Source: Quadrisphaera sp. DSM 44207 (lineage in GTDB: Bacteria; Actinomycetota; Actinomycetes; Actinomycetales; Quadrisphaeraceae). From it: DNA of 64,000 bases. The notes under the pieces are model-generated. The model was not told the origin of the DNA. It ran no database searches and was given only the letters and a program-made list of their open reading frames with translations. A program made the position numbers and the translations under genes. Where the stretch lies: positions 620,001 to 684,000 of the forward strand of contig NZ_FNKA01000001.1 of the NCBI RefSeq assembly GCF_900101335.1, given 5' to 3'. Positions 1 to 64,000 of the stretch are shown in pieces (the stretch's first letter is position 1; the number at the start of each line of letters is the position of its first letter).

Positions 1-235
1 CGGAGGTGGTCGCGTAGCGGCGGGCGCCCGCCATCCACACCCCGGCGGCCACCAGCAGGCCGACGAGCGCCGCGGCGTGCGCCACCGCGCCGACGTGCAC
101 GGCCAGCAGCCGCCCGCCGCCGACCGCGGCGACGACGAGCGCGAGCGCGGTGCGCCGCCACGACAGCGCCGTGCGCTCCGGCTGCAGGCCGGGGTCGAAG
201 ACCCCTCCGCGCTCCCCCGCCCGCCCCGGTGCCAC
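1..235 (-). CDS. DUF202 family membrane protein (partial, C-terminus outside window)
   Basis: Only the first 78 or so codons are inside the window; the gene continues past base 1. The N-terminus FDPGLQPERTALSWRRTALAL is the conserved DUF202 opening (an N-terminal acidic/arginine helix followed by a membrane helix), and a second hydrophobic helix follows. The start is a GTG 4 nt after the stop of the neighbouring DUF202 gene, so the two are almost certainly cotranscribed. Such adjacent DUF202 pairs are common in actinobacteria; their function is not established. The family call is firm, the start moderately so. Confidence 0.8.
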   Translation of the reverse strand, partial: MAPGRAGERGGVFDPGLQPERTALSWRRTALALVVAAVGGGRLLAVHVGAVAHAAALVGLLVAAGVWMAGARRYATTS

Positions 236-239
236 CGCC

Positions 240-632
240 TCACCCCAGCAGCAGACCGAGGACGACGAGCACCCCGGCGACGAGGACGCCGAGGGCCAGC
301 GGGCCCGACAGGCGCACCGCCGGCAGGGGCCGGCCCTCGCGCAGCGCCGTCTCGATGCTCACCCACCCCAGCCACGCCTGCAGCGGTGCCAGCGCGCCCA
401 GGACGACGAGCAGCAGCGCCGCGGCCAGGCGCAGCCGCGGCTGCAGCGGCAGGCTCAGCGCCTCCAGCGCCACGCCCGCCGCCATCAGGGCCAGCGCCGT
501 GCGCACCCAGGAGAGGAAGGTGCGCTCGTTCGCCAGCGAGAAGCGCGGGTCCGGCTCGGTGCCGCGCGCGTAGACCCACCGCGGCCAGCGCCGGTCGCCG
601 CCCGGGTGCGCGTCGGGGGGTGCCTCGCTCAC
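240..632 (-). CDS. DUF202 (YidH-like) membrane protein
   Basis: Predicted 130-aa inner-membrane protein. After a hydrophilic N-terminus (about 30 residues) comes the DUF202 core with DPRFSLANERTFLSWVRTAL, then three predicted membrane helices (about residues 45-62, 68-88 and 107-128). The GTG start at 632 is preceded by a CAGGGT hexamer ending 6 nt upstream, which fits a leaderless message. It is followed after 4 nt by a second DUF202 gene. The molecular role is unknown; the family is named for a conserved domain only. Confidence 0.85.
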   Translation of the reverse strand: MSEAPPDAHPGGDRRWPRWVYARGTEPDPRFSLANERTFLSWVRTALALMAAGVALEALSLPLQPRLRLAAALLLVVLGALAPLQAWLGWVSIETALREGRPLPAVRLSGPLALGVLVAGVLVVLGLLLG

Positions 633-737
633 GCGCCCACCCTGCCCGGCCGCGGTGGGCGGGCGCGGGGTGGGTACGGGACGTGCACCGGGGCCCGCCC
701 CGGGTGAGGCGAGGGCGAGACGACGCGAGGAGACCAC

Positions 738-1928
738 GTGCCCGGGACCTGGCTGCTGGGGCGCCCTTCCGGCGCGGTGCAGGAGGAGAGGGCGCCGCGC
801 GCTGTCCTCGTGGCGGTGGAGGAGCGCCCCGGCGCCGCCTCCGAGGCGCTCGACGAGCTCGCGCGCCTCGCCGAGACCGACGGCCTGCACGTCGCGGCCC
901 GCGTCACCCAGCGCCTGCCTCACCCGGACCCGGCGACCTTCATCGGCTCGGGCAAGGTCGCCGAGGTGCGCGAGCGCGTCGCGGCCGAGTCCGCGGACGT
1001 CGTCCTCGTCGACGCCGAGCTGACCCCGGGGCAGCTGCGCAACCTCGAGGACGGCGTGGGCGCGAGGGTGGCCGACCGCACCGCCCTGATCCTCGACATC
1101 TTCGCCGAGCACGCCCGCTCCAGCGAGGGCCGCGCGCAGGTCGAGCTCGCCCAGCTGGCCTACCAGCTGCCGCGCCTGACCGGGCAGGGCCGGTCGATGT
1201 CCCGGGTCGGCGGCGGCCGGGTCGCCGGCGGCGCGGGCATCGGCGTGCGCGGTCCCGGTGAGCAGCGCCTCGAGACCGAGCGCCGGCGCCTGCGCCAGCG
1301 CATGGGGGCCCTGCGGCGGCAGGTCGCCGAGACCGGACGGCGCCGCGCGACCACGCGCGCGCGGCGCGAGCGCCAGCGGGTCCCGTCGGTGGCGATCACC
1401 GGGTACACCAACGCCGGCAAGTCCAGCCTGCTCAACGCGCTGACCGGCGCCGACGCCCTGGTGCAGGACCAGCTGTTCGCCACCCTCGACCCCACGGTGC
1501 GGCGCCTCCGCCTGCCCGACGGCACCACGGTGACCCTGACGGACACCGTCGGCTTCGTGCGGCACCTGCCGCACCAGCTCGTCGACGCCTTCCGCTCCAC
1601 GCTCGAGGAGGTCGCCGCCGCGGACCTCGTCCTCCACGTGGTCGACGCCTCCGCGCCCGACGCGATGGCGCAGGTGACCGCCGTGCGCGGGGTGCTGTAC
1701 GAGATCGGGGCCAGCGACGTGCCGGAGCTGCTGGTGCTGGACAAGGCGGACGTCGCCCCGCCGGAGTGGCTGCAGGCCCTGCGGGCCGCCCACCCCGGCG
1801 CGCTGGCGGTCTCCGCGGTGACGGGGCAGGGGCTGGACGAGCTGCGCGCGGCCCTCGCGGAGCGGCTGGGCGGGCAGCGGCAGGGCGGCCAGCGGCTGGG
1901 CGGGCAGCGGCAGGCGTCCGCCGGCTGA
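738..1928 (+). CDS. hflX: HflX-type ribosome-associated GTPase
   Basis: A 396-aa GTPase of the Obg-HflX class, which in other bacteria splits or rescues stalled ribosomes. The N-terminal HflX domain (about residues 20-190) contains the conserved GSGKVAE and the glycine-rich GGRVAGGAGIGVRGPGE stretch. The G domain follows: G1 GYTNAGKSS near residue 222 and G3 DTVGF near 268. The G4 motif, normally NKxD, reads DKAD near residue 335 (a one-base difference from AAC to GAC). The C-terminus is a short glycine/glutamine repeat (LGGQRQGGQRLGGQRQ). A GAGGAG ribosome-binding site lies 5 nt before the GTG start. The family call is secure; the effect of the altered G4 is not known. Confidence 0.93.
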   Translation: MPGTWLLGRPSGAVQEERAPRAVLVAVEERPGAASEALDELARLAETDGLHVAARVTQRLPHPDPATFIGSGKVAEVRERVAAESADVVLVDAELTPGQLRNLEDGVGARVADRTALILDIFAEHARSSEGRAQVELAQLAYQLPRLTGQGRSMSRVGGGRVAGGAGIGVRGPGEQRLETERRRLRQRMGALRRQVAETGRRRATTRARRERQRVPSVAITGYTNAGKSSLLNALTGADALVQDQLFATLDPTVRRLRLPDGTTVTLTDTVGFVRHLPHQLVDAFRSTLEEVAAADLVLHVVDASAPDAMAQVTAVRGVLYEIGASDVPELLVLDKADVAPPEWLQALRAAHPGALAVSAVTGQGLDELRAALAERLGGQRQGGQRLGGQRQASAG

Positions 1929-1967
1929 CTGCTGACGACCGCACCCGCCTCGGCCTAGCGTTCCGCC

Positions 1968-2384
1968 ATGGCGCACCGCAACGACCCGGAGGTCATCCGG
2001 CGGCTGCTGCTCACGCCGAACCGGTGGGCCGTCGTCGGCCTGTCGCAGAACCGCGCCCGCGCCGCGTACCGCGTGGCCGCGTACCTGCAGTCGCTGGGCA
2101 AGCCGATCGTCGCCGTCCACCCGCGCATGGAACCGGTGCACGGCGCGGAGGCGTACGCGCGCCTGGCCGACGTGCCCTGGCGCGTCGACGTCGTCGACGT
2201 CTTCGTCAACAGCGCCCGCGCCGGGCGGGTGGTCGACGAGGCCATCGCGATCGGCGCAGGAGCGGTGTGGCTGCAGGTCGGGGTCGTGGACGAGGCGGCC
2301 GCGCAGCGGGCGAGCGCCGCGGGCCTGGACGTCGTCATGGACGCCTGCCCGGCGGTCGAGGCGCCGCGCCTGGGGCTGCGCTGA
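1968..2384 (+). CDS. CoA-binding domain protein (YccU-like)
   Basis: A 138-aa protein made of a single CoA_binding_2 Rossmann-type domain: WAVVGLSQNRARAAYRVAAYLQ is the nucleotide/CoA loop, and the C-terminal VMDACPAVE holds the family's conserved cysteine. Members bind CoA, but their physiological role is undefined. A TAGCGT hexamer ends 6 nt before the ATG, fitting a leaderless transcript starting at or next to the start codon. It lies 39 nt downstream of hflX in the same direction. Confidence 0.85.
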   Translation: MAHRNDPEVIRRLLLTPNRWAVVGLSQNRARAAYRVAAYLQSLGKPIVAVHPRMEPVHGAEAYARLADVPWRVDVVDVFVNSARAGRVVDEAIAIGAGAVWLQVGVVDEAAAQRASAAGLDVVMDACPAVEAPRLGLR

Positions 2385-2465
2385 GGCCGGCGCTGCGCTG
2401 AGGCCGGCGCTGGGCTCGGGCTCGACAGGCCGCCGCGGCACAGGCGCGGCGTCTACGGTGTGCCC

Positions 2466-3710
2466 GTGCGCGACGAACCGCAGTGGGGCCCGGCGACGAC
2501 GTACACGTCCTCACCGAAGCTGCGCCGTGCGTCCTCCCGCAGCGCCCCGCCGGCGCGCCGCCCTGCCGCTGACCCGCGCGGCACCGCGGCTGGCAGCAGC
2601 GGCACCGCCGGCCCCCCGCAGGAGGCGCGGACCCAGGCGGCGCGGGGCCGGGTCCCGGGCGGCACCCGGGCGCCGCAGCGCACCGCGGCGCCCCCGCGCC
2701 ATCCCGCGACCCCCTCGCGCGGGGTCTCCCCGGCGCGCCGGCGCGGGCAGGTGCGCCTGGTCGTCCTGCTCCTGCTGCTCGCGGTGGTCGGCTACCCGCT
2801 GGCGCTCGGCCTGGTCGGCCTGACCTCCGTGGACGACAGCGTCGAGCTGGCGGACTCCGCGCTGGAGGACACCCCGGGGCGCACCGTGCTGCTCGTCGGC
2901 TCGGACTCGCGCGAGGACCTCACGGCCGAGCAGCGCGCCGAGCTGTCCACCGGCGAGGACGTCGAGGGCCGCCGCACCGACACGATCATGCTGCTGCACC
3001 GGCCGACCGGCGGCGGGCCGACCGTGCTGCTGAGCCTGCCGCGCGACAGCTACGTCGCGATCCCCGGCCACGACGACAACAAGATCAACGCGGCGTACTC
3101 CCTCGGCGGCCCCGCGCTGCTGGCGCAGACCGTCGAGGGGGCCACGGGCCTGCGGGTCGACGGGTACGCCGAGACCGGCCTGGGGGGCTTCGCGGCGCTC
3201 GTCGACGCCGTCGGGGGCGTGGAGATGTGCCCCGAGCAGGCGATCACCGACCCCAAGGCCGGGCTCGACATCGCCGCCGGCTGCCAGGAGATGGACGGCG
3301 CGACCGCGCTCGGGTACGCCCGCACGCGCGACTTCGACCCGCGCGGCGACCTCGGGCGCGCCGAGCGCCAGCGCCAGCTCATGGCCGCCATCGCCGCGCG
3401 GGCCGCGAGCCCCGCGACGCTGCTCGACCCCTTCCGCGCCTTCCCGATGGTCGGGGCCGCCGGCGGCGCCCTGACCACCGACGACGCCACCGGGCCGGTG
3501 GACCTCGCGCGCTTCGCGCTGGGCATGCGCGCCGTCGCGAGCGGGGACGCTGTCAGCCTCACCGTGCCGGTCGCGCGGGCGGACCGGCGCACCTCGGCCG
3601 GGCTCGTCGTCGACTGGGACGAGGAGAGCGCGGCGGCGGTGTTCGACGCGATCCGCGACGACGAGACCGAGCCCCTGCGGGCGGTCGCCGCGCAGCAGCT
3701 GCCCGGCTGA
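2466..3710 (+). CDS. LytR-CpsA-Psr (LCP) family cell-wall glycopolymer ligase
   Basis: A 414-aa membrane protein with a long basic, proline/alanine-rich cytoplasmic N-terminus (about 95 residues), one membrane helix (about 96-118) and an external LCP domain. LCP enzymes move lipid-linked glycopolymers onto peptidoglycan. Conserved LCP residues are visible: the Asp in GSDSRED, the Arg/Asp of RRTDT, SLPRDSYV, the Lys of NKINAAY and YARTR. A TACGGT hexamer (2454-2459) ends 6 nt before this GTG; in-frame GTG codons at 2460 is an alternative start directly abutting the hexamer. The 3' end faces purE across a long palindrome. Confidence 0.9.
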   Translation: MRDEPQWGPATTYTSSPKLRRASSRSAPPARRPAADPRGTAAGSSGTAGPPQEARTQAARGRVPGGTRAPQRTAAPPRHPATPSRGVSPARRRGQVRLVVLLLLLAVVGYPLALGLVGLTSVDDSVELADSALEDTPGRTVLLVGSDSREDLTAEQRAELSTGEDVEGRRTDTIMLLHRPTGGGPTVLLSLPRDSYVAIPGHDDNKINAAYSLGGPALLAQTVEGATGLRVDGYAETGLGGFAALVDAVGGVEMCPEQAITDPKAGLDIAAGCQEMDGATALGYARTRDFDPRGDLGRAERQRQLMAAIAARAASPATLLDPFRAFPMVGAAGGALTTDDATGPVDLARFALGMRAVASGDAVSLTVPVARADRRTSAGLVVDWDEESAAAVFDAIRDDETEPLRAVAAQQLPG

Positions 3711-3721
3711 CCCCTCCCGCG

Positions 3722-3773
3722 GTGATCGTGCAGGTCCGGACTGCTGGGCGACGGTCCGGACCTGCACCATCAC
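3722..3773. terminator. Bidirectional palindrome between convergent LCP gene and purE
   Basis: Arms 3722-3741 and 3754-3773 pair over 20 positions with one mismatch and a 12-nt loop (core TGCAGGTCCGGAC). There is no T-run, as is common for high-GC terminators. Its place between two convergent stop codons (3710 and 3789) suits a two-way terminator. It belongs to a repeat family seen again at 25.1, 48.0 and 50.8 kb. Confidence 0.65.
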
Positions 3774-3788
3774 GGAAGGGGCAGCGGC

Positions 3789-4331
3789 TCAGGAGCCGGC
3801 GCCGCCCGAGGCGCGGCGGGCCCGCAGGCGGGCGCCCTTGGCCTCGGCGGCGGCGCGCAGCTCCTCCTGGAACCCGGTCATGCGCTCGCGCAGCGCCGCC
3901 GCCCGCTCGTCCGAGCCGGCGGCGAGGATCCGCACCGCGAGCAGCCCCGCGTTGCGCGCCCCGCCCACCGACACCGTCGCCACCGGCACCCCGGCGGGCA
4001 TCTGCACGATCGAGAGCAGGGAGTCCATGCCGTCCAGGTGCGCCAGCGGCACCGGGACGCCGATCACAGGCAGCGGCGTGACGGCGGCGAGCATGCCCGG
4101 CAGGTGCGCGGCTCCCCCGGCGCCGGCGACCAGCACGCGCAGGCCCCGCGCGGCCGCCTGCCGCCCGTGGTCGATCATCTGCACCGGCATCCGGTGCGCG
4201 GAGACGACGTCCACCTCGTGCGGGACGCCGAACTCCTCGAGGGCCTGCGCGGCGGCCTCCATCACGGGCCAGTCGGAGTCCGACCCCATCACCACGCCGA
4301 CCAGCGGCTGCCCGCCCGTTCCCTCGCCCAC
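3789..4331 (-). CDS. purE: 5-(carboxyamino)imidazole ribonucleotide mutase PurE
   Basis: A 180-aa class I PurE, which converts N5-CAIR to CAIR in purine synthesis. The diagnostic [13 protein letters not shown] nucleotide loop, the catalytic-histidine segment SAHRMP and the [11 protein letters not shown] loop are all present. The GTG at 4331 is chosen because GGGGAG lies 5 nt upstream; an in-frame GTG at 4349 would add 6 residues. It follows purK on the same strand, the usual actinobacterial purK-purE order, separated by a short 13-bp repeat array. A weakly conserved basic C-terminal tail is present. Confidence 0.93.
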
Positions 4332-4374
4332 GCCCGCTCCCCGCCCCACCGTCTCGCCCCGCCGTGTCGCCCCG

Positions 4375-4413
4375 CCGTCTCGCTCAGCCGTCTCGCTCAG
4401 CCGTCTCGCTCAG
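4375..4413. repeat. 13-bp tandem repeat x3 at the purK 3' end
   Basis: Three exact copies of CCGTCTCGCTCAG (4375-4387, 4388-4400, 4401-4413). The purK stop codon (4410-4412 on the complement) falls inside the last copy, so copy-number change there would only alter the purK-purE spacer. Confidence 0.85.
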
Positions 4414-5573
4414 CCGTCGATCGTGCCGGTGATGAAGTCCGCGGCGTGCCGGGCGCGGGCGCGCACGTCGTCCAGGTCGTCCCCCCACGCCGTCACGTGC
4501 CCGACCTTGCGCCCGGGGCGCACGTCCTTGCCGTACAGGTGCACCTTGACCGCCGGGTCGTGGGCCATCACGTGCAGGTAGGAGCGGAACAGGTCCGGGT
4601 GGTCCCCGCCGAGCACGTTGACCATGACCGTCCACGGCGCGCGCGCGGCCACCGCGCCCAGCGGCAGGTCGAGCACCGCGCGCAGGTGCTGCTCGAACTG
4701 CGAGGTCGCCGCGCCGTCGATCGTCCAGTGGCCGCTGTTGTGCGGGCGCATCGCGAGCTCGTTGACGAGCACCCGCCCGTCGGTGGTCTCGAAGGCCTCC
4801 ATCGCCATCACACCGGTGACGCCGAGCTCGCCGGCGATCCGCAGCGCCGTCGCCGTCGCGGCCCCCGCGACGTCCTCGTCCAGGCCCGGCGCCGGCGCGA
4901 TCACCTCGCGGCAGACGCCGCCGACCTGCACGGTCTCCACCACCGGCCACGCCGCGGCCTGCCCCGCCGGGCTGCGGGCGACGAGGACGGCGAGCTCGCG
5001 CGCGTACGGCACCCGCTCCTCCGCCAGCAGCGGCGCGCCCGCGGCGGCCGCGCGCTGCAGCCAGTCCGCGGCCTGCTCCGCCGAGGCGACGACGCGCACG
5101 CCCTTGCCGTCGTAGCCGCCGCGCGGGGTCTTCAGCACGAGCGGCCAGCCGGCGCGCTCGCCGCCGAAGGCCGCCAGGGACGCCGCGTCGCGCACCGGGG
5201 CCCACGCCGGGCCCGCGACGCCCATCGCGTCGAGGCGGCGGCGCAGCGCGAGCTTGTCCTGGGCGTGCTCGAGGGCGTCCGGGCCCGGGCGCACCGCCAC
5301 GCCGTCCGCGGCCAGCGCCCGCAGCAGGTCGGTGGGCACCTGCTCGTGGTCGAGGGTCAGCGCCGCCGCCCCGCGCGCGAGGCCGGCGAGCGCGGCGGCG
5401 TCCGCGGGGTCGCCGAGGTGGACGTCGGGCACGACCTGCGCCGCGGACTCCTCCGGGCCCGTGGCCAGCACCCGCAGCCGCACGCCCAGGGCGACCGCCG
5501 GGGGCTGCAGCATCCTCGCCAGCTGGCCGCCGCCGACCACGGCGACGACGGGGAACGTCGTCGTCTCGCTCAC
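4410..5573 (-). CDS. purK: 5-(carboxyamino)imidazole ribonucleotide synthase PurK
   Basis: A 387-aa ATP-grasp enzyme making N5-CAIR from AIR, bicarbonate and ATP, the step before PurE. The N-terminus VVAVVGGGQLARML is the PurK preATP-grasp signature; TPRGGYDGKGV is the ATP-grasp glycine loop, and NELAMRPHNSGHWTIDGA is the conserved metal/substrate segment. The GTG at 5573 is chosen because a TAGCCT hexamer (5581-5586, complement) ends 7 nt upstream and the family sequence begins right there; a longer in-frame reading to 5630 exists but is unlikely. The GtrA-like gene is divergent. Confidence 0.94.
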   Translation of the reverse strand: MSETTTFPVVAVVGGGQLARMLQPPAVALGVRLRVLATGPEESAAQVVPDVHLGDPADAAALAGLARGAAALTLDHEQVPTDLLRALAADGVAVRPGPDALEHAQDKLALRRRLDAMGVAGPAWAPVRDAASLAAFGGERAGWPLVLKTPRGGYDGKGVRVVASAEQAADWLQRAAAAGAPLLAEERVPYARELAVLVARSPAGQAAAWPVVETVQVGGVCREVIAPAPGLDEDVAGAATATALRIAGELGVTGVMAMEAFETTDGRVLVNELAMRPHNSGHWTIDGAATSQFEQHLRAVLDLPLGAVAARAPWTVMVNVLGGDHPDLFRSYLHVMAHDPAVKVHLYGKDVRPGRKVGHVTAWGDDLDDVRARARHAADFITGTIDG

Positions 5574-5631
5574 GCGCGGCAGGCTATCCGCGGGCTGCGC
5601 GGACTCCCAGCGAGGCCGGGCAGGAGCCACC

Positions 5632-5637
5632 TAGGGT
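5632..5637 (+). promoter_or_regulatory. -10 hexamer TAGGGT of the GtrA-like gene
   Basis: TAGGGT ends 7 nt before GTG 5645. The divergent purK hexamer TAGCCT lies 46 nt away (5581-5586, complement), so the two start sites share a short divergent promoter region. Confidence 0.6.
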
Positions 5638-5644
5638 GTGCCGG

Positions 5645-6241
5645 GTGACGGTCGGCCCGGTCGCGCCCGCGGGGCGCCTGCGCTTCCTGTGGAGCGTGCT
5701 GGCGCGCGAGCTGGCGAAGTTCGGCGTGGTCGGCGGCGTCGCGTTCGTCGTGGACGTCGGGCTGTTCAACCTCCTGCGCTGGGGCGGGGACGGCGCGCTG
5801 GTGGGCGAGCCCCTCACCGCGAAGGTGATCTCCGCGGGCGTCGCGACGCTCGTGGCGTGGGGCGGCAACCGCTGGTGGACCTTCCGGCACCGGCGCGGCA
5901 CCGCGCTGCTGCGCGAGCTGGGGATGTTCGTCGCGATGAACGGCGTCGCGCTGCTGATCTCCGTGCTGTGCCTGGCGTTCTCCCACTACCTGCTCGGGCT
6001 GCGCTCGCCGCTGGCGGACAACGTCTCCGCCAACGTCGTGGGGGTCGCCCTGGGCACGGCGTTCCGGTTCGTCGCCTACCGCTCCTGGGTCTTCCGCAGC
6101 CCTCCGCCGGGAGAGGACCCCGCCGCGGTCCTCGTCGCGCAGGCGCGCGCCCTCGGCACGGCCCCGAGGGCGTCGTCCGCCGAGGCGCGCGGGACGGCGG
6201 GGCGGCCGGTGCCGTCGGCCTCCACCCGCGCGGCCTCCTGA
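5645..6241 (+). CDS. GtrA-like polytopic membrane protein
   Basis: A 198-aa protein with the GtrA fold: four predicted membrane helices (about residues 20-40, 55-75, 90-112 and 122-142) and the family motifs ELAKFGVVGGVAFVVD, NRWWTF and FRFVAYRSWVF. GtrA proteins are thought to move lipid-linked sugars or help glycosylate surface polymers, but the substrate here cannot be read. The hydrophilic C-terminal 50 residues are not conserved. GTG 5636 is an in-frame alternative that overlaps the -10 hexamer, so 5645 is preferred. Divergent from purK. Confidence 0.88.
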   Translation: MTVGPVAPAGRLRFLWSVLARELAKFGVVGGVAFVVDVGLFNLLRWGGDGALVGEPLTAKVISAGVATLVAWGGNRWWTFRHRRGTALLRELGMFVAMNGVALLISVLCLAFSHYLLGLRSPLADNVSANVVGVALGTAFRFVAYRSWVFRSPPPGEDPAAVLVAQARALGTAPRASSAEARGTAGRPVPSASTRAAS

Positions 6242-6250
6242 GCCGCCCGC

Positions 6251-6315
6251 ACCGCGCAGCCGCACCGCGCAGCCGCACCGCGCAGCCGCACCGCGCAGCC
6301 GCACCGCGCAGGCGC
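6251..6315. repeat. 13-bp tandem repeat x5
   Basis: Five head-to-tail copies of ACCGCGCAGCCGC (the last is ACCGCGCAGGCGC) between the GtrA-like gene and the peroxiredoxin gene, ending 10 nt before the TACCGT hexamer of the latter. Confidence 0.9.
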
Positions 6316-6336
6316 CCGTGGCCGTACCGTGTGCCC

Positions 6337-6900
6337 GTGCTGCACGACCCGACGGTCCTGCCCGACGACCTGCCCGCGCCCGTCGACGACGGCGCCGCGG
6401 CGCACCTGCCCGGCGCCGTCCTGCCGCCGGTGCCGCTGCGCGCCACCACGGGCGGGGCGGTCGACCTCGCCGAGCGCAGCCGGGGCCGCCGGCTCGTCGT
6501 CTTCGCCTACCCGCGCACCGGGCGCCCCGGCCACGACCTGCCCACGGGCTGGGACGAGATCCCCGGCGCCCGCGGCTGCACCCCGCAGGCGTGCTCCTTC
6601 CGGGACCTCTCGGCGCAGTTCGAGGCCCTCGGCGTGGAGGTCTTCGGCCTGTCCGCGCAGGACCCGGCCTACCAGGCCGAGGCCGCGGCGCGGCTGCACC
6701 TGCCCTACGCGCTGCTGAGCGACGAGCACCTGCAGCTCACCGGCGCGCTGCGGCTGCCGACGTTCGAGGTCGACGGCATGGTGCTGCTGCGCCGCCTGAC
6801 GATGCTCGTCGAGGACGGGCGGGTCCAGCGGGTGCTCTACCCGGTCTTCCCGCCGGACCGCGCCGCCGCCGACGCCCTCGTCGCCGTCGCCGGCGGCTGA
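6337..6900 (+). CDS. Peroxiredoxin, BCP/PrxQ-like
   Basis: A 187-aa thioredoxin-fold peroxidase. The segment RGCTPQACSFRDL carries both cysteines of the BCP/PrxQ arrangement (peroxidatic Cys, then resolving Cys five residues later). FEALGVEVFGLSAQDPAYQAE and YALLSDEHLQL match the redoxin core. It should reduce hydroperoxides at the expense of thioredoxin in the cytoplasm. The N-terminal 45 residues are an extra, proline-rich extension compared with short BCP proteins. TACCGT (6325-6330) ends 6 nt before GTG 6337; GTG 6331 is an in-frame alternative. Confidence 0.85.
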   Translation: MLHDPTVLPDDLPAPVDDGAAAHLPGAVLPPVPLRATTGGAVDLAERSRGRRLVVFAYPRTGRPGHDLPTGWDEIPGARGCTPQACSFRDLSAQFEALGVEVFGLSAQDPAYQAEAAARLHLPYALLSDEHLQLTGALRLPTFEVDGMVLLRRLTMLVEDGRVQRVLYPVFPPDRAAADALVAVAGG

Positions 6901-6920
6901 GGCCGCCGCCCGCCGCGGCC

Positions 6921-8405
6921 GTGGGCGCCGTCGAGCCGGCCACCGCGGCGCTGCTGCGCGGCGCGTGGGCGGCGCTCGGCGGCGACGCCGGGCACCTCGC
7001 CCGCGTGGAGGCGACCGGGGACGCCACCGGGCTGCTGCCCTCGGCGCTGCCCGCCCTGCCCGCGGCGACCGCCGCGGTGGCGGCGTCCGCGCTCGCCGCG
7101 TCGGTGCTGGACGGCGCCCGCTGCGGCACCGGTCCGGCACCGGCGCTCGTCGACGTCGAGCACGTGGCGCTCGCCGTGCGCAGCGAGCGGTTCGCGCGCC
7201 AGGACGGCGTCGAGCCCCCGGACCTGTTCGCGCCGCTGTCGCGGTCCTGGCGCACGGCCGACGGCTGGCTGCGCCTGCACGCCAACTACCCCTGGCACCG
7301 CGAGCGCGCCCTGGCGGTGCTCGCGGTGCCAGGGGGCGCCGGAGCCGGCGCCGAGGCGCGGCCCGAGTCCGTCGCGGACGCCGTGCGCGGCTGGCGCGGG
7401 GACGACCTCGAGGACGCCCTCGCCGCCGCCGGCGCGCTCGGGGCCGCCGTGCGCACGCCCGAGCAGTGGGGCGCGCACCCGCAGGGACGCGCGGTGGCCG
7501 CGCTGCCGCTCGTCGAGACCGCCGCCCCCGACGCCCGCGCCCGACGGCCGCTCGGGCCCGGCCGCGCCGCCGAGGGGGTGCGGGTGCTCGACCTCACGCG
7601 CGTCATCGCCGGGCCCGTCGCCACCCGCACCCTCGCCGCCTGGGGCGCCGACGTCCTGCGCCTGGACCCGCCGCACCTGCCGGAGATCCCCGCCCAGGCG
7701 CTCGACACCCTGCCCGGCAAGCGCAGCGCCGTCCTGGACCTGCGCTCCCCCGCCGGAGCGGCGCGGCTGGAGGAGCTGCTGGCCCGGGCCGACGTCCTCG
7801 TGCACGGGTACCGGCCCGGAGCGCTCGACCGCCTCGGCCTCTCCTCCGCCGCGCTCGCCGAGCGCCATCCGCACCTGGGCGTCGTCGTGCTCTCGGCGTG
7901 GGGCTCCGCCGGCCCGTGGGCCGCCCGGCGCGGCTTCGACTCCCTCGTGCAGTGCGCCACGGGCATCGCGGACGCCGAGCGCGCCCGGACCGCCGACGCG
8001 GCGCCGGACGCAGCACCGAGCGCGGCGCCGGACCAGCCGCCGGGCGCGCTGCCCGCCCAGGTGCTCGACCACGCCAGCGGCTACCTCGCGGCCGCCGCGG
8101 CGATGCTCTCCCTCGCCGGGGTGCAGCGGGGCCAGCCGCCGGTCGCCGCGCGCCTGTCGCTGGCGCAGACCGCGCACTGGCTCACGGGCTCGGACGTGCA
8201 CCAGCACCGCGCACCGGAGCAGCACCGCGCACCGGAACGGCACCTCCCACCGGAACGGCACCCCCCACCGGAACGGCACCTCGTGACGCTGCCCGGGGCC
8301 GCCGCCCCGGTGCGCGTCGTCGCGCCGCCCGGCCGCGCCGGCGACCTCGTGCCGCGCTGGTCCCGCACCACCGAGCCGGGCGCCGACCCGCCGGCCTTCG
8401 CCTGA
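6921..8405 (+). CDS. CaiB/BaiF family CoA-transferase (class III)
   Basis: A 494-aa protein. The second half has the hallmark RVLDLTRVIAGPVATRTLAAWGADV and LDLRSPAG, DVLVHGYRPGAL and HPHLGVVVLSAWG of class III CoA-transferases, which move CoA between acids or racemise 2-methylacyl-CoAs. The first half is a divergent copy of the N-terminal lobe. Substrate cannot be told. Residues about 428-452 are four copies of a six-residue histidine/proline repeat (18-bp DNA units at 8205-8276) not expected in the family. GTG 6921 has no clear ribosome-binding site, and the gene begins 20 nt after the peroxiredoxin stop, so coupling to it is likely. Confidence 0.8.
   Translation: MGAVEPATAALLRGAWAALGGDAGHLARVEATGDATGLLPSALPALPAATAAVAASALAASVLDGARCGTGPAPALVDVEHVALAVRSERFARQDGVEPPDLFAPLSRSWRTADGWLRLHANYPWHRERALAVLAVPGGAGAGAEARPESVADAVRGWRGDDLEDALAAAGALGAAVRTPEQWGAHPQGRAVAALPLVETAAPDARARRPLGPGRAAEGVRVLDLTRVIAGPVATRTLAAWGADVLRLDPPHLPEIPAQALDTLPGKRSAVLDLRSPAGAARLEELLARADVLVHGYRPGALDRLGLSSAALAERHPHLGVVVLSAWGSAGPWAARRGFDSLVQCATGIADAERARTADAAPDAAPSAAPDQPPGALPAQVLDHASGYLAAAAAMLSLAGVQRGQPPVAARLSLAQTAHWLTGSDVHQHRAPEQHRAPERHLPPERHPPPERHLVTLPGAAAPVRVVAPPGRAGDLVPRWSRTTEPGADPPAFA
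8205..8276 (+). repeat. 18-bp in-frame repeat x4 in the CoA-transferase gene
   Basis: Four 18-bp units (8205-8222, 8223-8240, 8241-8258, 8259-8276), each coding for variants of H-R/L/P-A/P-P-E-Q/R. The reading frame stays open, so this expands a His/Pro-rich surface loop. Confidence 0.85.
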
Positions 8406-8453
8406 CGCCCCGGCTGGACGCGTCCTCGTCCGCGCGCGGAGGGAGGCTCCGTT

Positions 8454-8561
8454 CCGAGCGAGGCTGACGCCCGGTGGGGTTCGGGTGCCCCTGCCTGTGG
8501 ACGGACGAGCGTCGTCCACAGGCCCGCGCCGGGAACCTCACCCGGCGTCAGCCTCGCTCGG
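8454..8561. repeat. Nested inverted repeats between CoA-transferase and hydrolase remnant
   Basis: Outer arms 8454-8476 and 8539-8561 are inverted copies over 23 nt with one mismatch (core GAGCGAGGCTGACGCC). Inside them a second hairpin, CTGTGGACG at 8495-8503 with CGTCCACAG at 8513-8521, has a 9-nt loop. The whole 212-nt space between the genes (8406-8617) holds no other recognisable feature. It could be a terminator, a small structured RNA or a MITE-like remnant. Confidence 0.6.
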
Positions 8562-8617
8562 CGTGCACACCCCTTCCCGGCGCCCCGCCCGGCGGCGGCG
8601 ACGGCGCGCCCGAGCGG

Positions 8618-8968
8618 TCAGCCGGTCGCCGGTGCGGCCGCGACCAGGCGCTCGCCGTAGCGCGGCCGCACCTGCGAGTCCCGGCAGCCTCGCACCACCT
8701 CCACGGGCACGCGCAGCCGCGGCAGGTGGCCGGCCCGGGAGGCGATGTCCACGGGCCAGTCGCCCGGCGCGTCCGACCACCCGTAGCCGAGCACGTCGAC
8801 GGCGAGCACGCGGGCGTCCTGCGCCAGCGCCGGGACGACGTCGTGCCACAGCAGGTGGTTCGTCGGGATGCCGTGCACCAGCAGCAGCTCGGGCTCGCTC
8901 CGGCCCGCCCGCCGCGCGTTCAGGCGGCGCCCTCCGACGTCGACGAGCTGCCGGGTGCCCACGGGCAC
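8618..8968 (-). pseudogene. Internally deleted alpha/beta hydrolase remnant
   Basis: The 116-aa product starts like a haloalkane-dehalogenase-type alpha/beta hydrolase (LLLVHGIPTNHLLWHDVVPAL, then VLAVDVLGYGWSDAP) and then jumps to what is normally the C-terminal third (RLRVPVEVVRGCRDSQVRPRYGERLVAA). The nucleophile elbow GxSxG, the cap and the final catalytic His segment are missing; intact relatives are about 280-300 aa. This reads as an in-frame internal deletion, and a working enzyme is unlikely. The GTG start at 8968 is a guess; it lies 44 nt after the histidine kinase stop on the same strand. Confidence 0.7.
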
Positions 8969-9012
8969 CGGGGGAGCGCCGGAGGACGTGCCGCGCGGGG
9001 CCGTGCGCTCCC

Positions 9013-10275
9013 CTACCCCGCCGCGGGCAGGAAGAGCGCGAACGTCGCCGGTCGCCGGCTCAGCAGCTCCAGCCGGCCGCCCTCGGCGGCCACGAGGTCG
9101 CGCGCCAGCGGCAGCCCCAGGCCCGTGCGCGCCGCACCGCTGACGGACCGCTCGAAGATCCGCGCGCCCAGGTGCTCCGGCACGCCCGGCCCCTGGTCGG
9201 CGACCTCGACGACGACCCACTCCCCGCCCGGGCGCACGGTCACGCGCGTCGTCCCGCCGCCGTGCACGAGGCTGTTCTCGACGAGCGTGGCGAGCGCCTG
9301 CGCCAGCGGCCCGGGGCTGGCGAGCACGCGCACGGGTGCGCCGCCGGGGTCCGCGCGGGGCAGCTCCACCTCCAGCCGGCGGTGCGCGCGGGCGAAGGCG
9401 GGCGCCCACTCCTCGCGCTGCTGCACCAGCACGTCGGCGAGCGGCAGCGGCGCGGACGGCGAGGACGGGCCCGGCCGCCCGCGCTCGAGCAGGTCGTCGA
9501 CGACCTGCACGAGCCGCTCGACCTGCCCCAGCGCGATGCGCGCCTCCTCGGCGACGTCCGGCTCGGACGTCGCCGAGGAGATCTCCTCCAGGCGCAGCGA
9601 CAGCGCCGCCAGCGGCGTGCGCAGCTGGTGGCTGGCGTCGGAGGCGAACTGCCGCTCGGCGGCCAGGCGCGCCGCCAGCCGCTCGGCGCTGCCGGCCAGC
9701 GCCCGCGCGACCTGGTCGACCTCCTCCACGCCCGTCGGCTGCAGCGGCGCGGGCACCTGGCCGCTGCCGAGCCGCTCGGCGCTGCGGCCCAGCTCCACGA
9801 GCGGGCGCGTCAGGCGCCGGGCCTGCACGAGCCCGACCGCCCAGCCGGCGGCCACGGCGCCCGCCGCGAGGCCGAGGACGAGCACGACGAGGCGCAGGTC
9901 GGCCTCGAGCAGCAGCGAGCGCGGCACCCGCACCCGCACCGACAGCCCGTCCGCGGTGCTCGCGGTGGCGGTCACGGCGGCCCCGCGCACCGGCTCCCCG
10001 GCCTCGACGACGTCCCCGCCGGGCACGACGACGCGCACGTGCCCGGGCCAGGCGGGGTCGGCGTCCAGGTAGCGCTGCAGCAGCTCCTCGTCGACCGGCT
10101 GGCCGGCCTGCAGGCGCGCGTCGACCGCGACGAGCAGGGCGTCGGCGCGGTCCTGCGCGCTGCCGGCGGCCTGCGCGCCCAGCAGGACCACGCCCGCGAC
10201 CGCGAGGGGCACGCCGAGCAGCAGGACGGCCAGGGTGACCGCCGCGAGGGTCGCCGTCTGCACGCGCCGGTGCAC
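9013..10275 (-). CDS. Sensor histidine kinase
   Basis: A 420-aa membrane kinase. One membrane helix near residues 8-33, an external sensor of about 100 residues, and a second helix near 127-148 are followed by a HAMP-like linker (ARRLTRPLVELGRSAERL). The H-box SDASHQLRTPLAAL holds the phospho-His near residue 216. The ATPase domain has the N-box ENSLVHGG, G1 VADQGPGVP and G2 RTGLGLPLARDLV. It is encoded 39 nt after its response regulator and should phosphorylate it. The signal is unknown. Confidence 0.92.
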   Translation of the reverse strand: MHRRVQTATLAAVTLAVLLLGVPLAVAGVVLLGAQAAGSAQDRADALLVAVDARLQAGQPVDEELLQRYLDADPAWPGHVRVVVPGGDVVEAGEPVRGAAVTATASTADGLSVRVRVPRSLLLEADLRLVVLVLGLAAGAVAAGWAVGLVQARRLTRPLVELGRSAERLGSGQVPAPLQPTGVEEVDQVARALAGSAERLAARLAAERQFASDASHQLRTPLAALSLRLEEISSATSEPDVAEEARIALGQVERLVQVVDDLLERGRPGPSSPSAPLPLADVLVQQREEWAPAFARAHRRLEVELPRADPGGAPVRVLASPGPLAQALATLVENSLVHGGGTTRVTVRPGGEWVVVEVADQGPGVPEHLGARIFERSVSGAARTGLGLPLARDLVAAEGGRLELLSRRPATFALFLPAAG

Positions 10276-10314
10276 GCGAGCGCCCCTCCGCCTGCTCCGC
10301 TGGCCGGCCGCCCG

Positions 10315-11001
10315 TCAGTCCCGCTCGAAGCGGAAGCCGACGCCGCGGACGGTGGTGATGTAGCGGGGGTTGGTGATGGCGTCGCCGAGCTTGCGGCGCA
10401 GCCACGACACGTGCATGTCGAGGGTCTTCGTGGACCCGAACCACTCGGCGCCCCACACCTCGCGCATGAGGGTGTCGCGGGGGACCACCGCGCCGGCCTC
10501 GCGCAGCAGCACGCGCAGCAGGTCGTACTCCTTGGCCGCCAGCGACAGCTCCTGGCCGTCGACCCACGCGCGGCGCGAGGGCGGGTCGAGGCGCACCCCG
10601 CGCGACTCCAGCACCGCGGGCCCGGCCGCGGCGCCGTTCTCGCCGCCGCGGCGCATCAGGGCCCGCACCCGCGCCAGCAGCTCGGCCAGGCGGAACGGCT
10701 TGGTCACGTAGTCGTCCGCGCCGGCGTCCAGACCCACGACGGTGTCCACCTCGTCCGCCCGGGCGGTGAGCACGAGCACCGGCATGGTCCGGCCGGCGGC
10801 GCGCAGGCGGCGGCAGACCTCCAGGCCGTCCACGTCCGGCAGGCCGAGGTCGAGGACGACGAGGTCGACGCCGTCGCCGGCCCGGGCCAGCGCCCCCGCG
10901 CCGTCCCCGCTGAGGACGACGTCGTAGCCCTCGCGGGACAGCGCGCGCGCCAGGGGCTCGGCGATGGCCGGGTCGTCCTCGGCCAGCAGCACGCGCCTCA
11001 C
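10315..11001 (-). CDS. OmpR/PhoB-family response regulator
   Basis: A 228-aa DNA-binding regulator. The receiver has the acidic pocket AEDD, the phospho-accepting Asp51 (VVLDLGLPD), Thr79 and Lys101 (TKPF); the C-terminal winged helix has SLAAKEYDLLRVLL, VVPRDTLMREVWG and the closing TVRGVGFRFE. The start is placed at GTG 11001 because TACGAT (11009-11014, complement) ends 7 nt upstream; ATG 11010 overlaps that hexamer and would add three residues (M-I-R). The kinase gene follows on the same strand, giving a two-gene operon. Confidence 0.93.
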   Translation of the reverse strand: MRRVLLAEDDPAIAEPLARALSREGYDVVLSGDGAGALARAGDGVDLVVLDLGLPDVDGLEVCRRLRAAGRTMPVLVLTARADEVDTVVGLDAGADDYVTKPFRLAELLARVRALMRRGGENGAAAGPAVLESRGVRLDPPSRRAWVDGQELSLAAKEYDLLRVLLREAGAVVPRDTLMREVWGAEWFGSTKTLDMHVSWLRRKLGDAITNPRYITTVRGVGFRFERD

Positions 11002-11043
11002 GCGGATCATCGTAGGTGCGGGCGCGCCGGGCGGGCCGGGCGC

Positions 11044-11919
11044 TCAGCGGACGTGGACGACGTCGCCCGCCGCGACGGGCACGACCCCGCCGTCCCCGCC
11101 GTCCCCGCCGTCCGGGGTCCGCACGAGCAGGCGCCCCTCGTCGTCCAGCCCCTCGGCGACGCCGGCGAGGTGGCTGCCGTCGGGGAGGTCGACCCGCACG
11201 GGCCGCCCGAGCGTCGCGCACGCCTCCCGCGCGCGGGCCGCCAGGCCGCTGGCGGCGGCGTCGCCCCCGGCGGCGGCCCAGCGCGCGACCTCCCCGGCCA
11301 GCGCCCGCAGCAGCGCCCGCAGCACCGTGTCGCGGTCGGTGGTGGCCGCGCCCTCCAGCGCCAGCGAGGTCGCGGTCGGCACGGGCAGCTCCGCCCGCGC
11401 CGTCGAGGCGTTGAGGCCGCAGCCGACCAGCACCGCCTGCGGGCGCCCGCCCGCGGCCGGCACCACCTCGGCGAGCACGCCGCACAGCTTGCGCTCCTCG
11501 ACGAGGACGTCGTTGGGCCACTTGAGCACCGCGGGCAGCCCCGCGACGTCGCGGACGACGCCGACGACGGCCAGCCCGGCCAGCACCGGCAGCCACGACC
11601 ACCGCTCCGGCGGCACCGGCGGGTCGAGCTCGGCCGGGCGCAGGAGCACCGAGACCGCGACGCCCGAGCGCGGCGGCGCGACCCAGGTGCGCCCCAGCCG
11701 CCCGCGGCCCTGCGTCTGGGAGTCGGTGGTGAGCGCGGACAGGTGCGGCCACGCCGCCGGGTCCGCGCCCGCGCGCCGCGCCAGCTCCGCGTTGGTGGAG
11801 CCGACCTCGGGCAGCACCTCGAGGCGCGCCAGCGGGCCCGCCGGGGCGAGCAGGGCCCGGCGCAGCGCGCCGGCCCGCAGCGGAGGGCGCGCGAGGTCCG
11901 ACCACGGGCTGCCGCTCAC
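11044..11919 (-). CDS. birA: Biotin--[acetyl-CoA-carboxylase] ligase BirA (monofunctional)
   Basis: A 291-aa enzyme that attaches biotin to the carrier lysine of carboxylases. GRGRLGRTW is the biotinyl-AMP loop, KWPNDVLV the conserved catalytic segment, and GCGLNAS follows the usual GxGxN position. No N-terminal DNA-binding winged helix is present, so it should not be a repressor. The C-terminal domain ends in a short GGDGGDGG run. Its likely targets are the biotinylated alpha subunit at 27.5 kb and related carboxylases. The GTG at 11919 begins the family homology; upstream is only G-rich sequence. Confidence 0.92.
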   Translation of the reverse strand: MSGSPWSDLARPPLRAGALRRALLAPAGPLARLEVLPEVGSTNAELARRAGADPAAWPHLSALTTDSQTQGRGRLGRTWVAPPRSGVAVSVLLRPAELDPPVPPERWSWLPVLAGLAVVGVVRDVAGLPAVLKWPNDVLVEERKLCGVLAEVVPAAGGRPQAVLVGCGLNASTARAELPVPTATSLALEGAATTDRDTVLRALLRALAGEVARWAAAGGDAAASGLAARAREACATLGRPVRVDLPDGSHLAGVAEGLDDEGRLLVRTPDGGDGGDGGVVPVAAGDVVHVR

Positions 11920-12000
11920 GGCCCCACCCCACCCCCCGCGGGCGCCTCGCGCAACGCCGTCGCGCGGTGCCGGGCCCGGGCGGGGGGAGGGTGCCGCGGC

Positions 12001-12006
12001 TACCGT
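12001..12006 (+). promoter_or_regulatory. -10 hexamer TACCGT of the SMP-30 gene
   Basis: TACCGT ends exactly 6 nt before ATG 12013; no ribosome-binding site is visible. A clear example of the leaderless arrangement. Confidence 0.65.
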
Positions 12007-12012
12007 GGGCCG

Positions 12013-12882
12013 ATGCCGAGCGCCGAGCAGCTGACCGAGGTCGTCGCCGTCCACGGGGAGGGACCGGTCTGGGACGACGCGGCGCAGCAGCTGCTGTGCG
12101 TCGACCTCACCGAGGGCGCCCTGCTGCGCGTGGACCACATCACCGGCGCCGTGCGCCGCTCCCAGGTCTCCTCCGTGCTCGCGGCCCTGCGCCCGCGCCG
12201 CTCCGGCGGCTGGGTGCTCGCCCTCGAGCGCGGCTTCGCCCTCACCGACACCGGATGGGACGACGAGCCGCGGGTGCGCGCGCTGCCGCAGCTGTGGAGC
12301 GATCCCGGCGTGCGCATGAACGAGGGCGGCTGCGACCCCGCGGGCCGCTTCTGGTGCGGCTCGATGGCCTACGACCAGAGCGAGGGCGCCGGAACCCTGT
12401 GGCGCCTGGACCCCGACGGCAGCGCGAGCGCCGCCCTGCGCGGGGTCACGGTCTCCAACGGCCTGGCGTGGAGCCCCGACGGCTCGGTCGCCTACTACAA
12501 CGACACCCCCACCGGGCGCACCGACGTCCTGCAGGTCGACGCGGACACCGGCGAGGTCACCGGCCGACGCCCCTTCGCGACCGCCCCGGAGGGCGACGGC
12601 ATGCCCGACGGCCTCGTCGTGGACGCCGAGGGCGGGGTCTGGACCGCCCTGTACGGCGGGGGCGCGGTGGTCCGCTACGGCCCCGACGGCACCCTGACCG
12701 AGCGGGTCGACGTGCCGACCCCGCACGTGACCGCGTGCACCTTCGGCGGCCCGGGCCTGGCCACGCTGTTCATCACGACGTCCACCGAGGGCCTCGACCG
12801 CGAGCAGGAGCCGCAGGCCGGCGCGCTCTTCCACCACGAGCCGGGCGTGCGCGGGCAGCTGCCCCTGACCTTCGCCGGCTGA
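12013..12882 (+). CDS. SMP-30/gluconolactonase family protein
   Basis: A 289-aa six-bladed beta-propeller of the SMP-30/regucalcin family, usually a metal-dependent sugar lactonase. Visible are GEGPVWDD with the metal-binding Glu, NEGGCDPAGRFWCGSM with the Asn/Asp pair, TVSNGLAWSPDG and MPDGLVVDAEGGVWTALYGG. The substrate may be a glucono-, galactono- or arabinono-lactone but is not determined. No sugar dehydrogenase gene adjoins it. The start is supported by the -10 hexamer at 12001-12006. Confidence 0.88.
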   Translation: MPSAEQLTEVVAVHGEGPVWDDAAQQLLCVDLTEGALLRVDHITGAVRRSQVSSVLAALRPRRSGGWVLALERGFALTDTGWDDEPRVRALPQLWSDPGVRMNEGGCDPAGRFWCGSMAYDQSEGAGTLWRLDPDGSASAALRGVTVSNGLAWSPDGSVAYYNDTPTGRTDVLQVDADTGEVTGRRPFATAPEGDGMPDGLVVDAEGGVWTALYGGGAVVRYGPDGTLTERVDVPTPHVTACTFGGPGLATLFITTSTEGLDREQEPQAGALFHHEPGVRGQLPLTFAG

Positions 12883-12989
12883 CGACGCCCACCGGCCGGG
12901 GGAGCCCGACGGCCGAGGGCGTCCGCCAGCTGGGGGAGCCTCCCGGCCGAGGGCGGGCGGGGGCCGGCCCCGGGTGGCAGGGTGGCCCG

Positions 12990-14213
12990 GTGCCCCGCCC
13001 GGACCGGCCCTCGAGCCCGCAGCCCGCCGAGACCCCTCCGCCCCCCGCGGCGGTGGCCCACCCGTCCGCGCACGACACGGGCCCCGCGCCGGGGCCGGTC
13101 CCGCGCGCCGTCCTCGTGCTCACCGGCGCCGGCGGGCTGGTGCTGCTCATCGCGGGCATGCGCAGCGTCGCCGACCTGCTGGCCCCCACGTTCCTCGCCA
13201 TCACCCTGGTGATCACCGTGGCGCCGCTGCAGCGGCGCCTGCTGCGCCTGGGCATCCCCCGGTGGCTGGCGGTGACCGTCTCCCTGCTGCTGCTGTACGG
13301 CCTGCTGATCGCGCTCGTGACGGCCCTCGTGCTCTCCCTCGTGCAGCTGGTGGAGCTGCTGCCCGGCTACGCGGCGCAGTTCCAGACCCTCTACGAGGAC
13401 GCCCTGGCCCAGCTGGCGGCGTGGGGCGTGGAGGACGCGCAGCTGCGCGTGGCGCTCGACGCGGTCGACCCCAGCAGCCTCCTCGGCGTCGCCCAGAACG
13501 TGCTGCTGCAGGCCCTCAGCGGCCTGACCGGGGCCCTGTCCCTGCTCACGCTCCTGGTCACGGTGCTGCTGTTCCTCGTGGTCGACTCCGTCGACGTCCC
13601 GCGCAGGATGCTCCTCGCGCGCGCCTCGCACCCGCGCCTGGTGACCGCGCTGGCCGAGTTCGCCGACGGCGTGCGCCGCTACTGGCTGGTCTCGACGGTC
13701 TTCGGGCTGATCGTCGCCGCCCTCGGCTCCGCGGGCCTGTACTGGCTGGGCGTCCCCCTCGCGCTGACCTGGGGGCTGCTGGCGTTCATCACCAACTACA
13801 TCCCGAACATCGGCTTCGTCCTCGGGCTGGTGCCCCCGGTCCTCGTGGCGCTGCTGGAGGGCGGGGTGGGCCTGGCCCTGGCCGTCTTCGCCCTGTACTC
13901 GGTGCTCAACCTCGTCATCCAGACGGTGATCCAGCCCCGCTTCACCGGGGAGGCCGTCGGGCTGACGACGACAGCGGCGTTCCTGTCGCTGCTGTTCTGG
14001 TCGTACGTGCTCGGGCCGCTCGGGGCCCTGCTGGCCGTGCCGATGTCGTCCTTCGTCAAGGCCGTCCTGGTCGACTCCGACCCGCGGGCGCGCTGGCTGG
14101 ACGCCCTGCTCGCCAGCCGCCCCGGCACCCCGCCGGGCGTGCGCGGCGCCGTTCCGGCGACGGCCGGGGAGGGCGCCGCGCCCACCGCGCAGGACGCCCG
14201 GAGCACCGCCTAG
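12990..14213 (+). CDS. AI-2E family transporter (YdiK/PerM-like)
   Basis: A 407-aa membrane protein with about eight predicted helices. The family core GLLAFITNYIPNIGFVLGLVPPVLVAL (conserved YIPxxG) and the C-terminal GPLGALLAVPMSSFVKAVL are clear. Relatives have been linked to autoinducer-2 export or ion transport; the substrate here is open. The first 45 residues are proline-rich and cytoplasmic. CAGGGT ends 6 nt before GTG 12990. Its stop codon shares the palindrome CTAG with the stop of the convergent SDR gene. Confidence 0.88.
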   Translation: MPRPDRPSSPQPAETPPPPAAVAHPSAHDTGPAPGPVPRAVLVLTGAGGLVLLIAGMRSVADLLAPTFLAITLVITVAPLQRRLLRLGIPRWLAVTVSLLLLYGLLIALVTALVLSLVQLVELLPGYAAQFQTLYEDALAQLAAWGVEDAQLRVALDAVDPSSLLGVAQNVLLQALSGLTGALSLLTLLVTVLLFLVVDSVDVPRRMLLARASHPRLVTALAEFADGVRRYWLVSTVFGLIVAALGSAGLYWLGVPLALTWGLLAFITNYIPNIGFVLGLVPPVLVALLEGGVGLALAVFALYSVLNLVIQTVIQPRFTGEAVGLTTTAAFLSLLFWSYVLGPLGALLAVPMSSFVKAVLVDSDPRARWLDALLASRPGTPPGVRGAVPATAGEGAAPTAQDARSTA

Positions 14214-14974
14214 AACACCGAGTACCCGCCGTCCACGACGACGACCGAGCCGGTCGCGAACGCCGAGGCGTCCGAGGCCAGGTAGAGCACGGTCGGGGCG
14301 ATCTCCTCGGGGGCGGCGGCGCGCTGCACCGGGGCGTCCTCGATCCAGTGCCGGCGGAAGCGCGGCTCGTCGACCGGCGCCATCTCCGTGCGCACGTAGC
14401 CCGGCGCGACGGCGTTGACGCGGATGCCCAGCGGCGCCCACTCGGCCGCCAGGGAGCGGGTCAGGTGGTGCACGGCCGCCTTGGAGGCGTTGTACGCCGG
14501 CTGCCACTGCGGCCGGTTGACGACGAACCCGCTCATGGAGCCGACGTTGACGACGCTGCCCCCGCCCTCGCGCAGGTGCGGGAAGGCCGCCTGGGTCGTC
14601 TTCCACAGGGCCCGCACGTTGAGGTCGAAGACGGCGTCCCACTCCTCGTCCGGCACCTCCGCGGCGGGCCGGTGGAAGCAGGTGCCGGCGTTGTTGACCA
14701 GGACGTCGAGCCCGCCGAGCGCCTCGACCGCGCCGTCGACGGTGCGCCGGGGGCCGTCGTCGCCCGTCAGGTCCGCGGCCACGGAGCGCACCCGCAGCCC
14801 CTCCCCCGCCAGCCGCTCGACGGCCGCGTCGTTCGCCGCGCCGTCCCGGCCGGAGAGGACGACGTCCGCGCCGGCCTCGGCGAGCGCGCGGGCGAAGGCC
14901 AGGCCCAGCCCGCGGTTGCCCCCGGTGACCAGGGCGCGGCGCCCGTCGAGGCGGAAGGTGTCGAGGACGGTCAC
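14210..14974 (-). CDS. Short-chain dehydrogenase/reductase (SDR)
   Basis: A 254-aa classical SDR: cofactor loop [12 protein letters not shown] near residue 16, NNAG near 89, catalytic Ser (NVGSMSG) and YNASKAA with the Tyr-Lys pair, and the closing PGYVRTEM. The C-terminal [16 protein letters not shown] is typical of glucose/gluconate-type dehydrogenases. The Arg in TGGNRG suggests an NADP or NAD mix; the substrate is unknown. AGGAG lies 8 nt before GTG 14974. Its TAG stop (14210-14212) overlaps the convergent transporter's TAG stop. Confidence 0.9.
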
Positions 14975-15051
14975 GAGCGGCTCCTGCGGTCGGGTGCCGC
15001 GGCCCCGGCGCCGCGGCACGGGGAACGCTAGCGGGTCTAGGCTCCGAGGCC

Positions 15052-16695
15052 ATGTCCACCGCAGCGTCCGCCGACCCGGGGCGGGGCGCCTCCGCACCGC
15101 CCCCGCAGCCGGACCCGCGCACGACCGCCGGCAAGCTCGCCGACCTGCGCGCCCGCGCCGAGGAGGCGGTGCACGCCGGTTCCGCGCGCGCGGTCGAGCG
15201 CCAGCACGCCAAGGGCAAGCGCACCGCGCGCGAGCGCATCGACGCGCTGCTCGACCCGGACAGCTTCGTCGAGCTCGACGCCTTCGCCCGCCACCGCAGC
15301 AGCGACTTCGGCCTGGAGCGCGAGCGCCCGCCCGGCGACGGCGTCGTCACCGGCTACGGCACGGTCGACGGCCGCCCGGTGTGCGTGTACTCCCAGGACT
15401 TCACGGTCTTCGGCGGGAGCCTGGGCGAGGTGGTCGGCCAGAAGATCACCAAGGTGATGGACATGGCGCTGCGCACCGGCTGCCCGGTCGTGGGCATCAA
15501 CGACTCCGGCGGCGCGCGGATCCAGGAGGGCGTCGGGTCCCTGGCCGGCTACGGGGAGATCTTCCGGCGCAACGTGCACGCCTCCGGCGTGATCCCGCAG
15601 GTCACGCTCGTCATGGGCCCGGCGGCCGGCGGCGCGGTGTACTCCCCCGCCATCACCGACGTCGTGGTGATGGTCGACCGGACCTCGCACATGTTCGTCA
15701 CCGGCCCGGACGTGATCCGCGCGGTGACCGGCGAGGACGTCGGCATGGAGGAGCTCGGCGGCGCCCGCACGCACGCCGCCGTCTCCGGCGCCGCGCACCA
15801 CCTGGCGCCCACCGAGGACGACGCCATCCACTTCGTCAAGGAGCTGCTGGCGCACCTGCCGAGCAACAACCTCTCCGAGCCGCCCGTGGTGGTGCCGCTG
15901 GACGACGCGGACCCGCTGGTGGTCACCGAGGCCGACCTCGCCCTCGACGCCTTCGTCCCCGACTCGGCCAACCAGCCCTACGACATGCACGAGGTGCTGC
16001 GGCACGTGCTCGACGACGAGGAGTTCCTCGAGCTCGGGGAGCTGCACGCGCCGAACGTCCTCGTCGGCTTCGGGCGCGTGGAGGGCCGCAGCGTCGGCGT
16101 CGTCGCCAACCAGCCGCTGCAGCTGGCCGGCACCCTCGACATCGACGCCAGCGAGAAGGCCGCCCGGTTCGTGCGCACGTGCGACGCCTTCGGGCTCCCG
16201 GTGCTGACCTTCGTCGACGTCCCCGGCTTCCTGCCGGGCACGGAGCAGGAGTGGAACGGGATCATCCGCCGCGGCGCGAAGCTGCTGTACGCCTACGCCG
16301 AGGCCACCGTCCCGATGGTCACCGTCATCACGCGCAAGGCGTACGGCGGCGCGTACATCGTCATGGGCTCCAAGCACCTGGGCGCCGACGTCAACCTCGC
16401 GTGGCCCACGGCGCAGATCGCCGTCATGGGCGCGCAGGGGGCCGTGAACATCCTCCACCGCGGCACGCTGGCGCAGGCGGCGGCGGCCGGCGACGACGTC
16501 GAGGCGGTGCGCGGGCAGCTGCTCGACGAGTACGAGGAGCGCCTGGCGAACCCGTACACCGCCGCCGAGCGCGGCTTCGTGGACGCCGTCATCGCCCCGT
16601 CGTCGACGCGCGCGCACGTGGTGCGGGCGCTGCGCTCGCTGCGCACCAAGCGCGAGGTGCTGCCGGCGAAGAAGCACGGGAACATCCCGCTGTGA
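15052..16695 (+). CDS. pccB: Acyl-CoA carboxylase carboxyltransferase (beta) subunit
   Basis: A 547-aa carboxyltransferase of the actinobacterial propionyl/acetyl-CoA carboxylase type, which moves the carboxyl group from carboxybiotin to acyl-CoA. Both crotonase-fold halves are present: the acyl-CoA oxyanion loops [19 protein letters not shown] in the N half and [27 protein letters not shown] in the C half, plus [21 protein letters not shown]. The specificity residue inside the second half is not assigned here. TAGGCT ends 8 nt before ATG 15052. The stop overlaps the epsilon subunit start by 4 nt (GTGA). Confidence 0.92.
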
Positions 16696-16988
16696 CGCCC
16701 CGTCGAGCCGGCGCGGACGCGCGCCCGGACACCGGCCCCGGCGCCGGCTCCGGCGCCGCGGCCCCGTCCGGTGAGCCGCCCGTGCTGCGCGTGGTGCGCG
16801 GGGACGCCACCGACGAGGAGCTCGCCGCGCTCGTCACGGCGCTCGCGGCGGCGCGCCGCTCCGCGCCGGCCCCGCAGCCCGCGCCGTCCCGGTGGGCGGA
16901 CCGCGCCGCCCAGATCGGCGCCGCCCTGGCGCCGGGGCCGGGGGCGTGGCTGGCGGGCGCCTGGCACCATCGCCCCCGTCACCGCTGA
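16692..16988 (+). CDS. Acyl-CoA carboxylase epsilon subunit (AccE/PccE-like)
   Basis: A 98-aa protein. The diagnostic part is [24 protein letters not shown] (about residues 31-54), the helical segment that docks to the beta subunit in actinobacterial carboxylases and stimulates the alpha-beta complex. The N-terminal 30 residues are Ala/Gly/Pro-rich and low in complexity. GTG 16692 overlaps the beta-subunit stop by 4 nt, which points to translational coupling and fixed subunit ratio. Confidence 0.85.
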
Positions 16989-17026
16989 CCGGCGCGGGAG
17001 CACCCCCGCTCCCTAGGCTGGCGCGC

Positions 17027-19117
17027 ATGACCCGGCTCTCCCGGCTCGCGGCCGCCCTGATCGCGCTCCTGCTCTGCCTGCTCGCCGGCACCTCCGCGGC
17101 GGTGGCCGAGCCCCCGTCGCGGCTGGCGGAGCAGGTGGTCGACAGCGCCGGGGTGCTGACGGGCTCGAGCGCGCAGGAGGCCGTCGCGCAGCTGCAGCAG
17201 GAGACCGGCGTGCAGCTGTTCGTCGCCTACGTCGACAGCTTCGACGGCGCCAGCGGCGAGGCGTGGGCGGACGAGGCGTTCGCCCTCTCCGGCCTGGGCA
17301 CCGGCGACCTGCTGCTCGCGGTCGCGGTGCAGGACCGCCTCTACGGCTGGTCGGGCACGTCGGTGCCCGGCCTGACCCAGGCCGAGCTGGACGCGGTCTC
17401 GCTGCAGGCCGTGGAGCCCGAGCTCGCCGAGTCCGACTGGGACGGCGCCGTCGTCGCCGCGGCGCAGGGCCTGCAGGCGGCGGTCGCGGGCAGCGGCACG
17501 ACCGGCGGCACGGGCACGACGGGCGGCACCGGCGGGGCGGGGCTGGGCTCGTTCGTCCTCCTGCTGCTCGTGGTCGCGGGCGGCGGCCTGCTGCTGCTCG
17601 GGCTGCTCTCGCGCCGCTCCCGCCGCCGCGGGCGCGCCGGCGGGGTGCCGGGCGGGGCTGCGGGCGGAGCGCCGGGCGGGGCCGCGGCCGAGCCGCCGGT
17701 GAGCACCGAGGAGCTCGCCCGGCGCGCGAACGCGCGGCTGGTGGCGGTGGACGACGCGCTGCAGGGCTCCGACCAGGAGGTCAGCTTCGCCACCGCCCAG
17801 TTCGGCGAGCGGGCCACCGCGCCGTTCGCCGAGGCGCTGCGGCGGGCGCGGGCGGAGCTGGCCGCCGCGTTCGCCGCCCGCCGCCAGCTCGACGCCGCCG
17901 ACCTGCCCGAGCCCGAGCGGCGCCGGCTGCTGGAGGAGGTGCTGCGCCGCTGCGACGCCGCCGACGCCCTGCTCGACGAGCAGGCCGAGAGGTTCGAGCA
18001 GCTGCGCGGCCTCGAGCGCTCGCTGCCGCAGGCGCTGCCCGAGCTCGACGCCGAGCTGGCCCGCCTCGCCGGGCAGGTGCCGGCCGAGCGCGAGCGCCTG
18101 GCCGCCCTGGCGCGCCGCTACGCGCCGTCCGCGCTGGCCAGCGCCGCCGGCAACGCCGAGCAGGCGGAGCGGCTGCTGGAGCTGGGCCGCGAGGAGCTGG
18201 CCCGCGCCCGCCAGGACGCCGAGGCCGGGCGCACCGGGGAGGCCGCCGTGCGGGTGCAGGCGGTGCGCGACGCCGTCGCCCAGGGGCACGAGCTGCTCGA
18301 GGGCGTGCGGCGCCTGGAGGCCGACCTGGCGCGGGCGGCGGGCGAGCTGGAGGCCGCGCGCGCGGAGACGCAGGCCGACCTCGCCGAGGCGCGGGCGCTG
18401 GTGGCCTCGGGCGGCGGGACGCCGCAGCTCGCGGGCCTGGTCACGCGCGCGCAGGCCGCGCTGGCGGCGGCGGACGAGGCGGCCGCGCGCTCGGGCGGCG
18501 TCGACCCCCTGGCGGCCCTGCGCCGCCTGCAGGAGGCCGACCTCGCCCTCGACGACGCGCTCGGCGCCGTGCGCAGCCAGCGGGTGCGGGAGGAGCGGGC
18601 GCGGGCGTCGCTGCAGCACGTGCTGCCGGCCGCGGCGGCGGAGGTCGCGGCCGCGGAGTCGTACCTGCGCACGCGGCGCGGCGCCGTCGGCGGCCACGCC
18701 CGCGCCCTCGCCGCGCAGGCGCGCGAGCAGCTGTCGCTGGCCGAGAGCGCCGCGCACACCGACCCGCTGCGGGCGCTCGCCGCCGCGCAGCAGGCGGACT
18801 CCCTCGCGGAGCAGGCGCAGCAGGAGGCCGCCGAGGAGGTCGAGCAGTGGGGCGGCTGGTCCGGACCGGCCGGCGGCTGGGGCGGCGGGTACGGCAGCTA
18901 CGGCGGGTACGGCCGGCGCTCCGGCGGCTCGTTCAAGGGAGCGGTCATCGGCGGCATCCTCGGCGGCATCCTCACCGGCGGCGGCGGGGCGTGGGGCGGG
19001 GGCGGCTTCGGCGGCAGCGGCACCCGGATGGGTGGCGGCGGCTTCGGCGGCGGGGGCGGCTTCGGCGGGGGCGGGAGCTTCGGCGGCGGCGGTCTCGGAG
19101 GCGGCGGCCGCTTCTGA
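17027..19117 (+). CDS. TPM-domain (DUF477) secreted/membrane protein with glycine-rich tail
   Basis: A 696-aa envelope protein. A signal peptide (residues 1-27, ending AVAEP) leads to a TPM domain (about 30-165, starting RLAEQVVDSAGVL), a Thr/Gly linker, one membrane helix (about 178-196), a basic stretch and a long Ala/Glu/Arg-rich helical or coiled-coil region (about 230-600). The C-terminal 75 residues are almost pure Gly/Phe/Ser (GGGGFGGGG repeats). TPM domains have been tied to phosphatase activity and to photosystem II repair; a role here is not known. TAGGCT ends 7 nt before ATG 17027. Confidence 0.85.
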   Translation: MTRLSRLAAALIALLLCLLAGTSAAVAEPPSRLAEQVVDSAGVLTGSSAQEAVAQLQQETGVQLFVAYVDSFDGASGEAWADEAFALSGLGTGDLLLAVAVQDRLYGWSGTSVPGLTQAELDAVSLQAVEPELAESDWDGAVVAAAQGLQAAVAGSGTTGGTGTTGGTGGAGLGSFVLLLLVVAGGGLLLLGLLSRRSRRRGRAGGVPGGAAGGAPGGAAAEPPVSTEELARRANARLVAVDDALQGSDQEVSFATAQFGERATAPFAEALRRARAELAAAFAARRQLDAADLPEPERRRLLEEVLRRCDAADALLDEQAERFEQLRGLERSLPQALPELDAELARLAGQVPAERERLAALARRYAPSALASAAGNAEQAERLLELGREELARARQDAEAGRTGEAAVRVQAVRDAVAQGHELLEGVRRLEADLARAAGELEAARAETQADLAEARALVASGGGTPQLAGLVTRAQAALAAADEAAARSGGVDPLAALRRLQEADLALDDALGAVRSQRVREERARASLQHVLPAAAAEVAAAESYLRTRRGAVGGHARALAAQAREQLSLAESAAHTDPLRALAAAQQADSLAEQAQQEAAEEVEQWGGWSGPAGGWGGGYGSYGGYGRRSGGSFKGAVIGGILGGILTGGGGAWGGGGFGGSGTRMGGGGFGGGGGFGGGGSFGGGGLGGGGRF

Positions 19118-19223
19118 CGCGCCTGCCAGCGGGACGCGCGGCGATGAGTCCGGACGGCGCGGGCGGTCACGAAGGGGACGGGCCGGTGCCGCGCGCCGGC
19201 GCCCGCCGCGGGAGGAGCCGCAC

Positions 19224-19544
19224 GTGGTCGAGCAGCGACCTCCCGAGCAGCGACCTCCCGAGCGGCCCGACGTCGTGGACGCCGCGCGCCTGCGCCCCGA
19301 CCTCGCGGCCGTCGACGCCCTCGCCCGCGCCCAGCTCGCCGCGCGGCGCCGCGGGCGCCGGGTGGTGCTGCGCTCGCCGAGCCCGCAGCTGCGCGAGCTG
19401 CTGGACCTCGCCGGCCTGTGCGGCGTCCTGCCCGAGGAGGCCTCAGGTCGCGGAGGCGTCCTGGAGGTGGTCCGGGAGCCCGAAGAGGGGGAACAGGCGG
19501 GCGGTGTCGAGGAAGTGCGTCATCCCGGTGATGCGCCCGTCTGA
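19224..19544 (+). CDS. STAS-domain protein overlapping the sigma-factor gene
   Basis: A 106-aa protein. [36 protein letters not shown] matches the helix-strand core of small STAS proteins, a fold shared with anti-sigma antagonists. The expected phospho-Ser/Thr segment is not obvious. GGAGGAG lies 6 nt before GTG 19224, a strong start signal. The last 33 codons (19443-19544) are antisense to the end of the sigma-factor gene. The C-terminal [14 protein letters not shown]-type tail resembles tails I recall from other actinobacterial STAS proteins next to this sigma type, suggesting the overlap is conserved; that is memory, not a search. Confidence 0.65.
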
Positions 19545-20489
19545 GGCCTCCAGCGCGATGAGGGACCACGGCACCCACCGCCCGGGCCGCCCGCCCGGCT
19601 CGTACTGCCCGAAGGCCGGGGCGCCGTTGGCGCTGACCGGCACCAGCCGCGAGCCGCGGCAGGCGGCGCCCGGGCCGGTGAGCCAGGCGACGACGTCGTC
19701 CGGCCCCTGCAGCCACAGCGCGTAGGGCGGCATCGACATCGTCGCGTCCTCGTGCAGCAGCGCCACGAGGGAGGTCATGTCGTACGCCTCGAAGGCCGCG
19801 ACGTAGCGGTCGAGCAGCGCGCGGTCCGCGGCGTCCACGGGGTCGGGCGCCCGCCCGGAGCCGAGGTCGCGCGCCGCCAGCGTCGCCCGCGCCCGCTGCA
19901 GCGCGCTGTTGACGGAGGCCGTGCTCGTGCCGAGCAGCTCGGCGACCTCGTCGGCGCGCCAGCGCAGCACCTCGCGCAGCACGAGCACCGCGCGCTGGCG
20001 CGGCGGCAGGTGCTGCAGCGCGGCGACGAACGCCAGGCGCACGGACTCGCGCGCGACGGCGACGTCGGCCGGGTCGCCCGCCTCGGGCAGCACGCGCGCG
20101 TCGGGCGCGGGCTCGACCCACGCGCTCGCCGCCAGCGGCTCCCCCAGCGACTCCACCACCGGCGGCGCGGCGGAGCCCGAGAGGTCCACCGGCAGCGCGC
20201 GCCGCTTGCGCCCCTCGAGGGCGTCGAGGCACGCGTTGGTCGCGATCCGGTACAGCCACGAGCGCAGCGCCGAGCGGCCCTCGAAGCGGTCGGCGGCGCG
20301 CCAGGCGCGCACCATCGTCTCCTGGACGGCGTCCTCGGCGTCGAAGGCGGAGCCGAGCATGCGGTAGCAGTAGCCGGTCAGCTCGCGGCGGTGCTGCTCG
20401 AGGTCGTCGGGCCGCACCACCGGCGGGGCGGCGCTCGCAGCGGACGGCACGGCGCTCGCAGCGGACGGCGCGGCGGCGAGGTCGGTCAT
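19443..20489 (-). CDS. ECF RNA polymerase sigma factor, TIGR02960/SigG-like, with SnoaL-like C-terminal domain
   Basis: A 348-aa sigma-70 family protein. Region 2 ([50 protein letters not shown]) and region 4 ([41 protein letters not shown]) are intact. A C-terminal domain of about 130 residues (from [34 protein letters not shown]) is SnoaL-like; in such sigma factors it tunes activity in cis. The overlapping STAS gene may be a partner in regulation. AGGAGGAG precedes ATG 20489. Confidence 0.9.
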
Positions 20490-20687
20490 CGCGGCGGCTC
20501 CTCCTCGGGCGGGGGCGCCCCGTCGGCGCCCGGACGACACCCTGGCAGAGGGCACCGACAGGTCGGAAGCGAGCGCGCCGGCGGGTCGTGTGACGTCAGC
20601 CGACCGGGGTATGACGCCCGCAGCACGCCCCGAGCGGCGCACCGGTCCGCGGTGCCCGCCCCGTCCTCGCGGAAGGTGGACCACCCG

Positions 20688-21281
20688 ATGACGACCTCGA
20701 AGAGCAGCGACAACCACTTCTGGGCCCAGGCCGTGCACGACGTCGGCTCGGCCCTGTGGCTCGGCGGCGCCGTGATGGGCATCGCCGGCGTGAACAAGTC
20801 CGGCGCCGACCTCAGCCAGGGCATCGACCGCATCCGCGTGGCGAACTCCGCGTGGTCGCGCTTCGGGCCGGTGGAGTGGGCCGGCATCGCGGCGACCGCG
20901 GTGACCGGCACCCGGCTGACCGCCTCGAACAAGGGCCGCCTGGCGGCGCAGAAGGGCTTCGCGCGCGCCGGGGCGGCGAAGGCCGCGGCGACCGCCCTGG
21001 GCGCGGCGGCCACCGGCTGGGCCACCTACACCGGCGGGAAGGTCGGCAAGGCGGCCGAGGCGGCGCACGCGCGCGGCGAGGCGATCGACGTCAAGGACGC
21101 CTCCATCCCCACCGAGGGCACTCCCGCCGAGCTGGCGAAGTGGCAGCGCCGCCAGCGCGCCGCGCAGTTCCTCGTGCCGGTCTTCGCGGGCGCGAACGTC
21201 GTCCTGACGTCGTACCTGACCCAGTCCTACCGCCCGGCCGCCACGGCCAAGGGCATCCTGGGCCGGCTCCTGCCCTCCTGA
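20688..21281 (+). CDS. Unknown actinobacterial membrane protein
   Basis: I do not recognise a named family. The 197-aa product begins with a short polar segment, then [26 protein letters not shown], a hydrophobic helix, followed by two further hydrophobic stretches (about residues 68-110, Ala-rich, and 162-182). A hydrophilic loop with [16 protein letters not shown] precedes the last helix. It sits between a divergent ECF sigma factor and pspA, so an envelope-stress role is possible but only by location. ATG 20688 follows a GGAAGGTGGA stretch. A strong hairpin ends the gene. Confidence 0.6.
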
Positions 21282-21289
21282 GGGCCGCC

Positions 21290-21334
21290 GAGGGGGCGGA
21301 CGGCGGGGCCGCGGCTCCCGCCGTCCGCCCCCTC
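21290..21334 (+). terminator. Strong hairpin after the unknown membrane protein gene
   Basis: Perfect 18-bp arms (21290-21307 and 21317-21334, core GGGGGCGGACGGC) with a 9-nt loop, starting 8 nt after the stop codon. No T-run follows. Confidence 0.75.
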
Positions 21335-21419
21335 GCGCCGGCACGGCGAGGACGCGATGCTGACCGCGCGCCGCTCCCGGACGGGCAGCGGCGGACGACG
21401 AGGGACGAGGAGCACGAAC

Positions 21420-22142
21420 ATGGCGCAGCAGTCGCTGCTGGGACGCATCGGGCAGCTGGCGCGGGCCAACCTCAACGCGCTGCTGGACGCCGCGGAGGAC
21501 CCGCAGAAGATGCTCGACCAGATGGTGCGCGACTACACGCTCGGCATCCGCGAGGCCGAGGACGCCGTCGCCCAGAGCATCGGCGACCTGCGGCTGATGG
21601 AGGAGGACCACGCCGAGGCGCAGGCCACCGCCCGCGAGTGGGGGTCCAAGGCCGTGGCGGCCTCCCGCAAGGCCGACGAGCTGCGCGCCGCGGGCAACAC
21701 CGCCGAGGCCGACCGGTTCGACGCCCTCGCCAAGGTGGCGCTGCGCCGCCAGATCGACGCCGAGCAGCAGGCGAGGTCCTTCGAGCCGCAGATCGCCTCG
21801 CGCACCGAGGTGGTCGACCGGCTCAAGACCGGCCTGGAGGGCATGCGCACCAAGCTCGGGGAGCTGCGCGCCAAGCGCGACGAGCTGGTCGCCCGCTCGC
21901 GCATGGTCGACGCGCAGTCGCGCGTGCACGACGCCGTGCGCAGCGTGGACCTCATGGACCCCACGAGCGAGGTCGCGCGCTTCGAGGAGAAGGTGCGCCG
22001 CGAGGAGGCGCGCATCCGCGGCCAGGAGGAGCTCGCGGCCTCCAGCCTCGACGCGCAGTTCGAGGCGCTGGAGGACGAGGGCGAGATGACCGAGGTCGAG
22101 CTGCGCCTGGCGGCGCTGAAGTCCGGCAGCGCCACCGCCTGA
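21420..22142 (+). CDS. pspA: PspA/IM30 family phage-shock-like membrane stress protein
   Basis: A 240-aa, almost wholly helical protein of the ESCRT-III-like PspA/IM30/Vipp1 family, which coats and protects the inner membrane under stress. The amphipathic N-terminal helix ([34 protein letters not shown]) and the following long coiled coil are typical. No pspB/pspC or PspF-type regulator lies nearby, so regulation would differ from enterobacteria. GAGGAG lies 8 nt before ATG 21420. The strong hairpin upstream separates it from the preceding gene. Confidence 0.9.
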
Positions 22143-22213
22143 GCGCTCCCCGCCGCCCGGCGGCAGCGCGCGCACGGCCGGCAGGTCGCGCCCGTGCTGT
22201 CGCCGGGCGGTCC

Positions 22214-22219
22214 TAGGGT
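22214..22219 (+). promoter_or_regulatory. -10 hexamer TAGGGT of the DUF885 gene
   Basis: TAGGGT ends 6 nt before GTG 22226; no ribosome-binding site lies between pspA and this start. Confidence 0.6.
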
Positions 22220-22225
22220 CGCCGG

Positions 22226-23932
22226 GTGAGCGCTCCCCCGCCCGGCCGCACGCCCACCCCGCTCGACGCCCTCGCCGACCGCTACGTCGACCGGGTCGCC
22301 GAGCTCGACCCCTTCACCGCGACGCACCTCGGCGTGCCGGGCCACGACACGGAGGTCACGGACTACTCCCCCGAGGGCCACGCCCGGCGCGCGGCGCTCG
22401 ACCGCGAGGTCCTCGCCGCCCTGGAGGGCTGCCGTCCGGTCGACGACGTCGACCGCACCACCCTGGCCGCGATGCGCGAGCGCCTCGGCCTGTCGGTGGA
22501 GATCGCCGACGCGGGCCTCGACCTCGGCGAGCTCAACGTGCTCGCCAGCCCGCTGCAGACGGTGCGCGACAGCTTCGACCTCATGCCCACCGCGACGGCG
22601 CAGGACTGGGCGGTCGTCGCGACCCGCCTCTCCCGCGTCGGGGAGGCCCTGGGCGGGTACGCCGCCTCCCTGCGCGCGGCCGCGGACGCCGGGAACCCCC
22701 CGGCCCGCCGCCAGGTGCGGGCCTGCGCCGAGCAGTGCGCGCAGTTCGCCGACGCCGAGCGCGGCGTCTTCGCCGTCCTGCTCGCCGGCGCCCGCCCGGA
22801 CGGCGCGCCACCCCAGGGCGCCCTGGAGCGCGACCTGCGGGCGGGCGCGGCCGCGGCCGCGGCCGCCTACGGCGAGCTCGGGCGCTTCCTGCGCGAGGAG
22901 CTGCACCCGCGCGCCCGCGCGCAGGACGCCGTCGGCCGCGACGCGTACGCCCTGTGGTCGCGCGCCTTCCTCGGCGCCGAGGTCGACCTGGAGGAGACCT
23001 ACGCCTGGGGGCTGGAGGAGGTCGCGCGGATCGAGGCGGAGATGGCGCGGGTCGCCGAGCGCGTCGTCCCCGGCGCCACCACGCCGGAGGCGATCGCGGC
23101 GCTGGAGGCCGACCCCGCCCGGCAGCTGCACGGCACCGCCGCGCTGCAGGGGTGGATGCAGGAGCTGTCCGACTCCGCACTGGCCGCCCTGGCCGACGTC
23201 CACTTCGACGTCCCCGCCCCCGTGCGCCGCCTGGAGTGCCGCATCGCGCCGACCACGAGCGGCGGCATCTACTACACCGGCCCCAGCGAGGACTTCTCCC
23301 GCCCGGGCCGGATGTGGTGGTCCGTGCCGGAGGGCGTGAGCAGCTTCGGCACCTGGCGCGAGCGCACCACCGTCTTCCACGAGGGCGTGCCGGGCCACCA
23401 CCTGCAGGTCGGGCAGACCCTGTTCCGCAGGGAGCTGCTCAACCGGTGGCGGCGGATGCTCAGCTGGGTCTCCGGGCACGGGGAGGGCTGGGCGCTGTAC
23501 GCCGAGCGGCTCATGGCCGACCTCGGCTGGCTGGAGGACCCGGCCGACCGGATGGGCATGCTCGACGCGTCCCTCTTCCGCGCCGCCCGGGTGGTCGTCG
23601 ACATCGGCACGCACTGCGGCTTCCTCGTGCCCGCCGAGCTGGACGGCGGCGCCGGGCGGCGGTGGGACGCCGACGCGATGTGGACGTACCTGCGCACGCA
23701 CACGTTCCAGCAGGAGGACCTCCTGCGCTTCGAGCACCTGCGCTACCTGGGCTGGCCCGGCCAGGCGCCGTCGTACAAGGTCGGCGAGCGGCTGTGGCTG
23801 GAGCTGCGCGAGCGGGTGCGCGCCGCCGAGGAGGGCGCCGGCCGCCCCTTCGACCTGCGGGCCTTCCACCGGCGGGCCCTGGACGTCGGCTCGGTCGGCC
23901 TGGACGTGCTGCGCGACGCGCTGACCGGCTGA
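22226..23932 (+). CDS. DUF885 family metallopeptidase-like protein
   Basis: A 568-aa protein of the DUF885 family, distant relatives of zinc carboxypeptidases/M3-like peptidases. [14 protein letters not shown] (about residues 384-397) gives the HExxxxHH zinc-ligand pattern, and [17 protein letters not shown] supplies the following glutamate (about 413-429). [13 protein letters not shown] and [27 protein letters not shown] near the C-terminus are also family landmarks. There is no signal peptide, so it should act in the cytoplasm. The substrate is unknown. Confidence 0.88.
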
Positions 23933-23966
23933 GGCGGTCCGGCCGCGCGCGGATACGGTCGCCCGC

Positions 23967-24444
23967 GTGCCCGCCGTCCTGCGCTTCGCCGACCCGGCCT
24001 CCCCGGCCGCGACCGCGCTGCGGCTGGCGTTCGCCGCCCAGGTCGCGCGCATCGTGGGCGGGCGCGCCGTCCGCCGAGGACCTGTCGGGCGACGACGGCC
24101 TGACCCCGCCGGACGGCGCCTTCTGGCTCGCCCGCCTCGACGGGCGGGACGTCGGCTGCGCCGGCGTGCGCACCCTGTCCCACCTCGCGCCCGCCACGGT
24201 CGAGCTCAAGCGCCTCTACGTCGACCCCGCCGCGCGCGGGCACCGCCTCGGACGCCGCCTGGTCGAGACCGCGCAGGCGTGGGCGCTCGAGCGCGGCGCC
24301 GCGCGGATGGTGCTCGACACGCGCTCGGAGCTGACCACCGCCTGCGCCCTGTACCGGGAGCTGGGGTACGCCGAGGTGGCGCCGTACAACGACGACCCGA
24401 AGCCGGACCTGTGGTTCGCCAAGACCCTGGAGCCCCGCCCGTGA
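23967..24444 (+). pseudogene. GNAT acetyltransferase, broken by a one-base frameshift
   Basis: The N-terminus (PAVLRFADPASPAATALRLA, from GTG 23967 with TACGGT 7 nt upstream) runs in one frame to about 24060, and the rest of a normal GNAT domain continues in the next frame: LARLDGRDVGCAGVRTL, ELKRLYVDPAARGHRLGRRL (acetyl-CoA loop) and ELGYAEVAPYN. Dropping one G from the GGG at 24060-24062 joins both halves into a continuous reading of about 158 aa (IVGGAPSAEDL across the joint). This is either a real mutation or a sequencing error. As written, the first frame runs on in-frame into maf without a stop. Confidence 0.8.
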
Positions 24445-25091
24445 CCGCCTCGCCCGCCCTGCTGCTCGCCTCCGCCTCCCCCGCGCGCCGCGCCACCCTC
24501 ACCGCGGCCGGCGTCCCGCCGCTCGTGCTCGTCTCGGGCGTCGACGAGGACGCCGTCGTCGCCCGCTACGGCGTCACCGAGGCCGAGGACGTCGCCCTCG
24601 TGCTCGCCCGCGCCAAGGCCGAGGACGTCGCCGCGCGCTGGGAGGAGGCCGAGCGGGCCCCCGACGACGGCGTGCTCGTGCTCGGCTGCGACTCCGTGCT
24701 GGCCCTGGACGGGCAGGTGCACGGCAAGCCCGCCGGCGCCGCGGAGGCCACCGCGCGCTGGCGGGCCATGCGCGGGCGCTGCGGGGTGCTGCACACCGGC
24801 CACTGGCTCGTCGACGCCCGCGAGGCCGGCTCGGGCGCGACGCTCGGCGCCGTCGCGTCGACGACCGTGCACTTCGCCGACGTCACCGACGCCGAGGTCG
24901 ACGCCTACGTCGCCACCGGGGAGCCGCTGGCGGTGGCGGGCGCGTTCACGCTCGACGGCCTGGGCGGGGCGTTCGTGCGCGGCGTCGAGGGCGACCCGCA
25001 CGCGGTGGTGGGCCTGAGCCTGCCGCTGCTGCGCGACCTGCTCGCCGAGGTCGGCGTCGCCTGGACGTCGCTGTGGTCCCTCCCCCGGTGA
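24441..25091 (+). CDS. maf: Maf family nucleotide pyrophosphatase
   Basis: A 216-aa Maf/YhdE-type house-cleaning pyrophosphatase, thought to remove modified or non-canonical nucleotides. ALLLASASPARRATL is the N-terminal signature, LGCDSVLALDGQVHGKP holds the catalytic/metal Asp and the KP motif, and FTLDGLGGAFVRGVEGDPHAVVGLSLP is the conserved C-terminal stretch. GTG 24441 overlaps the acetyltransferase stop (GTGA). Because of the upstream frameshift an open frame extends back to 23967, so an automatic caller may report a false 374-aa fusion. Confidence 0.9.
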   Translation: MTASPALLLASASPARRATLTAAGVPPLVLVSGVDEDAVVARYGVTEAEDVALVLARAKAEDVAARWEEAERAPDDGVLVLGCDSVLALDGQVHGKPAGAAEATARWRAMRGRCGVLHTGHWLVDAREAGSGATLGAVASTTVHFADVTDAEVDAYVATGEPLAVAGAFTLDGLGGAFVRGVEGDPHAVVGLSLPLLRDLLAEVGVAWTSLWSLPR

Positions 25092-25215
25092 TCACGCACG
25101 TCCCGACCCCCGCGGCGGTGGTGCGCGTCCCGGCCCCCCGATGACCGCCCGCGTCCCCACCCCCGCGGTGGTGGTGCGCATCCCCACCCCCGCGGTGATC
25201 ATGCACGTCCGGTCC
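25087..25215. repeat. 27-bp tandem array between maf and the DUF1232 gene
   Basis: About 4.8 imperfect copies of a 27-bp unit (25087-25113, 25114-25140, about 25141-25166, 25167-25193, partial 25194-25215). The first and last copies carry the GTGATCnnGCACGTCC core shared with the palindromes at 3.7, 48.0 and 50.8 kb. It lies between convergent genes and overlaps the maf stop. Confidence 0.8.
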
Positions 25216-25219
25216 GCGC

Positions 25220-25639
25220 TCAGGTGCCGGTGAGGCGGCGCAGCACCGCCAGGCCCTGCGGGGTGCCGGGCCAGTGCCGCTCCAGCGCCGAGGGGCCGGC
25301 GCGGCGCACCACGGAGCGCAGCACGAGCACGACGACGACGGCGTCGTCGGCCCAGCCCACGACCGGCACGACGTCGGGGACGACGTCCAGGGGCAGCGCG
25401 AGGTAGCCGAGGAGGAGGACCAGGCGCACGCGCACGCCGCGCGGCAGGGACGCGTCGGCGGCCAGGCGCCGCACCAGGCGCAGCACGTCGGGCAGCAGGC
25501 GCAGCGCCTCGCGCAGGCCGCCCTGGTCGGCGCGGGCGGCCCAGCGCCACAGGGCCAGGACCAGCACCAGCCACACGACGAGCAGGCCCGCGGCGGCCCC
25601 GGCCAGCGACGGCCACAGCCACGACCATCCGGACGGCAC
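25220..25639 (-). CDS. DUF1232 (YkvA-like) membrane protein
   Basis: A 139-aa protein. An N-terminal membrane helix (about residues 9-31) is followed by the DUF1232 core LPLDVVPDVVPVVGWADDAVVVVLVLRSVVRR, in which the repeated DxxPD/DD acidic residues are typical. Function unknown. The GTG at 25639 has a CACACT hexamer 6 nt upstream. The gene is separated from the upstream MFS operon by a strong hairpin. Confidence 0.82.
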   Translation of the reverse strand: MPSGWSWLWPSLAGAAAGLLVVWLVLVLALWRWAARADQGGLREALRLLPDVLRLVRRLAADASLPRGVRVRLVLLLGYLALPLDVVPDVVPVVGWADDAVVVVLVLRSVVRRAGPSALERHWPGTPQGLAVLRRLTGT

Positions 25640-25673
25640 CGGCCCAGTGTGCCCGGGGTCGCCGCCGCCCGGG

Positions 25674-25731
25674 CCGGCACGCAGGACGGGCGCCCGCCCC
25701 CGCAGGGGTGGACGCCCGTCCTGCGTGCCGG
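25674..25731 (-). terminator. Perfect 19-bp hairpin after the OFA transporter operon
   Basis: Arms 25674-25692 and 25713-25731 are perfect inverted copies (core GCACGCAGGACGGGCG) around a 20-nt loop. The hairpin begins 5 nt past the stop of the transporter small subunit and lies just upstream of the DUF1232 start, so it should insulate the two units. Confidence 0.8.
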
Positions 25732-25736
25732 TGCCG

Positions 25737-25952
25737 TCAGCTGAACAGCTGCGACGCGCGGATCACCGTCTGGCTCACGCCGTAGGCGAGAGCGCCGCCG
25801 ACGATGACCCACAGGGCCACGGCCGCGCCCTTGGCGGCGCCGGCGCCGCCCTGCTGGCCGGCGTGCTGGCCGGTGCGCTGGCCGGTCTGCTGGGTGGTGC
25901 GGCCGGCGCTCTGGCCGGCGCGGTCGGCCTCGCCGCCGAGGGGCTGGCTCAT
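25737..25952 (-). CDS. MFS transporter small subunit
   Basis: A 71-aa protein: about 42 polar residues rich in Gln/Gly/Ala (GQRTGQHAGQQGG), then one membrane helix (VALWVIVGGALAYGVSQTVI, about 46-65). The ATG overlaps the stop of the OFA-family carrier by 4 nt (ATGA). Small one-helix proteins are known to follow OFA carriers in many actinobacteria and proteobacteria and are annotated as small subunits; how they act is unclear. Confidence 0.8.
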   Translation of the reverse strand: MSQPLGGEADRAGQSAGRTTQQTGQRTGQHAGQQGGAGAAKGAAVALWVIVGGALAYGVSQTVIRASQLFS

Positions 25953-27337
25953 CGGGTGCTCCTCTCGCCGCCGGCGGCGGCCAGGTCGGCCCGGCCCGCC
26001 GCGGAGCGGTTCTCCTCGTGGAAGCGGGGGTCGACGGGGCGCACCAGCAGGTTGGCGAGGAAGCCGACCACGAGGACGCCCACCATGATCGACAGCGACA
26101 GGGTGTAGAGGGACGGGCCCTCGTACCCGGCGCCCCGGCGGGCGTCGAGGATGGCGCTGACGATGAGCGGACCGGCGACGCCGGCCGCGGACCACGCGGT
26201 GAGCAGGCGGCCGTGGATGGCGCCGACCTGGTAGCCGCCGAAGAGGTCCTTCAGGTACGCCGGGATCGTGGCGAACCCGCCGCCGTAGAAGCTGAGGATG
26301 ACGCCGGTCAGGGCGACGAAGAGCACCGTGGACGCCTGCCCGACGAGGACGACGGCGAGGTAGAGCAGGGCGCCGACGCCGAGGTAGACGATGTAGATGT
26401 TCTTGCGGCCGATGATGTCGGAGGTCGAGGACCACACGATGCGGCCGGCCATGTTGCACAGCGACAGCACGCCCACGTACCCGGCGGCGGAGGCGGCGTC
26501 GATCTCGGCGAAGAAGCCCTGGATCATGGGGGCGGCCTGGGCGAGGATGCCGATGCCGGCGGTGACGTTGCAGAACAGCACCGTCCACAGCAGCCAGAAC
26601 TGCGGCGTCTTGATGGCGTTCGCGGCCGAGACGTTCGCGTTGGTGCGCAGCGCCGAGGTGTGCTCGCTGGGCACCCAGCCGTCGGGCCGCCAGTTCGCGG
26701 CGGGCACCCGGATCACCCAGGCGCCCAGCGCCATCATCACCGCGTAGATCGCGGCGAGGGTGAGGAAGGTCGGCACGATCGCGTCGGTGGGGGGCGTCGT
26801 CTCGCCGATGGGCTGCGAGGCGTAGCGGGCGAGGAGCTGGTTGGACAGCGGGCTGGCCAGCAGCGCGCCGCCGCCGAAGCCCATGATCGCGATGCCGGTG
26901 GCCAGGCCCGGGCGGTCCGGGAACCACTTGATGAGCGTGGAGACCGGGGAGATGTAGCCGATGCCCAGGCCGATGCCGCCGATGACGCCGTAGCCGAGGT
27001 AGACCAGCCACAGCTGGTTCGTCGACACGCCGAGGGCGGCGACGAGGAAGCCGGTGACCCAGCAGGTCGCCGACAGCGCCATGGCCTTGCGGGGCCCGTT
27101 GCGCTCCACCCACGTGCCGCCGAAGGCGGCCGACAGGCCGAGCATGACGATCGAGATCGAGAAGATCGTCGCGATCGCCGTCGCACTGGTGCCGAAGCGG
27201 GCCTCCAGGGGTGCGTTGAAGACGCTGAACGCGTACACCTGGCCGATGCTCAGGTGGACGGCGAGCGCTGCGGGCGGGATGAGCCACCGGCTGTAGCCGG
27301 GCGGCGCTACGGTGCGCTCGCGGTCGAGGAACGACAT
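25949..27337 (-). CDS. OFA-family MFS transporter (oxalate/formate antiporter-like)
   Basis: A 462-aa carrier with 12 predicted membrane helices. [18 protein letters not shown] and [37 protein letters not shown] are OFA-family hallmarks, and [11 protein letters not shown] is the MFS loop 2-3 motif. The family exchanges small carboxylates such as oxalate and formate; no oxalate-degrading genes are in the window, so another monocarboxylate is possible. AAGGGG precedes ATG 27337. The divergent carboxylase alpha gene starts 146 nt away. It is cotranslated with its small subunit. Confidence 0.9.
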
Positions 27338-27483
27338 GCAGGGACCCCTTCTGGTCGTCCAGCTCCTGTGCTGGATCGGTGTGCCGGGTGTGTCTACCCC
27401 GGAGTGTGCCTGGCGTCCAAGCGGCTCGCCGCTCAGGGGCTAGGCTCCCCCGGTCCCGCAGCGCTCCAGGAGGCGACGAAACC

Positions 27484-29274
27484 GTGGCACCCGACCGCAC
27501 CCGGCGCATCGCCAGGGTCCTCGTCGCCAACCGCGGCGAGATCGCCGTGCGCGTGGCGCGGGCCTGCCGGGACGCCGGGATCGCCTCCGTGGCCGTGTAC
27601 GCCGAGCCCGACCGCGACGCCCTGCACGTCACCCTCGCGGACGAGGCGCACGCCCTGCCCGGCGCCTCCCCCGCCGACACGTACCTGCGCGCCGACCTGC
27701 TGCTGGACGTCGCGGCGCGCACCGGCGCGGACGCCGTCCACCCCGGCTACGGGTTCCTCTCGGAGAACGCCGCCTTCGCGCGGGCCGTGCTGGACGCCGG
27801 CCTGGTGTGGATCGGCCCGCCGCCGGAGGCGATCGAGGCGCTGGGCGACAAGGTGCGCGCCCGCTCCATCGCCGAGGAGGTCGGCGCTCCCCTCGTGCCC
27901 GGCACGCCCGACCCGGTCTCGGGCGCCGAGGAGGTGCTCGCGTTCGTCGACGCGCACGGGCTGCCCGTCGCCATCAAGGCCGCGTACGGCGGCGGCGGGC
28001 GCGGGCTGAAGGTCGCGCGCACCCGCGAGGAGGTCGGCGAGCTGTACGAGTCGGCCGTGCGCGAGGCCGTGGCGGCGTTCGGGCGCGGCGAGTGCTTCGT
28101 CGAGCGCTACCTCGACCGCCCCCGGCACGTGGAGACCCAGTGCCTCGCCGACGCGCACGGCAGCGTCGTCGTCGTCTCGACGCGCGACTGCTCGCTGCAG
28201 CGCCGCCACCAGAAGCTCGTGGAGGAGGCGCCCGCGCCGTTCCTGTCCGCCGCGCAGGAGGCGCAGCTGCGCGAGGCGTCGAAGGCGGTCCTGCGCGCCG
28301 CCGGCTACGTCGGGGCGGGCACCTGCGAGTTCCTCGTCGGCCAGGACGGCACGCTGTCCTTCCTCGAGGTCAACACGCGCCTGCAGGTCGAGCACCCGGT
28401 CACCGAGGAGGTCACCGGCATCGACCTCGTGCGCGAGCAGCTGCGCCTGGCCGCCGGGGAGCCGCTCGGCTACGACGACCCGCCGGTGCGCGGGCACAGC
28501 ATCGAGTTCCGCATCAACGGCGAGGACGCCGGGCGCGGGTTCCTGCCGGCACCCGGGCCGGTGTCGGTGTTCTCTCCCCCCGCCGGCCCCGGAGTGCGCG
28601 TGGACGCCGGGGTGCGCTCCGGGGACGTCGTCGGGGGCGGCTTCGACTCCCTGCTCGCCAAGCTCGTCGTCACCGGCGCCACCCGCGAGCAGGCCCTGCA
28701 GCGGGCGCGGCGGGCGCTGGCGGAGTTCGACGTCCAGGGGCTGCCGACCGTGCTCCCCTTCCACCGCCTGGTCGTCGACGACCCCGCCTTCGCCCCGACC
28801 GGCGGCGGGCCGTTCTCGGTGCACACCCGGTGGATCGAGACGCAGTGGACGGGCACCGTGCCGCCGTGGGACGGGCGGGGCGAGCCGTCGTCCGGGGCCG
28901 ACGCGCGCGAGCGGGTCGTCGTGGAGGTCGCGGGCAAGCGGCTGGAGGTCGTGCTGCCCGCGTTCCTGGCCGGGCACGGGCTGGGCGCGCCCGGCGGCGA
29001 CGCGCCGGCGCGCAAGCAGCCGCGCCGCTCGCGGGGGACGGCGAGCGCCGTCAGCGGCGACGCCCTCACCGCGCCCATGCAGGGCACGATCGTCAAGGTC
29101 GGCGTCGAGGACGGGCAGCCGGTGGTCGCGGGGCAGCTGGTGGTCGTGCTCGAGGCGATGAAGATGGAGCAGCCGCTGGTCGCGCACAAGGCCGGTGTGG
29201 TGCGCGGCCTCAGCGCCGAGGTCGGCCGCACGATCGCCTCCGGCGCCGTCATCTGCGAGCTCGTCGACCCGTAG
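27484..29274 (+). CDS. accA: Acyl-CoA carboxylase alpha subunit (biotin carboxylase + BCCP)
   Basis: A 596-aa fusion. Biotin carboxylase (about 8-455): [31 protein letters not shown], the ATP-grasp loop [32 protein letters not shown] and the C-terminal domain. A linker with Lys/Arg leads to the biotin carrier domain (about 525-596) with [15 protein letters not shown], the biotinylated Lys of the MKM motif. It should work with the beta/epsilon subunits at 15-17 kb and be modified by BirA. AGGAGG lies about 9 nt before GTG 27484. Confidence 0.94.
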
Positions 29275-29286
29275 GCCTCCGCCTCC

Positions 29287-29308
29287 CGCACTTTCCCAGG
29301 AGAGTGCG
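29287..29308. repeat. GCACTCTCC-type palindrome, copy 1
   Basis: CGCACTTTCCCAGGAGAGTGCG, an imperfect palindrome 12 nt after the carboxylase alpha stop codon. Likely terminator element; see copies 2-4. Confidence 0.7.
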
Positions 29309-29323
29309 CCACGAGCCGTTCCT

Positions 29324-29355
29324 CCTCCCGCACTCTCCCAGGAGAGTGCGGGAGG
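29324..29355. repeat. GCACTCTCC-type palindrome, copy 2
   Basis: 15-bp perfect arms (29324-29338 and 29341-29355, core CCCGCACTCTCC) meeting at a 2-nt centre. Lies between the carboxylase alpha gene and the DUF559 gene. Confidence 0.75.
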
Positions 29356-29449
29356 CGCCCGCCGCCCACAGGCCCGCTCGGCGGGCACGCCGTCCACAGA
29401 TCGCCGGCGCGCCCGCCGCGCGGCCCGGCCGACGGGCAGCGTCAACGGC

Positions 29450-30322
29450 GTGACGCGCACGTGGCCCGATGCCCTTCCCGACGTCTTCCGCGGTGCGACG
29501 GCCGTCTCCGAGGGCTGGCTCACCGCCTCACAGCTCCGCAGCCCGCGGCTGGTCCGCGTGCTGCACGGCGTCTACCGCCCCGCGCACGTGCCGCTGACCC
29601 ACGGCCTGCAGTGCAGGGCCGCGGCCCTGGTCGTCCCGCCCGCGGCGCGGCTGACCGGCAGGTCGCTGGCCACGGTCCTGGGCTGCGACCTGCGCCGGCC
29701 CGGTGACCCCGTGGAGGTGGTGGTGCCGGTGGAGGAAGCCGGGAGCGCGATCAGGGGCATCACCCTGCGGGCGGCCTCGCAGGGTCCGCTCGGCTCGGGC
29801 ACCTGGCGCTCGGTGCCCGTCGCGTCGCGCGAGCGGATGGGGTTCGACCTGGCAGCCCGGCACGACCTCGAGACGGCGGTCAGCCACCTCGACGCCGCCG
29901 CGGGGAAGGGGCTGCTCGACGTCGAGGCCTTCCGGTCCTGGCTGGAGCACCGCCACGAGGACGACGTCCGGCACGTGCGCACCGCAGCAGCCCTCGTCGA
30001 CGCCCGCGCCGGGTCGCCGCCCGAGTCCGTGTGCCGGGTGCGGCTGCTCCAGGCCGGCATCGCCGTCGTGCCCCAGCACCGGGTGCGTGACGCCCGAGGC
30101 GTGATCGCCCGGGTCGACCTGGCGATCCCCGAGCTGCGCATCGCCATCGAGTACGACGGCGCCTGGCACGCGGACAGGCTGCAGCTCGAGCGCGACAGGG
30201 CGCGCCTGAACCGGCTGCAGGCCGCCGGGTGGACCGTCGTGCACGTGACGGCGGCCGTGTTGCGCGAGCCAGGCGCCCTGGTCGACGCCGTGCGCCGAGC
30301 CGTGGCCCGCGCGGCCGCTTGA
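29450..30322 (+). CDS. DUF559-domain (Vsr/MTES-like nuclease fold) protein
   Basis: A 290-aa protein. The N-terminal part (about 15-60) resembles AbiEi-type DNA-binding helices (FRGATAVSEGWLTASQLRS, VLHGVYRP). The C-terminal domain has IARVDLAIPELRIAIEYDGAWH, with RDRARLNRLQAAGWTVVHVTA, the DUF559 core related to very-short-patch-repair endonucleases: D in RVDLA, the IEYDG acidic residue and the lysine/arginine position. Biological role is not established; such genes occur as scattered singletons in actinobacteria. It is bracketed on both sides by two GCACTCTCC palindromes. The GTG start at 29450 is the most likely but unsupported by a ribosome-binding site. Confidence 0.75.
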   Translation: MTRTWPDALPDVFRGATAVSEGWLTASQLRSPRLVRVLHGVYRPAHVPLTHGLQCRAAALVVPPAARLTGRSLATVLGCDLRRPGDPVEVVVPVEEAGSAIRGITLRAASQGPLGSGTWRSVPVASRERMGFDLAARHDLETAVSHLDAAAGKGLLDVEAFRSWLEHRHEDDVRHVRTAAALVDARAGSPPESVCRVRLLQAGIAVVPQHRVRDARGVIARVDLAIPELRIAIEYDGAWHADRLQLERDRARLNRLQAAGWTVVHVTAAVLREPGALVDAVRRAVARAAA

Positions 30323-30337
30323 TCGTCGCTCCTCAGG

Positions 30338-30363
30338 CCCGCACTCTTCCGGGAGAGTGCGGG
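30338..30363. repeat. GCACTCTCC-type palindrome, copy 3
   Basis: Imperfect palindrome with arms CCCGCACTCT / AGAGTGCGGG starting 16 nt past the DUF559 stop codon. Confidence 0.75.
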
Positions 30364-30380
30364 GGAGGACGCCGCGCGGA

Positions 30381-30404
30381 CCGCACCTTTCCGGGAGAGT
30401 GCGG
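30381..30404. repeat. GCACTCTCC-type palindrome, copy 4
   Basis: Imperfect palindrome with arms CCGCACctT / AGaGTGCGG, 12 nt before the end of the convergent LpdA-type gene. Confidence 0.7.
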
Positions 30405-30415
30405 CCCGCGCGGCG

Positions 30416-31897
30416 TCAGCCGGCGACCGACGGGGCCTTGTGCAGGCGGCGGGCCGCCTCCGTCAGGGAGCCCGACAGGGACGGGTAGACGCTGTAGGCC
30501 TGGGCCACCTGGTCGACCGTGAGGCGGTGCTCCACCGCGAGCGCGACCGGGAAGATCAGCTCGCTGGCGCGCGGCGCGACGACCACGCCGCCGATCACGG
30601 TGCCCGAGCCGGTGCGGCAGAACAGCTTGACGAACCCGTCGTGGATGCCCTGCATCTTCGCGCGCGCGTTGCCCACCAGCGGCAGCTTGACGACCTCCCC
30701 CTGCGCCTCGCCGGACTCGATCTGCGCCTGGCTCCAGCCGACGGTGGCGATCTCCGGCGCCGTGAAGACGTTGGCCGCCACGGTGCGCAGCTTCAGCGGC
30801 TGCACGGCGTCGCCGAGGGCGTGCCGCATCGCCGTGCGGCCCTGCATGGCCGCCACCGACGCCAGCGGCAGCACGCCCGTGCAGTCGCCGGCGGCGTAGA
30901 CGCCGCGCACGGACGTGCGCGAGACCCGGTCGACCTCCACGTGCCCGGACTCCGACAGCTGGACGCCGGCCTCCTCCAGCCCGATCCCGGCGGTGCTGGG
31001 GATCGACCCGACCGCGAGCAGGCAGTGGGAGCCCTCCACCGTGCGGCCGTCGGCGAGGGCGACGACGACGCCGTCCCCCACGCGCTTGACCTCCTGGGCG
31101 CGCGAGCGCGACAGCACCGTCATGCCGCGGCGCCGGAAGACGTCCTCGATGACCTCCGCGGCGTCGACGTCCTCCCCGGGCAGCACGCGGTCGCGGCTGG
31201 AGACCAGGACGACGTCCGAGCCGAGCGCGTCGTAGGCGCTGGCGAACTCCGCGCCGGTGACGCCGGAGCCGACCACGACCAGCCGCTCGGGCAGCTCCTG
31301 GAGGCGGTACAGCTGCTTCCACGTGAGGATCCGCTCGCCGTCCGGCTCGGCGTCGGGCAGCGTGCGCGGGTACGAGCCGGTCGCGACGAGGACGACGTCG
31401 GCCGCCAGCTCCTCGCCCGCCGAACCGTCGGCCGGGCCGTCGGCCGGGCCGTCGGCCGAGGCGTCGGCGGGGTCGACGACCACGCGGTCCGGGGCGGCCA
31501 GGCGCCCGGTGCCGGAGAGCACGCGCACGCCCTCGCCGCGCAGCCGCTCGCGCACGTCGCCCGACTGGGCGGCGGCGAGCTGGCGCACGCGCTCGTTGAC
31601 CCGGCCGAGGTCGACCGTGACGGCCCCGCCCGGGCGGTCCAGCCCCGGGTCGGTCGGCGCGCCGGCGCCGCCGGGGAAGCGCACGCCGAGCTCGACCGAG
31701 CCGTCGACGAGGGTCATCACCTCGGCCGTGGCGATGAGGGTCTTGGAGGGCACGACGTCGGTGAGCACGGCCGAGCCGCCCACGCCGTCGCGCTCGACGA
31801 CCGTGACGGAGGCGCCCAGCTGGGACGCCACGAGGGCCGCCTCGTAGCCGCCGGGGCCACCACCGACGACCACGACGCGCGGGGAGTCGCCGACCAC
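30416..31897 (-). CDS. lpdA: NAD(P)H-quinone dehydrogenase of the LpdA type
   Basis: A 493-aa flavoprotein of the pyridine-nucleotide disulfide reductase fold. FAD loop VVVVGGGPGGYEAALVA, NAD loop VVVGSGVTGAEFASAY and GVYAAGDCTG are clear. The redox-active CxxxxC is absent: the segment reads GGSAVLTDVVPSK. The C-terminal catalytic His-Glu is also replaced (SVYPSLSG). This matches mycobacterial LpdA (Rv3303c-like), which reduces quinones rather than disulfides. A DGPADGPADG repeat (about residue 150) is a local expansion. GTG 31897 starts the family homology, with AGGAGG about 10 nt upstream. Confidence 0.9.
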   Translation of the reverse strand: MVGDSPRVVVVGGGPGGYEAALVASQLGASVTVVERDGVGGSAVLTDVVPSKTLIATAEVMTLVDGSVELGVRFPGGAGAPTDPGLDRPGGAVTVDLGRVNERVRQLAAAQSGDVRERLRGEGVRVLSGTGRLAAPDRVVVDPADASADGPADGPADGSAGEELAADVVLVATGSYPRTLPDAEPDGERILTWKQLYRLQELPERLVVVGSGVTGAEFASAYDALGSDVVLVSSRDRVLPGEDVDAAEVIEDVFRRRGMTVLSRSRAQEVKRVGDGVVVALADGRTVEGSHCLLAVGSIPSTAGIGLEEAGVQLSESGHVEVDRVSRTSVRGVYAAGDCTGVLPLASVAAMQGRTAMRHALGDAVQPLKLRTVAANVFTAPEIATVGWSQAQIESGEAQGEVVKLPLVGNARAKMQGIHDGFVKLFCRTGSGTVIGGVVVAPRASELIFPVALAVEHRLTVDQVAQAYSVYPSLSGSLTEAARRLHKAPSVAG

Positions 31898-32015
31898 GAG
31901 CAGAGCACCTCCTGGGCAGGGCGTCCGGCGCCGGGCGGCGGCGGACAGGAGCATTCTGCCTCCTGCTCCCGACGGTCCGGGGGCCTTCGCGGACGCACCA
32001 CTACGCTCGCGGCCC

Positions 32016-32465
32016 ATGGCCCTGTACGCCGCCTACGCGAGCAACATGCACCCCGAGCGGATGGCCGCCCGGGCCCCCCACTCGCCGCTGCGGAGCACCG
32101 GGTGGGTGGGCGGCTGGCGGCTGACGTTCGGCGGCGAGGAGCGCGGCTGGGACGGCGCGCTGGCCACCCTGGTGGAGGACCCGACCGAGCAGGTGTTCGT
32201 CGCCGTCTACGACCTCACGGACGCCGACGAGGCCGCGCTCGACGAGTGGGAGGGCGTGGACATCGGGCTGTACCGGAAGATCCGGGTGCGCGCGTCCACG
32301 ATGGCCGGGGAGACCACGGCGTGGGCGTACGTGCTGGACGCCTACGAGGGCGGGCTGCCCAGCGCCTTCTACCTGGGCATGCTGGCCGACGCCGCCGAGG
32401 CCGCCGGGGCCCCCGACGACTACGTCGCCGCGCTGCGCACGCGCCCCTGCCGCTCCGCCGGCTGA
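32016..32465 (+). CDS. Gamma-glutamylcyclotransferase-like (AIG2/GGCT fold) protein
   Basis: A 149-aa protein opening with YAAYASNMHPERMAARAP, the YxSN-type substrate loop of the GGCT family, then WRLTFGG and a conserved acidic helix DEAALDEWEGVDIGLYRKI in which a catalytic Glu is expected. It may act on gamma-glutamyl compounds; actinobacterial members are uncharacterised. TACGCT ends 8 nt before ATG 32016. Its last 46 nt overlap the convergent DUF418 gene. Divergent from lpdA. Confidence 0.83.
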   Translation: MALYAAYASNMHPERMAARAPHSPLRSTGWVGGWRLTFGGEERGWDGALATLVEDPTEQVFVAVYDLTDADEAALDEWEGVDIGLYRKIRVRASTMAGETTAWAYVLDAYEGGLPSAFYLGMLADAAEAAGAPDDYVAALRTRPCRSAG

Positions 32466-33772
32466 CCCGGCTGCTGGTCAGCCGGCGGGTCCGCCCGGGA
32501 GGCGGCCGGCCCGTACGTGAGCCTGCGCAGCAGCTGCTCCGCCGGGCCGGGGCGCCCGGCCCGCGCCAGCAGCACGGCGACGGCGAGCGTCAGCAGGTAG
32601 GTGGCGACGGCCACGGCGGCCACCCGCGCGGTGCCCGCCCCGGCGCCGAGCCCCAGGGCCCAGGGGGCCAGCAGCGGCACCATGACCACCGACTGCAGCA
32701 GGTAGCAGGTCAGGGACCGCTCCCCCACCGCGGCCACCGCGCGCACCGCTGCGCGCGGCGGGGCGTCCAGGCCCCGCGCCGAGCGCGCGGCGACCACCCA
32801 GCCGACGAGCGCCACGAACGCCACCGCGCCGGCCAGGCCCGTGAGCCCGTGCAGCCCGGCGGCGAGCACCGCCCCCGGCACGCCGGCGTCCCAGGCCCCC
32901 GCCGAGGCCAGCACCAGGGGCAGGCTGCCGAGCACGCTGACGGGGAAGCCGAGGAGCACGATCCGGCGCAGCAGCGGCAGGTGCTCGCCGGGGCGCTCCA
33001 GGACCCGGCGGCGGGCCAGGAGGATGCCGATCGCCGCCGGCGCGAGGAACGAGAGCACCACCACCGGGGACAGCACGAGGTAGGACGCCAGGCCGACCAC
33101 CCGCTGCAGGAAGGCCCCGAGGACCGTGGTCTCCGACAGCAGCGCCGCGCCGGGGCCCTGGTCCTCCGCGTCCGGCAGGGCCCCGGCGACGCCGTCGAGG
33201 GTGGCGAAGGCGGCGTAGACCAGCAGCGAGGCGGACCCGGCGACCACGAGCACCCGGTCGCGGGCGCGCAGGACCAGGAGCACGAGGACCAGCCCCAGCA
33301 CCCCGTAGGGGAGGAGGATGTCCCCCTCGAACAGCAGCAGCAGGTGCGCGGCGCCGAACGCCGCCAGCCACGCGCAGCGGCGCAGCAGCACCGCCCGCGC
33401 GGTGGGCCACGGCGCGCCCGCGGCCTCCTGGCGCCGGGCGATGACGACCAGGCCGTACGCGAGGAGCAGCGTGAACATCGGGAACGCGCGGTTGTCGACG
33501 AAGACCCCGACGAGGACGTCGACGACGCGGTCGGCGGTCGAGCCGTCCACGGGCTTCCCGCCGGGCCCGACCTCCCGCCCGCTGATGTGGGAGGGGCTGT
33601 TCGCCAGCGCGATGCCCAGCAGCGCGAGGCCGCGCGCCAGGTCCGGCACGAGGGAGCGCTCCCGCGCGGGCAGCGGGCCCGCCGTGACGGCCCGTCCCGC
33701 GGCCGAGGCGGCGGGAGCGCCAGGAGCGGAGGGGACGGGGGGTGAGGCGGAGGCGGCGGGGACGGCGTCCAC
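32420..33772 (-). CDS. DUF418-domain polytopic membrane protein
   Basis: A 450-aa protein with about ten predicted membrane helices. ERSLVPDLARGLALLGIALANS is the usual YeiB/DUF418 opening, and the C-terminal half carries GERSLTCYLLQSVVMVPLL and the DUF418 finale TYGPAAS. Related to acyltransferase-3-type membrane proteins; function unknown. TAGCCT (33780-33785, complement) ends 7 nt before GTG 33772. The PNP gene is divergent, 78 nt away. Confidence 0.85.
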   Translation of the reverse strand: MDAVPAASASPPVPSAPGAPAASAAGRAVTAGPLPARERSLVPDLARGLALLGIALANSPSHISGREVGPGGKPVDGSTADRVVDVLVGVFVDNRAFPMFTLLLAYGLVVIARRQEAAGAPWPTARAVLLRRCAWLAAFGAAHLLLLFEGDILLPYGVLGLVLVLLVLRARDRVLVVAGSASLLVYAAFATLDGVAGALPDAEDQGPGAALLSETTVLGAFLQRVVGLASYLVLSPVVVLSFLAPAAIGILLARRRVLERPGEHLPLLRRIVLLGFPVSVLGSLPLVLASAGAWDAGVPGAVLAAGLHGLTGLAGAVAFVALVGWVVAARSARGLDAPPRAAVRAVAAVGERSLTCYLLQSVVMVPLLAPWALGLGAGAGTARVAAVAVATYLLTLAVAVLLARAGRPGPAEQLLRRLTYGPAASRADPPADQQPGQPAERQGRVRSAAT

Positions 33773-33850
33773 CCCCGTCAGGCTAGCCGTCCGGCGGGCG
33801 GCGGAACAGGAGCCGCTGCCGGTGCCCCGGCCCCGGTACCGTGCCCGGCC

Positions 33851-34759
33851 ATGACTCCCCCGACGACCGGCCCGAGCCCCGACGTCGCCGCCCCCGCCGA
33901 CGTCGCCGGCCCCGGCGACCTCGCCGACCCCGCGACGGACCCGTCCGCCGTCGCCGCCCGGGCCGCTGCCGTGCTCGCCGAGCGCACCGGGGCCGCCCGC
34001 CACGACGTCGCGCTCGTCCTCGGGTCGGGCTGGCAGGCGACGGCCGACCTGGTCGGGACGACGGTCGCGCAGGTGCCCGTCACCGACCTGCCCGGCTTCC
34101 CGCCGCCGGCGGCGCTGGGGCACGTCGGGGTGGTGCGCTCGGTGGAGGTCCCCGGCGCCGGCGGCGGCGCGCACCGCGCGCTCGTCTTCGCCTCCCGCAC
34201 CCACCTGTACGAGGGCCGCGGCGTGCGCCCGGTCGTCCACGCCGTGCGCACCGCGGCGGCGGCCGGGTGCTCCACGATCGTGCTCACCAACGGCTGCGGC
34301 GGGCTCGACCCGAGCTGGGGCCCCGGCACCCCCGTGCTCGTCAGCGACCACATCAACCTCACCGCGACCTCGCCGCTGGAGGGCGCGACGTTCGTCGACC
34401 TGACCGACCTGTACTCCGCCCGGCTGCGCGCGCTCGCGCGGGAGGTCGACCCCTCCCTGCCGGAGGGCGTGTACGTGCAGTTCCGCGGGCCGCACTACGA
34501 GACGCCGGCCGAGGTGGCCATGGCGGGGCGCATGGGCGGGCACCTCGTCGGCATGTCGACGACCCTGGAGGCGATCGCCGCCCGCCAGGCCGGCATGGAG
34601 GTCCTCGGCATCTCCCTGGTGACCAACCTCGCCGCCGGCGTCGGCGACCGGCCGCTGGACGCGCAGGAGGTCGTCGACGCCGGGCGGGCCGCCGGCCCCC
34701 GCATCGGCGCCCTGCTCGCGGACGTCGTCCGGCGCGTGCTCGCGGCCGGCCCGGCGTGA
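33851..34759 (+). CDS. Purine-nucleoside phosphorylase (trimeric type)
   Basis: A 302-aa enzyme cleaving purine nucleosides with phosphate. Visible: phosphate loop VLGSGWQATADLV, RTHLYEGRGV, TNGCGGLDPSWGPG, and FRGPHYETPAEVAMAGRMGGHLVGMSTTLEAIAARQAGMEVLGISLVTNLAAG, including the base-site Glu/Asn of the trimeric class. The first 40 residues are a low-complexity Asp/Ala/Pro extension. TACCGT ends 8 nt before ATG 33851. The stop overlaps the phosphomutase start (GTGA), linking ribose-1-phosphate release to the next enzyme. Confidence 0.92.
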   Translation: MTPPTTGPSPDVAAPADVAGPGDLADPATDPSAVAARAAAVLAERTGAARHDVALVLGSGWQATADLVGTTVAQVPVTDLPGFPPPAALGHVGVVRSVEVPGAGGGAHRALVFASRTHLYEGRGVRPVVHAVRTAAAAGCSTIVLTNGCGGLDPSWGPGTPVLVSDHINLTATSPLEGATFVDLTDLYSARLRALAREVDPSLPEGVYVQFRGPHYETPAEVAMAGRMGGHLVGMSTTLEAIAARQAGMEVLGISLVTNLAAGVGDRPLDAQEVVDAGRAAGPRIGALLADVVRRVLAAGPA

Positions 34760-36585
34760 GCGGCGTCCCCGTCGACGCCGCCCTGCTCGAGCGGGCGCGC
34801 GCCTGGGCCGCGGAGGACCCCGACGAGGCCACCGCCGCCGAGCTGCGCGCCCTCCTCGAGCGGGCGCAGGGCGGCGACGCCGCCGCGGCCGCCGACCTCG
34901 CCGACCGCTTCGCCGGCGCGCTGCAGTTCGGCACCGCGGGCCTGCGCGGCGCGCTGGGCGCCGGCCCGAACCGCATGAACCGGGCCGTCGTCGTCCGCGC
35001 CGCCGCCGGGCTCGCCTCCTTCCTGCTCGCCGAGCGCCCCGCCCGCGAGGGCACCGGCCCGGACGGCGGCCCCGGCGGCTCACCCGGCGGCTCACCCGGG
35101 GGCGCGGCGCCCGAGGGCCCGCCGTCCGTGGTGGTCGGCTACGACGCCCGGCACGGCTCGGCGGCGTTCGCGCGCGACACCGCCGCCGTGATGACCGGCG
35201 CGGGCCTGCGCGCGAGGGTCCTGCCCCGGCCGCTGCCGACGCCGGTGCTCGCCTTCGCCGTCCGCTCCCTGCGCGCCGACGCCGGCGTGATGGTGACCGC
35301 GAGCCACAACCCGCCGCAGGACAACGGCTACAAGGTCTACCTCGGCGGCGTCGAGGGCGGGTCGCAGATCGTGCCCCCGGCGGACCAGCGCATCGCCGCG
35401 GCGATCGCGGCCGCCGGGCCGCTGGCCGGTGTCCCGCGCCCGGACGCCGGGTGGGAGGTGCTCGGGGACGACGTGCTCGAGGACTACCTCGCCGCGGCCG
35501 CGCGCCAGCCCGGCCCGGGCGCGCAGGAGCAGCCCCCCGCGGGGCTGCGGATCGTCCTCACGCCGCTGCACGGGGTCGGCGGGGCGGTCGCCCGCGAGGC
35601 GCTGCGCCGCGCCGGCTTCCCGGACGTCGCGGTGGTGCCCGAGCAGGCCGAGCCCGACCCGGACTTCCCGACCGTGGCCTTCCCCAACCCCGAGGAACCG
35701 GGCGCGATCGACCTCGCGCTGGCCCTGGCCCGCGAGCGGGGCGCCGACCTCGTCCTCGCCGTCGACCCCGACGCCGACCGCTGCGCCGTCGCCGTGCCCG
35801 ACGAGGAGGCCGCCGGCGGGCCCGTGCCGGGCTGGCGCACCCTGACCGGCGACGAGCTGGGCAGCGTCCTCGGCGAGCACGTCGCGCGCGCCGTCGCCGG
35901 GCGCGGTGGCGCGTCCCCCCAGCGCGTGCTGGCGAGCTCGCTGGTCTCCTCGCGCCTGCTGGGGCGGATCGCCGCCGCGCACGGGCTCGGGTACGCGCAG
36001 ACGCTGACGGGCTTCAAGTGGATCTCCCGCGTGCCGGGCCTCGTCTTCGGCTACGAGGAGGCGATCGGCTACTGCGTGGACCCGTCGTCCGTGCGCGACA
36101 AGGACGGCGTCGCCACCGCCGTGCGCGTCGCGCGCATCGCCGCCGGCCTCGCGGCCCGGGGGCGCACCCTGCTCGACGAGCTCGACGACCTCGCGCGCGC
36201 CCACGGCCTGCACGCGACCGACCAGCTGTCGGTGCGGGTGCAGGACCTGGGCCTCATCGCCGGCGCGATGGCGCGGCTGCGGGCGCTGCCGCCGACCGCG
36301 CTCGGCGGCAGCGCGGTGGTGGAGGCCACCGACCTCGCCGAGGGCGACGTCGCGACCACGGGCCTGCCGCCGACCGACGGCCTGCGCTACCGCACGGCGG
36401 ACGGCGCCCAGGTCGTCGTGCGCCCCAGCGGCACCGAGCCGAAGCTCAAGTGCTACCTCGAGGTCGTCCTGCCCGTGCCCGCCGGGGCCGGCCGCGAGGA
36501 GCTGCGCGCCGCCCGCCGCCGCGCCCACGAGGCCCTGGCGGCCCTGCGCGCCGACGTCGCCGCCGCCCTCGACCTGCCGGCCTGA
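34756..36585 (+). CDS. Phospho-sugar mutase (phosphomannomutase/phosphoglucomutase, PMM/DeoB-like role)
   Basis: A 609-aa alpha-D-phosphohexomutase. FGTAGLRGALGAGPNRMN is the start of domain 1, VTASHNPPQDNGYKVYLGG contains the phospho-Ser, DPDADRCAV the Mg site, and VVRPSGTEPKLKCYLEV the phosphate-binding loop of domain 4. Because it is cotranslated with purine-nucleoside phosphorylase it probably converts (deoxy)ribose-1-phosphate to the 5-phosphate, though hexose-phosphate activity is equally possible. A GGSPGGSPGGA insertion (about residue 110) is low-complexity. Confidence 0.9.
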   Translation: MSGVPVDAALLERARAWAAEDPDEATAAELRALLERAQGGDAAAAADLADRFAGALQFGTAGLRGALGAGPNRMNRAVVVRAAAGLASFLLAERPAREGTGPDGGPGGSPGGSPGGAAPEGPPSVVVGYDARHGSAAFARDTAAVMTGAGLRARVLPRPLPTPVLAFAVRSLRADAGVMVTASHNPPQDNGYKVYLGGVEGGSQIVPPADQRIAAAIAAAGPLAGVPRPDAGWEVLGDDVLEDYLAAAARQPGPGAQEQPPAGLRIVLTPLHGVGGAVAREALRRAGFPDVAVVPEQAEPDPDFPTVAFPNPEEPGAIDLALALARERGADLVLAVDPDADRCAVAVPDEEAAGGPVPGWRTLTGDELGSVLGEHVARAVAGRGGASPQRVLASSLVSSRLLGRIAAAHGLGYAQTLTGFKWISRVPGLVFGYEEAIGYCVDPSSVRDKDGVATAVRVARIAAGLAARGRTLLDELDDLARAHGLHATDQLSVRVQDLGLIAGAMARLRALPPTALGGSAVVEATDLAEGDVATTGLPPTDGLRYRTADGAQVVVRPSGTEPKLKCYLEVVLPVPAGAGREELRAARRRAHEALAALRADVAAALDLPA

Positions 36586-36624
36586 GCGCGGACCGGCCGG
36601 CGCCGGACCCCGGCGCCGGCCGCC

Positions 36625-36666
36625 GTCAGCGCCGTGGTCAGCACACCGGTCAGCGCCGTGGTCAGC
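36625..36666. repeat. 18-bp direct repeat at convergent gene ends
   Basis: GTCAGCGCCGTGGTCAGC occurs at 36625-36642 and 36649-36666; the second copy covers the stop codon of the minus-strand gene. Confidence 0.8.
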
Positions 36667-37456
36667 GGGCTGCGGCGCGGTGGCGCGCCGCAGCCGGGCG
36701 CGGGAGGGGGTTGAGCACGTCGGCGTCGGCCGCGAGGGAGTCCTCCGCGGCCACCGGCCACACCTCAAGGTCGGGGTGGACAAGCAGGTCGTCGACGAGC
36801 GCGTGGGTGCCGGCGACGAGGGTGCAGTCGAGGTCCACCTCGGTGGCGACGCACCAGGCGCGGTCCTGCGGCCAGAACAGGTTCGGGGACTGCGGCACGA
36901 ACCAGGTCGGCGTCGCGCGGTAGCCCATCTGCGCCGTGGCCGTCAGGGGCCCGCTGAAGACCAGCAGGTCGCGACCGGGCAGGGAGACGGTCGGCTGGCC
37001 CGGGGTGGCGGCGTCCCAGCCGCGGCCCCAGCCCTCCCACTGGCAGAACCAGCACCGGTCGCCGGTGCCGGTGTGGCGGCCGAGCACCTCGAGCAGGGCG
37101 GCCAGCGGCTCGGGGTCGAGGTTGCCGGCGTCCGGCTCCTCGCCGTCCCACCCGGGGCGCACGCTCTCCCCCCGCAGGACCGTGGAGACGTTCTCCCACT
37201 GCATCAGGGGGTGCTCCGTGCGGCCCGTGGCGGCGGCCGCGTCGGACCAGCGCGCGGGTGCGCCGTCCTCGTCGGAGCACGGGTGCAGCACCCGCGCGTA
37301 CGCCGGGTACCCGGCCGGGACGACGGAGGCCACCGTCCCCCAGCCCTGCAGGCGCGCGCAGATCCAGTCGGCGACGGAGGCGTCCGCGCTCGGCAGCAGC
37401 GCGCGGTCGGGTGCGCCGGTGCCGGCGCTCGGAGCGGGGTGCGTGGCGTCGGGCAC
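36662..37456 (-). CDS. Unknown conserved actinobacterial protein
   Basis: I recognise the sequence style (ADWICARLQGWGTVASVVPAGYPAYARVLHP) as a conserved hypothetical found in many actinobacteria, but know no function. The 264-aa soluble protein contains CWFCQWEGWG (two cysteines, about residue 132), a Trp-rich core with TWFVPQSPNLFWPQDRAWCVATEVDLDCTLVAG, and no signal peptide or membrane helix. CAGCAT ends 6 nt before GTG 37456 on the complement. It diverges from the uridine kinase-like gene, whose hexamer is 39 nt away. Confidence 0.7.
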   Translation of the reverse strand: MPDATHPAPSAGTGAPDRALLPSADASVADWICARLQGWGTVASVVPAGYPAYARVLHPCSDEDGAPARWSDAAAATGRTEHPLMQWENVSTVLRGESVRPGWDGEEPDAGNLDPEPLAALLEVLGRHTGTGDRCWFCQWEGWGRGWDAATPGQPTVSLPGRDLLVFSGPLTATAQMGYRATPTWFVPQSPNLFWPQDRAWCVATEVDLDCTLVAGTHALVDDLLVHPDLEVWPVAAEDSLAADADVLNPLPRPAAARHRAAAR

Positions 37457-37512
37457 CCGGCCATGCTGCCGCAGGAGGCGGGCTCGCACCGGCGATCCGC
37501 CAGGATGGCCCG

Positions 37513-38121
37513 GTGCCGACCCCGCCCGCCCGCGTCGTCCTCCTCTGCGGACCGAGCGGGTCGGGCAAGACCTCCCTGGTGCGCCGCCTGGGGCTGCCCA
37601 CGCTGTCCCTCGACGACTTCTACCGGGACGCCGACGACCCCGGCGACCCTCCCCTGCCGCACCGCTTCGGCATCGTCGACTGGGACGACGTGCGCAGCTG
37701 GGACGCCGAGGCCGCCCTGGCGTGCCTGCGCCGGCTGTGCGAGCAGGGCGTCGCCGACGTGCCGGTCTACGACATCCCCACCTCGCGGCGCACGGGCACG
37801 GCCCGCCTCGACCTCGCGGGCAGCCGCGTCGTGCTGGCCGAGGGCGTCTTCGCGGCGCACCTGGTCGCCCCGTGCCGCGAGGCGGGCCTGCTCGCGGACG
37901 CCGTCTGCCTGCGCCTGGGCCCGTGGGCGACGTTCTGGCGGCGGCTGCTGCGCGACCTCGCCGAGGGGCGCAAGCGCCCGAGCACGCTCCTGCGCCGCGG
38001 CTGGGCCCTGCGCCGCGCGGAGCCGGAGCTGGTGGCGCGGTGGACGGCGCTCGGCTGCCGCCCGCTGCACCCCGCGGACGCCGAGCGGGCGGTGCGGGCC
38101 CTGGCGGCCGCCGGGGGCTGA
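37513..38121 (+). CDS. Uridine kinase-like P-loop kinase
   Basis: A 202-aa kinase of the uridine kinase/phosphoribulokinase fold. Walker A GPSGSGKTS (about residues 14-22), LSLDDFYRDADDPGDPPLPHRFGIVDWDDVRSWD (substrate aspartates) and VLAEGVFAAHLV with the Walker-B-like region are visible. Probable role: uridine or related nucleoside phosphorylation in salvage. CAGGAT (37501-37506) ends 6 nt before GTG 37513. Confidence 0.85.
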   Translation: MPTPPARVVLLCGPSGSGKTSLVRRLGLPTLSLDDFYRDADDPGDPPLPHRFGIVDWDDVRSWDAEAALACLRRLCEQGVADVPVYDIPTSRRTGTARLDLAGSRVVLAEGVFAAHLVAPCREAGLLADAVCLRLGPWATFWRRLLRDLAEGRKRPSTLLRRGWALRRAEPELVARWTALGCRPLHPADAERAVRALAAAGG

Positions 38122-38170
38122 GCTCCCCGGCCCGGCCACGCGGCCCGGCCACGAGCCCGGTGCCGGGCGC

Positions 38171-39793
38171 TCAGTACCGGAAGCGGCCCACGAGCTGCTG
38201 CAGCTCGCCCGCCATGCGGGAGAGCTCCTCCGCCGCCTCGCCCGTGGCCGAGGCGCCGGCGGTGGTCTCCTGCGCGGCGGAGGCCACGACGGTCACGTTC
38301 GCCGCGATCTGCCCGGCGCCGGCGGCGGCCTCGGCCACGTTGCGCGCCATCTCGTTGGTCGTCGCGGTCTGCTCCTCCACCGCCGAGGCGATGGTGGTCT
38401 GCCGGTCGTTGATCTGGGCGATGACCTCGGAGATCTCCTCGATCGCGCCGACCGCGCCGGCGGTGTCGGACTGGATGGACTCCACGCGCCGGGCGATGTC
38501 CTCCGTCGCCCGCGCGGTCTCCTGGGCCAGCTCCTTGACCTCGTTGGCGACCACGGCGAAGCCCTTGCCCGCCTCCCCGGCGCGGGCGGCTTCGATGGTG
38601 GCGTTCAGCGCGAGCAGGTTCGTCTGCTCCGCGATCGAGGTGATCACCTTCACGACGTCGCCGATCTCCTTGGAGGACTCCCCCAGCTTGCTGATCGTGC
38701 GGTTCGTGGCCTGGGCCGCCGTGACGGCCTGGGAGGCGACCTGGGTCGCCTCGGCGGCGTTGGAGGAGATCTCCCGGATCGCCGCGCCCATCTCGTCCGT
38801 GCCCGCGGCGACCGTACGCACGTTCATGGACACCTCGTCCGCGGCGGCGGAGACGACGCCGGCCTGCGTGGCGGACTCGGCGGCGGACGCCGACAGCTGG
38901 GTCGAGGTGGCCTTCATCTGCTCGGAGGCGGACGAGAGGGTCGAGGCGTTGCCGGCGATCTGCGCCATCGCGGTGCCGAGGGTGGAGATGGCGGTGTTGA
39001 GGGCGTGCGCCATGTCGCCGACCTCGTCGCGCGTGCCGACCTCGAGGCGCTGGTCGAGCCGGCCGGCGGCCAGGCCCTCGAGCACGCCCACGGCGCGGCG
39101 CAACGGGGAGGCGACGAGCCGGCCCAGCCCCAGGGCCAGCGCCACGCCGAGGACCACGGCGAAGCCCATGGCGGCGAAGATCAGCACCCGGGCGGAGGCG
39201 TAGGTCTCGTGGGCCTGCACCGCGGTCGCCTCGACCTCGGCGACCTGGGCGTCGCCGAGCTGGTCGCCGAGGCCGACGACGATGCCGTAGAGCCGGTCGC
39301 ACTCGGCGAGCACGGGGCCGACGTCCTGCGCCTGCGCGCGGCTGGCGGGCAGGATCACGTCGTCGCGGAAGGCGCGGTACTCGGCCACGGCGGCCACGTA
39401 GCGCCCGAGCAGCTCCTGGTCGGTGAACTGCTCGCCGAAGTCGGCGATCTCCTCGTCGAACTTCGCGTCCAGCTCGACGATCTGCTCCTCGCGCGCCGGC
39501 TTGTCCGCCACCGGGCCGGCCAGGTGCAGCAGCACCCGCTGGCGCATGCCGCCGTTGGCCACGCGCGCCTCGGTCAGGTCCTTGAGGGGCACAGCGCCGC
39601 GGGCGTAGATGTCCCTGGCTGCCGCCTCCGTGCTGGCGACCTTGGACAGGCCGAGCAGGCCGACGCCCACGACGACGACGCACATGAGCAGGAAGCCGGC
39701 CAGCAGCTTCTGCGCGGTCCTCAGGTCGCGGAAGGCGCCGAGGGGGCCTCGACGGCCCCTGGTCCGCGCGGTGGTGCTGGTCTCCGTGCTCAT
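38171..39793 (-). CDS. Methyl-accepting chemotaxis protein
   Basis: A 540-aa chemoreceptor. Membrane helix 1 (about residues 32-52), a four-helix-bundle type external sensor (about 53-200), helix 2 (about 203-223), HAMP ([27 protein letters not shown]) and a cytoplasmic signalling domain whose tip reads [37 protein letters not shown]. No cheA, cheW, cheB or cheR gene is in the window, so it is a lone receptor that must feed a pathway encoded elsewhere. A GAGGCGG element precedes ATG 39793. Confidence 0.93.
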
Positions 39794-39941
39794 GCCGCCT
39801 CGCTGTGGCTCGTGGGCGGGTCCTCCCGCCGGACACGAGCGGTATCGGCCGCCGGGCGGGCGGCCTTGAGGCGCCGGGCCGGACCGCGTGCCACCCCCGG
39901 CGCCCCGGCGCGGGGGCGGGGGCGGGGAGAGGATGGAGGGC

Positions 39942-42011
39942 ATGACCGTCGCCGAGCCCCGTCCTCCCGCCGCGCGCTCGGGGATCGACCTGAGCCGGGT
40001 CGACCCCGCCGTGCGCCCCCAGGACGACCTGTACGAGCACGTCAACGGCCGCTGGCTGCGCGAGCACGTCATCCCCGCCGACCGCGCCCAGGACGGCACC
40101 TTCCGCGCCCTGCGCGACCAGGCCGAGGCCGACGTCCGCTCGATCGTGGAGGAGGCGGCCGCCTCCTCCGGCGGCACCGACGCCAGCGACGGCGACAGGG
40201 ACAGCGGCAGGGACAGCGGCTCGGGCGGCGGCTCGGGCGGCGTCCGCCGGCAGATCGGCGACCTGTACGCCTCCTTCATGGACGAGGAGCGGGTCGAGGC
40301 GGCGGGCACCGCGCCGCTGCGGGACCTGCTCGGGCCGATCGCGGCGGCGCCGGACCGCGCCGCGCTCGCCGCCCTGCTGGGCTCGGGGCTGCGGGAGGGG
40401 CTGACGTCCCTGGTCGGCGCGTTCGTGACCACCGACGCGAAGGACTCCACGCGCTACCTGGTGCACCTGAACCAGGGCGGCCTGGGCCTGCCCGACGAGT
40501 CCTACTACCGCGAGGAGCAGTACGCGCCCGTGCGGGAGGCGTACGTCGGGCACCTGGGCCGGATGGCGGTGCTCGCGGGCCTCGTCGACCCCGCCGACGA
40601 GGACGGCGCCGCGGCGTTCGCGCGCTCGGTCGTGGACCTCGAGACGGCCCTGGCCGCGGAGCACTGGGACCGCGTGAGCAACCGCGACGCGGAGAAGACG
40701 TACACGCTCCTGACGCTGGAGCAGCTGCGCGAGCTCGGCGACGGCTTCGACTGGGACCCGTGGCTGGCGGCGCTGGGCGCGCCCGAGGGCGCGTTCGCGG
40801 AGGTCGTCGTCCGGCAGCCGTCGTTCGTCGCCGGCGCGGCCCGGCTGTGGGTCGAGCGGCCGCTGCAGCAGTGGAAGGACTGGCTGTCGGCGCGCACGGC
40901 GTCCGCGGTGGCCGGGTACCTCTCCAGCGACGTCGTCCAGGAGGGCTTCGACTTCTACGGCCGCACGCTGTCCGGCACGCAGGAGCTGCGCGAGCGGTGG
41001 AAGCGGGGGGTCTCCCTCGTCGAGGGCGCCCTCGGCGAGGCCGTCGGGGAGCTGTACGTGCAGCGGCACTTCCCCGCGGCCGCTCGGGAGCGCATGGTCG
41101 AGCTCGTCGACAACCTCGTCGCCGCCTACCGCGAGAGCATCTCGACCCTGGACTGGATGGGCCCGGCCACGCGCGAGCGCGCCCTGGCCAAGCTCGAGCG
41201 CTTCACGCCGAAGATCGGCTACCCCGAGCGGTGGCGCGACTACTCCTCCCTGGAGGTGCGCGCCGACGACCTGCTCGGCAACGTCCGCCGCGCGGGCGCC
41301 TTCGAGACCGACCACGAGCTCGCCAAGATCGGCCGGCCGGTCGACCGCGGCGAGTGGTTCATGACGCCGCAGACGGTCAACGCCTACTACAACCCGCGGA
41401 TGAACGAGATCGTCTTCCCGGCCGCGATCCTGCAGCCGCCGTTCTTCGACCCCGCCGCGGACGACGCCGCCAACTACGGCGGGATCGGCGCCGTGATCGG
41501 GCACGAGATCGGGCACGGCTTCGACGACCAGGGCTCGCGCTACGACGGTGAGGGCAACCTCGTCGACTGGTGGGACGACGCCGACCGCGCCGAGTTCGAG
41601 CGGCGCGCGCAGGCGCTGGTCGAGCAGTACGGCGCCCTGTCCCCGCGCGGCCTGCCCGACCACCGGGTCAACGGCGAGCTGACCGTCGGGGAGAACATCG
41701 GCGACCTGGGCGGGCTGACGATCGCGCTCAGGGCCTACGGGATCGCGCTCGCCGCGGCCGGCGTCGCGCAGCCGCCCGTGATCGACGGGCTGAGCGGCCT
41801 GCAGCGCGTCTTCTTCGGCTGGGCGCAGGTGTGGCGCAGCCTGACCCGCGAGGAGGAGGCCGTGCGGCGCCTGGCGGTCGACCCGCACGCGCCGCCGGAG
41901 CTGCGCGCGAACGCCGTCGTGACCAACCTCGACGCCTTCCACGAGGCGTTCGGCGTGGTGGAGGGCGACGCCCTGCACACCCCCGAGGAGCGGCGCATCC
42001 GCATCTGGTGA
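39942..42011 (+). CDS. M13 (neprilysin-like) metallopeptidase
   Basis: A 689-aa zinc peptidase of the M13/PepO family. The zinc site HEIGHGF lies at about residue 521 and the third ligand in GENIGDLGG about 60 residues later; [24 protein letters not shown] precedes it, and the C-terminal [18 protein letters not shown] closes the domain. No signal peptide or anchor is present, so cytoplasmic peptide turnover is likely. A Gly/Ser/Asp linker (about 80-100) is low-complexity. GAGGAT ends 7 nt before ATG 39942; ATG 39933 is an alternative. Confidence 0.92.
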
Positions 42012-42024
42012 CGGCGCCGTCGGG

Positions 42025-42084
42025 GGTCCGGGCGTCCTGGGTCCGGGCGTCCTGGGTCCGGGCGTCCTGGGTCCGGACGTCCCG
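42025..42084. repeat. 15-bp tandem repeat x4 between convergent genes
   Basis: Four units of GGTCCGGGCGTCCTG (42025-42039, 42040-42054, 42055-42069; the fourth, 42070-42084, has two changes) fill the 87-nt space between the M13 peptidase and the SipW-LamG gene. Confidence 0.9.
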
Positions 42085-42098
42085 GGGGTCGTCCGCGG

Positions 42099-44330
42099 CT
42101 AGTGGTCGGCGGCGAAGCGGACGGCGACCTGCTCGGCGGTGAGGACCCTGGCGTAGACCGCCGCCTCGTCCAGGGAGCCGGTGAACGCGGACGCCGCGGG
42201 CGCGGGCGTGAACGCGTACGCGTCGCCGCCCGCCCAGCGCCAGTGGCCCTGCGCGGGGCCGGCGGCGGCGGTGTCGGCGCCGGAGGCCACCTGGACGCCG
42301 TCCAGGTACAGCCGCGCGCCACCGGCGCTGCTCGACGTCGCCGTCGCGAGGTGCCACTGCCCGTCGGACCAGTCGCGGCCGGTGGGTGACTGCACCGGGG
42401 TCCTGCCGTCGCCGGCGGTGAACGCCACCGCGCCCGCGCCGGTCACGTACAGGGTCGGGCCGCGCGAGGTGGACGTGCCCGTCGCGGCGGCGCTGAAGCC
42501 GACGAGCGGGCCCCCGTCCGCGCCGTCGGCCCTGAACCAGACCTCCAGGGTGACGGGGTCGGAGCGGGCCAGCAGCGGGCTGGTGATCGTCGCGGTCTCC
42601 ACGGTGCCCGAGCCGTTGCGCAGCCGCACGGCGGTGCTCGACGCCTGGTTGCCGATGGCGGTGCCCTCCAGCGCGCCCCGCACCCCCAGGGCGAAGCGCG
42701 GGAAGCGCCCGTAGGTGCCCGGCTCGGCGCCCTGCGCGTCGGCCACGACCCGCAGGGGTGCGGGGTCGTCGAGCCGCCAGTGCAGCTGCGGAGCGTCGGA
42801 GGCGACCAGGCCGCGGTAGGCCGCGGCGGTCCTCGTGCGGGCCTGGGAGTGCTCCACGACCTCCTCGGGCGCCAGCACCCGGGCGTAGACGGCGACCTCG
42901 TCCAGGGCGCCGGTGAACTGCTCCGCCACCTCCCCGAACGCGAGGTTCTCGTGCTCGACGGGGGCGGTGCCGAGGCGCCAGTGGCCGGCCGCGGGCGCCG
43001 GCAGGGTCCCGATCAGCCCGGCGTCGAACACCTCCGTGCCGTCGACGTAGACGACGAGGTCCTGCTCCGAGCCGTTCGGCTTCGGCGGGGCGTCCTGCCG
43101 GACGGTGGCGACGACGTGGTGCCACGCGGGCGCGGCCGTGCTGCCGGGGGTGAAGATCTTGGGGTCCCCCGCGTCGGCGCCGCACTGCTCCTGGTGGACG
43201 GTGGCGCCGCCGGCGTCCGTCTGCCTCACCAGCACGCACGCCTGGCCCTTCGGGTCGACCCACATCTGCGCGGCGCCACCGGTGGTCTCGGTGCGGGAGT
43301 CGGTCAGGCGCAGCAGCGAGCCCCCGGTGGAGGTCCTCACCCACGCCTCGAGGGTGAAGCCGGTCCGCGGGGCGTAGTCGACCGGCGTGTCCGTGGCGGC
43401 GTAGCGGTCCCCCGCGAACAGCACCGCCGTGCCCGCCGCGTCCCCGGTGATCGCGTCGTCGGACGTCACCACGGCGTCCGTGGGGCCGGTGTAGCTGCCC
43501 GCGGGGCCGGCTGCCGCCGCCGCCGTGCTGGTCCCCGGCGCGTCGTCCAGGCGGTGGTGCAGCAGCGGTCCGTCCGCGAGGACCGTCTGCGGGTAGCTCG
43601 GGAACGCCGCCTTCGTCGCGACCCGGTTGCCGCTGCTGGAGGTGGTGGCGACGAAGGCCGCACGGGCCTCGCCCGGTGCGACCACCGCCGCGCCGAGCAG
43701 CACCACGGCGAGGGCCCCAGCGGTCGCCGGGTGCGCCGGCAGCGCCCGGGCGGCGCGGCGCCCGCCGCGGTGCGCCCGGGGCCGTCGCGACCCGCCGCGG
43801 CGCGGCGGCGCCTGCCGGCGCGTGCGGTCGGCCCGGGCCCGCACGGCGCGGCGGGCGACGAGCACGAGCGCGGCGGTGCCGAGCAGCAGCGGCCCGTAGG
43901 CCCCCTGGTGCAGCCACAGGGCGGGCAGGCCCGCCGCCGGCACGCGCACGACGGCGCGGCCGTGGACGGCGGTGGGCTCGACGGGCGTGGAGTCGGGGTG
44001 CTCGTTGGCGTCGCCCCGGGTGACCAGGCGGCCGTCGGGGCGGACCTCGGCGACCCGGTGCACCAGCGACCCGCCGGGCCGCACCGGGTCGTCCACGACC
44101 ACGACCTGGCCGGCTCGCACCCGGCCCGCCCGCACCTGGCCGGGGCCGACCGGTGCGGACACCACGACGTCGCCGGGCTCGACGGCCGGGCGCATGGACC
44201 CGGACAGGACGACGTCCGAGCGCCACCCCAGCGCCACCGGCACCAGGGCCAGGGCGAGCAGCCCCACGAGCAGCGACAAGCCGGCCCAGCAGGCGCCGTC
44301 CAGCAGCAGCGCGCGCGAGCGACGGCTCAC
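42099..44330 (-). CDS. SipW-type signal peptidase fused to two LamG domains
   Basis: A 743-aa fusion. Residues 1-165 are an S26B (SipW/ER-like) signal peptidase: helix 1 (about 12-34), catalytic Ser45 in SGSMRP, His91 in SLVHRV in place of the bacterial Lys, Asp107/Asp113 in RGDANEHPD, and helix 2 (about 143-159). A basic linker leads to another helix (about 203-219), then ARAAFVATTSSSGN, which resembles the start of mature SipW substrates. Two LamG/concanavalin-like domains follow (about 255-490 and 500-743), each with HxRLDD, F-T-LE-W-R and LDE-A-VYARVL landmarks. Coupled by GTGA overlap to the upstream TasA-like gene. The enzyme and surface domains in one chain are unusual. Confidence 0.85.
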   Translation of the reverse strand: MSRRSRALLLDGACWAGLSLLVGLLALALVPVALGWRSDVVLSGSMRPAVEPGDVVVSAPVGPGQVRAGRVRAGQVVVVDDPVRPGGSLVHRVAEVRPDGRLVTRGDANEHPDSTPVEPTAVHGRAVVRVPAAGLPALWLHQGAYGPLLLGTAALVLVARRAVRARADRTRRQAPPRRGGSRRPRAHRGGRRAARALPAHPATAGALAVVLLGAAVVAPGEARAAFVATTSSSGNRVATKAAFPSYPQTVLADGPLLHHRLDDAPGTSTAAAAAGPAGSYTGPTDAVVTSDDAITGDAAGTAVLFAGDRYAATDTPVDYAPRTGFTLEAWVRTSTGGSLLRLTDSRTETTGGAAQMWVDPKGQACVLVRQTDAGGATVHQEQCGADAGDPKIFTPGSTAAPAWHHVVATVRQDAPPKPNGSEQDLVVYVDGTEVFDAGLIGTLPAPAAGHWRLGTAPVEHENLAFGEVAEQFTGALDEVAVYARVLAPEEVVEHSQARTRTAAAYRGLVASDAPQLHWRLDDPAPLRVVADAQGAEPGTYGRFPRFALGVRGALEGTAIGNQASSTAVRLRNGSGTVETATITSPLLARSDPVTLEVWFRADGADGGPLVGFSAAATGTSTSRGPTLYVTGAGAVAFTAGDGRTPVQSPTGRDWSDGQWHLATATSSSAGGARLYLDGVQVASGADTAAAGPAQGHWRWAGGDAYAFTPAPAASAFTGSLDEAAVYARVLTAEQVAVRFAADH

Positions 44331-44974
44331 GGCTCCTCGACGCTCTGGGCTTCCCAGACCACCTTCAGCGTGGTCGTCTTCCCCTGGATCGTCGCGTCGT
44401 AGCGGTTCTTGGGCAGCGCGTACGTGAAGCGGTAGCTGCGCTTGTCGCCGGCCGCCAGCGGCACCCACGTGCCGTGGCCGCTGGTCCACCCGGTGCCGAT
44501 GCCGCGCAGCTTGCCGCTGTAGACGGCGGGGCCGGCGGCGGTGAACGCGGCGCACGTCGCCGAGGCCGTCCCCTGCTCGACCGCGAAGTCGAGCTCGCCC
44601 GCGAGCGCGGGATCGCCGGTGACCTCGCCGAAGACCCGCACGCCCTGGCTGGCCACGGTGCCGCCGTAGGTGACGGTGACGCAGCCCGCGCCCCGCTTGC
44701 CGGGGACCATGTCGGCGACGGTGAACGCGGCCGCGTCGGCGTCGTCGTCGGTCAGCACCACCTCCCCCGTCGTCCACGCGTTGCCGGGGTTCTCCGTCTG
44801 GTCGAAGAAGGCCGCGTAGGAGGACTCCCACACGAGGAGCCCGCTCACGACGAGCCCCAGGGGGACGGCGACGGCCGCGACGGTGGCGCGGCCGGTGCGC
44901 GGCGAGGGGTTCACGGCGGCTCGCCGCCCCGGACGCCGGGCGCGGCGGCTGCGGACGGGTCGATCGGTGGTCAT
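44327..44974 (-). CDS. TasA/camelysin-like secreted protein
   Basis: A 215-aa protein with a basic N-terminus, one signal-anchor helix (about 30-48) and then SSYAAFFDQTENPGNAWTTGEVVL, the pattern by which SipW-processed TasA/camelysin proteins begin. The rest is predicted beta-rich: CVTVTYGGTVASQGVRVFGEV, FAVEQGTASATC, VYSGKLRGI and YRFTYALPKN. Two Cys may pair. It should be cleaved by the SipW-type enzyme encoded next in the operon, with which it overlaps by 4 nt. GAGGAGG precedes ATG 44974. It may form surface fibres as TasA does, but this is inference. Confidence 0.78.
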   Translation of the reverse strand: MTTDRPVRSRRARRPGRRAAVNPSPRTGRATVAAVAVPLGLVVSGLLVWESSYAAFFDQTENPGNAWTTGEVVLTDDDADAAAFTVADMVPGKRGAGCVTVTYGGTVASQGVRVFGEVTGDPALAGELDFAVEQGTASATCAAFTAAGPAVYSGKLRGIGTGWTSGHGTWVPLAAGDKRSYRFTYALPKNRYDATIQGKTTTLKVVWEAQSVEEP

Positions 44975-45017
44975 GGTGCCTCCTCGGGCGGACGGCATCC
45001 GATCGGCAGGGCGGCGA

Positions 45018-45068
45018 GGGACCTTGAGCGGCACGGGACCCCGAGCGGCGCGGGACCCCGAGCGGCGC
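45018..45068. promoter_or_regulatory. Three 17-bp direct repeats in the divergent TasA-like promoter region
   Basis: Units at 45018-45034, 45035-45051 and 45052-45068, the last two identical (GGGACCCCGAGCGGCGC), the first with three changes. They lie in the 180-nt gap between the two divergent TasA-like genes and so are good candidates for operators of a shared regulator. The rest of that gap holds only the two ribosome-binding sites. Confidence 0.55.
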
Positions 45069-45154
45069 GGCGCCCCGGCGCGCGAGGGCTCCAGATCCCC
45101 CGCCCGCGAGCCGACAGGAGGGAGGAGAGGTGCCGGAGCGGGAGGAGGTGCGGG

Positions 45155-46444
45155 GTGCGGTCGCTGGTGGTGCTCCTGCTGGTCCTCGCGACCGCCCTCG
45201 GGTCCGCCGCGCCCGCTGCCGCCGCCGAGGAGGTGCGCCTGTCCTCCGACGCCGGCGGGCCCCTGTTCCCCACCGGCGCTCCCCTGGCCCCCGGCTCGTC
45301 CTCCCGCTGCGCGGTCCTCGCCTGGACGGCGAACCCGGGCGGCCGCTCCCTGGTCCTCTCGGCGCGGGCCCAGGGGGCCCTGGCCGCTCACCTCGGCGTC
45401 GTGGTCGAGGTGGGCACGGGCGGCTCCTACGCCGAGCCGGGGTGCACGAGCTTCCAGCCCGGCGGCGCTCCGGCCTTCAGCGGCACCCTGGCGCAGCTCG
45501 CGGCCGAGCCGGCGCCGGTGGCGCTGGCGGCCCTGCCGGCGACGCCGGGCCGCCTGACGCTGCGCGTCCTCGTCCGGGTGCCGCGCGACGACACGGCGTC
45601 CGGCCTGAGCGCCACCGGCTCCTTCACCGTCCGCGCGTCCGGGGACCCCCTGCCGGCGCCCGCGCCTGCGCCGACCCCGCGGCCGGAGCCGACCCCAGAA
45701 CCCGGGCCGACCCCAGGACCGGAGCCGACGCCGACGCCGACCCCTGAGCCGACGCCGACCCCTGAGCCGACGCCGACCCCTGAGCCAGCCCCGACGCCGG
45801 AGCCGGCCCCGCCGCCGTCCTCGGGAGGTTCCCCGAGAAGCGCCCTGGGAGGCGCCCCGGCCCCCGCGCCTCCCCGGGTCGTGCTGTCCGCGCCCGCGGC
45901 GCCGGGAGGCGACCCGATCCGGATCCCGCAGGTCCCCCTCGCCGACCCCGGGCGCGCGCCGACGGCGGACCCCGACCCCGCGGGGACCGCGGACGCCGAC
46001 GCCGACGCCGGCGCCGACAGCGAGACCGGCAGCGACGCCCTCGCCGGCACCGACGCCGTCGCCGGCGTCGGCACCGGCGACGGCCCCGGCGGCGACGCGG
46101 TCACCCTGCCCCTGACCAGCGGCGGCGAGGAGGACGAGGGCCTGCTCGACCGGGTCCTCGGCGGCGACGTCGCCGCAGCGGTCCGCGAGGCGCTCGCGGC
46201 GCCCGTCCAGGCGGTGCGGGAGGCGGCCACGGCGGTCGCGAGGGTGGCGGTCGCCTCCGCGGCGCCCGCGGCCCGCGGCGCCTCCTGGGGCCTGAGCACC
46301 CTGCTGCTGCTGGCCCTGTTCCTCGCCGTGCAGCACCGCATCGACGCCCGCGACCCCAAGCTCGCGCTGGCCCCGGTCTCGGCCGACCCCGACCTCCCCT
46401 TCGACGAGCGGTACCCGTCCCCGACCCCAGGAGCCCAGGGATGA
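45155..46444 (+). CDS. TasA-like surface protein with Pro/Thr/Glu repeat stalk and C-terminal membrane helix
   Basis: A 429-aa protein. Signal peptide (1-24, AAPAAAA), a beta-rich domain (about 25-165) with the same landmarks as actinobacterial TasA/camelysin-like proteins (APLAPGSSSRCAVL, LAAHLGVVVEVGTGG, CTSFQPGG, FSGTLAQLA), a stalk of PEPTPTPEPTPTPEP-type repeats (about 168-224), an acidic Asp/Ala/Gly region and a membrane helix (about 375-392) with a short tail. It should stand out from the cell surface. GGAGGAGGTG precedes GTG 45155. Its stop overlaps the diguanylate cyclase start (ATGA). Confidence 0.75.
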   Translation: MRSLVVLLLVLATALGSAAPAAAAEEVRLSSDAGGPLFPTGAPLAPGSSSRCAVLAWTANPGGRSLVLSARAQGALAAHLGVVVEVGTGGSYAEPGCTSFQPGGAPAFSGTLAQLAAEPAPVALAALPATPGRLTLRVLVRVPRDDTASGLSATGSFTVRASGDPLPAPAPAPTPRPEPTPEPGPTPGPEPTPTPTPEPTPTPEPTPTPEPAPTPEPAPPPSSGGSPRSALGGAPAPAPPRVVLSAPAAPGGDPIRIPQVPLADPGRAPTADPDPAGTADADADAGADSETGSDALAGTDAVAGVGTGDGPGGDAVTLPLTSGGEEDEGLLDRVLGGDVAAAVREALAAPVQAVREAATAVARVAVASAAPAARGASWGLSTLLLLALFLAVQHRIDARDPKLALAPVSADPDLPFDERYPSPTPGAQG

Positions 46445-48000
46445 GCGCGCAGCAGGCCGGGGACGTCGGTCTCGTCCCCCTGATGGACCGCATCCGCGGC
46501 CTGGAGGCGTGCCGCCCGGTGCTGGCGGTCGGGGCGCTGGTCGCGCACCTGGTCTCCGGCGCCGCCCGCCCCGAGCTGACCGTCCTCCTCCTCGTCGCCA
46601 GCGGCGCGCACCTGGCCCTGACGCTCCCGACGCTGCTCGCGCCCCGGCTGCGGCGCGCGAGCGCCGTCCGGCTGCACGGCCTCGCCCTGCTCCTGGACGG
46701 CGTGCACCTGGCCGTCGTCGCCTACGGCGTCCACGGCTACGGGCACCCGGTCCTGGCGCTGCTGCTGGTCCACCTGGTCTCGGTGACCCTGCTCGGCTCC
46801 TTCCGCAGCGGCTTGAAGGTGGCCGTGTGGAACAGCCTGCTCATGGCCGTCACCCACCAGCTGCAGCTGGAGGGCGTCGTCCCGGCTCCCGCGGCGACCG
46901 ACGGCCGGACCGTCGTCCTCGCCGTCGCGGGCGTGTGGCTGGTGACCACGACCACGGCGGTGTTCGCGGCGGCGAACGAGCGCGAGCTGCGCCGCCGCAC
47001 CTACGACGCCGCGACCCTCGCCCGGTTCTCCCTGCGCCTGGAGGCCTCCCTGGAGCCCGCAGAGGTCGCCGCGACGCTCGCCGGGGCCGTCACCGAGGAC
47101 TTCGGCCTGGCGCGGGCGGTGGTCCTCGGGCCCGGCCCGGAGGTCCTGGAGCGCCTGGCCGGCGCCGGGGACGCCGTGCGGGCCGAGGAGGACGAGGAGC
47201 CCGGCGCGCCGGGCCGCCGCAGCGCCGTGGAGGACCACATGGTGCGCACCGCGATCGCCGAGCACCGCAGCGTCCGCGTGCCCCGGCTGGACCCCGCCCG
47301 CGACCCCTGGCTGTCCGCGGCGCTGCCCGGTGCGCGCAACCTGCTGCTCGTCCCGCTCTACGCCGACGGCACCGTCGTCGGCGTGCTGGCCGCCGAGCAC
47401 GGCGGCCGGCGCGGGGCGCGGGTGGAGCGCCGGGCGCTGGAGGTGCTCGAGCGCTACGCCTCCCACGCGGCGCTCGCCCTGAGCAGCGCCCGCCTGCTGG
47501 TGCAGGTGAGGCGGCAGGCGGAGACCGACGGCCTGACCGGGGTCGCGAACCGCCGCACGTTCGACCGGACGCTGGCGCAGGAGCTGGCGCGCGGGGCCGC
47601 CGCCGGCCAGCCGGTGACCCTGGTCATGGTCGACATCGACCACTTCAAGCGGCTCAACGACGCGTTCGGCCACCAGACCGGCGACCTGGTGCTGAAGCGG
47701 GTGGCGCACGCGCTGGAGACCGCGGTGCGCCGCAGCGACCTGCTCGCCCGCTACGGCGGGGAGGAGTTCGCCGTCGTGGTGCCGGGTGCCTCCCCGGAGG
47801 AGGTCGTCGAGATCGCCGAGCGCCTGCGCGCCGCCGTCCGGGAGGCCTCCTCCGACCCCGCCGTCACGGCGAGCTTCGGGGTGGCCACCGCGGTGGGCGC
47901 CGCCGCGACGCCCGAGCGGCTGCTCGCCGCGGCCGACCAGGCGCTGTACCGCTCCAAGGAGGGCGGGCGCGACCGCGTCACCGCGGCGCTCCTCGACTGA
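46441..48000 (+). CDS. Membrane diguanylate cyclase with GAF and GGDEF domains
   Basis: A 519-aa protein: about five or six membrane helices (residues 18-175), a GAF-like domain (about 185-350, ending in GVLAAEHGGRRG) and a GGDEF domain (about 355-519). The active site is GGEEF near residue 439, and RRSD five residues before it is a canonical RxxD product-inhibition site, so it should make c-di-GMP with feedback control. DGLTGVANRRTFD and DIDHFKRLNDAFGH are intact. The ATG overlaps the upstream surface-protein stop by 4 nt, tying c-di-GMP synthesis to that protein's message. Confidence 0.92.
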   Translation: MSAQQAGDVGLVPLMDRIRGLEACRPVLAVGALVAHLVSGAARPELTVLLLVASGAHLALTLPTLLAPRLRRASAVRLHGLALLLDGVHLAVVAYGVHGYGHPVLALLLVHLVSVTLLGSFRSGLKVAVWNSLLMAVTHQLQLEGVVPAPAATDGRTVVLAVAGVWLVTTTTAVFAAANERELRRRTYDAATLARFSLRLEASLEPAEVAATLAGAVTEDFGLARAVVLGPGPEVLERLAGAGDAVRAEEDEEPGAPGRRSAVEDHMVRTAIAEHRSVRVPRLDPARDPWLSAALPGARNLLLVPLYADGTVVGVLAAEHGGRRGARVERRALEVLERYASHAALALSSARLLVQVRRQAETDGLTGVANRRTFDRTLAQELARGAAAGQPVTLVMVDIDHFKRLNDAFGHQTGDLVLKRVAHALETAVRRSDLLARYGGEEFAVVVPGASPEEVVEIAERLRAAVREASSDPAVTASFGVATAVGAAATPERLLAAADQALYRSKEGGRDRVTAALLD

Positions 48001-48020
48001 CCCCCGCCCCCACCTCCACC

Positions 48021-48040
48021 GTGATCTTGCACGTCCGGTC
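48021..48040. repeat. Single half-copy of the GTGATCnTGCACGTCC element
   Basis: GTGATCTTGCACGTCCGGTC, identical over 20 nt to the left arm region of the 50.8-kb palindrome, sits 20 nt after the diguanylate cyclase stop. No inverted partner is present. Confidence 0.7.
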
Positions 48041-48111
48041 GGGAGCGGCGCCAGGGCCCGGCTCTCCACCGCCGAGTCGGACGAACGCGGCCTGCGCCGA
48101 CCTGCGAGGGG

Positions 48112-50733
48112 TCAGCGCGCCACGGGGGTCAGCGAGAGCGTCAGCGCGCGCCGTCCGGCGTCGGAGCGGGCCGTCGCGAGCCGCTCGGGGCTCGGGCGCC
48201 CGTACTCGGTGGTCCGCTGGACGGCGGGGCGCCCGATCCCGGCGGCCACGTCCTCCAGCTCGGCGATGGTCTTCAGGGACCCGTTCTCCGAGCCCGCCAT
48301 GCGGGAGATCGTCTCCTCCATCAGCGTGCCGCCGAGGTCGTCGGCGCCGCCGCTGAGCGTCGCCCGCGTGCCGACGACGCCGAGCTTGACCCACGAGGTC
48401 TGCACGTGGTCGATCCGCCCGTGCAGCAGCAGCCGCGCGACCGCGTGCACGGCGCGGTTCTCCTGCACCGAGGCACCGGCGCGGGCGACGCCCGCGAGGT
48501 ACAGCGGCGCGCTCTGGTGCACGAACGGCAGCGGCACGAACTCGGTGAACCCGCCCGTGCGGTCCTGCACGGCCGCGAGGGTGCGCAGGTGCGCCACCCA
48601 GTGCGCGGGGGTGTCGACGTGGCCGTACATCATCGTCGAGCTCGACCGCAGGCCCACCTCGTGCGCGGTCGTGACCACCTCGATCCACGTGGCGGCCGGC
48701 AGCTTGCCCTTCGTGAGCACCCAGCGGACGTCGTCGTCGAGGATCTCCGCCGCGGTGCCGGGGACGGAGTCCAGCCCCGCCGCCTTCGCCTCGGTGAGGA
48801 AGTCGCGGATCGACAGGCCCGTGCGGCTCGCGCCGTTGACGACCTCCATGGGCGAGAAGGCGTGCAGGTGGATGCCGGGCCGGCGCCGCTTGACCTCGCG
48901 CGCGAGGTCGAAGTACGCCGTCCCCGGCAGGTCGGGGTGGATCCCGCCCTGCATGCAGATCTCCGTCGCCCCGGCCGCCCACGCCTCGTCGACGCGGTCC
49001 CCGACCTGCGCCATCGACAGCGTGAACGCGTCGGCGTCGGTGCGGCGCTGGGCGAAGGCGCAGAAGCGGCACCCGGTGTAGCAGACGTTGGTGAAGTTGA
49101 TGTTCCGGTTCACCACGTAGGTGACGTCGTCGCCGACGACGTCGCGCCGCACGGCGTCCGCGAGCGCGCACAGGTCCTCCAGGTCCTGGCCCTGGGCGGA
49201 GAACAGCGCGAGGTACTGCGCGTCGCTCAGCCCGGCCGGGTCCTCGGCCGCCCGGCGCAGGGCGGCCCGCACCTCGGGCTCGCTGCTCCCCGCAGACGTC
49301 GCGGGTGCCGCGCGCACCTGCTCGCGCAGCGCCTCCCAGTCGCCGTAGACGGCGTCGAAGTCGCTGCGCCTGTCCTCCGTGCGCCCGGTGGTGTCCACCT
49401 CCACGTGCAGGTCGACGCGGCCGGACCCGGCGGCGTCGAGGGAGCCCCACGCGGCGTCCGGCTCCTGCCACGGCAGGCCGACCGGACGGCGTCCGGGCAC
49501 CGCGAGCCCGTCGGGGCCGGCGAGGGCCCGCACGTGCGGGCGCACCCGCGGGTCCAGCCACGGCTCCTCGGCGAGCACGTGCTCGGGCTGGGCGGCGAGG
49601 CGCTCGCGCAGCTCGAAGCCCGCCTCGCCCGACCAGCGCGCCAGGTCCTCCAGGTGGGGCCAGGGGCGCTCGGGGTTGACGTGGTCGGGGGTGAGCGGGC
49701 TGACCCCGCCCCAGTCGTCGACGCCCGCGCGCAGCAGCAGTCCCAGCTCCTCGGGGTCCGAGAGGTTCGGCGGCGCCTGCACGCGCACCTTCGGCCCCAG
49801 CAGCAGGCGCGCGACGGCGAGCGCGGCGAGGTACTCCTGCAGCTCCAGGTCGTCCGCGGCCTGCATCGCCGTGCGCGGCTTGGCGCGGAAGTTCTGGACG
49901 ATCACCTCCTGCACGTGCCCGTGCCGGCGGGCGGAGGCGCGGATCGCCAGCAGCGACTCGACGCGGTCGGCGGGGGTCTCCCCGATGCCGAGGAGCACGC
50001 CGGTGGTGAACGGGACGGCGCAGCGCCCGGCGTCCTCGATCACCCGCAGCCGCACGGCCGGGTCCTTGTCCGGGGAGCCGAAGTGGGCGGCGCCGCGCTG
50101 CTCGAACAGCGCCCGCGACGTCGTCTCGAGCATCATCCCCATGGACGCCGCGACGGGCTTGAGGCGCTGCAGCTCCTGCCAGGTCATCACCCCGGGGTTC
50201 AGGTGCGGCAGCAGCCCGGTCTCCTCCAGCACGCGCACGGCCGCGGCGCGCACGTAGCCGAGGGTGGAGTCGTACCCGTGGGCCTCCAGCCACTCCCGGG
50301 CGGCGGGCCAGCGGTCCTCGGGGCGGTCCCCGAGGGTGAACAGGGCCTCCTTGCACTCCAGCGCCGCGCCGGCGCGCGCCAGCTCCACGACCTCGTCCGG
50401 GGAGAGGTAAGGAGCCTCGCCGCGCTCGCGCAGCTGCCCCGGCGTGGTGACGAAGGTGCAGTAGTGGCAGCGGTCGCGGCACAGGCGCGTGAGCGGGATG
50501 AACACCTTGCGCGAGTACGTCACGACGCCCGGGCGCCCGGCGGTGGCCAGGCCGGCGTCGCGCACGCCGCCCGCCGCCGCGAGGAGGCGGGCCAGGTCCT
50601 CCCCCGCGCCCAGGCCGCGCGCGTGCAGCAGGGTCTCGGCCTCAGGAGCGTCCAGCGCGCTGCCGGCCTCGGCGCGCTTGAGGGCCCGTCGGATCGCGGA
50701 GGCGGTGGGCACGAACGGGGAGGAGTCCGGCAT
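48112..50733 (-). CDS. fbiC: FO synthase FbiC (CofG-CofH fusion)
   Basis: An 873-aa radical-SAM enzyme building the deazaflavin chromophore FO of coenzyme F420 from tyrosine and 5-amino-6-ribitylamino-uracil. Two Cx3Cx2C iron-sulfur sites are present: CRDRCHYC near residue 85 (CofG half) and CYTGCRFC near 551 (CofH half). The two halves are joined by a variable linker (about 430-480). TAGAGT (50740-50745, complement) ends 6 nt before ATG 50733. Other fbi genes are not in the window. Confidence 0.96.
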
Positions 50734-50831
50734 CCCTCGACTCTACGGACGGCGCGCGCGGGCGGCGCACCGACCGATCCCGCCGACCGCTCTCGCCGAC
50801 CGCTCCCGCCGCCCACCCCGCCCGTCGCCGT

Positions 50832-50875
50832 GATCTTGCACGTCCGGTCGCGCACCGGACCGGACGTGCAAGATC
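50832..50875 (-). terminator. Palindrome after the adenosine deaminase gene
   Basis: Perfect 18-bp arms, GATCTTGCACGTCCGGTC at 50832-50849 and its complement at 50858-50875, with an 8-nt loop. It starts 16 nt past the add stop codon and lies upstream of fbiC, so it fits an add terminator. Same family as 3.7 and 48.0 kb. Confidence 0.7.
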
Positions 50876-50890
50876 GCCACGGGGATCGGG

Positions 50891-51970
50891 TCAGGACGGG
50901 GGCGCGGCCCAGCCGGGCAGGACGACGTCGCGCTGGAGGTCCTGGCGCACGTCCTCGGGCAGGAACGCGGCGTCGAGGGCGTCGAGGGTGACCTGGCGGA
51001 AGTCCTCCCAGCGCCACCCCGCCTCCTGCGCGAGCAGCACCATCTCGTCCGTGAGCGTCGTGCCGGTCCACAGCCGGTCGTCGCTGGAGAGCGTGATGGT
51101 GAACCCCAGGTCGCGCAGCGCCGTCACCTGGTGCCCGGCGATGCTCGGCGACGTGCCGGTCTGGGTGTTGGAGCGGGGGCAGACCTCCAGCGGCACCTGG
51201 CGGTCGCGCACGAAGGCGGCGACCCGGCCGAGCGCGTTGGTCACGCCGTCCCCGGCCCGCACGTCCTCCAGCACCCGCACGCCGTGCCCGATGCGCTGGG
51301 CCCCGAGCGCCAGGGCGTCGGCCACGGACTCCGGCCCGACGGCCTCCCCGGCGTGGATCGTGAACGGGAGCAGCTCGGCGCGCAGCAGCGCGAAGGCCTC
51401 CGCGTGCCGGGAGGCGGGGAAGCCGATCTCCGGCCCCGCGACGTCGAAGCCGACGACGCCGGCGTCGCGGCGCGACAGCGCCAGGCGCGCGGCCTCGAGG
51501 CTGCGGTCGGCCTGGCGCATGGCGCACACGATCGCGCCGGTGCGGATCGGGGTGCCCGCGGCGGCGGCCTCGGCCTCCCCGGCGCGCAGCCCGGCCAGGA
51601 CGGCGTCGATCACCTGCTCCATGCTCAGGCCGCCCGCGGTGCTCAGCTCCGGCGCGAAGCGGGACTCGGCGTAGACCACGCCGTCGGCGGCCATGTCGAG
51701 GACGAACTCGCGCGCCACGCGCTGCAGGGCGTGCTCGGTCTGCAGCACCGCGCCCGTGTGCGAGAACGGCTCGAGGAAGAGCTCGAGGGAGCCGGAGTCC
51801 GCGGCGGCCTGCACCCACGCGGCGAGCTCGTCGGGATCGGTGCGGGGCAGCTCGTGGCCGGCCTCGTCGGCCAGCTCCACGAGCGTGGCGGCGCGCAGGC
51901 CGCCGTCGAGGTGGTCGTGCAGGACGACCTTCGGGGCCGCCGCCAGCTGCTCGCGCGAGGGAGCGCTCAC
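50891..51970 (-). CDS. add: Adenosine deaminase
   Basis: A 359-aa enzyme converting (deoxy)adenosine to (deoxy)inosine. Zinc ligands and active site are visible: LHDHLDGGLR (HxH), TIHAGE (His and catalytic Glu), RIGHGV (His) and SSDD (Asp pair). It feeds inosine to purine-nucleoside phosphorylase. GTG 51970 overlaps the stop of the small acidic protein by 4 nt, so the two are coupled. A palindromic terminator follows. Confidence 0.95.
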   Translation of the reverse strand: MSAPSREQLAAAPKVVLHDHLDGGLRAATLVELADEAGHELPRTDPDELAAWVQAAADSGSLELFLEPFSHTGAVLQTEHALQRVAREFVLDMAADGVVYAESRFAPELSTAGGLSMEQVIDAVLAGLRAGEAEAAAAGTPIRTGAIVCAMRQADRSLEAARLALSRRDAGVVGFDVAGPEIGFPASRHAEAFALLRAELLPFTIHAGEAVGPESVADALALGAQRIGHGVRVLEDVRAGDGVTNALGRVAAFVRDRQVPLEVCPRSNTQTGTSPSIAGHQVTALRDLGFTITLSSDDRLWTGTTLTDEMVLLAQEAGWRWEDFRQVTLDALDAAFLPEDVRQDLQRDVVLPGWAAPPS

Positions 51971-52245
51971 GCGCGCTCGTCCTCGTCGCCGCCGGCGCCC
52001 GGGTACTCCTCGTCGGCGTCGGGCAGCGCGCGCCCCTGCTCCAGGACGTCGGCCACCTCCGCCTCGTCGGGCAGGGCGTCGTCCCCCCGCGGGGTGGCGG
52101 CACCGCCCTGCTCGAGGACGTCGGCGACCTCCGCCTCGTCGGGCAGGGCGTCGTCGCCGCGGGGGACGGCGGCGCCGTCCTCCTCCGGCGCGACGGGCTG
52201 CTGCTGCTCGACCAGGTCTGCCTCGTCGGCGGTGGGCTCGCTCAC
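51967..52245 (-). CDS. Small acidic protein with a duplicated 24-residue unit
   Basis: I do not recognise this 92-aa protein. It is strongly acidic (Asp/Glu about a third of the residues) and lacks membrane helices or a signal peptide. Two nearly identical 24-residue units built on PRGDDALPDEAEVADVLEQG follow one another (72-bp DNA repeats, 52036-52107 and 52108-52179). TAGGCT ends 7 nt before GTG 52245. It overlaps add by 4 nt. It could be a disordered adaptor; no function is proposed. Confidence 0.65.
   Translation of the reverse strand: MSEPTADEADLVEQQQPVAPEEDGAAVPRGDDALPDEAEVADVLEQGGAATPRGDDALPDEAEVADVLEQGRALPDADEEYPGAGGDEDERA
52036..52179 (-). repeat. 72-bp in-frame tandem duplication
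   Basis: Units 52036-52107 and 52108-52179 differ at only a few positions and code for the two 24-residue units of the small acidic protein. Confidence 0.85.
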
Positions 52246-52252
52246 GCGGGCC

Positions 52253-52258
52253 AGCCTA
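52253..52258 (-). promoter_or_regulatory. -10 hexamer TAGGCT of the small acidic protein-add unit
   Basis: TAGGCT on the complement ends 7 nt before GTG 52245. A divergent TATGCT (52305-52310) 46 nt away serves the lipoprotein gene, with a leader of about 37 nt. Confidence 0.6.
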
Positions 52259-52353
52259 GGGGGCCAGTTGCGCCGAGCAGCCGCGCGGCCGGGGGCCCCC
52301 GACCTATGCTCGCCGCGTCGGACGTCACGGACGGTGCAGAGGAGTTGCGCAGC

Positions 52354-52911
52354 GTGCCAACCAGTGCCGGGTCGCGGCTGCGCCGCGTGCCCCCGGCGGC
52401 GCTGCTGGGGGTGCTCGCCCTCGGTGCCGCCGGCTGCTCGGGCGCCTCGCCCGCCGCGCAGGCGGCCCCCGCCCCCGTGCGGGCGCCCCTCGTCTCCGAC
52501 GCGCCGACCGTGGGCACCCCCGAGCCGGGCGCGGACCACGCCGCCTTCACCATGCCCAGCGGCAACATCACCTGCCTGCTGGAGAAGGGCGCCGGCGCCG
52601 CCGACGCCGTGCGCTGCCAGATCGCCGAGCGGTCGTGGACCCCGCCGCCCCAGCCGGCGGAGTGCACCAGCGGCTGGGGCGACGGCGTGACGGTCACCGA
52701 GGGCCGCGCGGAGGTCACCTGCGCCGGCGACAGCGTCGCCGGCTGGGTCGAGCCGGGCACCGACGGGCCGGTGACCCTGGCCTACGGCTCGGTGATCACC
52801 CTGGGTGATGTCACGTGCGAGAGCCGCGAGGACGGCGTGCGCTGCTCGGACACCACCACGGGCGCCGGCTTCGTCCTCTCCCGCGCCCGCTACGAGCTGT
52901 TCGGCGGCTGA
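52354..52911 (+). CDS. DUF6636-like secreted lipoprotein
   Basis: A 185-aa lipoprotein. Signal peptide with lipobox LGAAGCS (lipid-carrying Cys near residue 28), a Pro/Ala linker and one domain with FTMPSGNITCLLE, CQIAERSWTPPPQPAEC, EVTCAGDS and DVTCESREDGVRC; the paired cysteines suggest disulfides. This pattern is common in actinobacterial exported proteins of unknown function. GTG 52354 is preferred because GAGGAG lies about 10 nt upstream; an earlier ATG at 52306 lies inside the -10 hexamer. Confidence 0.78.
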   Translation: MPTSAGSRLRRVPPAALLGVLALGAAGCSGASPAAQAAPAPVRAPLVSDAPTVGTPEPGADHAAFTMPSGNITCLLEKGAGAADAVRCQIAERSWTPPPQPAECTSGWGDGVTVTEGRAEVTCAGDSVAGWVEPGTDGPVTLAYGSVITLGDVTCESREDGVRCSDTTTGAGFVLSRARYELFGG

Positions 52912-52967
52912 GCCGGCCCGAGGCCGGACGCGGCCCGGGTCGAGCGCGGCCCGAGGTCGAGCGCCGC

Positions 52968-54275
52968 TCAGCCGATCCGGTCGAGGACCAGCGGCGGGCG
53001 CAGCGCCGTGCCCGGGCCCGGCGCCGGGCCCACCGTCACCTGCCCGGCCAGCGCCTCCAGCGCCCGCCCGACGCGCCCGGGGGTGTCGGTGTGCAGGGTG
53101 AGCAGCCGCTGCCCGGCGCGCACGGCGTCCCCGAGGCCGACGTGCAGCTCCACGCCGGCGCCCGCCTGCACGGCCTCCCCCTGCCGCGCCCGCCCGGCGC
53201 CGAGGCGCCAGGCCGCGACGCCGACGGCGTGGGCGTCCAGGCGGGTCACGACGCCGTCGACCTCGGCGCTCACGTCGTGCGCGTGCCGCGCGGCGGGCAG
53301 CGGCGCGTCGGGGTCGCCGCCCTGGGCCGCGATCATGCGCCGCCAGGCGTCCATGGCGGAGCCGTCGGCGAGGCGGTCGGCGGGGTCGACGCCGTCCCGG
53401 CCCGCGGCCGCGAGCATCTCCCGCGCCAGCGCGAGGGTGAGCTCGACGACGTCCGCGGGGCCGCCGCCGGCGAGCACCTCCACCGACTCGCGCACCTCCA
53501 GGGCGTTGCCGGCGGTGCGCCCGAGCGGGGTCGACATGTCGGTCAGCAGCGCCACCGTGCGCACGCCGGCGTCGGTGCCGAGGTCGACCATGGTCCGCGC
53601 CAGCTCGCGGGCGTCGTCCGCCGTCTTCATGAAGGCGCCCGAGCCGACCTTGACGTCGAGGACGAGCGCGCCGGTGCCCTCGGCGATCTTCTTGCTCATG
53701 ATCGAGCTGGCGATGAGCGGGATCGACTCCACGGTGCCGGTGACGTCGCGCAGCGCGTAGAGCTTCGCGTCGGCGGGCGCCAGGCCGGTGCCGGCGGCGC
53801 AGACCACGGCGCCGACGTCCTCGAGCTGGCGGAGCACCTCCTGCGTCGACAGCGAGGCTCGCCACCCCGGGACGGACTCGAGCTTGTCGAGCGTGCCGCC
53901 GGTGTGCCCCAGGCCGCGCCCCGACAGCTGCGGGACGGCGACCCCGCAGGCCGCGACGAGCGGCGCGAGCGGCAGGGTGGTCTTGTCCCCCACCCCGCCG
54001 GTGGAGTGCTTGTCGGCCGTGGGGCGCGAGAGGGAGGAGAAGTCCAGCCGCTCTCCCGTGGCGATCATCGCCGCCGTCCAGCGGGCGACCTCCCGGCGCG
54101 TCATGCCGTTGAGCAGGACCGCCATCGCCAGCGCCGACATCTGCTCGTCGGCGACGTCCCCGCGGGTGTAGGCGTCGAGCACCCAGTCGATCTGGCCGTC
54201 GGACAGCTCCCCGCGGTCGCGCTTGGTGCGGATGACGTCGACGGCGTCGTGCGCGGCAGGCGGAGCGGGGGTCAT
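52968..54275 (-). CDS. deoA: Thymidine phosphorylase
   Basis: A 435-aa pyrimidine-nucleoside phosphorylase. KHSTGGVGDKTT is the phosphate loop, LSGRGLGHTGGTLDKLES the family signature, and IASSIMSKKIAEGTGALVLDVKVGSGAFMKT completes the active site. It releases (deoxy)ribose-1-phosphate, which the phosphomutase at 34.8 kb could use. TTGGAT ends 7 nt before ATG 54275, so it may have its own promoter although it lies downstream of cdd on the same strand. Confidence 0.95.
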   Translation of the reverse strand: MTPAPPAAHDAVDVIRTKRDRGELSDGQIDWVLDAYTRGDVADEQMSALAMAVLLNGMTRREVARWTAAMIATGERLDFSSLSRPTADKHSTGGVGDKTTLPLAPLVAACGVAVPQLSGRGLGHTGGTLDKLESVPGWRASLSTQEVLRQLEDVGAVVCAAGTGLAPADAKLYALRDVTGTVESIPLIASSIMSKKIAEGTGALVLDVKVGSGAFMKTADDARELARTMVDLGTDAGVRTVALLTDMSTPLGRTAGNALEVRESVEVLAGGGPADVVELTLALAREMLAAAGRDGVDPADRLADGSAMDAWRRMIAAQGGDPDAPLPAARHAHDVSAEVDGVVTRLDAHAVGVAAWRLGAGRARQGEAVQAGAGVELHVGLGDAVRAGQRLLTLHTDTPGRVGRALEALAGQVTVGPAPGPGTALRPPLVLDRIG

Positions 54276-54317
54276 GGTCGTGATCCAAGCACCCGCTCCC
54301 CGCGGCCCGTGCGCCGC

Positions 54318-54389
54318 GCTTCGCGGGCGGAGCGCGGCGCAGGGACGTCGTCCAGGTGCCCTTCGCGGGCGGAGTGCGGCGCGAGGGAC
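54318..54389. repeat. Imperfect 30-bp direct repeat between cdd and deoA
   Basis: Two copies built on CTTCGCGGGCGGAG(C/T)GCGGCGC, at about 54318-54346 and 54360-54389, fill most of the 131-nt gap upstream of the deoA start. Confidence 0.65.
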
Positions 54390-54406
54390 CTCAGGAGCCG
54401 GGGCGG

Positions 54407-54826
54407 TCAGCGCTGCCGCAGGTCGCCCGGGCCGAACGCGTCCGGGAGCAGCTGGTCGAGCGCGCGCACCCCCGAGGTCGTCTCGAGCAGCAGCTCCGGC
54501 CCGCCGTGCTCGAGCAGCAGCTGCCGGCAGCGCCCGCAGGGGGAGACGGGCTCGCCGTCCCCGCCCACCACGCAGACGGCGACCAGGCGCCCTCCGCCGG
54601 TGGCCGCCAGGGAGCTGACGAGCCCGCACTCGGCGCACAGCGTCACCCCGTAGCTGGCGTTCTCCACGTTGCACCCGACGACGACGCGCCCGTCGTCCAC
54701 GAACCCGGCGGCGCCCACGGGGAAGCGCGAGTAGGGCGCGTAGGCGCGGCGCACCACGGCGCGCGCGGCCTCGCGCAGCTCGTCCCAGTCCACCTCGCGC
54801 GCGCCCCCACCAGCTGCGGCGGCCAC
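54407..54826 (-). CDS. cdd: Cytidine deaminase
   Basis: A 139-aa zinc deaminase converting (deoxy)cytidine to (deoxy)uridine. CNVENASYGVTLCAECG carries the first zinc Cys and catalytic Glu, and PCGRCRQLL the other two Cys. APYSRFPVGAAGF is the N-terminal substrate loop. It starts 2 nt after the second permease gene, so nucleoside import and deamination are in one operon. Confidence 0.95.
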   Translation of the reverse strand: MAAAAGGGAREVDWDELREAARAVVRRAYAPYSRFPVGAAGFVDDGRVVVGCNVENASYGVTLCAECGLVSSLAATGGGRLVAVCVVGGDGEPVSPCGRCRQLLLEHGGPELLLETTSGVRALDQLLPDAFGPGDLRQR

Positions 54827-54828
54827 GC

Positions 54829-56124
54829 TCAGCCCTTCCCGTACGGGACGCCGTCCGCGGCCGGCGCCCGCACCCGCCCGACCAGGCCGGCGACCGCGAG
54901 GATCGTCGCCAGGTACGGCAGCATCAGCATCAGCTGGCCGGGCACCGGGAAGTCGATCGTGGACAGCGTCTGCTGCAGGCTGTACGCGAACCCGAACAGC
55001 AGCGCGGCGCCCAGCGCCCCCAGCGGCTTCCACCGGCCGAAGATCATCGCGGCGATGGCGATGAACCCCTGGCCCGCCGTCATCTCCTCCCCGAACGCCC
55101 CCACCCGGCCCAGGGTGAAGAACGCCCCGCCCAGGCCGGCGACCGCGCCGCCGAGCAGCACGTTGCGCCACCGCACGGCGAGCACGCGCACGCCGAGGGT
55201 GTCGGCGGCCCTGGGGTGCTCGCCCACCGCGCGCACGCGCAGGCCCCACCGGGTGCGGAAGAGCGCGACGTGGACGACGGCGACCACGGCGTACATGAGG
55301 TAGACGACGATCGACTGGTCGAAGAGAACGGGCCCGAGCACCGGGACCTGCGACAGCAGCGGCACCGGCAGCGAGGCCAGGACGGGCGGGGTGTTGAAGG
55401 TGTCCGCCTCGGGCGCGAGCAGCTGCCCGTAGAGGAAGCTCGTGAACCCGATGACGAGGACGTTGAGGACGACGCCCACGATCGTCTGGTCGACGAGGTA
55501 GCGCAGCGAGAACAGCCCGAGCAGCGCGCCGACCACCAGGCCGGCCAGCGGCGCGGCGAGCAGGCCGGCGTAGGCGCTGTCCGTCAGGCTCGCGACGACG
55601 GCGGAGGCGAAGGCACCGGCGAGCAGCTGCCCCTCGATCGCGATGTTGATCACGCCGGCGCGCTCGCAGAGGACGCCGGCCAGAGCGCCGAAGACCAGCG
55701 GGACGGCGAGCAGCAGCGTGCCGCGCAGCAGCCCGGTGAAGGGGATGCTGCGCCCGGCCACGGCCCAGCACAGGAACGCCAGCACCCACGCGACCCCGAA
55801 GAGGGCCGTCGCCCAGGCCGGCGTGCGCCGCCCGGCGCGGGCGAGCACGGCCGACCACGCCGCCACCGCGGCGCACAGCAGCGCCAGCACCACCGCGGCG
55901 GCGCGGCTGGGCACGGCGACCGGCGGCAGCTGCACCGCCTCGGAGCCCAGCGCGAGCGCGAACGTGCTGCGCAGGCCGCCCGCTGGCAGCAGCCCGAAGC
56001 CCACCAGGGCTGCGAGGGCGAGGACGCCGAGGACGACCGGCTGCTTCCAGCTGCGCCGCGCGGTCGCGGGGCCGGGGGTCGCGGTGGCCGCGCGCTCGGG
56101 CGCCAGGGTCGACGGCGTGCTCAC
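54829..56124 (-). CDS. Nucleoside-type ABC transporter permease (NupQ/YufQ-like)
   Basis: A 431-aa permease of the BPD/branched-chain type with about ten predicted helices. GVLCERAGVINIAIEGQLLAGAF is the family hallmark (INxxxEG), and FAYSLQQTL with the VPGQLMLMLPYLATILAVAG ending is typical of the second permease in BMP-type systems. It pairs with the permease encoded just upstream (4-nt GTGA overlap). Confidence 0.92.
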   Translation of the reverse strand: MSTPSTLAPERAATATPGPATARRSWKQPVVLGVLALAALVGFGLLPAGGLRSTFALALGSEAVQLPPVAVPSRAAAVVLALLCAAVAAWSAVLARAGRRTPAWATALFGVAWVLAFLCWAVAGRSIPFTGLLRGTLLLAVPLVFGALAGVLCERAGVINIAIEGQLLAGAFASAVVASLTDSAYAGLLAAPLAGLVVGALLGLFSLRYLVDQTIVGVVLNVLVIGFTSFLYGQLLAPEADTFNTPPVLASLPVPLLSQVPVLGPVLFDQSIVVYLMYAVVAVVHVALFRTRWGLRVRAVGEHPRAADTLGVRVLAVRWRNVLLGGAVAGLGGAFFTLGRVGAFGEEMTAGQGFIAIAAMIFGRWKPLGALGAALLFGFAYSLQQTLSTIDFPVPGQLMLMLPYLATILAVAGLVGRVRAPAADGVPYGKG

Positions 56125-57401
56125 CGGGCACCTCCGGCCAGGGCCGGCTCAGCGGCGCGGCGGCGTCGGCGCGGCAGCCGAGGGCGCAGCGCCCGCACCA
56201 GGGCGGGGGCGGCGACGAAGAGCACGATGAGGGACTGCAGCACCACCACGAGGTCCAGGCTCGTGCCGGTGCGCGCCTGCATCGTCAGGCCCCCGGCGCG
56301 CAGGGCGCCGAAGAGCAGCCCGGCGGCCACCGCGCCCACCGGGCTGGAGCGGCCGAGCAGGGCGACCGTGATGGCGTCGAACCCCAGACCGCTGGAGACC
56401 CCGCCGGCGAGGAACCGCTCGGTGCCGAGCACCTGGGCGACGCCCGCGAGGCCCGCCAGGCCGCCGCACACGAGCATCACGCCGGTGTAGGAGCGCTCCA
56501 CCGAGATCCCCGCCGTGCGGGCGGCGTGCGGGTTCTGCCCGACGGCGCGGAAGCGGAACCCGACCGTGCTGCGGGTGAGCAGCCACCACACGAACACCGC
56601 CGCCGCGAGCGAGAGCAGGATCCCCGCGTGCAGGCGGTGGGCGTCGCCGAACAGCCGCGGCAGCACCGCCGTCTCGAGGATCGGCGGGCTGATCGGGTCG
56701 TTGCGGCCCTCGCGCCGGAACGCGGACGTCGTCAGCAGGTAGGCGACGAGGAAGCGCGCCACGTAGTTGAGCATGATCGCGACGATGACCTCGTGGGCGC
56801 CGGTGGTGGCCTTGAGCACGCCGACGACCCCGCCCCACAGCGCGCCGCCGACGACGCCGGCCACCACGGCGAGCAGCAGGTGCAGCCCGGCGGGCAGGTC
56901 CAGGGCGAAGCCGACGTACGCCGCGAAGATCGCCGCCAGGATGATCTGGCCCTCGACGCCGATGTTGAACAGGCCGGTGCGGAACGCCAGCGCGACCGCC
57001 AGCCCGCCGGCGACCAGCGGCGTCGCCCACACCAGAGTCTCGGTCAGCGGGCGCAGCGCACCGGAGGGCGAGTCCGCCCCGAGGTCGAGCACCGACCCGG
57101 CGAACAGCGCGGCGTAGGCCTCGCTCACCGCCGTCCAGGCCGCGGCGAGCGTGTCCTGGGGGCGGGCGAAGAAGTAGCCGGAGGCCTCCTGGACCTCCTC
57201 CGTGGACACCACGATCAGCACGGCGCCCACGAGCAGGGCGAGCAGGACCGCCGCGACGGTGTTTCCCGCGGTGCCCAGCCGGGAGGGGGCCGGCCAGGCG
57301 CCCGCGCCGCGCGCCTCCGGGTGCAGGACCGGACCGCCGCTGCTGCCCGGCTCCCCCCCGCTGGCGACGGCGGCGGTCGGGGTCTCGTCCGGCTGGCTCA
57401 C
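56121..57401 (-). CDS. Nucleoside-type ABC transporter permease (NupP/YufP-like)
   Basis: A 426-aa permease. LAFRTGLFNIGVEGQIILAAIFAAYVG carries the conserved FNIGVEGQ, and VGQNPHAARTAGISVERSY, GLGFDAITVALLGRSSPVG are the cytoplasmic coupling segments. About 45 cytoplasmic N-terminal residues precede the first helix. Overlaps the ATPase gene by 4 nt upstream and the second permease by 4 nt downstream. Confidence 0.92.
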   Translation of the reverse strand: MSQPDETPTAAVASGGEPGSSGGPVLHPEARGAGAWPAPSRLGTAGNTVAAVLLALLVGAVLIVVSTEEVQEASGYFFARPQDTLAAAWTAVSEAYAALFAGSVLDLGADSPSGALRPLTETLVWATPLVAGGLAVALAFRTGLFNIGVEGQIILAAIFAAYVGFALDLPAGLHLLLAVVAGVVGGALWGGVVGVLKATTGAHEVIVAIMLNYVARFLVAYLLTTSAFRREGRNDPISPPILETAVLPRLFGDAHRLHAGILLSLAAAVFVWWLLTRSTVGFRFRAVGQNPHAARTAGISVERSYTGVMLVCGGLAGLAGVAQVLGTERFLAGGVSSGLGFDAITVALLGRSSPVGAVAAGLLFGALRAGGLTMQARTGTSLDLVVVLQSLIVLFVAAPALVRALRPRLPRRRRRAAEPALAGGAR

Positions 57402-58954
57402 GGGCTGTCCTCGGCGGGGGAGGCGGAGGAGGCGCCGGCCGTGCGCGCGGCCTCCTCGTGCGGGACGCCGGCCATCATCAGCCCCAGGACGTCGCGGGGG
57501 GTGTCCGCGGGCACGACGCCCACGACGCGGCCGCGGTAGACCACGGCGATCCGGTCGGCGAGGGCGACCACCTCGTCCAGCTCCGTCGAGGAGATGATCA
57601 CCGGGGTGCCGGAGTCGCGCTCGGCGACGATCCGCCGGTGCACGAACTCGATCGAGCCGACGTCCAGGCCGCGGGTGGGCTGGGAGGCGATGAACAGCTG
57701 CAGCGGCCGGGCCAGCTCGCGGGCGAGGACGACCTTCTGCTGGTTGCCGCCGGACAGCGAGCCGGCGGGGGTGTCGACGCTGGGGGTGCGGACGTCGAAC
57801 TCGCGCACCTTCTCCTGCGCGAAGGCGCGCACGACGCGGGTGCGCAGCGAGAGCCCCTGCGCGTAGGGCGGGGAGCCGTGCAGGTCGAGCACCATGTTCT
57901 CGGCCACGGAGAAGGTGCCGACCAGGCCGTCGACGGTGCGGTCCTCCGGCACGAACCCGACCCCGGCGTCGAGGACCTGGCGCGGCGTGCGCCCGAGCAG
58001 CTCGACGCCGCCGAGGCGGATCGAGCCGCTCGCGCCCGGCTGCAGCCCGAGGATCGCCTCGGTCAGCTCGGTCTGCCCGTTGCCCTGCACCCCGGCGAGC
58101 GCCAGCACCTCGCCGCGGCGCACCTGCAGGTCCAGCCCGTCGACGACGCGGTGGCCGCGCTCGTCGACGACGACGAGGTCCTCGACGACGAAGGTCGCCT
58201 CCCCCGGCGCCGCCGGGGCCTTCTCGACGGTGAGGGTCACCTCGCGGCCGACCATGAGGGAGGCCAGCTCGCTCTCCGCGGCGTCGGGCGCGGCGGTGCC
58301 CACGACCCGCCCGCGGCGGATCACGGTGATGCGGTCGGCGACCGCCCGCACCTCGCGCAGCTTGTGCGTGATGAAGACCACCGACGTCCCGGCCGCGCGC
58401 AGCTGCTGCATGATCTCAATGAGCTCGTCGGTCTCCTGCGGCGTCAGGACGGCGGTGGGCTCGTCGAGGATCAGCACCCGCGCGTCCCGCACCAGCGCCT
58501 TGATGATCTCCACGCGCTGCTGGACGCCGACGGGCAGGTCCTCCACGAGGGCGTCGGGGTCGACGTCGAAGCCGTAGCGCTGCGAGACCTCCCGCACCCG
58601 CCGGCGGGCCTGCGCGAGGTCGAGCAGCCCGCCGCCGCGCACCGGCTCGGCGCCGAGGACGACGTTCTCCGCGACCGTGAAGACGGGCACGAGCATGAAG
58701 TGCTGGTGCACCATGCCGATGCCGGCGGCGAGGGCGTCGCCGGGGCCGGAGAAGCCGACCGGGCGCCCGTCGACGAGCACCTCGCCGGCGTCCGGGCGCA
58801 GCAGCCCGTACAGCACGTTCATCAGCGTGGACTTGCCGGCGCCGTTCTCCCCCAGCAGGCAGTGGATCTCGCCGGGGGCGACCACGAGGTCGATCGCGTC
58901 GTTGGCCACCAGCGACCCGAACCGCTTGGTGACCCCGCGCAGCTCCAGCTCCAC
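57398..58954 (-). CDS. Nucleoside-type ABC transporter ATPase (two cassettes)
   Basis: A 518-aa protein with two ABC cassettes. Cassette 1: Walker A GENGAGKST, Walker B VLILDEPTAV, with LPVGVQQRVEI in place of LSGGQ. Cassette 2: degenerate Walker A GVQGNGQTE, good signature LSGGNQQKVVLA and Walker B LFIASQPTRGLDV. This split of intact and weak motifs is normal for sugar/nucleoside-type fused ATPases. AGGAGG precedes GTG 58954; it follows the binding-protein gene after 41 nt. Confidence 0.94.
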   Translation of the reverse strand: MELELRGVTKRFGSLVANDAIDLVVAPGEIHCLLGENGAGKSTLMNVLYGLLRPDAGEVLVDGRPVGFSGPGDALAAGIGMVHQHFMLVPVFTVAENVVLGAEPVRGGGLLDLAQARRRVREVSQRYGFDVDPDALVEDLPVGVQQRVEIIKALVRDARVLILDEPTAVLTPQETDELIEIMQQLRAAGTSVVFITHKLREVRAVADRITVIRRGRVVGTAAPDAAESELASLMVGREVTLTVEKAPAAPGEATFVVEDLVVVDERGHRVVDGLDLQVRRGEVLALAGVQGNGQTELTEAILGLQPGASGSIRLGGVELLGRTPRQVLDAGVGFVPEDRTVDGLVGTFSVAENMVLDLHGSPPYAQGLSLRTRVVRAFAQEKVREFDVRTPSVDTPAGSLSGGNQQKVVLARELARPLQLFIASQPTRGLDVGSIEFVHRRIVAERDSGTPVIISSTELDEVVALADRIAVVYRGRVVGVVPADTPRDVLGLMMAGVPHEEAARTAGASSASPAEDSP

Positions 58955-58995
58955 GCCGCCTCCTCGTGCTCGTGCGCCCTGCGCCCGCGCGGGCG

Positions 58996-60093
58996 TCAGG
59001 AGGTCGGGGTCGACGGGGACTCGACGACGAGCTCGCCGCTGGCGATCCGCTCGCGCAGGGCGTCGATCTCGTCCTTGAGCTGCTGGGGCACGTCGTCCTC
59101 GAAGTCGTGGTAGGGCGCGAGGCCCACGCCGCCGTTCTCCAGGGTGCCGACGTACGGGTCGGCGGAGAACTCGCCCTCGACGGCCGCCGTGGTGACGTCG
59201 GTGACGGCCTGGTCGATCTCCTTGACGACGCTGGAGAGGAACAGCGGCGCGTACTGGGACGCCGACTCGTAGCCGTCGGTGTCGACCCAGATCACCCTCG
59301 TGCTCCCGTTCGCCTGCGCGGCCGCCGCGGCGCCCAGGCCGACGGGGCCGGCGACCGGCATCACGACGTCGGCGCCCTGCTGGATGAACTGCTCGGTCAG
59401 CGCCTGGCCGTTGGCCTGGTTCTCGAAGTCGCCGGTGAAGGAGCCGTCCTGGGCCGCCTTGTCCCACCCCAGCACCCGCACGTCCGCCCCGCGCGCCTGG
59501 TTGTAGGCGGCGACGCCGTCCGCGAAGCCGTCCATGAACACCGTCACGGTCGGGATGTTGACGCCGCCGAAGGTGGCGACCGTGCCGGTCCGGGTCGTGC
59601 CCGCGGCGAGGTAGCCGGCCAGGTAGGAGGCCTGGGCGGTGTCGAACAGCAGCGGCTTGACGTTCTCCAGCGGCGGCTCGGTCGTGGAGTCGACGAGGGC
59701 GAACTGCTGGTCGGGGTTCGCCTGGGCGGCCTCGGCGGTCGCGCCCGCGAGCAGGAAGCCCACGGTGACGGTGATGCCGCAGTCCTGGCTGGTGGTCTGC
59801 GCCAGGTTCGGCCCGTAGTCCGCCTCGGAGCTGGACTCCAGCAGCGTCACCTCGATGCCCGCGGACTCCTCGAGCGCCGTCAGGCCCTCGTACGCGGACT
59901 GGTTGAACGAGCGGTCGTCGGCGCCCCCGGCGTCGGTGACCATGCAGGCGGTGAAGTCCTCGGCCGCCGCGGCGGAGGTCTCGCCGCCGCCCGCGCCGGC
60001 GTCCGTGCCGGTGGCCTCCTCGGGGGCCTCCCCGCACGCGGCCGCCAGGGCCACCACACCGGCCAGGGCCGTCGCCCCGATGATCTTCTTCAC
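58996..60093 (-). CDS. BMP-family substrate-binding lipoprotein
   Basis: A 365-aa lipoprotein (signal peptide with ALAAACG lipobox) of the basic membrane protein/PnrA family, which binds purine or other nucleosides. CMVTDAGGADDRSFNQSAYEGL is the family opening, with Asp/Asn/Phe for ribose and base contacts; GFLLAGATAEAAQANPDQQF and GWDKAAQDGSFTGDFENQANGQAL follow. It delivers nucleosides to the permeases next in the operon. AGGAGG lies 7 nt before GTG 60093; that start overlaps the amidohydrolase stop by 4 nt. Confidence 0.93.
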   Translation of the reverse strand: MKKIIGATALAGVVALAAACGEAPEEATGTDAGAGGGETSAAAAEDFTACMVTDAGGADDRSFNQSAYEGLTALEESAGIEVTLLESSSEADYGPNLAQTTSQDCGITVTVGFLLAGATAEAAQANPDQQFALVDSTTEPPLENVKPLLFDTAQASYLAGYLAAGTTRTGTVATFGGVNIPTVTVFMDGFADGVAAYNQARGADVRVLGWDKAAQDGSFTGDFENQANGQALTEQFIQQGADVVMPVAGPVGLGAAAAAQANGSTRVIWVDTDGYESASQYAPLFLSSVVKEIDQAVTDVTTAAVEGEFSADPYVGTLENGGVGLAPYHDFEDDVPQQLKDEIDALRERIASGELVVESPSTPTS

Positions 60094-61445
60094 GTCGCGT
60101 CCTCCTGGTGCGGCTGCCGGGACCTCCGCGCCGCGTCGGGCTGGACTGTAGGACCGCCCGCCGGGGCGCGACGAGGCCCGGTGGGCGTTCGTTCCCGTTC
60201 TGTGATCGGGACGCCACCGGCTCGGCCCGCGGCGGTCACGGGCTGCGCCGGCTCGTGCAGGGCGGTCGTCGCCGTGGCCGCCAGCAGGCGCGCCCCGACG
60301 GCGATCGCCCGCTCGTCGGGCTCGAAGTCGCCGCGGTGCAGGTCGTGCGTGGGGCCGCCGGGGGTGCGGGTGCCCAGGCGCGCCATGGCGCCGGGCAGCC
60401 GCTCCAGGTACCAGGCGAAGTCCTCCCCGCCCAGGCTCTGGTCGGTGGGCACCGCCGCGCCCTCCCCCAGCTCGGTGGCGGCGGCGTGCTCGAGCAGGCC
60501 CGTGCTCACCGCGTCGTTGACCACCGGCGGCACCCCGCGCAGGAGCTCGACCTCGGCGCTGACCCCGTAGGGCTCGACCACGTCCTCGACCACCCGCGTG
60601 AACATCTCCCCCGCGGCGGCCCAGGCGTCGGCGCGCACGCAGCGCAGCGTGCCCTCGGCCACGCCCAGGCGCGGGATGGCGTTCGCGGCGCCGCCCGCGC
60701 TCACGCGCCCCCAGACCATGCTCACGCCCGCGCGGGGGTCCAGGCGGCGCGAGAGCACGGCCGGCACCTCGGTGACGACCTTGCCGAGCGCGAAGACGAG
60801 GTCGCCCGTCAGGTGGGGGCGGGAGGTGTGCCCGCCCGGGCCGCGCAGGCGCACCAGGACGCGGTCGAAGGCGGAGGTGATCGGCCCCACGCGCAGGCCG
60901 ACGCGCCCGACGTCGGTGTGCGGGTCGCAGTGGACGGCGAAGATCCGCTCCACGCCGTCCACGCCGCCCGCCGCGAGCACGTCGAGGGCCCCGCCCGGGG
61001 TGGCCTCCTCGGCGGGCTGGAAGACCAGGCGCACCCGCCCCGGCAGCCGCCCGGCCCGCGCCAGGTCGGCCAGCAGCACCCCGGCGCCGGCGACCACGGC
61101 GGTGTGCACGTCGTGCCCGCACGCGTGCGCGACGCCCTCGACCGTGGAGGCGAAGGGGCTGGAGGTCTCGTCCGCCAGCGGCAGCGCGTCGAGGTCGGCG
61201 CGCAGCGCGACCGCGCGCTCGCCCTCCCCGACGTCGCACACCAGCCCCGTGCCCGGCAGCAGCCGCGGGTGCAGGCCCGCCTCGCGCAGCAGCTGCGCCA
61301 CGACCGCCGTCGTGCGGTGCTCCACGTGCGCGGTCTCCGGGTGCGCGTGCACGTCGCGGCGCAGCGCCACCAGGCGCTCCAGGTGCGGGGCCAGCAGGGC
61401 GCCCAGGGACGGCGCGCCGGGGCCGGCGGCGGCGGGACCGGTCAC
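60090..61445 (-). CDS. M20-family amidohydrolase
   Basis: A 451-aa metal-dependent hydrolase of the M20D type (amino-acid/IAA-amide hydrolase relatives). RRDVHAHPE, ALRADLDALPLADET, HACGHDVHTAVVAGAGVLL (metal ligands) and FQPAEEATPGGA are clear, as is GGEDFAWYLERLPG near the end. The substrate is unknown. The conserved part stops near residue 400; an extra basic, Pro/Arg-rich tail of about 50 residues covers what would otherwise be the leader of the BMP gene. GTG 61445 overlaps the manC stop by 4 nt. Confidence 0.9.
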   Translation of the reverse strand: MTGPAAAGPGAPSLGALLAPHLERLVALRRDVHAHPETAHVEHRTTAVVAQLLREAGLHPRLLPGTGLVCDVGEGERAVALRADLDALPLADETSSPFASTVEGVAHACGHDVHTAVVAGAGVLLADLARAGRLPGRVRLVFQPAEEATPGGALDVLAAGGVDGVERIFAVHCDPHTDVGRVGLRVGPITSAFDRVLVRLRGPGGHTSRPHLTGDLVFALGKVVTEVPAVLSRRLDPRAGVSMVWGRVSAGGAANAIPRLGVAEGTLRCVRADAWAAAGEMFTRVVEDVVEPYGVSAEVELLRGVPPVVNDAVSTGLLEHAAATELGEGAAVPTDQSLGGEDFAWYLERLPGAMARLGTRTPGGPTHDLHRGDFEPDERAIAVGARLLAATATTALHEPAQPVTAAGRAGGVPITERERTPTGPRRAPAGGPTVQPDAARRSRQPHQEDAT

Positions 61446-62581
61446 AGCAGGTCCGTCCGGCCGGCGGCGCGCCACGCCTCGACCTCGCCCTTGACGAGCT
61501 GGGCGTGCTCGCGCGTGGTCACCAGCAGGGCGTCGGGGGTGTCGACGACGACGGCGCCCGGCACGCCGACGACGGAGACCGCCCGGCCCGAGGCCGGCAC
61601 GACGACGCCCGCGCGCCCGTCCCCGCCGTCCCCGACCGCGGTGGCGCGCACCAGGGCGGGGTCTCCCAGCACGGCCGCGCCGCCCGGCCCGCCCGGCAGC
61701 AGGGAGGCCAGGGAGTCCCAGTCCCCCACGTCGTCCCAGCCGAAGGCGCCGGGCACGACGGCGACGCCGCCGGCGGCCGCGACCGGCTCGGCGACGGCGT
61801 GGTCGACGGCGATCCGCGTCAGGCGCGGCCAGGTGGCGTCGAGCACGGCCGCGCGCTGCGGGCCGTCCCAGGCGGCGGCGATCGCGCGCAGCCCGTCGTG
61901 CAGGGCGGGCAGCTGCCGCGCCAGGTGGCCCAGCAGCACGCCCGCGCGCGCCACGAACATCCCGGCGTTCCACCGGTGCCGCCCGCCGGCGAGGTAGGCG
62001 GCGGCGGTGGCGGCGTCCGGCTTCTCGACGAAGTCGGCGGCCCGGTGCGCCAGCGGCGCACCGTCCAGGCCCAGCGGCTCGCCGGTGCGCACGTACCCGA
62101 AGCCCGTGGCCGGCGACGTCGGCTCGATGCCGATGGTGACGACCCAGCCCGCCTCGGCGGCGACCACCGCCTGGCGCACGGCCTCGGCGAAGGCGGGCAG
62201 GTCGGCCGGGGCCACGACGTGGTCGGCGGCGAAGGAGCCGACCACGACGTCCTCGCCCTCCCGGCGCGCGAGCACGGCCGCGGCCAGGCCGATCGCGGCC
62301 ATCGAGTCGCGCGGGGACGGCTCGGCGAGCAGGGCGGAGGCCGCCAGGCCGGGCAGCTGCTCGCGCACCGCGCCGGCGTGCGCGGCGCCGGTGACGACGA
62401 GCACCCGCTCCGGGCCCGCCAGGGGCGCGAGGCGGTCCCACGTGGCCTGCAGCAGCGTGCGGCCCGTGCCCGTCAGGTCGTGCAGGAACTTCGGGCTGGA
62501 GGCCCGCGAGAGGGGCCACAGGCGGGTGCCGGCGCCGCCGGCCGGCACGACGGCCGCGAAGCCGGGCAGGGCGCTGGTCAC
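61442..62581 (-). CDS. manC: Mannose-1-phosphate guanylyltransferase
   Basis: A 379-aa nucleotidyltransferase making GDP-mannose from mannose-1-phosphate and GTP. VVPAGGAGTRLWPLSRASSPKFL is the pyrophosphorylase signature, FVEKPDAATAAAYL the sugar-binding Lys, and FGWDDVGDWDSLA the C-terminal catalytic stretch. It lacks a phosphomannose isomerase domain. CAGGAT (62590-62595, complement) ends 8 nt before GTG 62581. It starts the minus-strand chain that runs into the amidohydrolase and the BMP transporter. Confidence 0.93.
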   Translation of the reverse strand: MTSALPGFAAVVPAGGAGTRLWPLSRASSPKFLHDLTGTGRTLLQATWDRLAPLAGPERVLVVTGAAHAGAVREQLPGLAASALLAEPSPRDSMAAIGLAAAVLARREGEDVVVGSFAADHVVAPADLPAFAEAVRQAVVAAEAGWVVTIGIEPTSPATGFGYVRTGEPLGLDGAPLAHRAADFVEKPDAATAAAYLAGGRHRWNAGMFVARAGVLLGHLARQLPALHDGLRAIAAAWDGPQRAAVLDATWPRLTRIAVDHAVAEPVAAAGGVAVVPGAFGWDDVGDWDSLASLLPGGPGGAAVLGDPALVRATAVGDGGDGRAGVVVPASGRAVSVVGVPGAVVVDTPDALLVTTREHAQLVKGEVEAWRAAGRTDLL

Positions 62582-62677
62582 GGCACCCGATCCTGGCACG
62601 CCCCCTCCCTCCTGCCCCGTCGTGAGGTGTTGGTCACGTCCTGGCACCGGCGAGGCCGCCGGCGGCGCTCCACTCAG

Positions 62678-62683
62678 TACGCT
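62678..62683 (+). promoter_or_regulatory. Candidate -10 of the sdhCDA operon
   Basis: TACGCT about 91 nt before the sdhC start is the only -10-like hexamer in the 193-nt gap after manC, predicting a leader of roughly 85 nt. The rest of the gap shows nothing else I can name. Confidence 0.4.
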
Positions 62684-62774
62684 CCTGCTGTTCACCTGCA
62701 GTCCTGAAGCGTGGACGCCGCCGTCCCACCGCCCCGCCGCGGACGACGCGCCCCGAGCACCCGAGGAGGCGCCC

Positions 62775-63176
62775 GTGCCCACCCTGCCGGCCATCCCCAC
62801 CGTCTCCGGTCGCACCGGCACCCTGTACCGCGGCCGCGAGGGCATGTGGTCCTGGGTCGGCCACCGGATCACCGGTGTGCTGATCTTCGTGTTCCTCCTG
62901 GTCCACGTCCTCGACACCGCCCTGGTCCGGGTCTCCCCCGAGGCCTACAACGCGATCATGGCGAGCTACAAGAACCCGGTCGTCGGCCTGGGCGAGGCGG
63001 GCCTGGTGGCCGCCGTCCTCTTCCACGCCCTCAACGGCGTGCGCGTGGTGCTCGTCGACTTCTGGCGCCGGGGCTCGCTGTACCAGCGGCACATGTTCTG
63101 GGCGGCGATGGGGCTGTTCGTGCTCCTGTTCGTGCCCTTCCTCGTCCGCCACATGGGCATCGTCCTCTCCCACTGA
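62775..63176 (+). CDS. sdhC: Succinate dehydrogenase cytochrome b556 subunit
   Basis: A 133-aa membrane anchor subunit of complex II. Three predicted helices; MWSWVGHRITGVLIFVFLLVHVLDTAL holds the SxxHRxTG-type quinone/heme segment and a heme-ligand His, and FHALNGVRVVLVD another. It anchors the SdhAB pair and passes electrons to menaquinone. AGGAGG lies 6 nt before GTG 62775. Confidence 0.93.
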   Translation: MPTLPAIPTVSGRTGTLYRGREGMWSWVGHRITGVLIFVFLLVHVLDTALVRVSPEAYNAIMASYKNPVVGLGEAGLVAAVLFHALNGVRVVLVDFWRRGSLYQRHMFWAAMGLFVLLFVPFLVRHMGIVLSH

Positions 63177-63218
63177 CGCCACCCGGCACCGACGCCACTC
63201 CTGGAGGAAGGCGCTCCG

Positions 63219-63695
63219 ATGGCCCTGCAGACCACCCCCGCCACGTCCCCGCCGGTCGACGCGCCCCGCTCGCCGTACCGCCGCACCCGCTCCACGCGCA
63301 GCAACTACGAGATGTACGCGTGGCTGTTCACCCGCATCTCCGGCGTGCTGCTCGTCGTCATGGTGCTCGTGCACCTGTTCGTCAACCTCGTCGCCGGCGA
63401 CGGCATCAACCAGGTCGACTTCGGCTTCGTCGCCGGCAAGTGGGCCAACCCGTTCTGGCAGGTGTGGGACCTGCTGCTGCTGTGGCTGGCGATGCTGCAC
63501 GGCACGATCGGCGTGCGCACGATCATCAACGACTACACCGAGCGCAACAGCACCCGCATGGTCCTCAAGACCCTGCTGTGGACGGCGTTCGCGGTCACCG
63601 TGCTCCTCGGCACCCTGGTGATCTTCACGTTCGACCCGTGCCCCGTCGGCGCCGCCGCCGCGGACCTGCCCTCCTTCTGCCCGTCCGCGGCCTGA
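63219..63695 (+). CDS. sdhD: Succinate dehydrogenase hydrophobic membrane anchor
   Basis: A 158-aa anchor subunit with three predicted helices: YAWLFTRISGVLLVVMVLVHLFVNLV (heme/quinone His), WDLLLLWLAMLHGTIGVRTIIND (second His) and the C-terminal helix. GGAGGAAGG precedes ATG 63219. It lies 42 nt after sdhC. Confidence 0.92.
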   Translation: MALQTTPATSPPVDAPRSPYRRTRSTRSNYEMYAWLFTRISGVLLVVMVLVHLFVNLVAGDGINQVDFGFVAGKWANPFWQVWDLLLLWLAMLHGTIGVRTIINDYTERNSTRMVLKTLLWTAFAVTVLLGTLVIFTFDPCPVGAAAADLPSFCPSAA

Positions 63696-63734
63696 CCAGC
63701 GCGACCGCGACCCCCGCCACCCCCGGAGGCCCTC

Positions 63735-64000
63735 GTGGACACCACCCACCTGCACACCCACCACTACGACGTGGTCATCGTCGGCGCTGGCGGCGCCGGC
63801 ATGCGCGCGGCCCTGGAGGCCGGCCAGCGCACGCGCACCGCGGTGCTGACGAAGCTGTACCCCACCCGCTCCCACACCGGCGCGGCGCAGGGCGGCATGT
63901 GCGCCGCCCTCGCCAACGTCGAGGAGGACAACTGGGAGTGGCACACCTTCGACACCGTCAAGGGCGGTGACTACCTCGTCGACCAGGACGCCGCCGAGGT
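63735..64000 (+). CDS. sdhA: Succinate dehydrogenase flavoprotein subunit (partial)
   Basis: The first 88 codons are in the window. [20 protein letters not shown] is the FAD Rossmann loop and [15 protein letters not shown] carries the His that is covalently flavinylated in SdhA, followed by [26 protein letters not shown] lies 6 nt before GTG 63735. sdhB is expected beyond the window. Confidence 0.94.

What the first reader, a model, noticed from the sequence alone, without database searches (positions are those of the whole stretch)
42099..48000. Divergent TasA/SipW-like surface-fibre cluster linked to c-di-GMP synthesis
Four genes form two divergent, tightly coupled pairs: a TasA/camelysin-like protein with a SipW-type peptidase (GTGA overlap), and a stalked TasA-like protein with a diguanylate cyclase (ATGA overlap). 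In Bacillus, SipW and TasA build biofilm fibres, but c-di-GMP is not encoded in that operon. Here the second messenger for sessile life appears to be made from the same message as a fibre-like surface protein. I infer an actinobacterial adhesion or matrix system; I do not know a published description of this exact layout.
Basis: partly seen in the sequence, partly recalled or inferred. Interest (0 to 1): 0.75.

Follow-up and report, generated by a model that had tools for sequence, protein, structure and literature searches.

The report
Fibre-subunit receptor paired with c-di-GMP enzyme
An actinobacterium carries a gene module in which a membrane-anchored relative of the biofilm-fibre protein TasA is made together with the enzyme for the "settle down" signal c-di-GMP, next to the fibre protein and its processing enzyme; the same pairing recurs, with exchangeable outer parts, in many relatives, which suggests a new family of surface-sensing receptors.

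Summary
Four genes form two divergent, overlapping pairs: TasA-like + SipW::LamG fusion, and stalked TasA-domain protein + GAF-GGDEF enzyme. The TasA-like protein has a TasA-type predicted fold (Z 10.4). The stalk domain's best match is also TasA (Z 8.2, pilins up to 6.7).

The layout is not unique. The stalk protein ends in one transmembrane helix plus a conserved tail around FLxxQxx(I/L/V)DxxDPKLA (8 positions invariant in 24 aligned). Such a gene lies directly upstream of the same 6TM-GAF enzyme family across Actinomycetota; a 4- or 1-nt overlap is possible in 37 of 46 loci. The outer domain is exchangeable; in one clade the output is a histidine kinase instead of GGDEF. With 3 kb visible on both sides, TasA/SipW genes flank 9 of 12 pairs with a TasA-type outer domain and 0 of 17 others.

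Best reading: a two-chain transmembrane receptor. Here its ectodomain is a TasA-fold subunit without donor strand, probably a terminal acceptor that anchors or senses the TasA fibre and sets c-di-GMP synthesis. Complex, ligand and signal direction are inferred. My literature searches found no description.

The parts
44327..44974 (-). TasA-like fibre subunit candidate, 215 aa; SipW-type signal, mature start probably AFFDQTENPGNAW (Phe at P2')
   Evidence: A4 alignment of 15 relatives; model pLDDT 77.7, most 10-residue blocks from residue 71 on near or over 90; TasA 5of2 Z 10.4 over 135 residues, Foldseek E 6.1e-4
42099..44330 (-). SipW-type signal peptidase fused to two LamG domains, 743 aa; GTGA overlap with the TasA-like gene
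   Evidence: TIGR02228 49.4 bits (cut-off 51.85), SipW NF046067 26.7 bits (cut-off 190); Laminin_G_3 9.1e-38
43851..44330 (-). SipW peptidase domain (SGSM and HRV motifs; Ser/His catalysis recalled, not tested); limits approximate
43623..43733 (-). second hydrophobic segment followed by a SipW-type cleavage motif (GEARA/AFVATTSSSGN) inside the fusion: peptidase joined to its probable own substrate
   Evidence: place approximate
42123..42596 (-). second LamG domain
   Evidence: residues 579-736
42831..43538 (-). first LamG domain (approximate limits)
44975..45154 (.). 180-nt divergent intergenic region with 17-nt direct repeats at 45011-45070
   Evidence: no Rfam match over gathering score in the window
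45155..46444 (+). stalk protein, 429 aa: ordinary-looking signal peptide, TasA-fold domain without donor strand, Pro-rich stalk, one TM helix, conserved tail
45224..45649 (+). TasA-fold ectodomain of the stalk protein (residues 24-165)
   Evidence: model pLDDT 85.0; TasA fibre 8aur Foldseek E 4.7e-4, Z 8.2 over 145 residues
46253..46432 (+). TM helix and tail FLAVQHRIDARDPKLALA; cytoplasmic side inferred
   Evidence: A8 alignment of 24 tails
46441..48000 (+). diguanylate cyclase, 519 aa: 6TM-type N-terminal module, GAF, GGDEF (GGEEF, RxxD upstream of it)
   Evidence: hydropathy: three peaks in the window protein, six in two relatives
46441..47076 (+). N-terminal membrane module, constant partner of the tail gene
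   Evidence: A3/A6 alignments and searches

Best explanation
The stalk gene and the GGDEF gene encode a two-chain transmembrane receptor. Chain 1 is a single-pass membrane protein: exchangeable outer domain, stalk, TM helix and the conserved DPKLA tail. Chain 2 has a 6TM module that receives the TM/tail of chain 1, then GAF and an output domain (GGDEF here). In this window the outer domain of chain 1 is a TasA-fold subunit that starts at the strand equivalent to TasA residues 48-61 and lacks the N-terminal donor strand. It could therefore accept the donor strand of a TasA-like subunit but not donate one: a membrane-bound end point for a TasA-type fibre. The neighbouring SipW-type peptidase matures the TasA-like protein (and probably the LamG part fused to it). 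Occupancy of, or pull on, the acceptor by the fibre would be passed through the tail to the 6TM cyclase and change c-di-GMP, tying matrix-fibre status to the sessile programme. Shown: gene structure, predicted folds, recurrence of tail plus 6TM, domain exchange, neighbourhood. Inferred: physical complex, ligand, donor-strand acceptance, direction of signalling.
For: (1) Pairing: a tail gene lies directly upstream of the 6TM gene in 12 of 13 order-level places, 17 of 20 class-level neighbourhoods fetched (of 24 rows) and 17 of 27 phylum-level loci not used to build the tail model (17 of the 18 best, 0 of the 9 weakest). A 4- or 1-nt overlap is possible in 37 of 46, a gap within 30 nt in 43 of 46. 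(2) Constant middle, variable ends: 8 tail positions invariant in 24 sequences; outer domains TasA-like, NHL, 5 to 22 Big_13 Ig repeats, or low complexity; output HisKA_3/HATPase in 7 loci. The tree of the 6TM module needs 10 changes of the outer-domain label (five labels, 'none' included) against a least possible 4. (3) In the class sample the tail was found in 17 of 394 genomes; 16 of them also have the 6TM gene; the other match is weak (5.2e-4) and falls in a long membrane protein that looks unrelated by eye. (4) Specificity: TasA/SipW genes beside 11 of 14 pairs with TasA-type outer domain and 0 of 33 others (p 2.1e-8); counting only loci with at least 3 kb visible on both sides, 9 of 12 against 0 of 17 (p 2.2e-5), and without the three Kineosporia-group loci L037-L039, 6 of 9 against 0 of 17 (p 3.6e-4). 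(5) Folds. (6) Donor strand 28-38 and self-complementing strand 48-61 of TasA: PMC9674648, passages read; stalks lack the 28-47 equivalent. (7) The 6TM module matches Pfam 6TM_PilS over cut-off in 3 relatives; PilS uses six TM segments to bind the pilin PilA directly (PMC6058289, passages read). (8) Where the tail gene is missing, the 6TM part is more diverged at similar GGDEF identity: L113 58% against 66-79% at 80-84% GGDEF.
Against: No complex was modelled or measured. The window's 6TM match to 6TM_PilS is far below cut-off (9.9 of 27 bits); the three relatives over it are all histidine-kinase forms, other kinase forms and the GGDEF form scanned (L142) are below it. The stalk model still held its signal peptide, which aligns with the TasA donor-strand region (model residues 8.. 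to chain 28..), so its preference for the fibre form may be partly an artefact; Z 8.2 is not far above pilins and unrelated beta-sandwich proteins. For the TasA-like model the top Foldseek row is a lysozyme inhibitor (E 2.9e-4) ahead of TasA, and the fibre form of TasA reaches only Z 6.9. Three TasA-type stalks have no TasA or SipW gene nearby (L111, L114, L116). For 10 of the 33 other-type loci the giant or cut tail frame runs off the stretch, so upstream neighbours were invisible; hence the restricted count. Loci are related, so p values overstate. The tails of A8 were taken from class- and order-level loci next to the 6TM gene and picked with a pattern that contains PKLA (all 24 loci tried gave one), so invariance of these letters and the co-occurrence are partly built in; phylum tails show DAKLA, DPKLV and DPRLS variants. 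The split into best and weakest phylum loci was made after seeing the result. L112 keeps a short segment before its domain. The relaxed-6TM comparison rests on three loci, two of them sisters, and the GAF part is relaxed too in these two.
Confidence: 0.55

Rival explanations
1. Co-expression only: the tail protein is a membrane-anchored adhesin or fibre anchor, and the cyclase next door simply raises c-di-GMP globally; the two proteins do not touch.
For: Overlapping genes give co-translation without contact; several tail proteins look like adhesins (Big_13 repeats).
Against: A tail conserved through outer-domain exchange and through the change of output from GGDEF to histidine kinase is hard to explain unless it meets the 6TM module; in the class sample the tail was found almost only in genomes with the 6TM gene, with the caveat that the tail model came from such loci.
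Confidence: 0.25
2. Inside-out control: c-di-GMP made locally, or the state of the 6TM protein, controls display, proteolysis or release of the surface protein (in the manner of LapD/LapG, recalled), not the reverse.
For: Conserved tail could be the controlled part; the GAF domain offers a cytoplasmic input.
Against: Outputs differ (GGDEF, histidine kinase), which fits a sensor better than an effector. No dedicated search for proteases or c-di-GMP receptors in the loci was made.
Confidence: 0.15
3. Chance adjacency of a common TasA/SipW cluster with one of 23 GGDEF genes.
For: 23 GGDEF matches in 3.2 Mb and a second TasA/SipW cluster without a match to the window cyclase in its 19-kb stretch.
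Against: Recurrence with rearranged gene order in several families and association with TasA-type outer domains.
Confidence: 0.02

Closest known systems
Bacillus subtilis tapA-sipW-tasA operon
   Same: TasA-fold secreted protein with SipW-type signal and a SipW-type peptidase in an overlapping gene
   Different: no TapA recognised (not searched for with a model); peptidase fused to LamG; a membrane-anchored TasA-fold protein and a cyclase are linked; actinobacterial. The Bacillus operon holds tapA, sipW and tasA (passage read)
PilS-PilA (6TM sensor kinase that binds pilin in the membrane)
   Same: 6TM module of three kinase-type relatives matches 6TM_PilS over cut-off; a 6TM sensor paired with a membrane-inserted protein of a surface-fibre family
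   Different: partner has a C-terminal TM helix and a conserved tail and comes from an overlapping gene; output here GGDEF; window protein itself far below the Pfam cut-off
Donor-strand-exchange pilins and archaeal bundling pili/threads
   Same: stalk domain resembles TasA fibre, CfaB, FimG, archaeal 0406 filament and Pyrobaculum bundling pili
   Different: no donor strand, C-terminal membrane anchor; matches other than TasA are modest
GAF-GGDEF diguanylate cyclases
   Same: GGDEF 156 bits, GAF 41.5 bits, GGEEF with RxxD
   Different: 6TM-type N-terminus with a recurrent upstream partner gene

Membership tests
TasA/camelysin family (TasA-like protein, 44327-44974) | TasA fold | tested here: met
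   5of2 Z 10.4, next non-TasA entry 7.9; Foldseek prob 1.00, E 6.1e-4, rank 2
TasA/camelysin family (TasA-like protein, 44327-44974) | Pfam PF12389 match | tested here: inconclusive
   none for the window protein; 5 of 15 aligned proteins at E up to 0.1, best 8.7e-5
TasA/camelysin family (TasA-like protein, 44327-44974) | SipW-type signal with Phe at P2' | tested here: met
   SSYA/AFFDQ read from sequence, cleavage site inferred; P2' Phe of TasA from abstract of PMC10269814
TasA/camelysin family (TasA-like protein, 44327-44974) | forms fibres | not testable with these tools
   -
TasA fibre subunit (stalk protein) | TasA-type domain | tested here: met
   three TasA entries rank first, Z 6.9-8.2; sequence link to own TasA paralogue E 3.3e-5
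TasA fibre subunit (stalk protein) | N-terminal donor strand and SipW-type signal | tested here: not met
   mature part starts about EEVRLSSD, aligned to the strand after the donor segment
SipW signal peptidase | NCBIfam models over cut-off | tested here: not met
   TIGR02228 49.4 of 51.85 bits; NF046067 26.7 of 190
SipW signal peptidase | substrate with SipW-type signal in the same operon | tested here: met
diguanylate cyclase | GGDEF domain with intact GG(D/E)EF | tested here: met
   156.1 bits, cut-off 23.8; RRSDLLARYGGEEF
PilS-type 6TM sensor | PF25323 over cut-off | tested here: inconclusive
   window E 0.73, 9.9 bits; relatives L149, L151, L152 29-33 bits against 27, L153 and L142 about 18, three further kinase forms not listed
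PilS-type 6TM sensor | direct binding of a membrane-inserted partner | not testable with these tools
   -

The most novel reading that the evidence does not exclude
A phylum-wide family of two-chain transmembrane receptors in which interchangeable surface proteins (fibre-subunit acceptors, propellers, giant Ig adhesins) plug through one conserved DPKLA tail into a common 6TM module that drives either c-di-GMP synthesis or a histidine kinase; in the TasA version the cell reads the presence or tension of its own matrix fibre through a dead-end, donor-strand-less fibre subunit.
Probability: 0.35. Interest if true: 0.9.

Novelty: new variant of a known kind. Interest (0 to 1): 0.77.

Why it matters
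How Gram-positive bacteria learn that they are attached or embedded in matrix is largely open (my own judgement). A receptor built from a fibre subunit and wired to c-di-GMP would link matrix assembly to the sessile programme directly. The constant tail/6TM pair with exchangeable ends is also a ready test system for transmembrane signalling, and it suggests roles for many unnamed surface proteins of Actinomycetota.

Tried and rejected
Chance adjacency was considered and rejected. Full-length stalk as query gave mostly Pro-rich matches in family genomes; the N-terminal part alone was used afterwards. Sequence search of the TasA alignment against PDB sequences found only weak MS2-type coat-protein matches (E 0.056 and up) and no TasA, so the TasA assignment rests on fold comparison and weak Pfam matches of relatives. 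No Rfam family over gathering score in the window. A BldD-box-like pattern (consensus recalled) gave 2 matches against 3.3 expected, none in the cluster. Literature: searches of the held open-access library; none of the listed titles or abstract starts describes a TasA/SipW cluster with a cyclase in actinobacteria or a DPKLA-tail receptor; the lists were partly capped, and subscription papers and preprints are not covered.

Rows left out of counts: G204 (weak, short locus without tail), fragment G526:C493 (cut, no tail seen), L047 (Solirubrobacteraceae MAG: same 6TM-GGDEF, no tail gene found). G332 (weak) is the 13th, tail-less order-level place. L069 (tail present, DUF11-like ectodomain by eye) was missing from the 46 loci and is among the 47. 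L116 and L184 were too short for the tree. Ectodomain labels were assigned by hand; L168, flagged NHL by my small model, was relabelled Ig after reading its sequence as L142. The NHL label of L071 and L073 rests on my own model, which was built from them; only L068 and L070 were scanned with Pfam. The first Fisher test (11 of 14 against 0 of 32) took no account of cut flanks; one search does.
Full report
What is there. Between 42099 and 48000 two gene pairs diverge from a 180-nt region. Leftwards: a TasA-like protein (44327-44974) and, overlapping by GTGA, a SipW-type peptidase fused to two LamG domains (42099-44330). Rightwards: a stalk protein (45155-46444) and, overlapping by ATGA, a cyclase (46441-48000). 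Pfam and NCBIfam support LamG, GAF and GGDEF; the peptidase falls just under the archaeal-type signal peptidase cut-off; the TasA-like protein and the stalk have no family match. The cyclase has GGEEF and an RxxD motif five residues before it (read; the role of RxxD as inhibition site is recalled).

TasA identity. Fifteen TasA-like proteins including the window's align (A4); 5 of 15 touch Pfam camelysin/M73 weakly. The predicted model (pLDDT 77.7) matches TasA crystal structures first in VIA-align (Z 10.4 and 10.3, next unrelated entry 7.9, TasA fibre form 6.9); with Foldseek TasA is second and third (probability 1.00) behind a lysozyme inhibitor. The N-terminal segment AFFDQTENPGNAW has low confidence in the model (residues 44-66 under 50), as one would expect of a free donor strand. 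The stalk domain, modelled from an alignment of 11 (pLDDT 85.0), matches the TasA fibre first (Foldseek E 4.7e-4; Z 8.2), followed by the TasA crystal forms (6.9), donor-strand pilins and archaeal bundling pili (up to 6.7). A caveat is that its signal peptide was part of the model and aligns where the donor strand lies.

Recurrence. A search with the stalk's N-terminal part in 396 genomes of the order gave hits in 14. The best ones outside this genome (L016-L019) showed the whole four-gene set but in convergent order; they match Kineosporia and Kineosporiaceae records and an unclassified MAG. The N-terminal module of the cyclase was then used as bait: 12 of 396 genomes in the order, 20 of 394 in the class, 27 of 396 in the phylum, and 7 loci in the named genome collection, among them Kineococcus xinjiangensis and two Solirubrobacteraceae MAGs. 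In most of these the gene just upstream ends in a TM helix and a tail around FLxxQxx(I/L/V)DxxDPKLA: 12 of 13 order-level places, 17 of 20 class-level neighbourhoods fetched, 17 of 27 phylum-level loci. Only the phylum loci were not used to build the tail model. Exceptions with clear 6TM-GGDEF but no tail: L113, L115, L117 (beside or near a gene that looks like an aldehyde dehydrogenase in L113 and L117, by eye), L047, and L141/L185 (cyclase about 1 kb from a contig start). A 4- or 1-nt overlap is possible in 37 of 46 tail loci. In the 24 aligned tails 8 positions are invariant; the D of DPKLA is E in L112, and phylum tails show further variants.

Modularity. Outer domains of the tail proteins are TasA-like (14 loci), NHL-type in family f14 (L068 with NHL and fn3, L070 with weaker NHL over cut-off; L071 and L073 by my own model only), 5 to 22 Big_13 stretches in the three proteins scanned, or short low-complexity segments. 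In family f14, K. xinjiangensis (TasA type by my model) and L070 (NHL type) are sisters in the 6TM tree (100/94), so the outer domain was exchanged. In seven loci the output is HisKA_3 plus HATPase instead of GGDEF; six of them are in the tree and form one clade (98/99) among GGDEF forms. A constant tail/6TM pair with exchangeable ends is what one expects of a physical interface; this is inference.

Link to the fibre system. TasA or SipW genes lie beside 11 of 14 pairs with TasA-type outer domain and none of 33 others. Because the giant Ig-type tail frames often run off the contig or stretch (10 of 33 loci), I repeated the count for loci with at least 3 kb visible on both sides: 9 of 12 against 0 of 17 (p 2.2e-5), and 6 of 9 against 0 of 17 without L037-L039 (p 3.6e-4). 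Relatedness is not otherwise corrected. Gene orders differ: divergent (window), convergent (L037-L040), stalk-DGC-SipW with divergent TasA (L072), stalk-DGC followed by a SipW::TasA fusion (L048), TasA-TasA-SipW-stalk-DGC on one strand (L112), SipW, TasA, stalk, DGC on one strand (L177), TasA and SipW upstream with a further TasA on the other strand (L105). In L049 the divergent TasA is found by the model and the SipW is visible only by eye across frameshifts.

Mechanism. In TasA fibres, residues 28-38 of one subunit complete the sheet of the next, and residues 48-61 fill that place in the monomer (PMC9674648, passages). The stalk has an ordinary-looking signal peptide and starts at the equivalent of the 48-61 strand. 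It could accept a donor strand but has none to give. Anchored by its C-terminus it would be the membrane end of a fibre. The 6TM module of three kinase-type relatives matches the PilS 6TM family over cut-off, and PilS binds PilA through its six TM segments (PMC6058289, passages). I therefore propose that the tail protein binds the 6TM module and that fibre engagement changes cyclase output. Loss of the tail gene goes with faster change of the 6TM part (58% against 66-79% at 80-84% GGDEF identity for L113; 46% against 60% for L115/L117 compared with L110), which is suggestive only.

Side finding. Of 18 SipW stretches listed (one cut at a locus end, near-copies dropped by the script), the window, L020, L021, L022, L023, L048 and L177 carry a substrate-like part in the same reading frame; in five of these (window, L020, L021, L048, L177) a second hydrophobic segment followed by an A-x-F motif is visible. 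Such peptidase-substrate fusions might be self-maturing. E. coli signal peptidase cleaves sites with an aromatic residue at P2' poorly, although for TasA that study blames the Trp at P2 (abstract of PMC10269814); Phe at P2' is present in the window fusion and in the TasA-like protein.

Verdict. The mended counts did not change my odds.

Noticed in passing
window 45011-45070: 3.5 copies of a 17-nt direct repeat in the divergent intergenic region, 88% matches; possible regulator-binding repeats.
   Followed up: partly
window 42024-42086: 4.2 copies of a 15-nt tandem repeat (GGGTCCGGGCGTCCT) just past the end of the SipW-LamG gene.
   Followed up: no
window 48021-48038 and 50830-50847: A repeat GTGATCTTGCANGTCCGG occurs 18 times in the genome (reversed control 0); six pairs are inverted with 4-13 nt between the arms; probably an intergenic palindromic or terminator-like repeat family.
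   Followed up: partly
L013 6964-10465 (G000:C3 about 470-473.5 kb): Second TasA/SipW cluster in the same genome: TasA, a small secreted protein, TasA, SipW, and a separate substrate-like gene overlapping SipW; no match to the window cyclase in the 19-kb stretch.
   Followed up: partly
L137, L138, L140: Short tail proteins with a DVKLS variant of the tail near GGDEF matches; a possible second branch of the receptor family.
   Followed up: no
L041, L042, L043: TasA/SipW clusters of the Kineosporia group next to genes that look like flagellar flhA and flhF (by eye).
   Followed up: no
L048 8605-9894: SipW and TasA fused in one open reading frame in Kineococcus xinjiangensis (SipW residues 11-154, TasA 231-427), followed by further genes with SipW-type signals by eye.
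   Followed up: partly
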